This document shows positions 1 through 33,708 of a stretch of DNA of 33,708 nucleotides, one piece after another. This DNA comes from a virus. The notes under the pieces are model-generated. The model saw only the letters and a program-made list of their open reading frames with translations. It ran no database searches and was not told where the DNA came from. Location: positions 1 through 33,708 of the IMG/VR virus record IMGVR_UViG_3300028563_000053; one strand, written 5' to 3'. Positions within the stretch are counted from its first letter, which is position 1. Every line of letters starts with the position of its first letter. Position numbers and translations under genes: made by a program.

Positions 1-485
1 TGGCTGGCCTCGAAGAGCTGCTCGGCCGCCCGATCGGCGATCTCTTGCGCCTTCGTCTCCAGCGGCGGGTTGTAGGCTTCCTCGATCGCGATTTCGGCCG
101 CGCGGATGATCGATCGCCGGATGGCCAGATCCCGGAGAATGTCGCAAAAGTCCCGTATGTTCGGGAGCGCCGGCGCCGCCTTCCGCAGCGCATCGAGGTA
201 GGGCTGGCCGCCGACTTCCATGATGCCGGGATCGGCCTTCATGGCGGCGTGAAGGGTCAGCGCCGTGATCTTGCGGTCCTGCGCCGCCAGCTCGCCGATC
301 GTCTTGTAGATGCGGCCATGGAGGGGATCGTAAAAGTGCTCCGGCTGGAGCAGCTCGACCGCCCGCCAATAGCTGTTGCCGTCCTGAAGGAAGGAGCCGA
401 GGAGGGCCTGCTCGACGTCGATATCATAGGGCACATGCTCGTAGGCCTTGGGCCCGGCCGGCTCGTCGCGCGGATCGCCGCTCAT
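1..485 (-). CDS. dnaB: DnaB-type replicative helicase, N-terminal part (cut by window edge)
   Basis: The visible 161 codons read as the N-terminal domain of a DnaB-family replicative helicase, the ring-shaped ATPase that unwinds DNA ahead of the replisome and binds primase through this domain. Near residues 18-32 is the family's opening signature, a Pro-x-x-(I)-(D)-x-E-Q-A-L-L-G-S pattern (here PYDIDVEQALLGSFL). It is followed by a helical segment with HFYDPLHGRIY at about 50-60, matching the usual F-x-x-x-x-H-x-x-I-(F/Y) pattern. The RecA-like ATPase domain lies beyond the left edge, so helicase activity cannot be confirmed. The ATG at 485 overlaps the stop of the upstream zinc-finger gene as ATGA, so the two are probably translationally coupled. 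It is the most distal visible gene of the leftward early operon and implies that the phage directs its own replication. Confidence 0.88.
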   Translation of the reverse strand, partial: MSGDPRDEPAGPKAYEHVPYDIDVEQALLGSFLQDGNSYWRAVELLQPEHFYDPLHGRIYKTIGELAAQDRKITALTLHAAMKADPGIMEVGGQPYLDALRKAAPALPNIRDFCDILRDLAIRRSIIRAAEIAIEEAYNPPLETKAQEIADRAAEQLFEAS

Positions 486-685
486 TGGCCGCGCTCCCGC
501 TTCTCAGCCGCCAGCTTCTCTTGATGATAGGTCTGCATTCGCGCCCGGAATTCCTCTTCGGGCGTGCGCTCGATGATGTGCGGGAAATGGCCCCGATCCT
601 GCTGGTGGCGCGCCAAATCCTCGGGCGTCCGAAATTGCTTCGGGCACATCGGGCAGCGCGGGCCCTGGCCATGCTTATTCGCCAT
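482..685 (-). CDS. Small C2H2 zinc-finger protein
   Basis: This 67-residue protein carries one classical C2H2 finger near residues 11-33: Cys-x2-Cys, then Phe, Leu, and His-x5-His (core CPMCPKQFRTPEDLARHQ). The spacing fits eukaryote-like or Ros-type fingers that bind one zinc ion and contact DNA, RNA or protein. The rest is a charged, probably helical tail rich in Glu, Arg and Lys. A longer reading from 763 is possible, but the ATG at 685 gives a compact protein beginning just before the finger. Its end overlaps the helicase start (ATGA), and its beginning overlaps the previous gene by about 11 bases. The position directly upstream of dnaB suggests a replication-associated or regulatory accessory; that is inference from context only. 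Confidence 0.8.
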   Translation of the reverse strand: MANKHGQGPRCPMCPKQFRTPEDLARHQQDRGHFPHIIERTPEEEFRARMQTYHQEKLAAEKRERGQ

Positions 686-851
686 GTTTAGGCCGCCTGT
701 ATCGCCCGAGGTCTGGATCAAACACGCGGCCGCTTTCCTTCTGCTCGGGCTGCTCCGGCGCATCGCCCAGGATTTGATCGATCGAGCGCGGCCGCCGGCG
801 GTGAGCGTGAAACTCTTCCGCCGCTTTCTTCAGGCCGGGAGGGAGAGCCAT
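675..851 (-). CDS. Small basic protein of unknown function (58 aa)
   Basis: I do not recognise this protein. It starts at the ATG at 851, which shares one base with the TGA of the methyltransferase upstream (TGATG), and it ends about 11 bases inside the zinc-finger gene, so it is packed tightly into the leftward operon. The sequence begins MALPPGLKKAAEEFHAHRRR, with a basic patch of His and Arg near residues 14-20, followed by an acidic, Gln- and Glu-containing middle and a basic end. There is no membrane segment or cysteine pair. The coupling on both sides is the main support for its being real. Confidence 0.6.
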   Translation of the reverse strand: MALPPGLKKAAEEFHAHRRRPRSIDQILGDAPEQPEQKESGRVFDPDLGRYRRPKHGE

Positions 852-1468
852 CACGGCCAGTCCGTCTTGCGATCGAGCGCGGCGCGGCAGGGCGGAATCC
901 AGGCCAGCCGGGGCTCGCCGCGGGCGCGCTGTTCCCAGACGAGCCAGCAATAGCTCGTCGCCGTCGAAGCCTTGCGATCGAGGCGCCCCTTCACCATCGC
1001 GACGCGCTCGACGAATTGGGCCATGACGCTGGGCGGCCGCCGGCGGAAGAGCCGCTCATACCGGCCGCTGCTCTCGATGAAGACGCTGCGGACGAGGATG
1101 GCGACGCCTTCTTCGGCCAGCTCCAGGCCTCGATCGACGAATTCCTCGGCCAGGCGGAAGGGCGGGTTGGTGATTATCCAATCGACGCGCCCACACCAAT
1201 CGGGCGTGAAGCGCTGAAGGAAATCATGGATCGGCGTCTCGCCGTAATCGTGCACATCGCTCGATCGGACAGAGCGCATATATTCGGCCATGGGCCGCGC
1301 CATCGCGCCATCGCCGCAGGCCGGGTCCCAGCCGACCTCAGCATGGCGGGGGCCGATCACATGCTCGAAGAGAGCGCGCGTCGCCCAGGGTGGGGTGGGA
1401 AAGAAGTCGAGAGAATCGTTCGGTTCCGAACGCTGGGCCATTACCGCATGGGAACGGTTCTGGCTCAT
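851..1468 (-). CDS. DNA N6-adenine-type methyltransferase
   Basis: A 205-residue SAM-dependent DNA methyltransferase of the compact phage type. Visible signatures are a DFFPTPPWAT segment at about 21-30, typical of phage adenine methyltransferases; the SAM-binding motif I as DPACGDG at 48-54; and the catalytic motif IV NPPF at 101-104, the [D/N]PP[F/Y/W] form used by amino methyltransferases. A specificity cannot be read from sequence. The C-terminal part (WLVWEQ) matches the usual end of the fold. The first ATG at 1468 overlaps the stop of a possible 30-codon reading frame (ATGA); the ATG at 1441 is an alternative start just before the conserved part. Likely roles are protecting phage DNA from host restriction or marking replicated DNA. 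A second, unrelated-looking methyltransferase lies at 10588-11340. Confidence 0.85.
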   Translation of the reverse strand: MSQNRSHAVMAQRSEPNDSLDFFPTPPWATRALFEHVIGPRHAEVGWDPACGDGAMARPMAEYMRSVRSSDVHDYGETPIHDFLQRFTPDWCGRVDWIITNPPFRLAEEFVDRGLELAEEGVAILVRSVFIESSGRYERLFRRRPPSVMAQFVERVAMVKGRLDRKASTATSYCWLVWEQRARGEPRLAWIPPCRAALDRKTDWP

Positions 1469-1557
1469 CCGGCTCGCCGCCCGAGCGGCAAGGGGGCTGC
1501 GGCGGCTTCCGCAAGCTGTGTGGGGGCCGGTAGGCCCTGACCGTTAAGGATTGGCAT
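1465..1557 (-). CDS. Possible 30-residue peptide upstream of the methyltransferase
   Basis: A short frame begins at ATG 1557 and ends with a TGA overlapping the methyltransferase ATG (ATGA), the same coupling used throughout this operon. An AAGAGG element lies about 12 bases before the start, rather far for an ideal ribosome binding site. The peptide is Ala-, Pro- and Leu-rich (starts MPILNGQGLP) and resembles no family I know. It fills most of the 152-base gap between the resolvase and methyltransferase genes. It could be a real leader peptide that couples translation, or chance. Confidence 0.35.
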   Translation of the reverse strand: MPILNGQGLPAPTQLAEAAAAPLPLGRRAG

Positions 1558-1620
1558 TTTCGCAAACTGCCTCTTGGTGGTGGACGGTTCGCTGATTCGC
1601 GGCAGGCGTGGCAAGCGGAA

Positions 1621-2118
1621 TCACCCGGCCAGGATGCCCGATCGGCGGTAATGCTTGGCGATCCCGAAGTCCCAGATGCCGCCGGCCTCGGCCGCATTAT
1701 GGTCCTGATAGGTGTAGCCGAGCTGATCGCAGCGCTTCATCGCCCCGCGCTTCCCCTCTTCGGTGGAGACGCGGGCGGTGCCGAGGAAATGGCGGCGCCA
1801 GATGCCGCACTCGACTGTTTCGACGGAGGCCCCAGCTCGGCAGGCGGCCTCGCGCGCCACGGCTTGGAGGCTTATCAGGAGGAACGCGCTGTAGGCACTA
1901 TGCTCGGAGTCGACCACTTGCATGGCGGCCTCGATGAGGACGCGCTCGATCTTTTCAAATCGGCATGTCATGGCCACCCATTCGCGGAGGCCGACGAGCG
2001 CGCGATCGAGGTTGAGCTGGCCTTCGGGCAGCTTCACCACGGCCGTGCGCGGGCGGGGCGCATCGGCCCCGCCCCACGCTGCGCCGGTTGTCAGGCTTAT
2101 ATCCAGCGCGAGAAGCAT
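1621..2118 (-). CDS. RuvC-like Holliday junction resolvase
   Basis: A 165-residue protein with the RNase H-like fold signature of RuvC-type resolvases, metal-dependent nucleases that cut four-way DNA junctions. Candidate acidic catalytic residues are Asp6 in the first strand (LLALDISLTTG), Glu63 in LIEAA, and Asp139 with Glu144 in the C-terminal QDHNAAEA helix, which corresponds to the D-H-x-A-D-A motif of the family. Glu replaces the more usual final Asp. The size matches cellular RuvC (about 170 residues). The ATG shares a base with the stop of the upstream gene (TAATG). In this replication operon it likely resolves branched replication or recombination intermediates before packaging. Phage RuvC-like nucleases can also act on other branched structures. 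Confidence 0.8.
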   Translation of the reverse strand: MLLALDISLTTGAAWGGADAPRPRTAVVKLPEGQLNLDRALVGLREWVAMTCRFEKIERVLIEAAMQVVDSEHSAYSAFLLISLQAVAREAACRAGASVETVECGIWRRHFLGTARVSTEEGKRGAMKRCDQLGYTYQDHNAAEAGGIWDFGIAKHYRRSGILAG

Positions 2119-2726
2119 TACTGCGTCGCGGTGCCGGCCGGCCTGGCCGCGGCCGCTTCGCCCGGGCTTTGCGCCATGGCTTTGCGGATTTCCTCGGCGC
2201 TCAGATTCTCGGCGCCGGGCGCCATCGAGGCGTTGACGAAGCGATATTCGTCCAGATAGGCCTCGGCCGCCGCCGAACCTTCAGCGAAGCGGCATTCCGG
2301 GGCTTTGCCCTGCCGGGCGGCGATGCGCGCTTCGGCTCTCGCCTGGGCGATATCATCGTCAAACATGGCGTCGAAGACGTTGAGCTGGAAGGGCGCGCCG
2401 ATCGCCTTGAGGCCGACGCCGAAGGATTCCAGATAATGCCGGGCCGAAATCGGGTCGCCGTCTTGGAGGTGCATCAAATCCTTGAGCAGCTCCTTGGAAA
2501 TCATTTCGGCGGCCGCGGCCTCATAGGCTTTCGAGACGCTGGCCTTCATGTCCTTGAGCTTCTTCTCCCAGGCGCGCACGTTGGAAAGATGGTGCTCGAT
2601 GCGCGGCCCCTCGGGGAGCTTCATCTGCTTCGACGGGCCGACTTTCGTCTCGACCGTCTCGTCTTGCGTTGGGGCTTTGGCGCGCCGGGCGCCTTGCTTC
2701 TTCCTTGATCCTTTGGATTTCGCCAC
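2118..2726 (-). CDS. Unknown early protein, charged helical (202 aa)
   Basis: No confident family. The start is a GTG at 2726, chosen because a near-perfect Shine-Dalgarno (AGGAGG on the minus strand, plus-strand 2732-2737) sits five bases upstream. The protein opens with a very basic tail (about residues 1-20), then a predicted helical, coiled-coil-like segment around 45-85 with alternating charges. The middle is acidic and aromatic, and the C-terminus is Ala/Pro-rich and low in complexity. The helical segment faintly recalls the GapR/DUF2312 DNA-binding family (a Lys-rich helix followed by A-Y-x-x-A), but this is weak. Its end overlaps the resolvase start by one base. As the second gene of the leftward early operon it probably serves replication or DNA binding; that is inferred from context. 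Confidence 0.7.
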   Translation of the reverse strand: MAKSKGSRKKQGARRAKAPTQDETVETKVGPSKQMKLPEGPRIEHHLSNVRAWEKKLKDMKASVSKAYEAAAAEMISKELLKDLMHLQDGDPISARHYLESFGVGLKAIGAPFQLNVFDAMFDDDIAQARAEARIAARQGKAPECRFAEGSAAAEAYLDEYRFVNASMAPGAENLSAEEIRKAMAQSPGEAAAARPAGTATQ

Positions 2727-2783
2727 TCGGGCCTCCTGATTGCGTTGCGGAACGCTGAGGAGACACCGGCGTGGTGGAAATTG

Positions 2784-3011
2784 CTACCGGGCGCCGGTGT
2801 ATTTTTCGCCCTGCTTGGCGCACCAGCCCCGAAGGATATCGGCCTCCCGGACCCGCTTCTTCGACCACGCCATGATCTTCAGGATCGTTTCGGGCATGGG
2901 GTATCGACTCCCCGTCTCGGCGGTGTGGAAGGCGGCCGGCGATATTTTTGCCTGAAAAGCGGCGGTTTCTTGGGAAATCCCAAGCTTCAATCGATAGGAG
3001 CGCAGGTTCAT
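2784..3011 (-). CDS. XRE-family helix-turn-helix regulator
   Basis: A 75-residue Cro/cI-like protein. Residues about 3-45 form an XRE-type helix-turn-helix: a SYRLKLGISQETAA helix pair, then ISPAAFHTAETGSRYP as the recognition helix and following turn, then a supporting helix containing ILKIMAW. There is no dimerisation or cleavage domain, so it resembles Cro or a small repressor rather than a LexA-cleavable repressor. The ATG at 3011 is preferred over one at 3029 because AAGGG lies just upstream of it. It is the first gene of the leftward operon and faces the rightward operon across a 131-base gap, the expected place for a lysis-lysogeny or early/late switch. Confidence 0.82.
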   Translation of the reverse strand: MNLRSYRLKLGISQETAAFQAKISPAAFHTAETGSRYPMPETILKIMAWSKKRVREADILRGWCAKQGEKYTGAR

Positions 3012-3142
3012 GGCGCCCTTATCCAGCATCCGCCGGGCCCCTTCAAGCTGAAAAGCTCGCCTTGCTACCTCTCCCGGGCTTGGCCATATTCGGCGCCGGT
3101 CAAGGGGCGAATCTCCGACCCGGTACTTTTGAGAGGCAAGCC
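3012..3142. promoter_or_regulatory. Divergent early control region
   Basis: This 131-base gap separates the leftward operon (XRE gene at 3011) from the rightward operon (first ATG at 3143), so it should hold two divergent promoters and the operator of the XRE protein. A small dyad, AGCT-GAAA-AGCT, lies at 3046-3057. TACTTT at 3124-3129 could serve as a -10 for the rightward promoter, but no good -35 precedes it. A ribosome binding site GAGAGG is at 3131-3136. The promoter positions themselves are not certain. Confidence 0.5.
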
Positions 3143-3298
3143 ATGCGACACCCGATCACCCGCCGCCCCCTGAATTGGCGGTGGCCAATGCGGCTCCCCT
3201 TCAAGAACCCCGACGAAATGTGGTGGACGCTGACGAGCTGGGCGGTCGCCGCCATTCTCATCGCCTTCGGCTTCATCATCATCCACTCGCCAGGCTGA
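3143..3298 (+). CDS. Small single-pass membrane protein (51 aa)
   Basis: A 51-residue protein with a basic N-terminus (MRHPITRRPLNWRW) and one strong hydrophobic helix at about 29-47 (WTLTSWAVAAILIAFGFII), ending shortly after. By the positive-inside rule the N-terminus should be cytoplasmic. The ATG at 3143 follows GAGAGG by six bases. It is the first gene of the rightward operon, two bases before the next GTG start. Early phage membrane peptides of this type sometimes alter host envelope functions or exclude superinfecting phages; nothing here specifies which. Confidence 0.65.
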   Translation: MRHPITRRPLNWRWPMRLPFKNPDEMWWTLTSWAVAAILIAFGFIIIHSPG

Positions 3299-3300
3299 GC

Positions 3301-3768
3301 GTGTCGCCCACGCTCCGCCAGCCGACGCCGGCCGCCGCCGCATATCGGTGGTATGCCGCCGCGCTCAGCGCGAAGCCGGGCGATGATGCGCGGGCCTTCG
3401 ATGAAGACGAGCCGCAGCCCGGGTTCTATAAGCGCCGGTTCAATCGGGAAGGCGTCTTCGTTCCGGCGAGGATCTGGCTGATCCAATATGTCGCCGATGG
3501 GGAGCTGATCGCTCCTGAGCTGATCGCCTGCGAAATCGGCGGCGATCGCTTCGATCCTCGTCACGCGGAGGGCCCTTTCGGCCTGCCGCTATGGTGCGTG
3601 CTGGCGGAGAACCCCATCACGAAAGCAGAATATGACCACATGATGCGCGTCCGGGCATGGGCGAAGACATTCCGCCCCGATCAGCCTGAAGCCGCGCCGA
3701 TGAAATCCGTGGATTTGTTCACGGTTAAACCGCCCACATGGGGCAAACGCAGCAAGAGGAAGCCATGA
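3301..3768 (+). CDS. Hypothetical early protein (155 aa)
   Basis: I do not recognise the family. The start is taken as GTG at 3301, two bases after the preceding stop, because the frame upstream of it overlaps the membrane protein gene and reads as low-complexity His/Arg sequence. The body has a mixed alpha/beta look, with RIWLIQYVADGELI and LPLWCVLAENPITKAEYDHM as the most ordered segments, and a short basic tail (KRSKRKP). There is one cysteine pair far apart and no membrane helix. The stop overlaps the next ATG as ATGA, so it belongs to the operon with the coiled-coil and Bet genes. Confidence 0.65.
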   Translation: MSPTLRQPTPAAAAYRWYAAALSAKPGDDARAFDEDEPQPGFYKRRFNREGVFVPARIWLIQYVADGELIAPELIACEIGGDRFDPRHAEGPFGLPLWCVLAENPITKAEYDHMMRVRAWAKTFRPDQPEAAPMKSVDLFTVKPPTWGKRSKRKP

Positions 3769-4895
3769 GCGAAGCACACGAAATCCCCCCGACCGTCGAT
3801 AGCGCCATCAAGAAGGCGGTGCTCGGCGACAATTCCAGCAATGTGCCGGAAGATTTCCGCATCACCGTCACGCCGCCCGAGGACATTACGCCCTATCTCG
3901 GCCGGCAATATGCCGATATCACCACCCGCTTCGCTGAGCTCTCCGCCTCGGCCGAGGCGATGCCCGACACCATCGAGAACGATATCGAATCCGGGAAGGC
4001 CGGCGACTTGGTGAAGGAAATCCGCCTCTGGGACAAGAAGGCGGATGGCGCACGCTCGATCGAGAAGGAGCCATTCCAGAAGGGCGGCGCGACGGTGGAC
4101 TCCTTCTTTAAGAACATGACCGAGAAGCTGGAGAAGGCGAAGAAGCGCGTTCTCGAAGTGCAGACCACCTATCTCAACAAGAAGAAGGACGAGGAGCGCC
4201 GCCGGCTTGAGGCCGAGGCCCTGAAGAAGCGCGAGGCTGAGGAAAAGGCGCGCGTCGAAGCCGCCCAGGCCGAGGAGCGCAAGCGTGTGGCAGAAGAAGC
4301 CCGCGTCGCCGCTGAGGCCGCCGCCACCGAGGCCCGCGAAAACAAGGACGAGCTTGAGCAAGGGCGCCTCGATGCCGAGACCGCGCTGGCCAACGCCAAG
4401 CTCAAGAAGGCCATCGCTCGGCGGGATCGTGACGAGGATGCCTTCAGTGCCGCCTCTGTTGAGGTCACCAACGCCATCGCCAGTCTCGCCGACGCCAAGG
4501 AGCGTCTGCGGGGCGCGCGTGAGGCTCAGCGCGTGGCCCTGGCCGATGCGGAGAAGAAGGCCAAGGAGCTGCGCACAGCCACCACCGCCGCGAACAATGC
4601 CGGTGACACCGCTGAGCGCGAAGGCGCCGGCGCGGCCAAGATCGAGAAGAAGCTGGAGAAGGCCAGCGACGGCGATCTTTCCCGCACTCGCGGCGAGCAT
4701 GGCAGCGTCAACACGCTCGCAAGGCATTGGGAGGCGACGATCGTCGATATGCAGCTCGTTCACGAGAACGTCGCGCTCATCATCGGCCTGATCGATCCCG
4801 ATGTGATCCAAGTCGCCGTCAATAAGCGCATGAGGGCCGGCAACCGCGATGTGCCCGGCGTCACCTACGAAGAAGTCTCAGACGCCCGTTCCTAA
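3765..4895 (+). CDS. Coiled-coil protein preceding the Bet recombinase
   Basis: A 376-residue protein dominated by a long Glu/Lys/Arg/Ala coiled coil at roughly residues 105-290. A globular N-terminal part of about 100 residues precedes it, and a short conserved-looking C-terminus ends in GNRDVPGVTYEEVSDARS. That ending, an R-x-(I/V)-P-G-V plus acidic pattern, resembles the end of many phage proteins encoded beside single-strand annealing genes. The ATG at 3765 was chosen over one at 3738 because it overlaps the previous stop (ATGA) and follows AAGAGGAAG. Bet follows 28 bases downstream. The pairing suggests a role in recombination or end processing, for example as a scaffold, but no nuclease motif is visible. 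Confidence 0.75.
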   Translation: MSEAHEIPPTVDSAIKKAVLGDNSSNVPEDFRITVTPPEDITPYLGRQYADITTRFAELSASAEAMPDTIENDIESGKAGDLVKEIRLWDKKADGARSIEKEPFQKGGATVDSFFKNMTEKLEKAKKRVLEVQTTYLNKKKDEERRRLEAEALKKREAEEKARVEAAQAEERKRVAEEARVAAEAAATEARENKDELEQGRLDAETALANAKLKKAIARRDRDEDAFSAASVEVTNAIASLADAKERLRGAREAQRVALADAEKKAKELRTATTAANNAGDTAEREGAGAAKIEKKLEKASDGDLSRTRGEHGSVNTLARHWEATIVDMQLVHENVALIIGLIDPDVIQVAVNKRMRAGNRDVPGVTYEEVSDARS

Positions 4896-4896
4896 T

Positions 4897-4905
4897 CCAC
4901 CAACC
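4897..4905 (+). repeat. CCACCAACC leader repeat, copy 1
   Basis: The nine-base CCACCAACC lies between the coiled-coil gene and bet, 18 bases before the bet ATG and just ahead of its GAAAGGA ribosome binding site. Identical copies occur at 6273-6281 and 7783-7791 in the next two intergenic gaps. Confidence 0.6.
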
Positions 4906-4923
4906 CCCGAAAGGATTTTCAGC

Positions 4924-6270
4924 ATGAATACCCAAACCGCAAAGCCGTCGCAGACCGCAGAGCAAGCCCAGCCCGCTCAGCCGCTGGCGGTCGCCGGCAC
5001 CGGGAAAGCCGTCGCGCGCATCGCGCCGGCGCGCCTTCCCTATCATCCGGCGATCGAGGGCACCTTCGGCGTCGATCGCAGCCAATGGCGAGCGCTGACC
5101 GATAGTATCTTCCCGATGGCCAAGACCACGGAAGCGGTCATCTTGGCGCTCTCCTACTGCAAGGCCCGCCACCTCGATATTATGAAGAAGCCGGTCCATA
5201 TCGTGCCGATGTGGAACAGCGAGCTCAAGAAGGAGGTCGAGACTGTTTGGCCTGCCATCACCGAGCATCGCATCACGGCGCACCGCACCGGCCAATATGC
5301 CGGCACCGATGCGACGCTCTTCGGCGAGCAGAAGACGAAGCACTTCGAGGCCAAGGTCCAGTCGGGAAAGAACGCCGGCAAAATCTATAAGGCCGATGTG
5401 ACGTTTCCAGAATGGGCTCAGGTAACGGTCTATCGCCTTGTCGCTGGCCAGCGCTGCGCCTTCCCGGGGCCGCGGGTTTACTTCGAGGAATTCTTCGGCA
5501 TGACGGCCGGCCTGCCGGTGCCGAATTCCCGCTGGGCGCGCTCGCCCTCGCAAATGCTGGAGAAGTGCGCCGAGGCCGGCGCGCTCCGCAAAGCCTTCAC
5601 CGAGGAAATCGGCGCCGATCCGATCGCCGAGGAAATGGAAGGCCGGATCATCGATCAAGTGCTCTCGCAAATGAAGAAGGCGCGCCCCAACCAGCCGCTC
5701 AACACTTCGGCGCATTTCGTGCCGGAGAACGAAGTGGTCGACTCCAGCGCTGAGGCGGCGGCCGAGGATGGCGAAGCGGCTGAAGAAGGCCACGATCCCG
5801 AAACCGGCGAAGTGGTCGAGGAAGGCTCGGCCGCCACGGCGGAAGCCGCCAAGCCCGATCGCGGCGCCGACTGGCTGGCGGCCCGGATCGCCTCGATCGC
5901 CGGCGTCACCGATCGCGCTCTGCTGGCCCAGAAGGACAAGGCGGTGCGCGAAGTGATCGCCAACGAAGAGCGGCCCGATCTTCTCCCGAAATGGGAAGAG
6001 GCGCTCAAGGCCGCGCTCGATGCGCTGCCGGCGGAGACGGTCAAGGCGGCCGAGGCTCCGAAGGGCGAGACGAAGGCGCTCAGCGCGGCCGATCAGGAAT
6101 ACGAGGACTGGAAGGCCGATCAATACGCGCTGCTCAAGAACGCCAAGCTCACGCGGACGGTCGATGATCTTCAGGAGCTCACCGTCAAAGAGCTCCGCGA
6201 GGCTGATCGTCCTGCCTACGTCGAGGCCTGCAACGCCAAGGCGAAAGAGCTGCTGAGCGGCAAGAAGTAA
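4924..6270 (+). CDS. bet: Bet/RecT-family single-strand annealing protein
   Basis: A 448-residue protein whose first half is a phage recombination protein of the Bet (lambda beta)/RecT superfamily, which anneals complementary single strands. Around residues 52-100 it shows the family's signature order: a helix (SQWRALTDSIFPMAK), then ALSYCKARHLDIMKKPVHIVPM, matching the Bet pattern of YC-x-x-x-x-L-(D)-x-x-x-K-x-(I/V). Further conserved-looking segments lie at about 165-250, including PGPRVYFEEFFG and a helix with SPSQMLEKCAEAGALRKAF. The remaining C-terminal 190 or so residues are an acidic, Ala/Glu-rich extension, well beyond the 261 residues of lambda Bet. The ATG at 4924 follows GAAAGGA. 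No lambda Exo-like partner is recognisable nearby. Confidence 0.9.
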   Translation: MNTQTAKPSQTAEQAQPAQPLAVAGTGKAVARIAPARLPYHPAIEGTFGVDRSQWRALTDSIFPMAKTTEAVILALSYCKARHLDIMKKPVHIVPMWNSELKKEVETVWPAITEHRITAHRTGQYAGTDATLFGEQKTKHFEAKVQSGKNAGKIYKADVTFPEWAQVTVYRLVAGQRCAFPGPRVYFEEFFGMTAGLPVPNSRWARSPSQMLEKCAEAGALRKAFTEEIGADPIAEEMEGRIIDQVLSQMKKARPNQPLNTSAHFVPENEVVDSSAEAAAEDGEAAEEGHDPETGEVVEEGSAATAEAAKPDRGADWLAARIASIAGVTDRALLAQKDKAVREVIANEERPDLLPKWEEALKAALDALPAETVKAAEAPKGETKALSAADQEYEDWKADQYALLKNAKLTRTVDDLQELTVKELREADRPAYVEACNAKAKELLSGKK

Positions 6271-6272
6271 AC

Positions 6273-6281
6273 CCACCAACC
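6273..6281 (+). repeat. CCACCAACC leader repeat, copy 2
   Basis: An identical nine-base element in the 33-base gap between bet and the ParB-like gene, 22 bases before the ATG and ahead of an AAGAGGAA ribosome binding site. Confidence 0.6.
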
Positions 6282-6303
6282 AATCCTCAAGAGGAATTCC
6301 ATC

Positions 6304-7764
6304 ATGCAATCAATTCAGAATGTCGCCCTCGACAAGCTCCGCTTCGGCCATGAATTCAAAGGCGGCTCGCTTAATGTCCGGCAATCCGGCCGCGATGATG
6401 TTGACGCCCTGATCGCTTCCATCAAGGCCGAGGGGCTGCTCCAGCCTCTCGCCTCATGGGAGCGTGAAGGCGTTTTCTATATCTTAGACGGCAACCGCCG
6501 CCTGGCCGCGCTGAAAAAGATCGGCAAGCCAGTGCCGGAGAATTGGCTGCATGTCATCGAGGCCGACAGTATCGAAGACGCCCAGGCGAAGAGCTTGGCG
6601 GCCAACATCATGGCCGTGCCGCTCGATCCGGTTGACCGCTTCGAGGCCTTCGCCTCTCTCCAGCCGAAGTTCACCGCCGAGCAGATCGCGGCGCGATATG
6701 GCACCACGAAGAAGCTGGTCGAGCGCAGCCTCATCCTCGCAAAGCTCTCGCCGACGATCAGGACGGCGCTCCGCAAAAACGAGCTCGATTACGAGGCCGC
6801 CTGCGCCTTCACCATCGAGCCCGATCCGAAGCGCCAGGAGGCCATCTTCAAGAAGCTGAAGGCGCGCGGAAACTGGTGCCTGCGTCGCTATGATATCCGC
6901 GAGGCAATCACCGGCGATCAGGATGATATCGCCGGCATGTTGAAATTCGTCGGCGCCGCGGCCGCCAAGGAGGCGGGCGTGACGGAAGTGGACGATCTAT
7001 TCGCCGAAAAGGGCGACGCGCCCAAAGTGGTGCAGAATGTCGGCGCGCTGGAGAAGCTCGTCCAGGCGAAGATCAGCAGCACGAAGAGCAAGCTGCTGGC
7101 CGAGGGCTGGGGCAGCGTGGTGATGGAAGACAGCCTCGAATATGGCTGGGAGCGTTGGGCCCGCTCGCCGGCAGCAAAGGGCGCCGATCGCAAGAAGCTC
7201 ATGGTGGTGCTGGAGCTCAAAGGCGGAGTTCTCAAGCAGCATCTGGGCCTCCATAAATCGAAGCAGCGCGTCGCCGTCGAGCAGAAGGCCGAGAAGAAGA
7301 AGGCCAGCCCGAACGCGCTGAGCAATGCGCTCAAGGAGCGGCTGGAGTACGTTCTCATCAAGGCCACCCGCACGGCGATCTTGAACGAGAGCTGGAAAGA
7401 CCCCCGGGCGGCCATCTTCACCGCGATCGTCGCTGCGGATATTGACCGCCATCGCTTCATCCAGCAGATGCCAACCTATTTGGGCTCGAAGCTGGCCAGC
7501 ATCCGGGACTCAATATCGGCCGATGTGATGAAGGCGGCGCTGCTCAAGCACTTCGATCCGAAGGACTACTTCCCGCGCGCCCCCAAGGGCGTGGTGCTGA
7601 AGGCGATCGCGGAATCCCTTGTCCAGGCCCCGGCCGATCTGAAAACGAAAACCAAGGCCGTGATCTGGAAATTCGCCATCGCCCATGTCGGCAAGACCGA
7701 ATGGTTGCCGCCTGAGCTGCGCACCGCCCACTATGCCGCCAAGAAGGGCGCGAAGAAGCGCTGA
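6304..7764 (+). CDS. ParB/Spo0J-like protein
   Basis: A 486-residue protein with a clear ParB N-terminal fold. NVRQ at 24-27 begins the segment, DVDALIASIKAEGLLQPL follows, and YILDGNRRLAAL at 59-70 corresponds to the nucleotide-binding GxRR box of ParB, a CTP-dependent DNA clamp (here D-G-N-R-R). A NIMAVPLDPVDRFEAF segment at about 101-116 and a helix-turn-helix near 124-150 (TAEQIAARYGTTKKLVERSL) complete the family pattern. The C-terminal 300 residues are not typical of ParB and include a very basic stretch near 320-340 (EQKAEKKKASPN). No ParA ATPase is adjacent. Genes on either side (Bet, HerA-like) point to DNA handling rather than plasmid-type partition, though partition of an extrachromosomal prophage is possible. 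Confidence 0.85.
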   Translation: MQSIQNVALDKLRFGHEFKGGSLNVRQSGRDDVDALIASIKAEGLLQPLASWEREGVFYILDGNRRLAALKKIGKPVPENWLHVIEADSIEDAQAKSLAANIMAVPLDPVDRFEAFASLQPKFTAEQIAARYGTTKKLVERSLILAKLSPTIRTALRKNELDYEAACAFTIEPDPKRQEAIFKKLKARGNWCLRRYDIREAITGDQDDIAGMLKFVGAAAAKEAGVTEVDDLFAEKGDAPKVVQNVGALEKLVQAKISSTKSKLLAEGWGSVVMEDSLEYGWERWARSPAAKGADRKKLMVVLELKGGVLKQHLGLHKSKQRVAVEQKAEKKKASPNALSNALKERLEYVLIKATRTAILNESWKDPRAAIFTAIVAADIDRHRFIQQMPTYLGSKLASIRDSISADVMKAALLKHFDPKDYFPRAPKGVVLKAIAESLVQAPADLKTKTKAVIWKFAIAHVGKTEWLPPELRTAHYAAKKGAKKR

Positions 7765-7782
7765 TTGATCCCTCCATCATTT

Positions 7783-7791
7783 CCACCAACC
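7783..7791 (+). repeat. CCACCAACC leader repeat, copy 3
   Basis: The third identical copy, in the 41-base gap before the lipoprotein gene, 14 bases ahead of its ATG and just before GAAAGGA. Confidence 0.6.
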
Positions 7792-7805
7792 GAAAGGACT
7801 TCACC

Positions 7806-8174
7806 ATGAAACGCTTTTCCATCCTCGCCGCCTGCCTCCTGCTCTCCGGCTGCGTCGGCTCTCCCGCTCAGAACTACGTCCCGGCGATCGATCTTCAGGG
7901 CGTCGATATGAGCCGCTACCAAGCCGACTTGAAGGATTGTCAGGGCTACGGCGCGACCCATGATCCGGCCAGGGCGGCGGCGAACAGCGCCATCGCCGGC
8001 GCGATTGTCGGCGCTCTCCTCGGCGCCGCGATCGGGGGCGGCCGCATGGTCGCGACTGGCGCGGCGATCGGCGGCACGGAAGCCGGCGCCGCCGGCGGAG
8101 TGCGGGCGGCCGAGACAGCCCAGCTCGTAGTTCAACGCTGCATGGCCGGCCGCGGCTACCGCGTGTTGGATTAG
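7806..8174 (+). CDS. Outer-membrane-type lipoprotein with glycine zipper
   Basis: A 122-residue protein with a lipoprotein signal peptide: MKRF, a hydrophobic core, and the lipobox Leu-Ser-Gly-Cys with the lipidated Cys at 16. The following residue is Val, not Asp, which favours outer-membrane delivery. Residues about 55-100 form a Gly/Ala-rich glycine-zipper segment (AIAGAIVGALLGAAIGGG) able to insert into or line a membrane. Two further cysteines (in DCQGYG and QRCMAG) could form a disulfide. It sits between the ParB-like and HerA-like genes. Phage lipoproteins expressed early often mask receptors or block entry of related phages, so superinfection exclusion is the leading guess; a tie to the HerA-like ATPase is also conceivable. 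Confidence 0.8.
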   Translation: MKRFSILAACLLLSGCVGSPAQNYVPAIDLQGVDMSRYQADLKDCQGYGATHDPARAAANSAIAGAIVGALLGAAIGGGRMVATGAAIGGTEAGAAGGVRAAETAQLVVQRCMAGRGYRVLD

Positions 8175-8177
8175 GCC

Positions 8178-10031
8178 ATGAGCAAAACGGCGATCCCGGA
8201 CGAGGCCCTCGACGATCGGCTGGGCTTCGTCGGCACCAGCGGCAGCGGCAAAACCTACGGCGCGAAGGGGCGCGTCGAGCGCCTCCTCAAGCTGGGCCAT
8301 CGGGCGGTGATCGTCGATGCTCTCGATGTGTGGTGGGGGCTTCGCCTTTCGCCGGATGGCAAGAAGGCCGGCTTCGATGTGGCGGTGCTGGGCGGCAAGC
8401 ACGGCGACATGCCGATCAACGAGCATTCGGGCGCCCTGATCGGCGAGGCGGTGGCCACCAGCTCGGAGAGCTGCATCGTCTCGCTCGGCGGGATGAAGAC
8501 GCAGGCGGCCAGGCAGCGCTTCATGCTGGCCTTCCTCGACGCCGTTTATGAGCACACCGATCCCGATCGCGGCGATCCCTATCATTTCGTGGTGGATGAG
8601 GCCGATCTTTGGGCGCCGCAAAAGCCCATGGGGAATGAAGCGATGCTCTGCCACTTGATGGAGGAGATCGTGCGGCGCGGCCGCGTGAAGGGCTTCATCC
8701 CTTGGGTGATTACCCAGCGGCCGGCGGTCATTAACAAAAACGTGCTGAGCATGGTGGACGGGCTTATCGCCTTGAAGCTGACCAGCTCGCAGGATCGCGA
8801 CGCGCTCTGGGCGTGGGTCGAGGGCCAGGGCGATCGGCAGGAGGGAAAGGCGATGATCGCCCAGCTCCCGGCGCTCCAGCGCGGCGAAGGCATCATCTGG
8901 ATACCCAGTCGCCACATTCTGAAGACGGCGCAATTCCCGGAGAATTCGACCTTCGATAGCTCGCGCACCCCGAAGCGGGGCGAGAAGAAGATCGACGCCA
9001 AGCTCCAGCCGCTCAATATCGAGGCGCTGAAATCCCGGCTCGTCACCGTCGAGCAGGAGGCGAAGGCGAACGATCCCAAGTCCCTCAAGATCAGGATCGC
9101 CGAGCTGGAGCGCGAACTGGCGAAGGCGTCCATCCCGAAGGGCGGCTTAAAGGAAATCGATCATGGCATGATCTTTGCCGCCGCCCAGGAGGCGCGCGCG
9201 ATCGGCCGGGAGGAAGGCTTCCTCGTCGGCCACCATGTCGGCGCCGGACTGGCTGGAGTGGTCGGCAAGTGGATGCGCGAGAGCATCAAGGGGATCGGCG
9301 ATCAGCTCAACGGCCGGCTGGACGAAGGGATCGCGCTCGCCCAGGCGCAAGAGTTTACCGAGGAGCAGGCAGGCTTTGCCGGTGTCGGCGGCGAGGCGGT
9401 GCTCAAGAAGCTCAGGAAGGGCCTGATCGTCGAGAAGGGCAGCGAGCGGGCGAAGCTCTTGTCGGCCGCTCCAGCCGCGCCGGCTCCGCGCGCCGCTACC
9501 GACCGGATGCCGCTCCCGGTCCGGGCCGCCCCGCCGCCCGCCGCCATCGATCCCGAGCTCGGCCGGGCAAAGCAGGCGATCCTCGATGCTCTGGCATGGT
9601 GGGAAAGCATCGGCCGCCACGCGATCGATAGAGTGGTGCTGGCCTTCCTGATCGGCGTTTCCAACAAGAGCTCAGGGCATCAAAACAACCTCGGCGCCCT
9701 CCGCACCGCCGGCCTGATCGAATATCCCCCAGGCGGCGGCATGGCGGAGCTCACGCCGGCGGGCCGGGCCAAGGCCAACCCGCCCGAGGCGGTGCTGGAT
9801 TCCGCCGCCCTCCAGCAGCGCATCCTCGGCAAGCTCAACCCGCCCATGCGCGCGATCGTCGAGCTGCTCCTCGATGGCCGCGAGCGATCGAAGGATGAGC
9901 TGGCCGAAGAGCTGGGCGTCTCGGCGAAATCCAGCGGCCACCAAAACAATCTCGGCTCACTTCGCACCATGGGCTTCATCACCTATCCCAAAGCCGGATC
10001 GGTGGTGATCGGCTCTTCCATGTTTATCTGA
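8178..10031 (+). CDS. HerA-like ATPase with duplicated C-terminal winged helix
   Basis: A 617-residue P-loop ATPase of the HerA/FtsK/VirB4 superfamily. Walker A is GTSGSGKT at 19-26. Walker B is HFVVDEADLW at about 136-145 with the paired Asp-Glu, followed by RRGRVKGFIPWVITQRP at 166-182, where Arg181 is a candidate arginine or sensor residue typical of HerA. A helical, coiled-coil region at about 280-320 links to an unusual C-terminus containing two similar winged-helix-like units (about 463-527 and 545-610). Both carry the decapeptide KSSGHQNNLG (497-506 and 584-593) followed by (A/S)LRT. HerA proteins translocate along DNA ends and usually work with the nuclease NurA in recombination, or power DNA pumping; no NurA is visible here. 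Its start is three bases after the lipoprotein stop. Confidence 0.85.
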   Translation: MSKTAIPDEALDDRLGFVGTSGSGKTYGAKGRVERLLKLGHRAVIVDALDVWWGLRLSPDGKKAGFDVAVLGGKHGDMPINEHSGALIGEAVATSSESCIVSLGGMKTQAARQRFMLAFLDAVYEHTDPDRGDPYHFVVDEADLWAPQKPMGNEAMLCHLMEEIVRRGRVKGFIPWVITQRPAVINKNVLSMVDGLIALKLTSSQDRDALWAWVEGQGDRQEGKAMIAQLPALQRGEGIIWIPSRHILKTAQFPENSTFDSSRTPKRGEKKIDAKLQPLNIEALKSRLVTVEQEAKANDPKSLKIRIAELERELAKASIPKGGLKEIDHGMIFAAAQEARAIGREEGFLVGHHVGAGLAGVVGKWMRESIKGIGDQLNGRLDEGIALAQAQEFTEEQAGFAGVGGEAVLKKLRKGLIVEKGSERAKLLSAAPAAPAPRAATDRMPLPVRAAPPPAAIDPELGRAKQAILDALAWWESIGRHAIDRVVLAFLIGVSNKSSGHQNNLGALRTAGLIEYPPGGGMAELTPAGRAKANPPEAVLDSAALQQRILGKLNPPMRAIVELLLDGRERSKDELAEELGVSAKSSGHQNNLGSLRTMGFITYPKAGSVVIGSSMFI

Positions 10032-10041
10032 GGAGGAAAGC

Positions 10042-10410
10042 ATGACACCCAATCGACAAAGACAGGCGCACGAATATCTTGAGCTCAAGCAGCGCGGCTT
10101 CTCTTTCGCCGAGGTCGCCGCGATGAAGGGCCTCACGCCGGCAGCGGTGACAGGCTGTGTCGCCGAGCTCAGGGCTGAGCTCAAGCGCATCCATGGCCCC
10201 CAGCATCTTGTCGCCCATAACGCGGCGCTTTCGGTGCGGGCCCGGTGGATTCTCCGCAATGTCGGGGTCGCCTCGCTCTTCGATCTTCCCAGCCTCCAGC
10301 CATCGCCGGAGGCCTATCTCATGCGGACGCCATGCTGCGGCGGCAAAACCGTCAAGGAGATAATGGCCGCCCGGGCTGCGGTGGTGGCAGGGATGAAGGC
10401 GGCGGAATGA
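10042..10410 (+). CDS. HTH protein with RNA polymerase alpha-CTD-like domain
   Basis: A 122-residue protein of two parts. Residues about 5-48 look like a helix-turn-helix (EYLELKQRGFSFAEVAAMKG then LTPAAVTGCVAEL). Residues about 62-112 match the C-terminal domain of the RNA polymerase alpha subunit: LSVRARWILRNVGVASLFDL, then YLMRTPCCGGKTVKEIM, parallel to the L-x-V-R-x-x-N-x-L and LL-x-x-P-x-x-G-x-K-(S/T)-x-x-E-I pattern of bacterial alpha. Arg66 and Lys102 align with the DNA-contacting R265 and K298 of Escherichia coli alpha, while the N268 position is Trp. Such a protein could bind UP-elements or compete with host alpha for activators. A GAGGAGG-type ribosome binding site lies in the ten-base gap after the HerA-like gene. 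The alternative reading is a general helix-hairpin-helix DNA-binding domain. Confidence 0.75.
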   Translation: MTPNRQRQAHEYLELKQRGFSFAEVAAMKGLTPAAVTGCVAELRAELKRIHGPQHLVAHNAALSVRARWILRNVGVASLFDLPSLQPSPEAYLMRTPCCGGKTVKEIMAARAAVVAGMKAAE

Positions 10411-10598
10411 AGCCGGTCAAGCACAGCGAGATTTGCGCGCGGTGCGGCAAAGCCCGGCAAGTGATCTGGCATGGGCGCTATACTGCGTCGGAATTCTACC
10501 CGCCTGGCGCTTGCACCCAGACAGACCAATGCGAGCGGGAAATGCTGGCGGCCGCGAAGAAGATCGAAAAATCAAGAGGAGAGAAGAATGCGAGTTGA
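10407..10598 (+). CDS. Small cysteine-cluster protein (63 aa)
   Basis: This starts at ATG 10407, overlapping the previous stop (ATGA). It contains Cys-x2-Cys at 10-13 (ICARCGKAR) and two more cysteines near 36 and 42 (ACTQTDQC), a possible four-cysteine zinc site. Between them is an aromatic stretch (VIWHGRYTASEFYP), and the end is Lys/Glu-rich. It overlaps the methyltransferase start by 11 bases and contains that gene's ribosome binding site within its coding sequence. No family was recognised; a small zinc-binding adaptor is the best description. Confidence 0.65.
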   Translation: MKPVKHSEICARCGKARQVIWHGRYTASEFYPPGACTQTDQCEREMLAAAKKIEKSRGEKNAS

Positions 10599-11340
10599 AA
10601 CAGATGTGATGCTGGTGCTGGAGCGGTCGGGCACGCATGGGAACGAGCTGCACTTGCCGCCAGAGAAGCTCGATCGGCCGATGTATGAGCGCGTCGCCAA
10701 GGTGATCGAGGCCTGCGGCGGCAAATGGAACCGAAAAGCGAAAGCCCACCTGTTCGACGGGCCGGCGGTCGATGCGATCGATGCGGTGCTCTTGAACGGC
10801 GAAGTCGCGAAGCCGCAGGATTTTGGCTTCTTCGAGACGCCGCCCGAGTTGGTGGTGCGCGTGATGTACGAGGCGCAAATCAGCGAGGGCATGGAAGTGC
10901 TGGAGCCCTCGGCCGGCACCGGCCGCCTAGCAGATGCGGCGCGCGATGTTGGCGCTAATGTCCTGTGCGTCGAGCTCCAGCAAAAGAATTGCGAGGCGCT
11001 CCGGGCCAAGAAGCATCACTTCATCCCCACCACGGATTTCCTCACCTTCGAGCGGCCGATCCTGCCGGCGCGCTTCGATCGCGTGGTGATGAACCCGCCC
11101 TTCGCGCGCTCGGCCGATGTGAAGCACATCTTGCACGCCTATTCGATGCTCAAGCCAGGCGGCCGTCTGGTGTCGATCGCCGGCGCCGGCGTCCTCTTCC
11201 GGCAGGACCGGCTATATCAGGAGCTCCGCCAGCTCGCGGCCGCGCACGGCTCGATGGAGCCGCTCCCGGAGGGCAGCTTCAAGAGCGCCGGCACGATGGT
11301 GAATACGGCGCTGGTGATTCTCGATGCCGATCCGGCCTGA
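10588..11340 (+). CDS. Class I SAM-dependent (adenine-type) methyltransferase
   Basis: A 250-residue methyltransferase. An N-terminal part of about 75 residues (contains CGGKWNRKAKAHLF) precedes a conserved FFETPPELV segment at 81-89, SAM motif I as VLEPSAGTGRLA at 104-115, and catalytic motif IV as MNPPFA at 168-173. FFETP followed by EPSAGTG and NPPF is the layout of N6-adenine DNA methyltransferases of the phage/plasmid type, often without a cognate nuclease. It differs from the methyltransferase at 851-1468 in size and motif I. The ATG at 10588 follows AAGAGGAGAGAAG and overlaps the preceding small gene. Likely roles are anti-restriction or epigenetic marking; the substrate cannot be deduced, and a protein or RNA substrate is not excluded. 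Confidence 0.85.
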   Translation: MRVETDVMLVLERSGTHGNELHLPPEKLDRPMYERVAKVIEACGGKWNRKAKAHLFDGPAVDAIDAVLLNGEVAKPQDFGFFETPPELVVRVMYEAQISEGMEVLEPSAGTGRLADAARDVGANVLCVELQQKNCEALRAKKHHFIPTTDFLTFERPILPARFDRVVMNPPFARSADVKHILHAYSMLKPGGRLVSIAGAGVLFRQDRLYQELRQLAAAHGSMEPLPEGSFKSAGTMVNTALVILDADPA

Positions 11341-11755
11341 GAACGCAGCGCGCTACCCAAAGGACTGGCCGGAAATCAGCCGGCGGGTGCGCGATGCCGC
11401 CGGCAACAAGTGCGAATGGTGCGGCGTGCCGAACGGCGAGCTCGGCGGCCGCCTTCCTTCCGGGACATGGTGCCGCGCTGCCGGCTGGGATCATCCTGCC
11501 GATCGGCCGGTCGAGGGCGGAAGCCACCCATGCCATGCCCCCGGCTCGGACAAGTGCGTGATGCTGAGGATTGTCCGCATTGTGTTGACCGTCGCCCATC
11601 TGGATCACCAGCCCGAGAATTGCGATCGTGCGAACCTGAAGGCGCTCTGTCAGCGCTGCCATAATAGCTACGACATGCCGCACCGCCGCGCCGGCATCGA
11701 AGAACGGGCTCGGGTCGGCCGGGCGCTCGGCGATCTATTCGAGGAGAAGCCTTGA
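11324..11755 (+). CDS. HNH-type endonuclease-like protein
   Basis: A 143-residue protein with zinc-finger HNH features: CEWCG (Cys30, Cys33), the catalytic strand LTVAHLDHQPENC with His92 as the general base, Asn104 in RANLKALC, and CQRCHNSYD with Cys109, Cys112 and His113. HNH nucleases cut DNA using one metal ion. The region between the cysteine pair and the catalytic strand is longer than usual and holds three more cysteines (near 50, 70 and 78), so a second metal site is possible. The ATG at 11324 overlaps the methyltransferase end by 17 bases. Phage HNH proteins often sit beside terminase genes; this one is in an early operon, so roles in host DNA degradation, recombination or homing are equally open. 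Confidence 0.8.
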   Translation: MPIRPENAARYPKDWPEISRRVRDAAGNKCEWCGVPNGELGGRLPSGTWCRAAGWDHPADRPVEGGSHPCHAPGSDKCVMLRIVRIVLTVAHLDHQPENCDRANLKALCQRCHNSYDMPHRRAGIEERARVGRALGDLFEEKP

Positions 11756-11991
11756 TGCAACGGGCCGATCTCTTCCCAACGGCGCCGCGCTTCTACAAAA
11801 AGCGGCGCGGCGTTCTGGGCCATGTGATTGACGCGGGCAATGGCTGCGGCGGCGCCGAGCCCGGCCGGAACATTTGGGCTCGGTTGCGGTGCAGACGCGG
11901 GCACGAATGGGAAGTATTTTCAGGCCATACCGTCACCGAACTCAAGCGCGGCATTCCGTGCCCGACATGCAATGAGGAGAAGAGCGAATGA
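11755..11991 (+). CDS. Small treble-clef zinc-ribbon protein (78 aa)
   Basis: A short protein with a LRCRRGHEWEVFSG segment and a closing CPTC motif. This is the C-x2-G-H-x-(W) ... C-P-x-C arrangement of treble-clef zinc ribbons found in small proteins and in domains fused to nucleases of the Vsr-like type. The ATG at 11755 shares a base with the HNH stop (TGATG); GAGGAGAAG lies five bases before it. A TTG one codon upstream is an alternative. Directly after an HNH gene, it may assist DNA binding or be a stand-alone zinc regulator. Confidence 0.7.
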   Translation: MQRADLFPTAPRFYKKRRGVLGHVIDAGNGCGGAEPGRNIWARLRCRRGHEWEVFSGHTVTELKRGIPCPTCNEEKSE

Positions 11992-12389
11992 TGAAGTCGC
12001 TGGCAGAGCACACCGCGGCCGTCGCCGCCTTCCTCGCCGAGCTGGCCGAGACGATGGGGGTGGATCTGGAGCCCGAAGGCGAGAAGATCAGCGTCGCCGA
12101 AATGTGCCAGCTCATCCTCGGCCGCGCCCGCGCCGATCGGGAGGCCGCCGTGGTGATATGCCCGCTGCGCCTCCAGCTCGTCGATCCGGGGAGCCTGAGC
12201 TGCCGCCATCAAGCCGGCACCACGCCGGCGTCTAATTTCGGAATGGTCGAATTCCTATTCGCTGGCCGCGACGCGCTCGATCGGGCGGATGCCCTGCACG
12301 ATGCGCTGCTGGCCCTCATCGCTTTCGTCGATCCCGCCAGGCCCGGGCCCGATGATCACCGCAACCGGCCGATCGAGAGGAAGACATGA
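11988..12389 (+). CDS. Hypothetical early protein (133 aa)
   Basis: No family recognised. The start ATG at 11988 overlaps the previous TGA (ATGA), with a second in-frame ATG immediately after. The first 50 residues are Ala/Leu/Glu-rich and helical (AEHTAAVAAFLAELAETMGV), followed by a mixed region with PLRLQLVDPG and a helix with DALHDALLALIAFV, and a charged tail. There is no membrane segment of sufficient length and no metal motif. It is embedded in the chain of overlapping early genes, which is the main evidence that it is real. Confidence 0.65.
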   Translation: MMKSLAEHTAAVAAFLAELAETMGVDLEPEGEKISVAEMCQLILGRARADREAAVVICPLRLQLVDPGSLSCRHQAGTTPASNFGMVEFLFAGRDALDRADALHDALLALIAFVDPARPGPDDHRNRPIERKT

Positions 12390-12895
12390 CGAAGAAAGCC
12401 ACCGCACGGCTCAGCGCCGCCGCATCCGCCAAGCTGCTAGAAGAAGTCGAAGAATGGCGCCGCGAAGCAAAGGCCAGCGATCAACAAGTCACCCGCCGGA
12501 CTGAAGAGCTGCTCCAAGCCCAGCAGCGCATCCGGGATATGGGGAAGGAGCTCGACGAGGCGCGCGGCAAGATCACCGAGCGCGAGAAGGATTTGATGGG
12601 CGATCTGCAATCGAAGGAGCGGGCGGTCAACAAGCTCAAATCGAAGCTGTTCTCCTGCCTTCAGGAGCTGTGGGCGACGAAAGGCTATCTCGCCCGGGTG
12701 GCCGAGGACGATGCGATCCGGGAGCTGGGGCCTTCAGCGCCGGCGCCCGTCTCGGAGGCCCGGCTTCCACCCCCGGCGCCAGTCAGCCGGCGCATGGGCC
12801 CGGGCTTCCTTGCCCCGGAGGAGCCCGCCCCGGTCGATCCCCATGCTTTCGGCCGGGATCAGCGCCCTCCGCCCACGCCTTGGTTCAATCTCTGA
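12386..12895 (+). CDS. Coiled-coil protein with proline-rich tail (169 aa)
   Basis: Residues about 10-100 form a continuous heptad-like coiled coil (for example LLQAQQRIRDMGKELDEARG), rich in Glu, Lys, Arg and Gln. After about residue 115 the sequence turns into a Pro/Ala-rich, probably disordered tail ending in PPPTPWFNL. A short hydrophobic patch with one cysteine (LFSCLQELWATKGYLA) lies between. The ATG overlaps the preceding stop (ATGA). It is the last gene of the tightly overlapping chain; a gap of 171 bases follows. No function can be assigned. Confidence 0.65.
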   Translation: MTKKATARLSAAASAKLLEEVEEWRREAKASDQQVTRRTEELLQAQQRIRDMGKELDEARGKITEREKDLMGDLQSKERAVNKLKSKLFSCLQELWATKGYLARVAEDDAIRELGPSAPAPVSEARLPPPAPVSRRMGPGFLAPEEPAPVDPHAFGRDQRPPPTPWFNL

Positions 12896-13066
12896 GGCCA
12901 GCGCCTCACAGCCACGGCGATCCCCCTGCTCCGGCAACGGTGCAGGGGGCCCGGCCCAGCCGGCCGCTGTAGCCCCTCCCTAGAGCCAGGTCCCTGATCG
13001 ACCGGAACCGGCCCGGCCGGGGGGCGTTCCTTCTGATCGATTTCCCGCGAAAAGAAGGATTTCCCC
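12896..13066. other. Intergenic region with hairpin
   Basis: This 171-base gap separates the overlapping early genes from the DUF3309/cold-shock pair. A hairpin with an 8-base-pair stem, CCCCCTGC (12922-12929) and GCAGGGGG (12942-12949), lies near its start; there is no T-run, so it is at best a weak or Rho-assisted terminator. GC-rich partial repeats (GGCCCGGCC-type) follow at about 12950-13025. A separate promoter for the next two genes is plausible but I cannot place it. AAGAAGGA at about 13052-13059 is the ribosome binding site of the next gene. Confidence 0.4.
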
Positions 13067-13222
13067 ATGCTCGGCCCGATCCTGCTCGTCTTGCTTGTTC
13101 TCGCCCTGATCGGCGCTTGGCCTTCCTGGCCGCATTCCGCCGGCTGGGGATACGGCCCCTCCGGCGGCCTGGGCCTTCTCCTGATCGTTCTGCTGGTGCT
13201 GCTATTCGCCGGCCGCCTCTGA
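13067..13222 (+). CDS. DUF3309-family small membrane protein (51 aa)
   Basis: A 51-residue hydrophobic protein matching the DUF3309 pattern, which is common in alphaproteobacterial chromosomes: a first helix (MLGPILLVLLVLALIGAWPS), a central WP-H-S-x-x-WGYGPSGGLGL signature at about 21-37, and a second helix (LLLIVLLVLLFAG) ending in a basic residue. Two membrane passes are likely. The function of the family is unknown; members are often annotated as small stress-associated membrane proteins. The ATG at 13067 follows AAGAAGGA. Finding it in a phage operon beside a cold-shock gene suggests a cassette taken from a host chromosome. Confidence 0.85.
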   Translation: MLGPILLVLLVLALIGAWPSWPHSAGWGYGPSGGLGLLLIVLLVLLFAGRL

Positions 13223-13233
13223 GGCTTGTCCCG

Positions 13234-13259
13234 ATCGATTGACCGTGCGACCAATCGAT
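13234..13259. promoter_or_regulatory. Inverted repeat upstream of the cold-shock gene
   Basis: A perfect 8-base inverted repeat, ATCGATTG at 13234-13241 and CAATCGAT at 13252-13259, separated by ten bases, lies 66 bases before the cold-shock ATG. The 18-base centre-to-centre spacing suits a dimeric DNA-binding protein or a small RNA hairpin. TTGACC overlaps the left arm at 13239-13244, but no good -10 follows. A second, shorter dyad (GGGCGG/CCGCCC) lies at about 13275-13295. Confidence 0.4.
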
Positions 13260-13325
13260 TCGCGGGTGCCGAGACGGGCGGCCTCGGCCCGCCCCTGATC
13301 CAGCCGCCAGCAGCAAGGGCATCCC

Positions 13326-13532
13326 ATGAGCGGCCAGCAGACCGGCAAAGTGAAGTTTTTCAACGAGGCGAAGGCCTTCGGTTTCATCGCCCCCGATGGC
13401 GGCGGGAAGGATATCTTCGTGCACAAGACCGGTCTCGGCCGGGGCGTCGTTCTCACCGAAGGCCAGAAGGTGAGCTTCCGGACCGAGAGCGATCAGAAGG
13501 GCGTCAAGGCGGTTGACGTCGAGCTGGGCTGA
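13326..13532 (+). CDS. CspA-family cold-shock protein
   Basis: A 68-residue single cold-shock domain protein, the usual family length. It begins with the characteristic GKVKFFNEAKAFGFIAP, where KAFGFI is RNP1 (Ala replaces the more common Gly), followed by DIFVH as RNP2, and ends with KAVDVELG in place of the usual A-x-x-V. Such proteins bind single-stranded RNA or DNA, melting hairpins and acting as RNA chaperones or antiterminators. It is the last gene before the double terminator and is paired with a DUF3309 gene. It could help phage mRNA translation or reduce termination; host-derived cargo is equally possible. Confidence 0.93.
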   Translation: MSGQQTGKVKFFNEAKAFGFIAPDGGGKDIFVHKTGLGRGVVLTEGQKVSFRTESDQKGVKAVDVELG

Positions 13533-13541
13533 AAAGAAAAA

Positions 13542-13567
13542 GGCGGCCGGGGATTAAGCCGGCCGCC
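13542..13567 (-). terminator. Rho-independent terminator for leftward transcription
   Basis: A perfect 9-base-pair stem, GGCGGCCGG at 13542-13550 and CCGGCCGCC at 13559-13567, with an 8-base loop. Read on the minus strand, the hairpin is followed by TTTTTCTTTTC; on the plus strand no T-run follows. It therefore backs up the end of the structural/lysis transcript. Confidence 0.8.
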
Positions 13568-13660
13568 AGTTAAGGGAGGAAACGCCCAGGAAGGGCGGCG
13601 GCTTCGCAATCAAGGATCGCAATACCGCGCGGGAGTTCTCTACCACATCGCCGGAAAGAA

Positions 13661-13689
13661 AAAAGGCCCCGAGCTGATCGGGGCCTTTT
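13661..13689. terminator. Bidirectional Rho-independent terminator
   Basis: A perfect 12-base-pair dyad, AAAAGGCCCCGA at 13661-13672 and TCGGGGCCTTTT at 13678-13689, with a 5-base loop. T-runs exist on both strands (six on the minus strand, four on the plus strand). It lies 22 bases past the end of the last leftward gene and 128 bases past the cold-shock gene, so it ends both converging transcripts. Confidence 0.9.
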
Positions 13690-13711
13690 GAGTTTCGAGC
13701 ATGGAGGAGTG

Positions 13712-14161
13712 CTAGGGACACGACTGAAGTGGATACTGAAGCCCGGCCGACACCCTCATATAGCTGACCTGAAGGTCGCTGATTTGCGCCGATATACTTT
13801 CAGCCAAAGGGGTATTGTTGGCGCGCCGAGCGGAACACTCCGTCGCGTGCATCCCGATAATCTGCCCGGCGATGATCGTCGCCTTTAGATCGTTGGTGTC
13901 AGCGCGCATCGCCGTCTTCATTTCAGCAATGCTCGCCTCGGCAGTTTTGAAGCGGGCGTTTACATCGGCCGCCTGGGCGAAGCCCATAAAACCGAAGGTG
14001 TTGAGGAAGCCCCACATCGCCGCCGCCTGAAGCATCGCCAGGCCATAGCCGCAGACGATCGAGTAGGCCACTGTGGTGCGCCAGCGATACTCCGGCGTCG
14101 GGGCGCCATCCTCCGGCGGCTTCAGAGCCGCGGCGACGTCTTTGATGAAATCGGTCGGCAT
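13712..14161 (-). CDS. Membrane protein with helical tail, last gene of the late operon
   Basis: A 149-residue protein with a cytoplasmic-looking N-terminus, one or two hydrophobic helices at about 31-62 (VAYSIVCGYGLAMLQAAAMWGFLNTFGFMGFA), and a mainly helical C-terminal half (NARFKTAEASIAEMKTAM and following) with two cysteines. One membrane anchor plus a helical outer domain would suit an inner-membrane spanin or another lysis accessory, but no family was recognised. It sits at the end of the tail/lysis operon, 12 bases after the preceding gene, and just before the terminators. AAGGA precedes the ATG at a slightly long spacing. Confidence 0.7.
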   Translation of the reverse strand: MPTDFIKDVAAALKPPEDGAPTPEYRWRTTVAYSIVCGYGLAMLQAAAMWGFLNTFGFMGFAQAADVNARFKTAEASIAEMKTAMRADTNDLKATIIAGQIIGMHATECSARRANNTPLAESISAQISDLQVSYMRVSAGLQYPLQSCP

Positions 14162-14173
14162 GGCGATCGATCC

Positions 14174-14509
14174 TTATTTGATGAAACTGTGGAAGAGGGA
14201 AATGGCTGCGAAGATCATCGCGGCGGCCCCAACGATCCAGCCCCAGCCATCGCTAATCCCGCGGCCGCGCCCTTCTCTCTGATCGCTGTTGGAAGTCACC
14301 CGCGAAAGGCGGTCGTTTATGGCGGCGGTGATCCCGCTGGAGGCATTCTCAGCTTTGAGATTGGCTTCCTTCGCGGCGGCGAGAGCGGCGTCAACGGCTT
14401 TGCCGTTGTCTTCAAATCGCTGCGAATGGCGCTTGTCTACCGCCTCGATCTTTTCTTCGAGGCGGAGGACGATCTGGTCGATGAGTTCGCGCGAATGGCG
14501 CTTCGACAA
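14174..14509 (-). CDS. Tail-anchored coiled-coil membrane protein, lysis region
   Basis: A 111-residue protein. The start is read as TTG at 14509 because GGAG lies about eight bases upstream and no ATG or GTG is available in frame after the previous stop. It has a helical, charged body (LRLEEKIEAVDKRHSQRFED, then AALAAAKEANLKAENASSG) and a single C-terminal hydrophobic helix (WIVGAAAMIFAAISLFHSF) followed by one lysine. The layout (soluble coiled coil, C-terminal anchor) resembles small phage proteins encoded beside holins and XhlA-like factors. A holin partner or antiholin role is plausible from context only. Confidence 0.65.
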   Translation of the reverse strand: MSKRHSRELIDQIVLRLEEKIEAVDKRHSQRFEDNGKAVDAALAAAKEANLKAENASSGITAAINDRLSRVTSNSDQREGRGRGISDGWGWIVGAAAMIFAAISLFHSFIK

Positions 14510-14532
14510 GACCGTCTCTCCATGGGTAGCAT

Positions 14533-14859
14533 TTAAGAGGTTGCGGCGGCCGCCTGCTTGGCCTTGATATCGGCCATGAGAGTTTCGTAGGCCGATTCCT
14601 CGCCCACCGCATAGGCGTCGAGCTCGGTCTGCGTCGGCGGCGTGCTGCTCTGGAACTGAGCGTAGAGCTTCTCGGCCTCCGGGATGCCGGCCTCGATGCC
14701 CTGGGCGATCTTCACGCCGATGGCGATCGCGGCGCCGGAGCCGGGGAAGGCGACGCCAAGCACCGTCTCAAGGACGGGCAGCGCGTCGGAAAGAACGGAG
14801 ACGGCTTGGTCGAGCTCGGAGGGGGCCGCGGCGGCGGCCTGGGTGGCGGGATCGCTCAA
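14533..14859 (-). CDS. Small Ala-rich protein of the lysis region (108 aa)
   Basis: Read from TTG at 14859, which overlaps the upstream stop as TTGA; AAGGAG lies eight bases before it, inside the end of the lipoprotein gene. The sequence has an Ala/Leu helical start, a moderately hydrophobic Gly-rich segment (LETVLGVAFPGSGAAIAIGVKIAQGI, about 30-55) and an amphipathic, acidic C-terminal helix. The hydrophobic segment is marginal for membrane insertion. No family recognised. Position between a lipoprotein and a tail-anchored protein suggests a lysis or virion accessory. Confidence 0.6.
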   Translation of the reverse strand: MSDPATQAAAAAPSELDQAVSVLSDALPVLETVLGVAFPGSGAAIAIGVKIAQGIEAGIPEAEKLYAQFQSSTPPTQTELDAYAVGEESAYETLMADIKAKQAAAATS

Positions 14860-15242
14860 TGGGAAACTCCTTGCAAGGTGGCGTAGCTGTTGTAAGCGGC
14901 GAGCGCCTCGTTGAAGGCGGCCAGCGCGATCGCGGTCAGCGCGCTATTGCCGGAGCTGTTCGCCTGCTCGGCCTTGACGAGGGCGTTGTGGACGGCCGGC
15001 ACCAGCACGCTCAGCTCGGAGAGCACCGCCGGGCTGGGGTTGCCGTTCTTGACATAGAGATCGAGCGCCTTCTCGGCGAGCGTTGTGGCCTGGGCGGCTT
15101 CGGCGACCGTCTTCGCCTGCGTCGGCGATGCGCCGCTGGTGGCGACCACCACATCGGAGACGGCGCTGCTGAACCATGTGCAGCCGGAAAGAGAGAACGC
15201 GGCGGCGAGGGCCAGGCCGGCGACGAGGGTCTTGAGGCGCAT
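14856..15242 (-). CDS. Lipoprotein of the lysis region
   Basis: A 128-residue protein with a lipoprotein signal peptide: MRLK, a hydrophobic core, and lipobox Leu-Ser-Gly-Cys with the lipidated Cys at 21. The next residue is Thr, so sorting to the outer membrane is expected. The mature part is Ala-rich and helical (AEAAQATTLAEKALDLYVK and a second helix near the end), without other cysteines. In lysis cassettes an outer-membrane lipoprotein is often the outer spanin, but spanins are usually Pro-rich or short, so this assignment is weak. Similar Ala-rich helical lipoproteins occur near alphaproteobacterial phage lysis genes. Confidence 0.75.
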   Translation of the reverse strand: MRLKTLVAGLALAAAFSLSGCTWFSSAVSDVVVATSGASPTQAKTVAEAAQATTLAEKALDLYVKNGNPSPAVLSELSVLVPAVHNALVKAEQANSSGNSALTAIALAAFNEALAAYNSYATLQGVSH

Positions 15243-15251
15243 GGGGACTCC

Positions 15252-15503
15252 TTAGAGCTTGGCCGCTGCCGAGGGCGTGACGGTCGTGGTGTAGAAGGTC
15301 TTGGCGATGATGGTCGACAGGCCGCCGATGATGGTGATGGCGATCGTCGCGTCATGTGCATAAGGCGCCGGCAGGAAAGGGGCGACCTGATTGAGCAGCT
15401 CGTTTGCCGAGACGAGGAAGGCGGTCGCGCCGGCGAGCCAGTTGACCTTCGAGGCCCAGGCTGACTTGACGGTGACGGTGACTGGCTGGCCGCTTGAGCT
15501 CAT
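15252..15503 (-). CDS. Holin candidate, two membrane helices (83 aa)
   Basis: A small protein with two predicted membrane helices, at about 21-40 (NWLAGATAFLVSANELLNQV) and 53-71 (TIAITIIGGLSTIIAKTFY), a polar N-terminus and a short tail. The size, the two-helix topology and the position directly downstream of the endolysin gene are what one expects of a holin, the protein that permeabilises the inner membrane to start lysis. AAGGGGA lies eight bases before the ATG. Family membership cannot be shown from sequence alone. Confidence 0.7.
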   Translation of the reverse strand: MSSSGQPVTVTVKSAWASKVNWLAGATAFLVSANELLNQVAPFLPAPYAHDATIAITIIGGLSTIIAKTFYTTTVTPSAAAKL

Positions 15504-15556
15504 CGATCGATCCCCTTCGATTCCTTCGGCAAGCTACGTCCGGGGATGGCTCCGGG

Positions 15557-16084
15557 TCAATGCCCGTCAACAGACCAGTGCGGCGCGTCGGCCGGCAGCT
15601 TTATGACGCCGAAGCTGGCCCCGATCGGCCAAAGATCGGCCTGGGCGGCGCAGGAATGAACGATCCCGCGCGCATCGGCCACCCGGATGGAGCCCTTCCA
15701 TGAAACCGTCATGTCGATCGCCTGCCGCTTGGTGTGCTGGCTTACGAGCGCGGCAGGATAGGCGATCCCATACCCCTCCTTCATGGCGGTGGCCGCCAGC
15801 CTGGCGCCGGTGTAATCGCCGGCATGGGTCCAGTCGATATCGACGCCGGCGAGCACAGGCACATCGGCCGGCTGCACTTCGCCGCTGGCGATCATGCAGC
15901 ACCAGTGCATGAGGAAGGCCCGCTCGCTCGGCCGCCATGTCGCCCCGATCGAGATGGCGGCGCCGGCGCCCTCCAGCGACGCGATGAAGGAACGGACGCT
16001 ATTCTGGAAGGGCTGGGCCAGATCCTCGATCGCCGCGCTGCCGGGGAAGCGAGGGCACCATTGCGGTCCTGAGAATTCCAGCAT
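15557..16084 (-). CDS. Endolysin, M15-like zinc peptidase
   Basis: A 175-residue protein with features of LAS/M15 peptidases (VanY/D-Ala-D-Ala carboxypeptidase fold) used as phage endolysins. SQHTKRQAIDM at 115-125 gives the zinc ligands His117 and Asp124, and PHWSVDGH at 168-175 supplies the third His (169) with a terminal His-x5-His arrangement. A helix with WRPSERAFLMHW at 50-61 is shared with a set of alphaproteobacterial phage lysins. No signal peptide is present, so export would rely on the holin. TAGGAG precedes the ATG by about seven bases. It lies between the tail-tip gene and the holin candidate. Confidence 0.78.
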   Translation of the reverse strand: MLEFSGPQWCPRFPGSAAIEDLAQPFQNSVRSFIASLEGAGAAISIGATWRPSERAFLMHWCCMIASGEVQPADVPVLAGVDIDWTHAGDYTGARLAATAMKEGYGIAYPAALVSQHTKRQAIDMTVSWKGSIRVADARGIVHSCAAQADLWPIGASFGVIKLPADAPHWSVDGH

Positions 16085-16093
16085 GTCGCGCTC

Positions 16094-19000
16094 CTAGTTA
16101 TAGATGAAGGTGGCGGTGGCCACGCCGCCGTCGCCGGGGACGTTACCAGAACCGCCGCCGCCATCGGCGCCGCCGCCGCCCGAGCCGCTCCCTGATCCGC
16201 CGCCGGCGCCAACGCTGCCAACGCCACCGGGTGTGCCGGCTGCGCCGCCAGTCTGCACCGAGCCAGTCGGCACGGCCGTGCCGGTTTGCGTCGCTGTCCC
16301 GCCGGCGCCAAAGCCGGCCGCCACGGCGCCAACGCCGCCATGGCTGGTCAGCGTGAGCGTGCCGGCATGGATCGGGCCCGTCACGGTCGAAACGACGCCG
16401 CTGGTCCCGGTGGTATTGGTGCCCAGAGCGCCCGGCCCGGCCGCGCCCAGGGACCAATTCAAGCTGCCCCCATTATCGAAAGCCGGCGTGAGAGGATAGG
16501 TGACGTCATTGAGGCCGCCTTCGCCAGAGCCGCCGCCCCATGTGGTGCCATCGCCGCAGGCGCCGGCGGCGCCGGAGCCCTGAAGAAGTATCTGCACGGA
16601 AGTCGCGCCGGCGGGAATGGTGTCGGTTCCGGTGAGAGCTGCTCCCCCAACCGCGCCCATATAGCTCCGCGTGACAGGGAAGGCGGGCGTGCCGCCGCTG
16701 ATATTCAGGTTGAAGGTGGCGAGGTTGCCGAGCTGGAAGGAAATGTCCTGAGCGGCGATGACGAAATCCCAATTCCCGGGCCCGACCGCGGCCGTGGTGG
16801 CGGCGGTGGTGCGGCTGGCCGTGCTCAGCAGCGTGAAGCCGGTCGGGAAGACATTGCCGTGCGGCCCATAATAGATGTTGTAGCCGCGCACCGAATTGAA
16901 GGGCAGATCAATCCAAGTCAGGTTGACCACGTTGCCGCTCTGCGTCGCGCCGAAGCCGGAGACGGCTGGGAGCTTCGGGGGCGCGCCCAGGGTGATCGTA
17001 TAGGGCGAAACATCGCTCAGGCTTTGCAGGCCGCCGCCGCGATTGTTGATCGCCAAGATTTTGAAATACATCGTCTGCCCGACCTGATCGGGCGTGAAGG
17101 GGATGCGGCCGAGGAGGGCGTCGATCTTGACGAAGGGATCGCCGGTCAGATGGCCGACGATCGCCGAGCCCTGCTGGCCGCGCCGCAAATAGGTTGTGAG
17201 GTCGTAATGGTTCGCCGAGGTCAGCGTCGCCGTCGAATAGCTGACATACTCGAGCCCGGCCGCGCCGCCCACCATGCAGACGGTGTTGCCCTGATCCGCG
17301 TCGGTATTGCTCCCGCTCCCCAGCTCGCCCGCGCTCTGGGCGAGATTGACGGAGAGCGTGTTGACGCCATCGGGATCGGCGCCGGCCGGGAAATTGGCCG
17401 TGAGGAGGCCCATGGTGGTGGCGCCATTCACGGAGTCGATCAGCTTGTAGGGGCCGCCGGAATCGCTGGCGCCCCAGATTTGCGCGCCGCCGAAGATCGC
17501 CGGGCTGCTCCCGGAAATCGCCACGCCCATTTCGAGGCCTTGGTTGGTGGCCAGCGCCGGCGGAATGGCGAAGACGATCGGATCATTCACATCGCCCGGG
17601 TCCACATCAAAGTCCGGATCGAAGCCGCTGCCTGGCTTGAGCGTGAACTGCGCCGGCAGGCCCGCGCTATCGACGAAAATCTCGGCGGTGCAATCGAAGC
17701 CGCCATCATCGCGCTCGTCGATCTGGGTCAGCCGCACCGGAATGCGGGTGATGCCGGGGAAGTTCGGATCGGTGACAGTCTCGAAATCCATCGGGTCGAA
17801 AAGGACATATCGCGGATCGACGGAGAATTTGGCGGTGTTGCTGATCGCCTCGTCTTGGAGCTGGAGGAAGGCGCTGGTGTTGGCCGCATTGAGGTCGCAA
17901 AACATCTGCGCCGAAGCGGTGCCCTGCGGCGAGCGCTCCCCATATTGCTGGCGATGGGCCATATCGAAGGCGGTGGCCTCCGCCGGCGCGTACTGATTGG
18001 CGCGATCGAGGCAATCGAGGCGAAAGGTGTTGACCTGATCGAGGATGTTCTTGCGGCTGATCTGGACCGGATCGTTGCCCGTCTCGATAAAATCGTCATA
18101 TCCAAGATCGAAGTCGGGCGCGGTGTCGGGCGTGAAAGTGTAGCCATTCGCGGTCAGGGCATTGACGCTGCGCGGGATGAACTGGATCACGCCTGAGGAC
18201 TCGACCACATCGGCATAGGTGTTCGTGACAATCTCGTCGATCATCGAGCTCGCATTGGTCTGCGAGCTATAGGCGGGGGAAATCCAGAGCCCCAGCGCCA
18301 GCGATGAGTTCTGATATTTGGTCAGCGCGACGATCGAGGCATATCGGACATGTGGGTGCGTGCCGGAGAGCGAGCTGTGGAAGGTATATTCGCCCGTTGT
18401 CTCGTTGAAGGCATACTCGGTGGCGGCCGCCGGCACGCCGGCGACGCATGTCAGGAGGGCGCCCGCGGCGTTGGTGGCATTGATGTTGAAAAGGAAGTTC
18501 GGGACCGTCACCTTGTAGGGCGCGCCCGGCACTGTCACGGCATCATTGACGGTCGCCACATCGCCCACATCGCCGGCCTGAAGGCCAGCGCCCTCGATCG
18601 GATCGGTGAGCAGGAAGGCGACGATCAGGCTGGGATCGGCATCGCCGCCATTCTGGCATCCGTTGCCGCCATAGGTGCCCGGCGCGCTGCCGGCGAATAT
18701 CCAGCCGCCCTCGAAATTGTAGCTCGGGATATTGGCCGAAGTGCCGAGATTGGCGTCGGGCACGCCCAGATAGGCGATCCCGCTGTAGCCGATCGCCTCG
18801 GTCGGATGGTTGGAGACGAGGAAGCTCCAGGGCGATTGCCCGATCAGCCCGTCGAATAGGCTGAAGGGCGCGTAGCCAGCTTGGAGGGTCTGGGAAATCC
18901 AAGTGTTGTAGATGTTCGCGATCCCGCTCGGGCCGCCTGAGCTGAGCCCGTAAGCGAAGCTGGCGAGATACTGCGTTTGTGATCCAGCGCCGCCGCCCTT

Positions 19001-19219
19001 GCCGCCGCCGCCGATGATGCCGCCCTTGCCGCCGCCGCTGCTGGGATTGTTGACGGTGATGGATTTAAAATCACCATACCAAAGCAGATTGCCCGCCTGG
19101 CGCGATGTGCCGAAATAAAGCGGGATGCAAATGCCATAGACCGAAGACTGGATCGGCATCTTCGTGAGCGTTGGCGGCGCGGTGGTTTTGAGGCTGGTCC
19201 CAGCTCCGAAGAACGCCAT
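16094..19219 (-). CDS. Tail tip / host-specificity protein J-like (1041 aa)
   Basis: A large central tail-fibre protein at the place of lambda gpJ, after the NlpC/P60 gene. The N-terminal 600 or so residues have the composition of the phage tail hub family: beta-rich with few charges, including an early Gly-rich loop at about 61-80. A fibronectin-type III-like unit lies at about 750-850 (LPAVSGFGATQSGNVVNLTW ... RGYNIYYGP). The last 170 residues are a Gly/Ala/Thr-rich repeat-like region ending in long GGGGSG runs and an FIYN terminus, resembling the Gly-rich domain of phage adhesins, which pack as polyglycine II helices. The role is building the tail tip and binding the host. It starts one base after the preceding stop region. 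Confidence 0.85.
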   Translation of the reverse strand: MAFFGAGTSLKTTAPPTLTKMPIQSSVYGICIPLYFGTSRQAGNLLWYGDFKSITVNNPSSGGGKGGIIGGGGKGGGAGSQTQYLASFAYGLSSGGPSGIANIYNTWISQTLQAGYAPFSLFDGLIGQSPWSFLVSNHPTEAIGYSGIAYLGVPDANLGTSANIPSYNFEGGWIFAGSAPGTYGGNGCQNGGDADPSLIVAFLLTDPIEGAGLQAGDVGDVATVNDAVTVPGAPYKVTVPNFLFNINATNAAGALLTCVAGVPAAATEYAFNETTGEYTFHSSLSGTHPHVRYASIVALTKYQNSSLALGLWISPAYSSQTNASSMIDEIVTNTYADVVESSGVIQFIPRSVNALTANGYTFTPDTAPDFDLGYDDFIETGNDPVQISRKNILDQVNTFRLDCLDRANQYAPAEATAFDMAHRQQYGERSPQGTASAQMFCDLNAANTSAFLQLQDEAISNTAKFSVDPRYVLFDPMDFETVTDPNFPGITRIPVRLTQIDERDDGGFDCTAEIFVDSAGLPAQFTLKPGSGFDPDFDVDPGDVNDPIVFAIPPALATNQGLEMGVAISGSSPAIFGGAQIWGASDSGGPYKLIDSVNGATTMGLLTANFPAGADPDGVNTLSVNLAQSAGELGSGSNTDADQGNTVCMVGGAAGLEYVSYSTATLTSANHYDLTTYLRRGQQGSAIVGHLTGDPFVKIDALLGRIPFTPDQVGQTMYFKILAINNRGGGLQSLSDVSPYTITLGAPPKLPAVSGFGATQSGNVVNLTWIDLPFNSVRGYNIYYGPHGNVFPTGFTLLSTASRTTAATTAAVGPGNWDFVIAAQDISFQLGNLATFNLNISGGTPAFPVTRSYMGAVGGAALTGTDTIPAGATSVQILLQGSGAAGACGDGTTWGGGSGEGGLNDVTYPLTPAFDNGGSLNWSLGAAGPGALGTNTTGTSGVVSTVTGPIHAGTLTLTSHGGVGAVAAGFGAGGTATQTGTAVPTGSVQTGGAAGTPGGVGSVGAGGGSGSGSGGGGADGGGGSGNVPGDGGVATATFIYN

Positions 19220-19220
19220 C

Positions 19221-19727
19221 TTATGTCCACCCCTTGAGGGCGAAGAAGCGCCGCGGCCGTGGCTGATTGCGGAGCGCCCTTATCTCAAAGACGCTGTTCA
19301 GATAGCCGGCTCTGTCCGCATCCTCGAAGCTGACCGGCCGGGCGGTATAGGCATGGAGGACGCGGGGCCATTCGACCACGATCGCGCCATGGGAGAATGT
19401 CCAGCCCATCCGCCAGAGCACAAGATCGCCGGGCTTGACGGCGCGCTCCGGCGGGGCGGCAACCTCGTCGCAATATCGCAGGATCGCGTTCATGTAGAGC
19501 TCGGCCTCGGCTTCCTTGCCGGGCTCCGGCTTGTTCATGTGCCAGTCTTTTGAATAGTGCGGCAGCTTGGCGATCGGCGGGATCAGCCCAGCGTTCTCGA
19601 AGGCACCGACGAGGAATGTCAGGCAATCGGCGCCGGCGCCCTTAACGCGCGCCTCCGGGTGATAGGGCGTGCCCTGCCATTCGATCGCCTCGGCGACCAG
19701 CTTCGCGCGCTCCAGCTCCTCGGTCAT
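19221..19727 (-). CDS. NlpC/P60-family tail protein (K-like)
   Basis: A 168-residue cysteine peptidase of the NlpC/P60 superfamily. The catalytic Cys35 sits in GAGADCLTFLVGAF, the His113 in FSHGAIVVEW, and a further His125 in LHAYTAR is the likely polar third residue. In lambda-like phages the homologous K protein is a tail-tip assembly factor or a virion peptidoglycan hydrolase helping DNA entry. The ATG at 19727 is preferred over the upstream one at 19808, since it overlaps the stop of the BR0599-like gene (ATGA). It is followed by the J-like gene, the usual L-K-I-J style order in this phage group. Confidence 0.87.
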   Translation of the reverse strand: MTEELERAKLVAEAIEWQGTPYHPEARVKGAGADCLTFLVGAFENAGLIPPIAKLPHYSKDWHMNKPEPGKEAEAELYMNAILRYCDEVAAPPERAVKPGDLVLWRMGWTFSHGAIVVEWPRVLHAYTARPVSFEDADRAGYLNSVFEIRALRNQPRPRRFFALKGWT

Positions 19728-20635
19728 ACGCCCACCACCGGCTGAGGGATGAAGGGCTGTCCGCGATAGCGCAGCGCGACATTCGTGGCGTTGTAGAATT
19801 TCGGGCACCCGTTGACGCCGGTCAGGGATTTATCGCAGCCCTGATAAAGCGTGAAAGTGTCGCCGACGCCCAGCGCGCCAGGCAGCGGGTTCAAAAGCGT
19901 GATGTTGGCATTCGCGCCGGCGCCGCATGTCCGCACCGTGCGCTTATTCCCGTTCAAGGCTCCGCTGGTGATCAGCACCATCCCGAGATTGTAGAGCCCG
20001 GCCGGCGCGTTGCCGGCGACATTGGCCGCCACGATCTTGTTCGGCGTGCAGCCGGCGGCGGCCGCGCAATTCTCCTTAAAGGCGTTGATGTTCACGCCGC
20101 AGGCGGTGTCGCCCAGATTGTTCAAGCACCCCGACTCATAGACATTCCGCGGGAGCTGCTGGTTGAGGAGCTGCTTCTTGCTGTTGACGGTGAAGGTGAC
20201 GAAGGACTGGCCGATCGGATCGGGCTGGGCGATCAGGCCGATGAATTTGCGGATCAGGCCGACGCGGGTATCGCCATAAGTCGGCATGTTGGCCTGAAGG
20301 AGCTGGACCTTCGCGCCGTCGAATATCCCCTCATAGCAGGCTTGGAGGAAAGGCAGCGAGCCGATCATGGCGGCGCCGGGAATCACATCGAATGTCAGCG
20401 TGTCCACTTCGGTGCCGACGCGCCAAGAGCACTTCGCCTTGCTCCCGCTCCGATCGAAATATGGCCCCGTTTGCCCGCCGGCGGAATAGAGCTCGCCATC
20501 GCCGGTCACATCGACGTCGCCATTGGTGTAGAGCAGCCGCCCGCCGCCGTTGGCCAGATCGATCTTCCAAAGATCGACTTGGAAATAGCGCCGGGTGGCG
20601 AAGAGGGTGAGGAGCTCCGGGCTGACTGGCTTCAT
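19724..20635 (-). CDS. BR0599/DUF2163-type tail tip protein
   Basis: A 303-residue protein of the family named after Brucella BR0599, present in alphaproteobacterial siphophages and gene transfer agents. The N-terminal half includes a LLYTNGDVDV/LYSAGG segment; the C-terminal part has the typical Cys-rich end, GCDKSLTGVNGCPKFYNATN, followed by RGQPFIPQPVVG. Several further Cys (near residues 165-190) suggest metal or disulfide bridging, as in lambda gpL, which carries an iron-sulphur cluster. The ATG at 20635 overlaps the upstream stop (ATGA). It belongs to the baseplate/tail tip complex with DUF2460, NlpC/P60 and J-like proteins. Confidence 0.87.
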   Translation of the reverse strand: MKPVSPELLTLFATRRYFQVDLWKIDLANGGGRLLYTNGDVDVTGDGELYSAGGQTGPYFDRSGSKAKCSWRVGTEVDTLTFDVIPGAAMIGSLPFLQACYEGIFDGAKVQLLQANMPTYGDTRVGLIRKFIGLIAQPDPIGQSFVTFTVNSKKQLLNQQLPRNVYESGCLNNLGDTACGVNINAFKENCAAAAGCTPNKIVAANVAGNAPAGLYNLGMVLITSGALNGNKRTVRTCGAGANANITLLNPLPGALGVGDTFTLYQGCDKSLTGVNGCPKFYNATNVALRYRGQPFIPQPVVGV

Positions 20636-20841
20636 CCGGCGAGCTTCTCGTCTTTGGCGATGCTGGAGAGGATGGCCGGCGTCTCGATCGAGCAATCCTC
20701 GCCGAAGAAGGCCAGGATGCCGCCCGGCTTGCCGAAGGCCTTCCCGATGAGCCGGCGCGCCTCGATGACAGTCGGCGCCGCGACGCGGGCGCTTACGAGC
20801 TGCCGATCCTTGTCCGTGCAGTTGAAAATCCAAAGCTTCAT
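20632..20841 (-). CDS. Small protein between DUF2460 and BR0599 genes (69 aa)
   Basis: A 69-residue protein starting MKLWIFNCTDKDRQLVSARV, a compact alpha/beta sequence with a TVIEARRLIGKAFG helix. Both ends overlap neighbours by ATGA, so it is surely part of the tail operon. I recognise no family. Its place in the tail-tip cluster suggests a small structural or assembly factor. Small proteins at this position occur in some related phages, which is context rather than identification. Confidence 0.7.
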   Translation of the reverse strand: MKLWIFNCTDKDRQLVSARVAAPTVIEARRLIGKAFGKPGGILAFFGEDCSIETPAILSSIAKDEKLAG

Positions 20842-21476
20842 TTCAGGCTCGTGAAGGTTTGCTTGTCCAGCTTGTAGATATTCTGCCCGAAGCGGCCGAA
20901 GTCCATCGTGTCATCGTCGAAGGAGCAGGGGAAGTAGTAGCTGAAGTCAGCGGTGATCGGCAACGCGGCCGCCGGCACATGGCCGGCGAGGAAGGTGACG
21001 AGGCCCGGCGTCCCTGAGCTCCAATCCGTCACCGAATAGTCCACCCCCTGCGTCTTCAGGACGGCGTTCACATAGAGGTTGAAAGTGGCGCCGAGGTTGG
21101 GCGCGAGGATCGGCGCCGTCGCGCCGCCCGATGTGCGCTGGAGCTGATAGGTGGTGGCCAGCAGCCCGCTGGTGTTGGCGATCGCCTGGCCGACTACGAC
21201 ATTGTCGTTCGGGTCTTGGAAGAGGAAGGAATCGAAGGCGCCCTTGAGCTTCTCGAAGAAGCCGCGGAGCTGCTCCAGCTCGGTGAAGGTGCTCGGCCCG
21301 AACAGGCCTGTGCGGAGGAAGTTGAAAGTAACCGTCCACTGATACAGCGGCGACGCCCATTGCGCGATCGAGACGATCTTGCCGCTGACCGCCTTCGGCT
21401 TGCGGGTCGAGAACATCGAGGTCCGGTCGATCGTAATGTCGCGGCCCTTGAGGGTCGGGAAAACGGTGGTGCTCAT
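20838..21476 (-). CDS. DUF2460-type distal tail protein
   Basis: A 212-residue protein of the DUF2460 kind, the distal tail component that follows the tape measure gene in gene-transfer-agent-like tails. The start, MSTTVFPTLKGRDITIDRT, and an internal FNFLRTGLFGPSTFTELEQL helix followed by DSFLFQDPNDNVV fit the family, as does the end, SYYFPCSFDDDTMDFGRF, matching its usual F-P-(V/C)-R/S-F-D-D-D pattern. It forms a ring below the tail tube, connecting it to the tip proteins. The ATG overlaps the tape measure stop (ATGA). Confidence 0.85.
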   Translation of the reverse strand: MSTTVFPTLKGRDITIDRTSMFSTRKPKAVSGKIVSIAQWASPLYQWTVTFNFLRTGLFGPSTFTELEQLRGFFEKLKGAFDSFLFQDPNDNVVVGQAIANTSGLLATTYQLQRTSGGATAPILAPNLGATFNLYVNAVLKTQGVDYSVTDWSSGTPGLVTFLAGHVPAAALPITADFSYYFPCSFDDDTMDFGRFGQNIYKLDKQTFTSLK

Positions 21477-23956
21477 GACGCCATCGCCTTCATCGCCCGG
21501 GAGCCGTTCCGCATCTTGCCGGCCAGCATCCCAACCAGCGTGTCGGCATGATCCTCCAGCTTGCCGGCGAAGCTGGCGCTGTCGAGCGTCTCCGCATGAA
21601 CATGGGCGTGCAGGTTGTAGGTATCCCCGCCGCCGCCACCACCGCCCCCGCCGCTTTCGAAGAAGTCGCGCATGGGATCGGCGATGTTGCGCGGCATGAC
21701 GCTCTCCTCCTCATGGAGGTTATAGAGGCCGCCGCCGCCGACATTGTAGGAGCCGCCCTGGGCGGAAGTCAGCACATCGAAAGCCGAGACGGCCGTGAAG
21801 GCCACGCCGGCGGCGATCGGCGCGAGGATGGGGCCGACGATCGGGATGCCGACCACGGCGGAATAGGCACCCGCCGCCGCCTTGTAGGCATCATTGAGGA
21901 TCGAGGCGCTTCCCGACGCCACATCGGCGGCCGCGCCGGCGGCATGGGCCGCTTCCTTCGTGGCCAGGCGCGCGGCCTCGCCGGCAGCGGTGGCGCCCGT
22001 CTTCTGGCCTTCGGTGAGCAGATGGACGAGGAGGCCGCCCTTCGCCGTCATTTCATCCGAATTGAGGCCGAGCTGATTGTAGAGAACCTTGGCGGTGTAA
22101 TACTCCAGATCCGAGGCAATCTCGTCCTCGACTTCCCGCTGGGCGAACTGCGCCAGCGATTGCGTGAGGTTGCCGCGGCCGGAGAAGATGCCCTGCACAA
22201 GCTGGCGCTCGGCCGAAGTGATGGTGTTGACCATCGACTTATAATCGGCCGTCCGCTTGTTGAGCTCCTTGTTGTTATCGTCTGTTTCCTGCCGGCCGAG
22301 CGCCGCAAGCTCGGCGTGCTCGCGAGCCTTGATTTCCGCGATCTGATTTTCGGCCTTGTCGGCCGCCACCACATCAGTCTCGTTGGCGAGCAGATCGGCA
22401 TTGACGGCCAGAATGTCGAGGTCGGCCATTTCCTCGACGAGCTTCTCCTCGATTTTGAGCTTCTGCTGCGCGGTGATTTCATGGGCGGCAACCTCGCGAT
22501 CGAGGTCTTGTTTCTTGGCCTCCAGCCCGATCTTGGAAATCGCGATCGTGCTCGCCAAATCCTGCCGGCGGATGGCGTCTTCCTGCTCCCCCTCATGCTT
22601 GAGCTCGGCGATGAGCTTCTCGCCCTTTTCCTTGCTGGTACGCGCCTCGTCGTTCATTTCCAGAACGGCGATTTCGAGCTCCTCGGCCGCCAAGCGGCGG
22701 CGCTCGGCGAGGGTTTTCGCGTTGGCCGTCGCGTCGATCTTGTTGAGCTCTTCGGAGAGCTTCTGGGCGGCGGCAAGGAATGGCGAGGCGTCCTGGCCGG
22801 ATAGCTGGGCCGCGGCAGCATTGGCCTGCTGCTGGATTAACTCCTTTTGGAGCGTCTGCTGTTCGGTGAGCTTGTCGTTGATCTTCGCGGCCGCTTCTAG
22901 CTGGGCCTTATAACCAGCGGCCGCCTCCTGCTGGCCCTGCGTTGCCTCATCCTTGCGGATCTGCGCTAGGCGTTGCTCGGCCGCCTCTAGCTGGTTAAGA
23001 AGCGCGAGCTGTGTCTGCCCGGATGATGGTCCGATCCCGACAGTGGCGAGCTCAGCTTTGATCGATTTTATGTTCTGGAGTTCGTCATAGACCTTGTCGC
23101 CCAGCGACTTTTCATAGGTGCCGGTATTCTGGAAGAGGTCTTTCAGAATTTCCGAGACGGCCTTCGCTTGCTGGCCCGTCTCGATCAAGTTCTGGATGTT
23201 CTGAAACTGCTGCGGCTGTAGATTGAGCAGCTCCCGGTCGAGCTTCTCGAAGCCCTCCATGTTGAGATTGGTCAGGCTCTCGCTCAGCTTGCCGACCGCC
23301 TCCGGGCCTTCCTTGCCGTAAAGGCGGATAAAGGCGGGAAGAAGCTGCTCTGTTTCGGCAGCGAGCGTCGCGCTGATATCGGCGTGGGTGGCGATGAAGT
23401 GCTCGAAGGCGTTCGCGGCGTCCTTCGTCACCCCGGGCATCTGCCGCATCAAATCAAGATTGAGCGCAACCTCTTCCTTGGAGAATGTCGCGCCCCGGCC
23501 AGTCAGCTCGAAGCCACTGGCTAGATTGTCGAGGTTTTTCTTTGCCTCTAGCGACTCATAAATCAGGTAGCCGATACCACCGACGAGCGCGAGCGTGGCC
23601 GCGCCAGCGATCAGCATGGCCGAGGAGGCGCCGGTCAGCGCCTGCACTTCGATCATCAAGGAGCCGGGGATGCGGGAGAGGCGGCCGGAGAGCGCTTCGT
23701 GGGCGATAACCATCGCCTCGGTGACGGCGCGGTTCTTCCCCATGTGGCCGCTTGCCACTTCGGCCGCGTCGCCGACTTCCTGAATTGCCGGCGCGACTTT
23801 CTGGGCGGCGACGGCGCCGGCCGTGAGCTTGGCGCCCCAAGCCTCGGCCGCGACATTCATCGCATTGATTTCATCCGTCGCCGCAGCGGTGCTCGCCGCC
23901 AGGCTGGGATCGATCGTGCCGGTAATCCTGACTTCAACCGTTCCGCCGGATGACAT
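21473..23956 (-). CDS. Tail tape measure protein
   Basis: An 827-residue tape measure protein, the extended rod that sets tail length and enters the host envelope on injection. It has a short hydrophobic segment at about 114-134 (MLIAGAATLALVGGIGYLIY), a long helical and coiled-coil region (about 330-600, Glu/Lys/Ala/Gln-rich), Gly/Ala-rich membrane-active stretches (GIPIVGPILAPIAAGVAF), and a C-terminal end typical of the lambda-like family in alphaproteobacteria: LHEEESVMPRNIAD, a nine-residue poly-Gly, and HVHAETLDSASF. By the known rule of roughly 0.15 nm per residue it predicts a tail of about 120 nm. The ATG follows GAGGAA and the stop of the chaperone frame directly. Confidence 0.92.
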   Translation of the reverse strand: MSSGGTVEVRITGTIDPSLAASTAAATDEINAMNVAAEAWGAKLTAGAVAAQKVAPAIQEVGDAAEVASGHMGKNRAVTEAMVIAHEALSGRLSRIPGSLMIEVQALTGASSAMLIAGAATLALVGGIGYLIYESLEAKKNLDNLASGFELTGRGATFSKEEVALNLDLMRQMPGVTKDAANAFEHFIATHADISATLAAETEQLLPAFIRLYGKEGPEAVGKLSESLTNLNMEGFEKLDRELLNLQPQQFQNIQNLIETGQQAKAVSEILKDLFQNTGTYEKSLGDKVYDELQNIKSIKAELATVGIGPSSGQTQLALLNQLEAAEQRLAQIRKDEATQGQQEAAAGYKAQLEAAAKINDKLTEQQTLQKELIQQQANAAAAQLSGQDASPFLAAAQKLSEELNKIDATANAKTLAERRRLAAEELEIAVLEMNDEARTSKEKGEKLIAELKHEGEQEDAIRRQDLASTIAISKIGLEAKKQDLDREVAAHEITAQQKLKIEEKLVEEMADLDILAVNADLLANETDVVAADKAENQIAEIKAREHAELAALGRQETDDNNKELNKRTADYKSMVNTITSAERQLVQGIFSGRGNLTQSLAQFAQREVEDEIASDLEYYTAKVLYNQLGLNSDEMTAKGGLLVHLLTEGQKTGATAAGEAARLATKEAAHAAGAAADVASGSASILNDAYKAAAGAYSAVVGIPIVGPILAPIAAGVAFTAVSAFDVLTSAQGGSYNVGGGGLYNLHEEESVMPRNIADPMRDFFESGGGGGGGGGDTYNLHAHVHAETLDSASFAGKLEDHADTLVGMLAGKMRNGSRAMKAMAS

Positions 23957-24232
23957 TTATTCCTCAAACTCTGGGAGTGTTGCAGCCTCGGGGATTTGGG
24001 GCTCTGGCTCAGGCTCGGTGCTTGGGCGACGCCAGCCAAGGCGCGCCTCGAAATACATCGCGAGGAAATACTCGGGCGGCGGGTCTTGGGCGAGAACCTT
24101 TCGCTGAGCTCGCAGGCGCCGCATCGTCAGAGCGTCTTCCCAATAATCCGGCGTGCAGCCGAAATATCGGCAGGATCGGGCGATGATCGCGTCCCAATCC
24201 CACTCAGGCTCTAAGCGACGGGCGCGGGCACT
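23957..24232 (-). CDS. Tail assembly chaperone, T part (expressed by -1 frameshift)
   Basis: Ninety-one codons in the -1 frame relative to the G-like gene, with no ATG, GTG or TTG before its conserved-looking part (LEPEWDWDAIIARSCRYFGC). The only in-frame ATG comes after that part (TMRRL). As in lambda G-T, it should be made only as the C-terminal half of a fusion, about 230 residues in total, started at 24648. A slippery GGGGGAA lies at 24238-24232, eight codons before the G stop. G and G-T chaperones bind the tape measure during tail assembly; the tape measure gene starts right after this frame's stop, as in lambda-like phages. Confidence 0.8.
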   Translation of the reverse strand, partial: SARARRLEPEWDWDAIIARSCRYFGCTPDYWEDALTMRRLRAQRKVLAQDPPPEYFLAMYFEARLGWRRPSTEPEPEPQIPEAATLPEFEE

Positions 24233-24648
24233 TCCCCCGGCTCTTCGCCCTCCTGGGGCGCGTCGCCGTCTTTGGGCGCATCTGGCGCCTTCCTCGGCAC
24301 CAGCACGAAGAGGCCGGATTGCCGGCGCACGATCAGGAAGGCGGCGAAGAGCTGGGAGTCCTTGGGCTTCAGCTCGTCGAAGGCCTCGCGGGTGAGCTCG
24401 GGCTCGGCGCGGGTCAGGCCCCAGAATACCACATCGAGCATATCGCCATACATTGCGTCCGGCATGTGGACGAAGCGATAGCCGGCGGTCTGCCCTTCCT
24501 TCGTCTCGGCGTTGGTGCCGTCGAGAAAATCGGTGATGGCGATGATCTTCGCCCGCACATTCCTGAGCTGCTTGGCGCCCAGCTCGGGGAGTTGCCATTC
24601 GCGGCCGCCATAAATGACGGGTAAAACTTCCTCTTGCTGCTCACTCAT
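24211..24648 (-). CDS. Tail assembly chaperone, G-like
   Basis: A 145-residue protein in the position of lambda gpG, between the tail tube protein and the tape measure. It is acidic, mostly helical (KQLRNVRAKIIAITDFLDGT, then LTREAFDELKPKDSQLFAAF), and ends in an Ala/Pro/Glu-rich linker (QEGEEPGEVPAPVA), a typical boundary at which ribosomes slip into the T frame. The function is to coat the tape measure protein and recruit tube subunits; it is not part of the finished virion. The ATG overlaps the preceding stop (ATGA). The stop is TAG at 24213-24211. Confidence 0.8.
   Translation of the reverse strand: MSEQQEEVLPVIYGGREWQLPELGAKQLRNVRAKIIAITDFLDGTNAETKEGQTAGYRFVHMPDAMYGDMLDVVFWGLTRAEPELTREAFDELKPKDSQLFAAFLIVRRQSGLFVLVPRKAPDAPKDGDAPQEGEEPGEVPAPVA
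24232..24238 (-). promoter_or_regulatory. Putative -1 frameshift slippery site (GGGGGAA)
   Basis: On the minus strand the G frame reads CCG GGG GAA GTG. A slip of one base back lets the GGG codon re-pair perfectly and GAA pair as GGA. The lambda G-T site is GGGAAAG, so the G-run-plus-A design is similar though not identical. It sits eight codons before the G stop, the usual spot. The alternative GCCCAAA further upstream pairs poorly after slipping. Confidence 0.55.
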
Positions 24649-24998
24649 TGAAAAGCTCGGACCTTTCGGGCCGCCTCCTTGGCTTCGGGAACGCTCGCGA
24701 CTCCTTGTACCCCAACCTTTGGGATTATCAAGGAACTGTCGAGGTACTTATCCCCGAGCCGCGTGAGCGCCTCCAGAAGAGCGTGGCGGTTAAGCGCGAT
24801 ATCGATCGGCGTCTCGTAGCGGAGCGGCGGCTGCATCCGGCGGAAGCGATATTCCGCGATCTTCTTGCCGACGAAGGCGATCGCGGCGCGGGCCTCCAGC
24901 TCCGAAAGCGAAAACGCCACCATGATATCCGCGATCGGGACACCATTGATGGCGTTTTCAAAGACGAGCCGGCGCATCGCGCCGGTGATGACGGCCAC
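24645..24998 (-). CDS. Small tail-module protein of unknown function (117 aa)
   Basis: Lies between the tail tube and the G-like chaperone, where many siphophages carry a small conserved protein. The start is set at GTG 24998, just after the tube protein stop; the ATG at 24977 is a possible alternative, and neither has a strong Shine-Dalgarno. The N-terminal half looks like a small helical domain (AINGVPIADIMVAFSLSELE, which has HTH-like spacing); then come a basic segment (YRFRRMQPPLRYE) and a C-terminal helix. It overlaps the chaperone start by ATGA. Role unknown. Confidence 0.65.
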   Translation of the reverse strand: MAVITGAMRRLVFENAINGVPIADIMVAFSLSELEARAAIAFVGKKIAEYRFRRMQPPLRYETPIDIALNRHALLEALTRLGDKYLDSSLIIPKVGVQGVASVPEAKEAARKVRAFQ

Positions 24999-25002
24999 GG
25001 CT

Positions 25003-25755
25003 TTATGCCGCTTCGGCGAAGGACATGGTGCCGAGCTGGCCGGTGGTATCGACGGCCGACATGAAGCCAAAGGTCGGCTTGGTGTAATCGTCCAGCTTGG
25101 TGGCCAGGCCGGTATCCGTCGCGATGTTGTTGTTGAGGGTGAGCACGGACTGTTCCGTTCCCCAAACGAACTGCATCACGGCGGTGAAGTTGCCGATCTT
25201 TCCCATCGGCTGATTGGTGATCGTCACCAGCTCGCCCGGGGTGGCCACCGTGTATTGATAGCTGATCGCCACCGGCGTGTTGGCATCGGCCGCCGCGAAG
25301 GTATAGGTGCCGGCAGCGACCGAATACTGGCCAGTGACGGGGCCCGCGGCGACGCGGACCATCATCAAGCCAGTGGTCAGATTGCGGACGCCGAGGTTGA
25401 CGGTCCATGTGCCGGCATTCGTCACCGCCACGGTATAGGGGCCAGCGCCCGGGATGGCCTGAAGCTCGCTGTTGGCGATATTGATCTGGCCAGCCACGCC
25501 CGTCACGCCGAAGAGAAGATCGGCGAACATGCGGGCATTGAGCGTGCCCATCGTCACCTTGCCGGAGATTTCCATCGTGCCAGAGCAAACATCCTCGGCG
25601 AGCTGGTTTTCGCCGAAGAGCGACTTGCCCGAGCGCTTGAAGTCGATCGATTGATCCTGCGGCACGGAGAAGCGCGTCGGCGTCGGCACCACCACGTTGT
25701 TGATGCCGAAGAAGCGCCCGGCGGCGAAGGCCTTCTGGCCATTAACTGCGGTCAT
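25003..25755 (-). CDS. Major tail tube protein
   Basis: A 250-residue beta-rich protein with the expected place and composition of the tail tube subunit: upstream of the G/GT chaperones and the tape measure. It begins with FGINNVVVPTPTRFSVPQDQS, continues with the tube-like KVTMGTLNARMFADLLFG, and then has Val/Thr/Gly-rich strands (GPYTVAVTNAGTWTVNLGV, VTGQYSVAAGTYTF) that may form an added Ig-like or loop domain. It has one cysteine and low charge. AAGAGGA lies upstream of the ATG. Subunits polymerise as hexameric rings around the tape measure. Confidence 0.82.
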   Translation of the reverse strand: MTAVNGQKAFAAGRFFGINNVVVPTPTRFSVPQDQSIDFKRSGKSLFGENQLAEDVCSGTMEISGKVTMGTLNARMFADLLFGVTGVAGQINIANSELQAIPGAGPYTVAVTNAGTWTVNLGVRNLTTGLMMVRVAAGPVTGQYSVAAGTYTFAAADANTPVAISYQYTVATPGELVTITNQPMGKIGNFTAVMQFVWGTEQSVLTLNNNIATDTGLATKLDDYTKPTFGFMSAVDTTGQLGTMSFAEAA

Positions 25756-25798
25756 GATTTCAAATCCTCTTCAAGTTGGAACGGGTTGCGGGCGGCCT

Positions 25799-25972
25799 TT
25801 AGGACTTCGGGGCCAGGAGAGCCTTGAGCTTCTCCTTCGCCGTGAAGGCCTGATTGTAGGTTTCGGTGTTCTGGGCGATCGGCCCGTTGGAGAAGCTGGC
25901 CAGAAACCACGCATCGATCTGCGCCGCGGTTGTCGGGGCGGCGGCGGTCTGGGTGTCGGTATCGTTCGGCAT
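25799..25972 (-). CDS. Small tail-region protein (57 aa)
   Basis: A 57-residue protein in the 227-base space between the tail terminator and the tube gene. It is supported by a good ribosome binding site, AGGAG seven bases before the ATG (overlapping the end of the previous gene). It starts MPNDTDTQTAAAPTTAAQID, a Thr/Ala-rich leader, then a helix (AWFLASFSNGPIAQN) and a Lys-rich end (FTAKEKLKALLAPKS). No family recognised. The ordering suggests a minor structural or assembly role. Confidence 0.6.
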   Translation of the reverse strand: MPNDTDTQTAAAPTTAAQIDAWFLASFSNGPIAQNTETYNQAFTAKEKLKALLAPKS

Positions 25973-25982
25973 GGCTCAGCTC

Positions 25983-26465
25983 CTAGCTGTTGGGAAGGAT
26001 GATTTCGACGGGAAGATAATACGCCGACTGGCGCTGGTCTGTCTTGGTGGAATTGTCGCCGTGATCCTTGGCGGCTGTGCCCTTGACCACGACGCGGGTG
26101 ACGAGGCCGCCGAGCGTCTGCTCATCATCCTGCGGATTTGGCGGCAGGAGCGCCGCCTCGACGGCATCGGCCAGCGGATTGAGAATGGTGGAGCCAGGCA
26201 CATCGGGCGGGTGGGTCGCGCCGATGATGAAGATCGTTGTCCACTTCTTCGAGCTGAGGCTGGTGCCTTGAAACAGCGTCTCCTCATTCCACTCGTACAT
26301 CATCAAGATCGGCTGATCGGCCGGATCGATGCGCTGGACTTCCTTGATGGTCCGCGTCACCAGCCGGAAGGGCTTGGGGGCCAGGAGCTTTCCCTGCGGC
26401 AAGCCCTGAAGCGGGAGCACCAGCTTGAATAGGGCCTGATAAATGGCCTCGCGCGGCGCCGTCAT
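25983..26465 (-). CDS. Tail terminator-like protein
   Basis: A 160-residue protein at the position of the tail terminator or tail-to-head joining protein, between the gp10-like protein and the tail tube. It is beta-rich with an opening helix (REAIYQALFKLVLPLQGL), a KPFRLVTRTIKEVQRI segment, then WTTIFIIGATHPPDVPGSTILNPLADAVEAAL, which fits terminator-type folds. The first gene-end overlaps the Shine-Dalgarno of the following small gene. The function in this class is to cap the tail tube and form its joint with the head. Assigned mostly from order. Confidence 0.7.
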   Translation of the reverse strand: MTAPREAIYQALFKLVLPLQGLPQGKLLAPKPFRLVTRTIKEVQRIDPADQPILMMYEWNEETLFQGTSLSSKKWTTIFIIGATHPPDVPGSTILNPLADAVEAALLPPNPQDDEQTLGGLVTRVVVKGTAAKDHGDNSTKTDQRQSAYYLPVEIILPNS

Positions 26466-26466
26466 T

Positions 26467-26994
26467 TTATCGAGTCCCCAGCGATGAGCCCAGAATTACG
26501 TCATCGACGATCGCGCGCATCCCGTTATTGAACGGGCCGAGCTGGCGGGCGAGCGCAAAGCGCATGTAAGGGTGCTCCGGGATCGGGATCGGGTGCGGCT
26601 TGGTCTTGCGGGTAAAGACCATCGTGCCTTGCTGGATGCCGCCTGAGAAGCCCCCGCCATTGCCGACGAAGAAAGCCTGAAACTTGTCGGAGCCGGGGTG
26701 CTGGATAACGCCCCCCTCCTCCTGAATTCTGGCGTAGGGAATGGCGATGCCATCGATCCAAACGACGCCGCTGATCCGGCCGGCCGTCTCTTCCTGCATT
26801 TGAGCCTGGACGGCGTTATACATCGGCCCTTCGCCGGTGCGGAACATCGAGAGGATGTTGGACTTCACGCCATCGCGGAGGGCGAGCGTTTGGTCGGCTA
26901 TGAAGCCGCGCATCCGGGTTTGTATTTCCGGCGCCAATCCCATGAGGTTGACCATCGCCTCGCGCGCACCGATGAGAACCGCCCGGATCGGCAT
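26467..26994 (-). CDS. HK97 gp10-like / neck protein
   Basis: A 175-residue protein resembling HK97 gp10-type neck or minor tail proteins. Residues 20-60 are helical (EIQTRMRGFIADQTLALRDGV), followed by a segment (SGVVWIDGIAIPYARIQEEGG) matching the family's G-x-(V/I)-x-x-x-x-(P)-Y-A-x-x-x-E-x-G-G pattern, and a basic C-terminal region that includes HPIPIPEHPYMR. Gp10 proteins join the connector to the tail terminator. The ATG overlaps the connector stop (TAATG). Placement between connector and terminator supports the call. Confidence 0.8.
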   Translation of the reverse strand: MPIRAVLIGAREAMVNLMGLAPEIQTRMRGFIADQTLALRDGVKSNILSMFRTGEGPMYNAVQAQMQEETAGRISGVVWIDGIAIPYARIQEEGGVIQHPGSDKFQAFFVGNGGGFSGGIQQGTMVFTRKTKPHPIPIPEHPYMRFALARQLGPFNNGMRAIVDDVILGSSLGTR

Positions 26995-27836
26995 TAGATC
27001 GGCGGCGTCTCGTTGCCCGATTGCGACACCGGGATTTCGTTATCGTCCATGCCGATATTGAACTGCGGCGTGACGCGATCGGGATTGAGCTCCTGAAGGA
27101 GCTTGTCCGACTGGCTGATCCCGCCGGCATAGGGCATCGCGCCGGCGCCGGTGAGGAGCGCCTGATTGTCATACTCGATCGCCGCCTGCCGATAGGCGCG
27201 GGACCGGGCGCTGAGCGTGGTGCGGAGGTCGCGATCGACGGTATCGGCTTCCCGGGCGAACTTGGCGGCCAGGCTCCGGCAGAGCACGGCGGCGGCGCCA
27301 TAGGAGGAGGAGCGAAGATTGATCGCGTGCAGGATTTCCGGGTCCGTGAACTGCTGATCCTTATAAACCGTGTCGCCGATCAGGAAGCGCACGCTGTCCT
27401 TGGCGCACAGGCGCGGATCGCCGGAATAAGTCCAGAGCGGCGACTGGCGCACCGAAAGGCGGCCGATCTGGCTGGTGGCCACCTGATCGTCCAGCGTCGT
27501 GAGCCGGATCGAGTAGATGTAGAAGGCCATGAGCGCGGCCGTCTCAGCCGCGGTCAGGATGAGCTTGAACTGGCCAGAGCTGCCATCGCCAACCACCGTG
27601 ATGCCGTCGCCGACCGTCTTGGTGATGACGGCGGCGCTTTGAAGATCGCGCTGGATCGTGAAGGCGATGCCGAGGGTCGAAAGATTGACGGGCTCGGGCG
27701 GATCATCGCCGTTCTGGACGGTGAAGAAGAAGCAAACGGAGTCGCCGGTAAAGAAGTTGATATCGGCTTCCGTCACCGCGACGAGGAGCCCCGCGGAGTT
27801 CTGGAAGAAGAAAAAGAAGATCGGGCCGGTTGCCAT
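26994..27836 (-). CDS. Ig-like domain fused to head-tail connector (gp6-like)
   Basis: A 280-residue protein that seems to combine two modules. Residues about 25-132 are a beta-sandwich-like domain (GDSVCFFFTVQNGD, VNLSTLGIAFTIQRD, then SGQFKLILTAAETAALM and YSIRLTTLDD), resembling the BppU-like/Ig-like domain common in phage structural proteins. Residues about 138-235 look like a head-tail connector of the HK97 gp6 type: VRFLIGDTVYKDQQFTDPEILHAINLR, then a helix with AAAVLCRSLAAKFAREADTV and an RSRAYRQAA segment. The N-terminus has an odd Phe run (IFFFFFQ). Connectors form the ring on which the tail assembles. A frameshift artefact merging two genes is the alternative, but the frame is continuous. 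Confidence 0.75.
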   Translation of the reverse strand: MATGPIFFFFFQNSAGLLVAVTEADINFFTGDSVCFFFTVQNGDDPPEPVNLSTLGIAFTIQRDLQSAAVITKTVGDGITVVGDGSSGQFKLILTAAETAALMAFYIYSIRLTTLDDQVATSQIGRLSVRQSPLWTYSGDPRLCAKDSVRFLIGDTVYKDQQFTDPEILHAINLRSSSYGAAAVLCRSLAAKFAREADTVDRDLRTTLSARSRAYRQAAIEYDNQALLTGAGAMPYAGGISQSDKLLQELNPDRVTPQFNIGMDDNEIPVSQSGNETPPI

Positions 27837-28295
27837 TTAGGCGAAGAAGCCGGCCGCGAAGTGGCCAGTTGCGATCGTGCTGAAAAGCTGGATGGCCCCG
27901 AGATAGGCGGGCGAGCCGCCATCGTCCCACTTGCCGCCGGGATAGTCCTGAGCCCCGGCCGGCTCCAGCCACACCACCGCGCCGCCGTCGAATGTCAGCC
28001 TCAGAGGGGCCACATCGAGGTTCTGCACATAGCGGCGCTTGGCGGTCGGCTGGTCAGGAAGCGTCGCTGCCCCGGCAACGAGAGCGCCTGATCCATCCAC
28101 TGTGCCAGCCGTTGCGGTGGCCGGGCTGAAAGAGACCGGCAGGCGGTAGCCTGGCGCATCATCGACCACAACCTCGGAGCCATCCGGCCCCCACGCCATG
28201 AGGTTGATGACGGAATAAACGCTGCCGGCGACGCGGGCCCAGAATGTCGGGCCCGTTCCGATTTGTGCGCCAGCTTCAACGCCTGTTTTCGGCAT
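27837..28295 (-). CDS. Structural protein, probably decoration-type (152 aa)
   Basis: A 152-residue Gly/Ala/Val/Asp-rich beta protein with no charged helices, starting after AGGAG at a nine-base spacing. Segments such as YVQNLDVAPLRLTFDGG followed by WLEPAGAQDYPGG match the general pattern of phage decoration or attachment domains (short strands, a V-Q-N start, P-G-G turn). It lacks a signal peptide, unlike the two genes upstream of it in transcription order. It stands between the fibre and the connector fusion. The call is based on composition and context. Confidence 0.55.
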   Translation of the reverse strand: MPKTGVEAGAQIGTGPTFWARVAGSVYSVINLMAWGPDGSEVVVDDAPGYRLPVSFSPATATAGTVDGSGALVAGAATLPDQPTAKRRYVQNLDVAPLRLTFDGGAVVWLEPAGAQDYPGGKWDDGGSPAYLGAIQLFSTIATGHFAAGFFA

Positions 28296-28310
28296 GGGGA
28301 AAGGCTCCTG

Positions 28311-31300
28311 TTAGCTGGCTTTGCGGAGGGTGGCGTGGATCGGCTGAGGATTGTCGTTCGCAGCCTTCATCTTGAGCACGATGGCCGTCAAGGCCTCGAC
28401 CTTGGCGCTGAGCTGGGCGCTCGCCTTGAGCTGGCCCTGGAGCTGGGCGATCTGCGCGCCCTGCTTCTTGACCGTCGCCTCCAGCGCCGTGATCCGGCCG
28501 TCCTCGACCGCCTTAAGCGAGTAGAGGTCTTTGACGCCCCAGAGAGCGAGGAAAGCGAACGGCTCAGAGGCGGCGTGCCATAGGTCGTTCTTTTCCTGCG
28601 GGGGGGTAACGGCCCATCTTAGAGCCGCCGGCAGTGACGTATAAGCCTGCTGTGCGAAGACGCCAAAACGACGCTCGGAAGGTCCGGTTTTTTGTATGTT
28701 CTGGTAGCGGTCGAACTCCGAAAGGTCGAGCGCTGCAATAGATTTGCGATACTCAGATTGATCCATTGCGCGCCTGATCTTTGTCCGAGCGTCAGAGATC
28801 GTCCCGTAGGTTCCGGTGATGTTGAAGGTTGATCCGGTCTGAGTAGCCTCAAGAACGGCGGCGCCACCGCCCTCGTAGAGCTTCCAAAAATTGTTGCCGG
28901 TGCCCTGATAGAAAACATACGTTCCGTCAGAGATACCAAAGGCGTATTGGCCTCCCGTAACGTAGAGTTTGTTTGTTGGGGTCGGAAAGGTCGTGGCGCC
29001 GATCAAAACACCGCCCGATGAATAAATTGTCCCCGCGCCAGTATTCGTCGTGCCGCCGACGAGGAAGCTGCCGTCAGTGCCAAGGTGAACCTTCTCGAAG
29101 CCATTGATATATAGCTTGATCGGTGCGGCAACATTTGTGCCAATCCCAATTCCATTCGTCCCCGTCGTTTGGATAGAGAGGCTGTCAACGATATTCAGTC
29201 CTGTGCCGCCGCTGCCCGTACCCCAATGAACCATATAGCTGTCTGTTGAGCCATTGTTGGCATGGAAACCAGCGTAGGCATTTGCGCCTGAACTTGTATT
29301 TATGGTTTTAAATTCGGTCGCAGCAGTTTGGTTGATCGTCTGTGTTACCAAACCGCTGAAGGTTGCCGCCGGCGCTGCGATAGTGCCAGTGAATGTTGCC
29401 GCCCCCGACGAGAAAGAACCGTCTGCACCACCCGCGCCGTAAACCTTTAGATTGTAAGATGTTTGCGAAGCCGGCGCGCCTCCAATACTGACCGTCGAAT
29501 TACCGCCATTCGGGTTCCACAAGATCGTGGTGTAGCCGCCATTGCCTTTCAGGATATTGTTGTCAAATTCTACTTGACCGCTAAACGTCGCCGCCGCCGC
29601 CGTCAGCGTCCCGGTAGTGGTCGGGCTGGCCGAGAACATGAAATTGCCGGTGCCCGTCGCTCCCGTGCTGGTCACACCCTCGAACGTGGTGTGGCCGGTG
29701 ACCGAAAGGGTGCCACCCAGCTTGGTTGCGCCGGCACCGACCCAAAGCGCATAGGGGTTGGTGATTGTGACGCTGCCGGCGGCGAGCGGCGCGTTGTCGA
29801 TATAGAGCGAGGCCGCGCTGTCGATCGTGACGGCCGAGCCATCGGTGATCGTCGGCTGATAGATCGAGAACTTGTTGAAGCCCTTCGCCGTGGTGATGTG
29901 CGTGGTGCCGGTGACGGTGGTGGTCGCGCCGGTAACGTCCACATCATCGAGCGTGGCCGAGGCGGATGAGGCGATCGAGCTGGAGGCATTCGCCACCATC
30001 TGGGCCGTGCCGGTCAGGATGCCGGAGAAGTTGGCGGTCGCGGCGGTGAGTGTGCCCGTCAAAGTCTGATTGGCGGAGAAGAGCAGGTTGCCCGTTCCGC
30101 TGGCGCCGGTCGGGGTGACGCCCTCGATCGTGGCATGGCCGGTGATATTCGGCGCATTGATGGTGGGCGTGGTCAGCGAGCCGTTGGTCGCGAAGACGAG
30201 GTTGCCGGTGCCGGTCTTGCCGGAGGCCACCGCCGTGTAGAAATCCGCGCCCGCCCCGCTGTTGAGGAAGGTCGCCATCCCCGCCGCCAGGCTGGAGACG
30301 CAGGAGCTGATCGAGCAGGCGGTGGCGTTAGTCAGGGTCAGCGAGGAGGGCGTGCCGCCCGCGCCATTGAACAGCACCGGGGCGCCGGCCGAGCCGACAT
30401 TGACCGCGAGCGCGGTCCCCACGCCGGTGCCGAGCCCTGTCAGGCCGCCGATCGGAAGGCCCGTCGCATTGGTCAGCGTGATCGAGGCCGGCGTGCCATA
30501 GGCGTTCGCGCCGCTGAAGGTCAGGGCGCCGGCGAGCGTCGAGCTGGAGGCGCCCAGCGCGATCGTGGTCGAGCCGATCGTGACGCTGGAATTGGTCAGC
30601 GACGCGTTGGCGATATTGCTGAGCGTGTTGCTGGAGCCGCTAATCGCCTTATTGGTCAGCGTCTGCGATCCGGTCAGCGTGGCGACGGTGCTGTCGATCG
30701 CGAACTGATTGGCGGAGAGCGTGAGGCCGGTGCCGGCGCTGTATTCGTTGACTCCCGCGATCTGGCCGAAGGTGATGTTTGTGACGCCGACCGTGATCGC
30801 GCTGGTGTTGGTATTCGTCCAGGCGGAGTTCTTCCAGAGCGTGCCGTTCTGGATGAAATAGGTCGAGGAGAGGATCTGCACCCCGGTGGTTGAGTCGGCG
30901 CAGCGCGTCCAGGCGCCGGCCGCCGAGACATAGCAGCCGTTGGTGGTCTGATCGGTTTCCGCCATGGCCAGCACGCGGCTGGCGCTGGTGAGCTGGCCGT
31001 CGATCGTCTGCTCGCCCGAGAGCGTGATGTTGGCCGTGGTGCGGACGAAAACCGCCTGCTTCCACTGGATGCCATTGAGGGCGTTGGTGACGAAATTATA
31101 AACCGCGCTCTGAGTGGGGATGCGCGTCGCGCTCTGGGCCGCCAGCGCCGGATCATTGTCCACCACATTGGCCGCGAACATGGCCGTGGTCAGATTGGTG
31201 ATCGAATTGTTGCTGGCGTTGATGCCCTTGTTGGTGAGCGTCTGGGAGCCCGAAAGCGTCGCCAGCGTCGCCACATCGCTCAGATCGGCCGAGGAGAGCA

Positions 31301-32429
31301 CCACGGCGCCGGTCCGGCCGGCGACGGTGGTCACATTGGCGGTCAGCGCGCCGCCGGAGAAGCCCAGCCCGGCGCCCACGGTGACGTTGGAATTCCCGCC
31401 CGCCCCGTTGCCATAAAGGATCGAGGAGCCGGAAGTGGCCGGGTCATAATCGACCCCGGCCGTGGTGTTGGAGAAGCCGCCCGCGCCGTTGCCCTTCAGG
31501 ATGGCCGAGCCGGAGGTCGCCGGGGCGTAGTCCGTGCCGCTGAGGGCGGCGGAGACGGTGCCGGCGGTTGCCTTGAGCAGGCCGGTCAGGCTGGCCGCGC
31601 CGCCCTGGGCGGCCGCCAAGTGCCCGCTGGTGATGTTGGAGGCGTTGGTGGTGTCCGTGGTCGCCGAGGCGGCCAAGCCGCTCACATCGCTCGCGGCGGG
31701 CTGGGCCTGAGCGACCGAGCCGTCCGTCCCGATTTGGGTAAGGAATTGATGGGAGACGGCCGCGAGGCTCTTGACGCCGCCCAGCGTGGTGGCGGCCGGG
31801 TTCGGCAAACGGGCGGCCGGGACCGTGCCGCTGGCCAGCGCCGAGGCGTTGAGGCTGGTCAGGGCGGCGCCGCTCAGGGCCGGGATATTGACCAGCGTGG
31901 TCGCGATCGAGCCGGCCGATGTGGTGACGTCGCCGGTCAGCGCCGGGAAGCGGGCGGCCGGGACCGTGCCGGTGATCAGATCGGTCGCCGAGCCGCTGGT
32001 GGCGATCGCCGCGAGCGTGGCGGCGCAGCCGGTGCTGCTGTCCGAAAGATCGGCGCAAGCGGGGCGCGCCTGGCCGACGCTGCCATCGGCCGTGAGGATC
32101 GAGGTCAGGAAGTTGTGCGAGACGGCCGCCTTGGAGAAGACGCCGCCAAGGCTGGCGACGCCCGGCAGGGGCAGGCGCGCGGCGGGCACGGTGCCGGTGG
32201 AAAGATCGGAGGCGCTCCCGCTCGTCGCGATCGGCGCCAAGCCCGACACATCGCCGGCCGCAAGGCTGATCGATCCGCCCAGCGCAACGGCATGGGTGGA
32301 GATCGTGATTTGCGGGTTGGCGATGAAGCTGTTCGGGACCGGGACCGGGATGGCCTGCTTCAGGCCGGCCGAGCTGGCCGGGAGGGCCAGCGCCAGCAGC
32401 GCGAGTGCCGGGATGAGGAGCTTTTTCAT
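28311..32429 (-). CDS. Giant exported fibre with C-terminal S74 chaperone domain
   Basis: A 1372-residue fibre. It opens with a classic Sec signal peptide (MKK, hydrophobic stretch, cleavage likely after ASSA near residue 21). The long body is Thr/Ser/Gly/Ala-rich with degenerate repeats, such as GTVPAARLP three times, GSQTLTNK twice, KGNGAGG/YGNGAGG, and a paired 41-codon unit. The C-terminal 170 residues match an S74 intramolecular chaperone: ISDARTK (the auto-cleavage serine), GVFAQQAY, an FLALWGVKDL helix, and a coiled coil (EATVKKQGAQIAQLQGQL), which trimerises the fibre and is cut off. An alternative start at 32438 adds three residues. The DNA for roughly 28620-29570 is clearly poorer in GC than the rest. 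Such fibres bind receptors; export of a virion fibre would be unusual. Confidence 0.85.
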   Translation of the reverse strand: MKKLLIPALALLALALPASSAGLKQAIPVPVPNSFIANPQITISTHAVALGGSISLAAGDVSGLAPIATSGSASDLSTGTVPAARLPLPGVASLGGVFSKAAVSHNFLTSILTADGSVGQARPACADLSDSSTGCAATLAAIATSGSATDLITGTVPAARFPALTGDVTTSAGSIATTLVNIPALSGAALTSLNASALASGTVPAARLPNPAATTLGGVKSLAAVSHQFLTQIGTDGSVAQAQPAASDVSGLAASATTDTTNASNITSGHLAAAQGGAASLTGLLKATAGTVSAALSGTDYAPATSGSAILKGNGAGGFSNTTAGVDYDPATSGSSILYGNGAGGNSNVTVGAGLGFSGGALTANVTTVAGRTGAVVLSSADLSDVATLATLSGSQTLTNKGINASNNSITNLTTAMFAANVVDNDPALAAQSATRIPTQSAVYNFVTNALNGIQWKQAVFVRTTANITLSGEQTIDGQLTSASRVLAMAETDQTTNGCYVSAAGAWTRCADSTTGVQILSSTYFIQNGTLWKNSAWTNTNTSAITVGVTNITFGQIAGVNEYSAGTGLTLSANQFAIDSTVATLTGSQTLTNKAISGSSNTLSNIANASLTNSSVTIGSTTIALGASSSTLAGALTFSGANAYGTPASITLTNATGLPIGGLTGLGTGVGTALAVNVGSAGAPVLFNGAGGTPSSLTLTNATACSISSCVSSLAAGMATFLNSGAGADFYTAVASGKTGTGNLVFATNGSLTTPTINAPNITGHATIEGVTPTGASGTGNLLFSANQTLTGTLTAATANFSGILTGTAQMVANASSSIASSASATLDDVDVTGATTTVTGTTHITTAKGFNKFSIYQPTITDGSAVTIDSAASLYIDNAPLAAGSVTITNPYALWVGAGATKLGGTLSVTGHTTFEGVTSTGATGTGNFMFSASPTTTGTLTAAAATFSGQVEFDNNILKGNGGYTTILWNPNGGNSTVSIGGAPASQTSYNLKVYGAGGADGSFSSGAATFTGTIAAPAATFSGLVTQTINQTAATEFKTINTSSGANAYAGFHANNGSTDSYMVHWGTGSGGTGLNIVDSLSIQTTGTNGIGIGTNVAAPIKLYINGFEKVHLGTDGSFLVGGTTNTGAGTIYSSGGVLIGATTFPTPTNKLYVTGGQYAFGISDGTYVFYQGTGNNFWKLYEGGGAAVLEATQTGSTFNITGTYGTISDARTKIRRAMDQSEYRKSIAALDLSEFDRYQNIQKTGPSERRFGVFAQQAYTSLPAALRWAVTPPQEKNDLWHAASEPFAFLALWGVKDLYSLKAVEDGRITALEATVKKQGAQIAQLQGQLKASAQLSAKVEALTAIVLKMKAANDNPQPIHATLRKAS
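29581..29703 (-). repeat. Fibre internal repeat, distal copy
   Basis: Encodes the 41-codon unit starting GHTTFEGVTSTGATGTGN and ending TLTAAAATFSG. It is a copy of the unit at 30024-30146, differing at scattered positions. It suggests that the fibre shaft grew by duplication. Confidence 0.6.
30024..30146 (-). repeat. Fibre internal repeat, proximal copy
   Basis: Encodes GHATIEGVTPTGASGTGN through TLTAATANFSG, the partner of the unit at 29581-29703. Confidence 0.6.
31811..31830 (-). repeat. 20-bp exact direct repeat in fibre gene, copy 1
   Basis: Identical 20 bases are found at 31952-31971; both encode the GTVPAARxP motif of the fibre shaft. A diverged third copy of the motif is near 32175-32195. 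Confidence 0.65.
31952..31971 (-). repeat. 20-bp exact direct repeat in fibre gene, copy 2
   Basis: The second copy of the repeat at 31811-31830, encoding TGTVPAARFP. Recombination between the copies would delete 141 bases (47 codons) in frame. Confidence 0.65.
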
Positions 32430-32431
32430 GT

Positions 32432-32902
32432 TTACCATTTCGCAAAGCCGGTGACGATCGGCGCGCCGGCGATGCAATAGATCGCCCCGCTATAGCCGGT
32501 GAAATCGTAGGAGCTGCCCTGAGGGATCGGGAAGCCGGTGCCGGTGGTGACGCCCGAGGTCTTGCCCCAATAAACGACGCCGGTCGCCAGATTGTTGATG
32601 AGCTCGCGATGGATCGCGGCCGTGTCGCCATTGGCTACCAGTGTGGCCGATGTGCCGCAGCTTATCTGCGTCGGGGCGGTGGAATCGTTGCTCGTCTGTG
32701 GAGTGATCCAAACCGGCAAGCCGGTGGCGCCGCACGCGCCCGCCGTGAAGTTCGGGCTCGATGCCGGGTTGTAGCAATAGAGGATCGAGCGGCCGGGCGG
32801 CCACGCCGTGGTGAGCGGAATGCTCGCCGGCTGCGCCATCGCCGGGATGGTCGCGCCCAGGATGAGGAGGGCGGCCACGAAGAAGCTGCGGAAGGATTTC
32901 AT
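32432..32902 (-). CDS. Exported small virion-type protein with four cysteines
   Basis: A 156-residue protein with a Sec signal peptide (MKSFRSFFVAALLILGATIPAMA, likely cleaved after AMA near residue 23). The mature part is a beta-rich domain with four cysteines (in ILYCYN, GACGAT, ISCGTS and IYCIAG), positioned to make disulfides once in the periplasm. It has the look of small phage structural domains (SATLVANGDTAAIHRELINN, then YSGAIYCIAG ... W). GGAG precedes the ATG by nine bases. The stop TAA is three bases ahead of the fibre ATG, so the two are probably translated together. It may be an adaptor or partner of the exported fibre; that is inference. Confidence 0.75.
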   Translation of the reverse strand: MKSFRSFFVAALLILGATIPAMAQPASIPLTTAWPPGRSILYCYNPASSPNFTAGACGATGLPVWITPQTSNDSTAPTQISCGTSATLVANGDTAAIHRELINNLATGVVYWGKTSGVTTGTGFPIPQGSSYDFTGYSGAIYCIAGAPIVTGFAKW

Positions 32903-32966
32903 GCGGAGTATCTCCGGGAAGCTGAGCTGCCGCCGACCCGCGAGGGCCGGCGGCGAGCTGGGAGGC

Positions 32967-33708
32967 TTAGAGCTCGAAGGCCGAGACGCTCAAGTTCGCC
33001 AGGCCGATATGCGAGGCGTTGGCGACCGCCTTCGCCGCCAAATCGTACCAATAGGCGGTGCCGAGCGTAAGCCCGGTCACAACCACCTGCATCGAGAACG
33101 GCGTGAACACATCGGCGGCAACGACCGTCGCCGGGTTGGTGTATTCGAGAATGTTGCCAACCTGCGTTCCGGCGAGCGCCGCATTGCTGCCCGGCGCGGC
33201 GCCGGTTCCATACGAGAGCTGCGCCAGAATGCCGTCGCCGGCGGTGGTGACCGAGCTGATAAGATTGCCCGAGATCATCAAAACCACCTTGCCCGACTTG
33301 TTCGGGGTGATGGCGCCGGCAATGCCCTGCATCGTGAAGGCCGCGGTGCTGTTGGGCGCGGTCGGATTGGCCGGCTGCGCCTGATAAGTGGCAGCGGCCG
33401 AGGCGATCGAGGCGTTCCATTTGCCGGCGACCGTGCTCCACATAACGACCGTCTGACCCGGGGCCAGCCAATAGGCGGTGGCCGTGGCGACGCCGTTGAT
33501 GGTGTCGGCGCCTGCTCCATAGACGGCGCAGCCTGCCGCGCCATTGTTCGTGATGACAGCAACGCCACCACCCCCAGCCGGCGGAGCGAGAACGCTATCC
33601 AGCGCCGTCGCGCAAACCGAAATGGTGTTGATGTTGGCCACAAGCGGGAGAGCGGCCGCCTTCGTGCCGCCGGCATGAGCGGTCAGCGCATCGGCAGAGG
33701 AGAACACC
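32967..33708 (-). CDS. Virion-type protein, C-terminal part (cut by window edge)
   Basis: An open frame of at least 246 codons runs off the right edge; the apparent GTG at 33707 is probably internal. The sequence shows two beta-rich modules common in phage structural proteins. The first (VCATALDSVLAPPAGGGG, then GCAVYGAGADTINGVA and WLAPGQTVVMWSTVAGKW) resembles a widespread phage decoration/attachment repeat with an internal V-Y-x-x-G-x-D-x-I-N-G signature. The second (TMQGIAGAITPNKSGKVVLMISGNL to AYWYDLAAKA) resembles a jelly-roll or C1q-like receptor-binding head. It is followed by a 64-base gap before the exported protein. Capsid or fibre-associated role is inferred; the N-terminus (and any signal peptide) is not visible. 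Confidence 0.7.
   Translation of the reverse strand, partial: VFSSADALTAHAGGTKAAALPLVANINTISVCATALDSVLAPPAGGGGVAVITNNGAAGCAVYGAGADTINGVATATAYWLAPGQTVVMWSTVAGKWNASIASAAATYQAQPANPTAPNSTAAFTMQGIAGAITPNKSGKVVLMISGNLISSVTTAGDGILAQLSYGTGAAPGSNAALAGTQVGNILEYTNPATVVAADVFTPFSMQVVVTGLTLGTAYWYDLAAKAVANASHIGLANLSVSAFEL

What the first reader, a model, noticed from the sequence alone, without database searches (positions are those of the whole stretch)
28311..32902. Two adjacent virion-type proteins carry Sec signal peptides, one a giant S74-chaperone fibre
The 1372-residue fibre and the 156-residue gene before it both start with textbook Sec signal peptides, and the smaller one has four cysteines fit for periplasmic disulfides. 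Tail fibres are normally assembled in the cytoplasm. Export raises several possibilities: a fibre that is displayed on or released from the host cell, a decoy or exclusion adhesin, or maturation of a fibre outside the cytoplasm and assembly during lysis. The pair sits between head-side and connector genes rather than after the tail tip, where fibres usually lie. Two lipoproteins elsewhere in the window add to an unusual set of exported phage products.
Basis: partly seen in the sequence, partly recalled or inferred. Interest (0 to 1): 0.75.

Follow-up and report, generated by a model that had tools for sequence, protein, structure and literature searches.

The report
Phage fibres carrying bacterial export signals
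Two neighbouring genes of an uncultured phage encode virion-type proteins that begin with a standard bacterial export tag, and related phages show the same tag repeatedly joined to, or absent from, otherwise matching virion proteins, so some tailed phages probably send fibre and decoration proteins out of the cytoplasm before particles are finished.

Summary
The fibre (28311-32429, minus) and the gene before it (32432-32902, minus) start with textbook Sec leaders and lie between the major capsid protein and the head-tail connector. The S74 label on the fibre is only weakly supported: the SDxxxK motif is there, but the Pfam score is below cut-off.

The main result comes from relatives. In the same capsid-to-connector slot, a ~139-aa jelly-roll protein has a leader in 16 of about 72 distinct homologues. 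The others start within a few residues of the predicted mature end. A tailspike/fibre anchor family shows the same pattern (17-18 of about 80), including an unambiguous S74 fibre. Trees reject a single SP+ clade in both families (AU p = 0.011 and 0.0013). One leader-bearing protein is homologous to a leaderless virion protein detected by mass spectrometry in phage 7-7-1.

Best reading: these proteins are exported by Sec, cleaved to the usual virion N-terminus, and join particles outside the cytoplasm around lysis. Export is well supported. Virion assembly is inferred; a surface or periplasmic role remains open. Cysteines are not enriched, so disulfides are no general reason. I found no published precedent in the open-access library; Bdellovibrio MAT fibres are the nearest cellular parallel.

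The parts
28311..32429 (-). 1372-aa fibre with Sec signal peptide
   Evidence: alternative in-frame ATG at 32438
32367..32429 (-). predicted Sec/SPase-I leader of the fibre (MKKLLIPALALLALALPASSA), cleavage most likely after residue 21
   Evidence: read by eye (AxA-like SSA^G); rule-based scores the leader but puts the site earlier (after residue 15), so the site is uncertain
30642..31271 (-). fibre residues 387-596: module shared with many leaderless phage fibre and decoration proteins
28623..28796 (-). possible Peptidase_S74 chaperone with SDxxxK motif (SDARTK), followed by a coiled-coil-like tail
   Evidence: PF13884 15.8 bits, below cut-off 22; not significant
32432..32902 (-). 156-aa protein with Sec signal peptide and four cysteines in the mature part
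   Evidence: (phrog_30212)
32834..32902 (-). predicted Sec/SPase-I leader of the 156-aa protein (MKSFRSFFVAALLILGATIPAMA)
32967..33707 (-). upstream slot protein without leader, cut by the window edge; family of MQRFKGKI proteins in the same slot of relatives
27837..28295 (-). 152-aa protein without leader between fibre and connector
26994..27836 (-). head-tail connector-like protein, downstream border of the slot
   Evidence: phrog_1732, phrog_1084; relatives
25003..25755 (-). major-tail-protein-like gene used to find relatives
   Evidence: (phrog_8234)

Best explanation
The pair are virion-type accessory proteins (a long fibre and a small partner) made with the late structural operon but exported by the host Sec system. 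Signal peptidase removes the leader and leaves the N-terminus that leaderless homologues have from the start. The mature proteins collect in the periplasm and bind finished particles as these leave through the broken envelope, so this decoration step happens outside the cytoplasm. Shown by sequence: leaders are present, appear translated and constrained, and in related phages are repeatedly gained or lost on homologous virion-type proteins at the mature end. Inferred: actual export and cleavage, final location in the virion, timing at lysis.
For: Leaders in the window. Capsid-to-connector slot. Slot jelly-roll family just upstream of the connector: 16 SP+ of 72-73 distinct members; leaderless ones start within a few residues of the mature end; 6 changes on the tree (bootstrap 4-6), one clade rejected, AU p 0.0105. 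Anchor family: 17-18 SP+ of 80-82, median distance to the first conserved motif 16 residues from the cleavage site against 15 from Met in leaderless forms; 8 changes, AU p 0.0013. L005 is a leader + anchor + collar + S74 fibre with collar and S74 above the Pfam cut-offs. An SP+ protein of L041 belongs to phrog_3758 'virion structural protein' and is homologous to 7-7-1 000105, which matches by mass gp106, found in virions by MS (PMC3517404). Leader codons in two close pairs: 11 synonymous to 3 non-synonymous changes.
Against: No experiment shows export, or these proteins in particles. The window pair itself has no divergent homologue, so its own leader conservation cannot be tested. No SP+ member was seen in a cultured phage or in the prophage homologues sampled. 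Leader calls are rule-based. Why export would help is unknown; the cysteine argument failed.
Confidence: 0.5

Rival explanations
1. The exported forms act on the infected cell, not in the particle: periplasmic or surface fibres and small binders that mask receptors, exclude other phages or serve as adhesins, like an extended set of phage morons.
For: Lipoproteins that look like morons sit near the tail genes of related phages. SP + fibre + S74 proteins are real exported adhesins in Bdellovibrio (PMC10769870). The leader is an add-on that could redirect an old virion protein to a new job.
Against: SP+ tail fibres keep the N-terminal domain of their leaderless homologues with an unchanged mature end. 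The genes stay in the late structural operon. No outer-membrane or surface-anchoring domain was seen, though this was not searched systematically.
Confidence: 0.3
2. The hydrophobic N-terminus is not cleaved but tethers the protein to the inner membrane, where assembly takes place.
For: Some leaders have uncertain cleavage sites, including the rule-based site in the window fibre.
Against: Most SP+ sequences have an AxA-type site at or within a few residues of the point where leaderless homologues begin; a pure anchor needs no such site.
Confidence: 0.1
3. Artefact: the leader is upstream sequence that is not translated and the true start is internal.
For: Some SP+ genes have weak ribosome-binding sites, including the fibre.
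Against: Synonymous excess in the leader codons of close pairs. Leaders persist across diverged SP+ clades. Shadow-ORF control 1-3%. In the window fibre no internal ATG occurs near the mature end, and the leader ATG follows the upstream stop by two bases.
Confidence: 0.05

Closest known systems
Mosaic adhesive trimer (MAT) fibres of Bdellovibrio bacteriovorus (PMC10769870)
   Same: Signal peptide, phage-fibre-like trimeric architecture, often a C-terminal S74 chaperone with SDxxxK; exported.
   Different: Cellular predator proteins with a conserved ~130-aa domain after the leader; here the genes lie in a phage structural operon and leaderless phage homologues exist for related families.
Tailspike/fibre N-terminal anchor family of podovirus-like phages (Rhodoferax phage P26218, Pseudomonas phage PAE2, Vibrio phages)
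   Same: Same N-terminal domain as the SP+ fibres L005, L267-L270, L272 and others.
   Different: The isolate records examined have no leader. The window fibre itself does not carry this domain.
Virion proteins of Agrobacterium phages 7-7-1 and Milano (phrog_3758)
   Same: Homologous to a leader-bearing protein of relative L041; virion component in 7-7-1 by mass spectrometry (PMC3517404).
   Different: No leader.
Streptococcus SM1 phage PblA/PblB (from memory)
   Same: Phage tail proteins that end up on the bacterial surface.
   Different: As recalled, no Sec leader; release depends on holin and lysin.
Exported phage morons such as lambda Lom and Bor, T5 Llp (Lom: PMC12309495; the others from memory)
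   Same: Phage-encoded, Sec-exported products.
   Different: Not virion-family proteins.

Membership tests
Sec/SPase-I secretory proteins | Positive n-region, hydrophobic h-region, AxA-type c-region at a plausible N-terminus | tested here: met
   rule-based, not SignalP; biochemical cleavage not tested
Peptidase_S74 (PF13884) fibres | Significant match to the S74 domain at the C-terminus | tested here: inconclusive
   window: 15.8 bits against 22, hhalign not significant; L005: 35.9 bits, met
Peptidase_S74 (PF13884) fibres | SDxxxK catalytic motif | tested here: met
   SDARTK in the fibre C-terminus; motif definition from PMC10769870
Bdellovibrio MAT fibres | Conserved ~130-aa beta-rich domain directly after the signal peptide | not tested
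   described in PMC10769870; MAT sequences were not compared
Bdellovibrio MAT fibres | Signal peptide followed by a fibre | tested here: met
Phage virion fibre or decoration protein | Gene lies in the late structural operon | tested here: met
   between capsid and connector genes
Phage virion fibre or decoration protein | Homology to known fibre or decoration modules | tested here: met
   fibre residues 387-596; 156-aa protein only phrog_30212, function unknown
Phage virion fibre or decoration protein | Present in purified particles | not testable with these tools
   needs virion proteomics
Tailspike N-terminal anchor family | N-terminal LPxGKQxFxDxxGxPL-type anchor domain | tested here: not met
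   absent from the window fibre; present in L005 and relatives

The most novel reading that the evidence does not exclude
Several lineages of tailed phages complete their virions outside the cytoplasm: fibre and decoration proteins are sent through the host Sec system and added to particles around lysis, a step that has evolved repeatedly by fusing a leader to an existing virion protein.
Probability: 0.45. Interest if true: 0.9.

Novelty: new variant of a known kind. Interest (0 to 1): 0.72.

Why it matters
Tailed phages are taught as particles built and finished in the cytoplasm and then released. Repeated fusion of Sec leaders to virion-type proteins of several families would mean either a final assembly step outside the cytoplasm or reuse of virion parts on the host envelope. 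Matched leader/no-leader homologues make the question directly testable.

Tried and rejected
Disulfide formation as the general reason for export: cysteines are not enriched in SP+ members (slot family 0.63 against 1.02 per protein, p 0.10; anchor family 1.19% against 0.95%, p 0.35).

Structure of the 156-aa protein: single-sequence model failed (pLDDT 37.5), so no fold search was made with it.

S74 confirmation by profile comparison: not significant.

DNA or protein neighbours of the window pair in annotated phages: none convincing for the small protein, only an internal module for the fibre.

Host assignment: only two MAG contigs with a related capsid gene (Acetobacteraceae, Acidobacteria); the slot family was found in one of 397 genomes of the first one's order. 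Host stays unknown.

Anchor-family hits in 398 genomes of the phylum of that Acetobacteraceae MAG: no SP+ prophage fibre; three SP+ hits (L354-L356) are weak matches that look like unrelated secreted proteins and were excluded.

Literature: ten searches in an open-access library (reads 52, 53, 118, 119, 132-135) found no report of Sec leaders on tailed-phage virion proteins; subscription papers and preprints were not covered.

Full report
Observation. The fibre (28311-32429, minus, 1372 aa) and the 156-aa gene before it (32432-32902, minus) are real ORFs with high third-position GC, in one operon with phage structural genes. Both N-termini are textbook Sec leaders. I had no SignalP, so I wrote a rule-based scorer that recognises PhoA, OmpA, Bla and MalE and a lipobox leader, and rejects LacZ; both window proteins score about as high as or higher than these secreted controls. 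The scorer.1-2.9% of spurious shadow ORFs and none of 1268 internal windows of the fibre. The four cysteines of the small protein are at 43, 57, 82 and 143, all mature; the fibre has six. The S74 label is likely but not established: PF13884 aligns at the right place over SDARTK with 15.8 bits against a cut-off of 22, and an hhalign test against three S74-type C-termini was not significant.

Context. The window is an IMG/VR fragment, 99.94% identical over 18.7 kb to a longer record, in which the capsid gene (phrog_1005) lies further upstream. The order is capsid, 166-aa gene, no-leader slot protein, 156-aa protein, fibre, 152-aa protein, connector, tail genes. The tail tip has Rcc01698-type and phiJL001 Gp84-type domains, which from general knowledge points to an alphaproteobacterial siphovirus. 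The slot between capsid and connector holds variable fibre-like or decoration-like genes in many phages without leaders, so the location is ordinary; the leaders are not.

Relatives. Neither window protein has a divergent full-length homologue in the viral contigs or annotated phages searched, so leader conservation cannot be tested on them directly. I therefore used the backbone. A capsid alignment (A2) retrieved 80 viral loci and two MAG contigs. Their slots contain further leader-bearing proteins: L106, L107, L122 (179 aa and 614 aa), L129, L132/L133, L134, L135, L143, L150, L180. A tail-protein search gave L041 with at least five leader-bearing proteins upstream of the tail genes, and L042 with two.

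Natural experiment 1. One slot protein, just upstream of the connector, is a jelly-roll (AlphaFold pLDDT 90.8; matches to small phage proteins and, weakly, a capsid chain of phage Carin1). After a further search there are 72-73 distinct members, 16 with a leader. In the aligned set, leaderless members begin at or within a few residues of the predicted mature end of the others. The careful tree needs 6 changes of state (bootstrap range 4-6) and the AU test rejects one SP+ clade (p 0.0105). Parsimony cannot tell gain from loss.

Natural experiment 2. The window fibre led to L005, a phage fibre of about 1390 aa with leader, anchor domain, collar domain and a clear S74 (35.9 bits). Homologues of its anchor in phage isolates start at the anchor without a leader. 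A search with this domain gave 93 ORFs; 15 had a leader by rule and 3 more by eye. The first conserved motif lies a median of 16 residues from the cleavage site in SP+ forms and 15 residues from Met in SP- forms. The careful tree needs 8 changes (7-9) and rejects one clade (p 0.0013). Neighbouring genes of L268 include an endolysin.

Link to proven virion proteins. The 152-aa leader-bearing protein of L041 matches phrog_3758, 'virion structural protein' (E 8e-16), and tblastn matches Milano gp127 and 7-7-1 000105, both leaderless. By mass (14,239 Da here; the paper's values run 18 Da lower), 000105 is gp106 of the 7-7-1 virion proteome, 51.7% covered by peptides.

Are the leaders real and kept? 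In two close SP+ pairs the leader codons show 11 synonymous and 3 non-synonymous changes; in a third pair 7 and 11; in a fourth 0 and 1. Leaders persist across diverged SP+ clades. This argues for translated, selected leaders.

Mechanism. Leader present and selected: well supported. Export and cleavage: expected from Sec biology, not shown. Virion location: inferred from the retained N-terminal domain, operon position and a virion-proven homologue. Assembly outside the cytoplasm follows if both hold. The rival, a periplasmic or surface function, is kept at 0.3 because Bdellovibrio MAT fibres show that SP + fibre + S74 proteins can be cellular adhesins. Disulfide bonding as the common reason is not supported, although Agrobacterium phages Milano and 7-7-1 show that some phages use extensive disulfides.

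Limits. All SP+ members found are from uncultured phages, hosts unknown. The predictor is home-made. Trees rest on 91-137 columns. Ten literature searches in an open-access library found no precedent, which is not proof of absence.

Noticed in passing
L041 2381-7154 and 16027-18209: At least five leader-bearing proteins in one phage upstream of the tail genes, and two more downstream, one with a Laminin_G_3 domain.
   Followed up: partly
L151 6573-7016, L152, L160 2799-3240: A small leader-bearing protein upstream of the capsid gene in the same capsid lineage, a further family with leaders.
   Followed up: no
window 7806-8174 (+) and 14856-15242 (-): Two lipoproteins, each with an LSGC lipobox; the first has a glycine-zipper-like stretch.
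   Followed up: partly
L048, L050, L089, L090, L096, L102: Lipoproteins inserted just after the major tail protein in related phages and prophages, probable morons.
   Followed up: no
L271 5892-9591: Anchor-family fibre with LYA^QTAS just before the domain but only a short upstream start; possibly a degraded or frameshifted leader; counted as SP-.
   Followed up: no
window 26994-27836 (-): Connector-like protein begins MATGPIFFFFFQN, an odd run of phenylalanines.
   Followed up: no
window 16094-19219 (-): Tail-tip protein with Phage-tail_3 and Rcc01698_C domains, the latter named after a gene-transfer-agent protein.
   Followed up: no
L272 8748-9848: A second leader-bearing gene directly after an SP+ fibre.
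   Followed up: no
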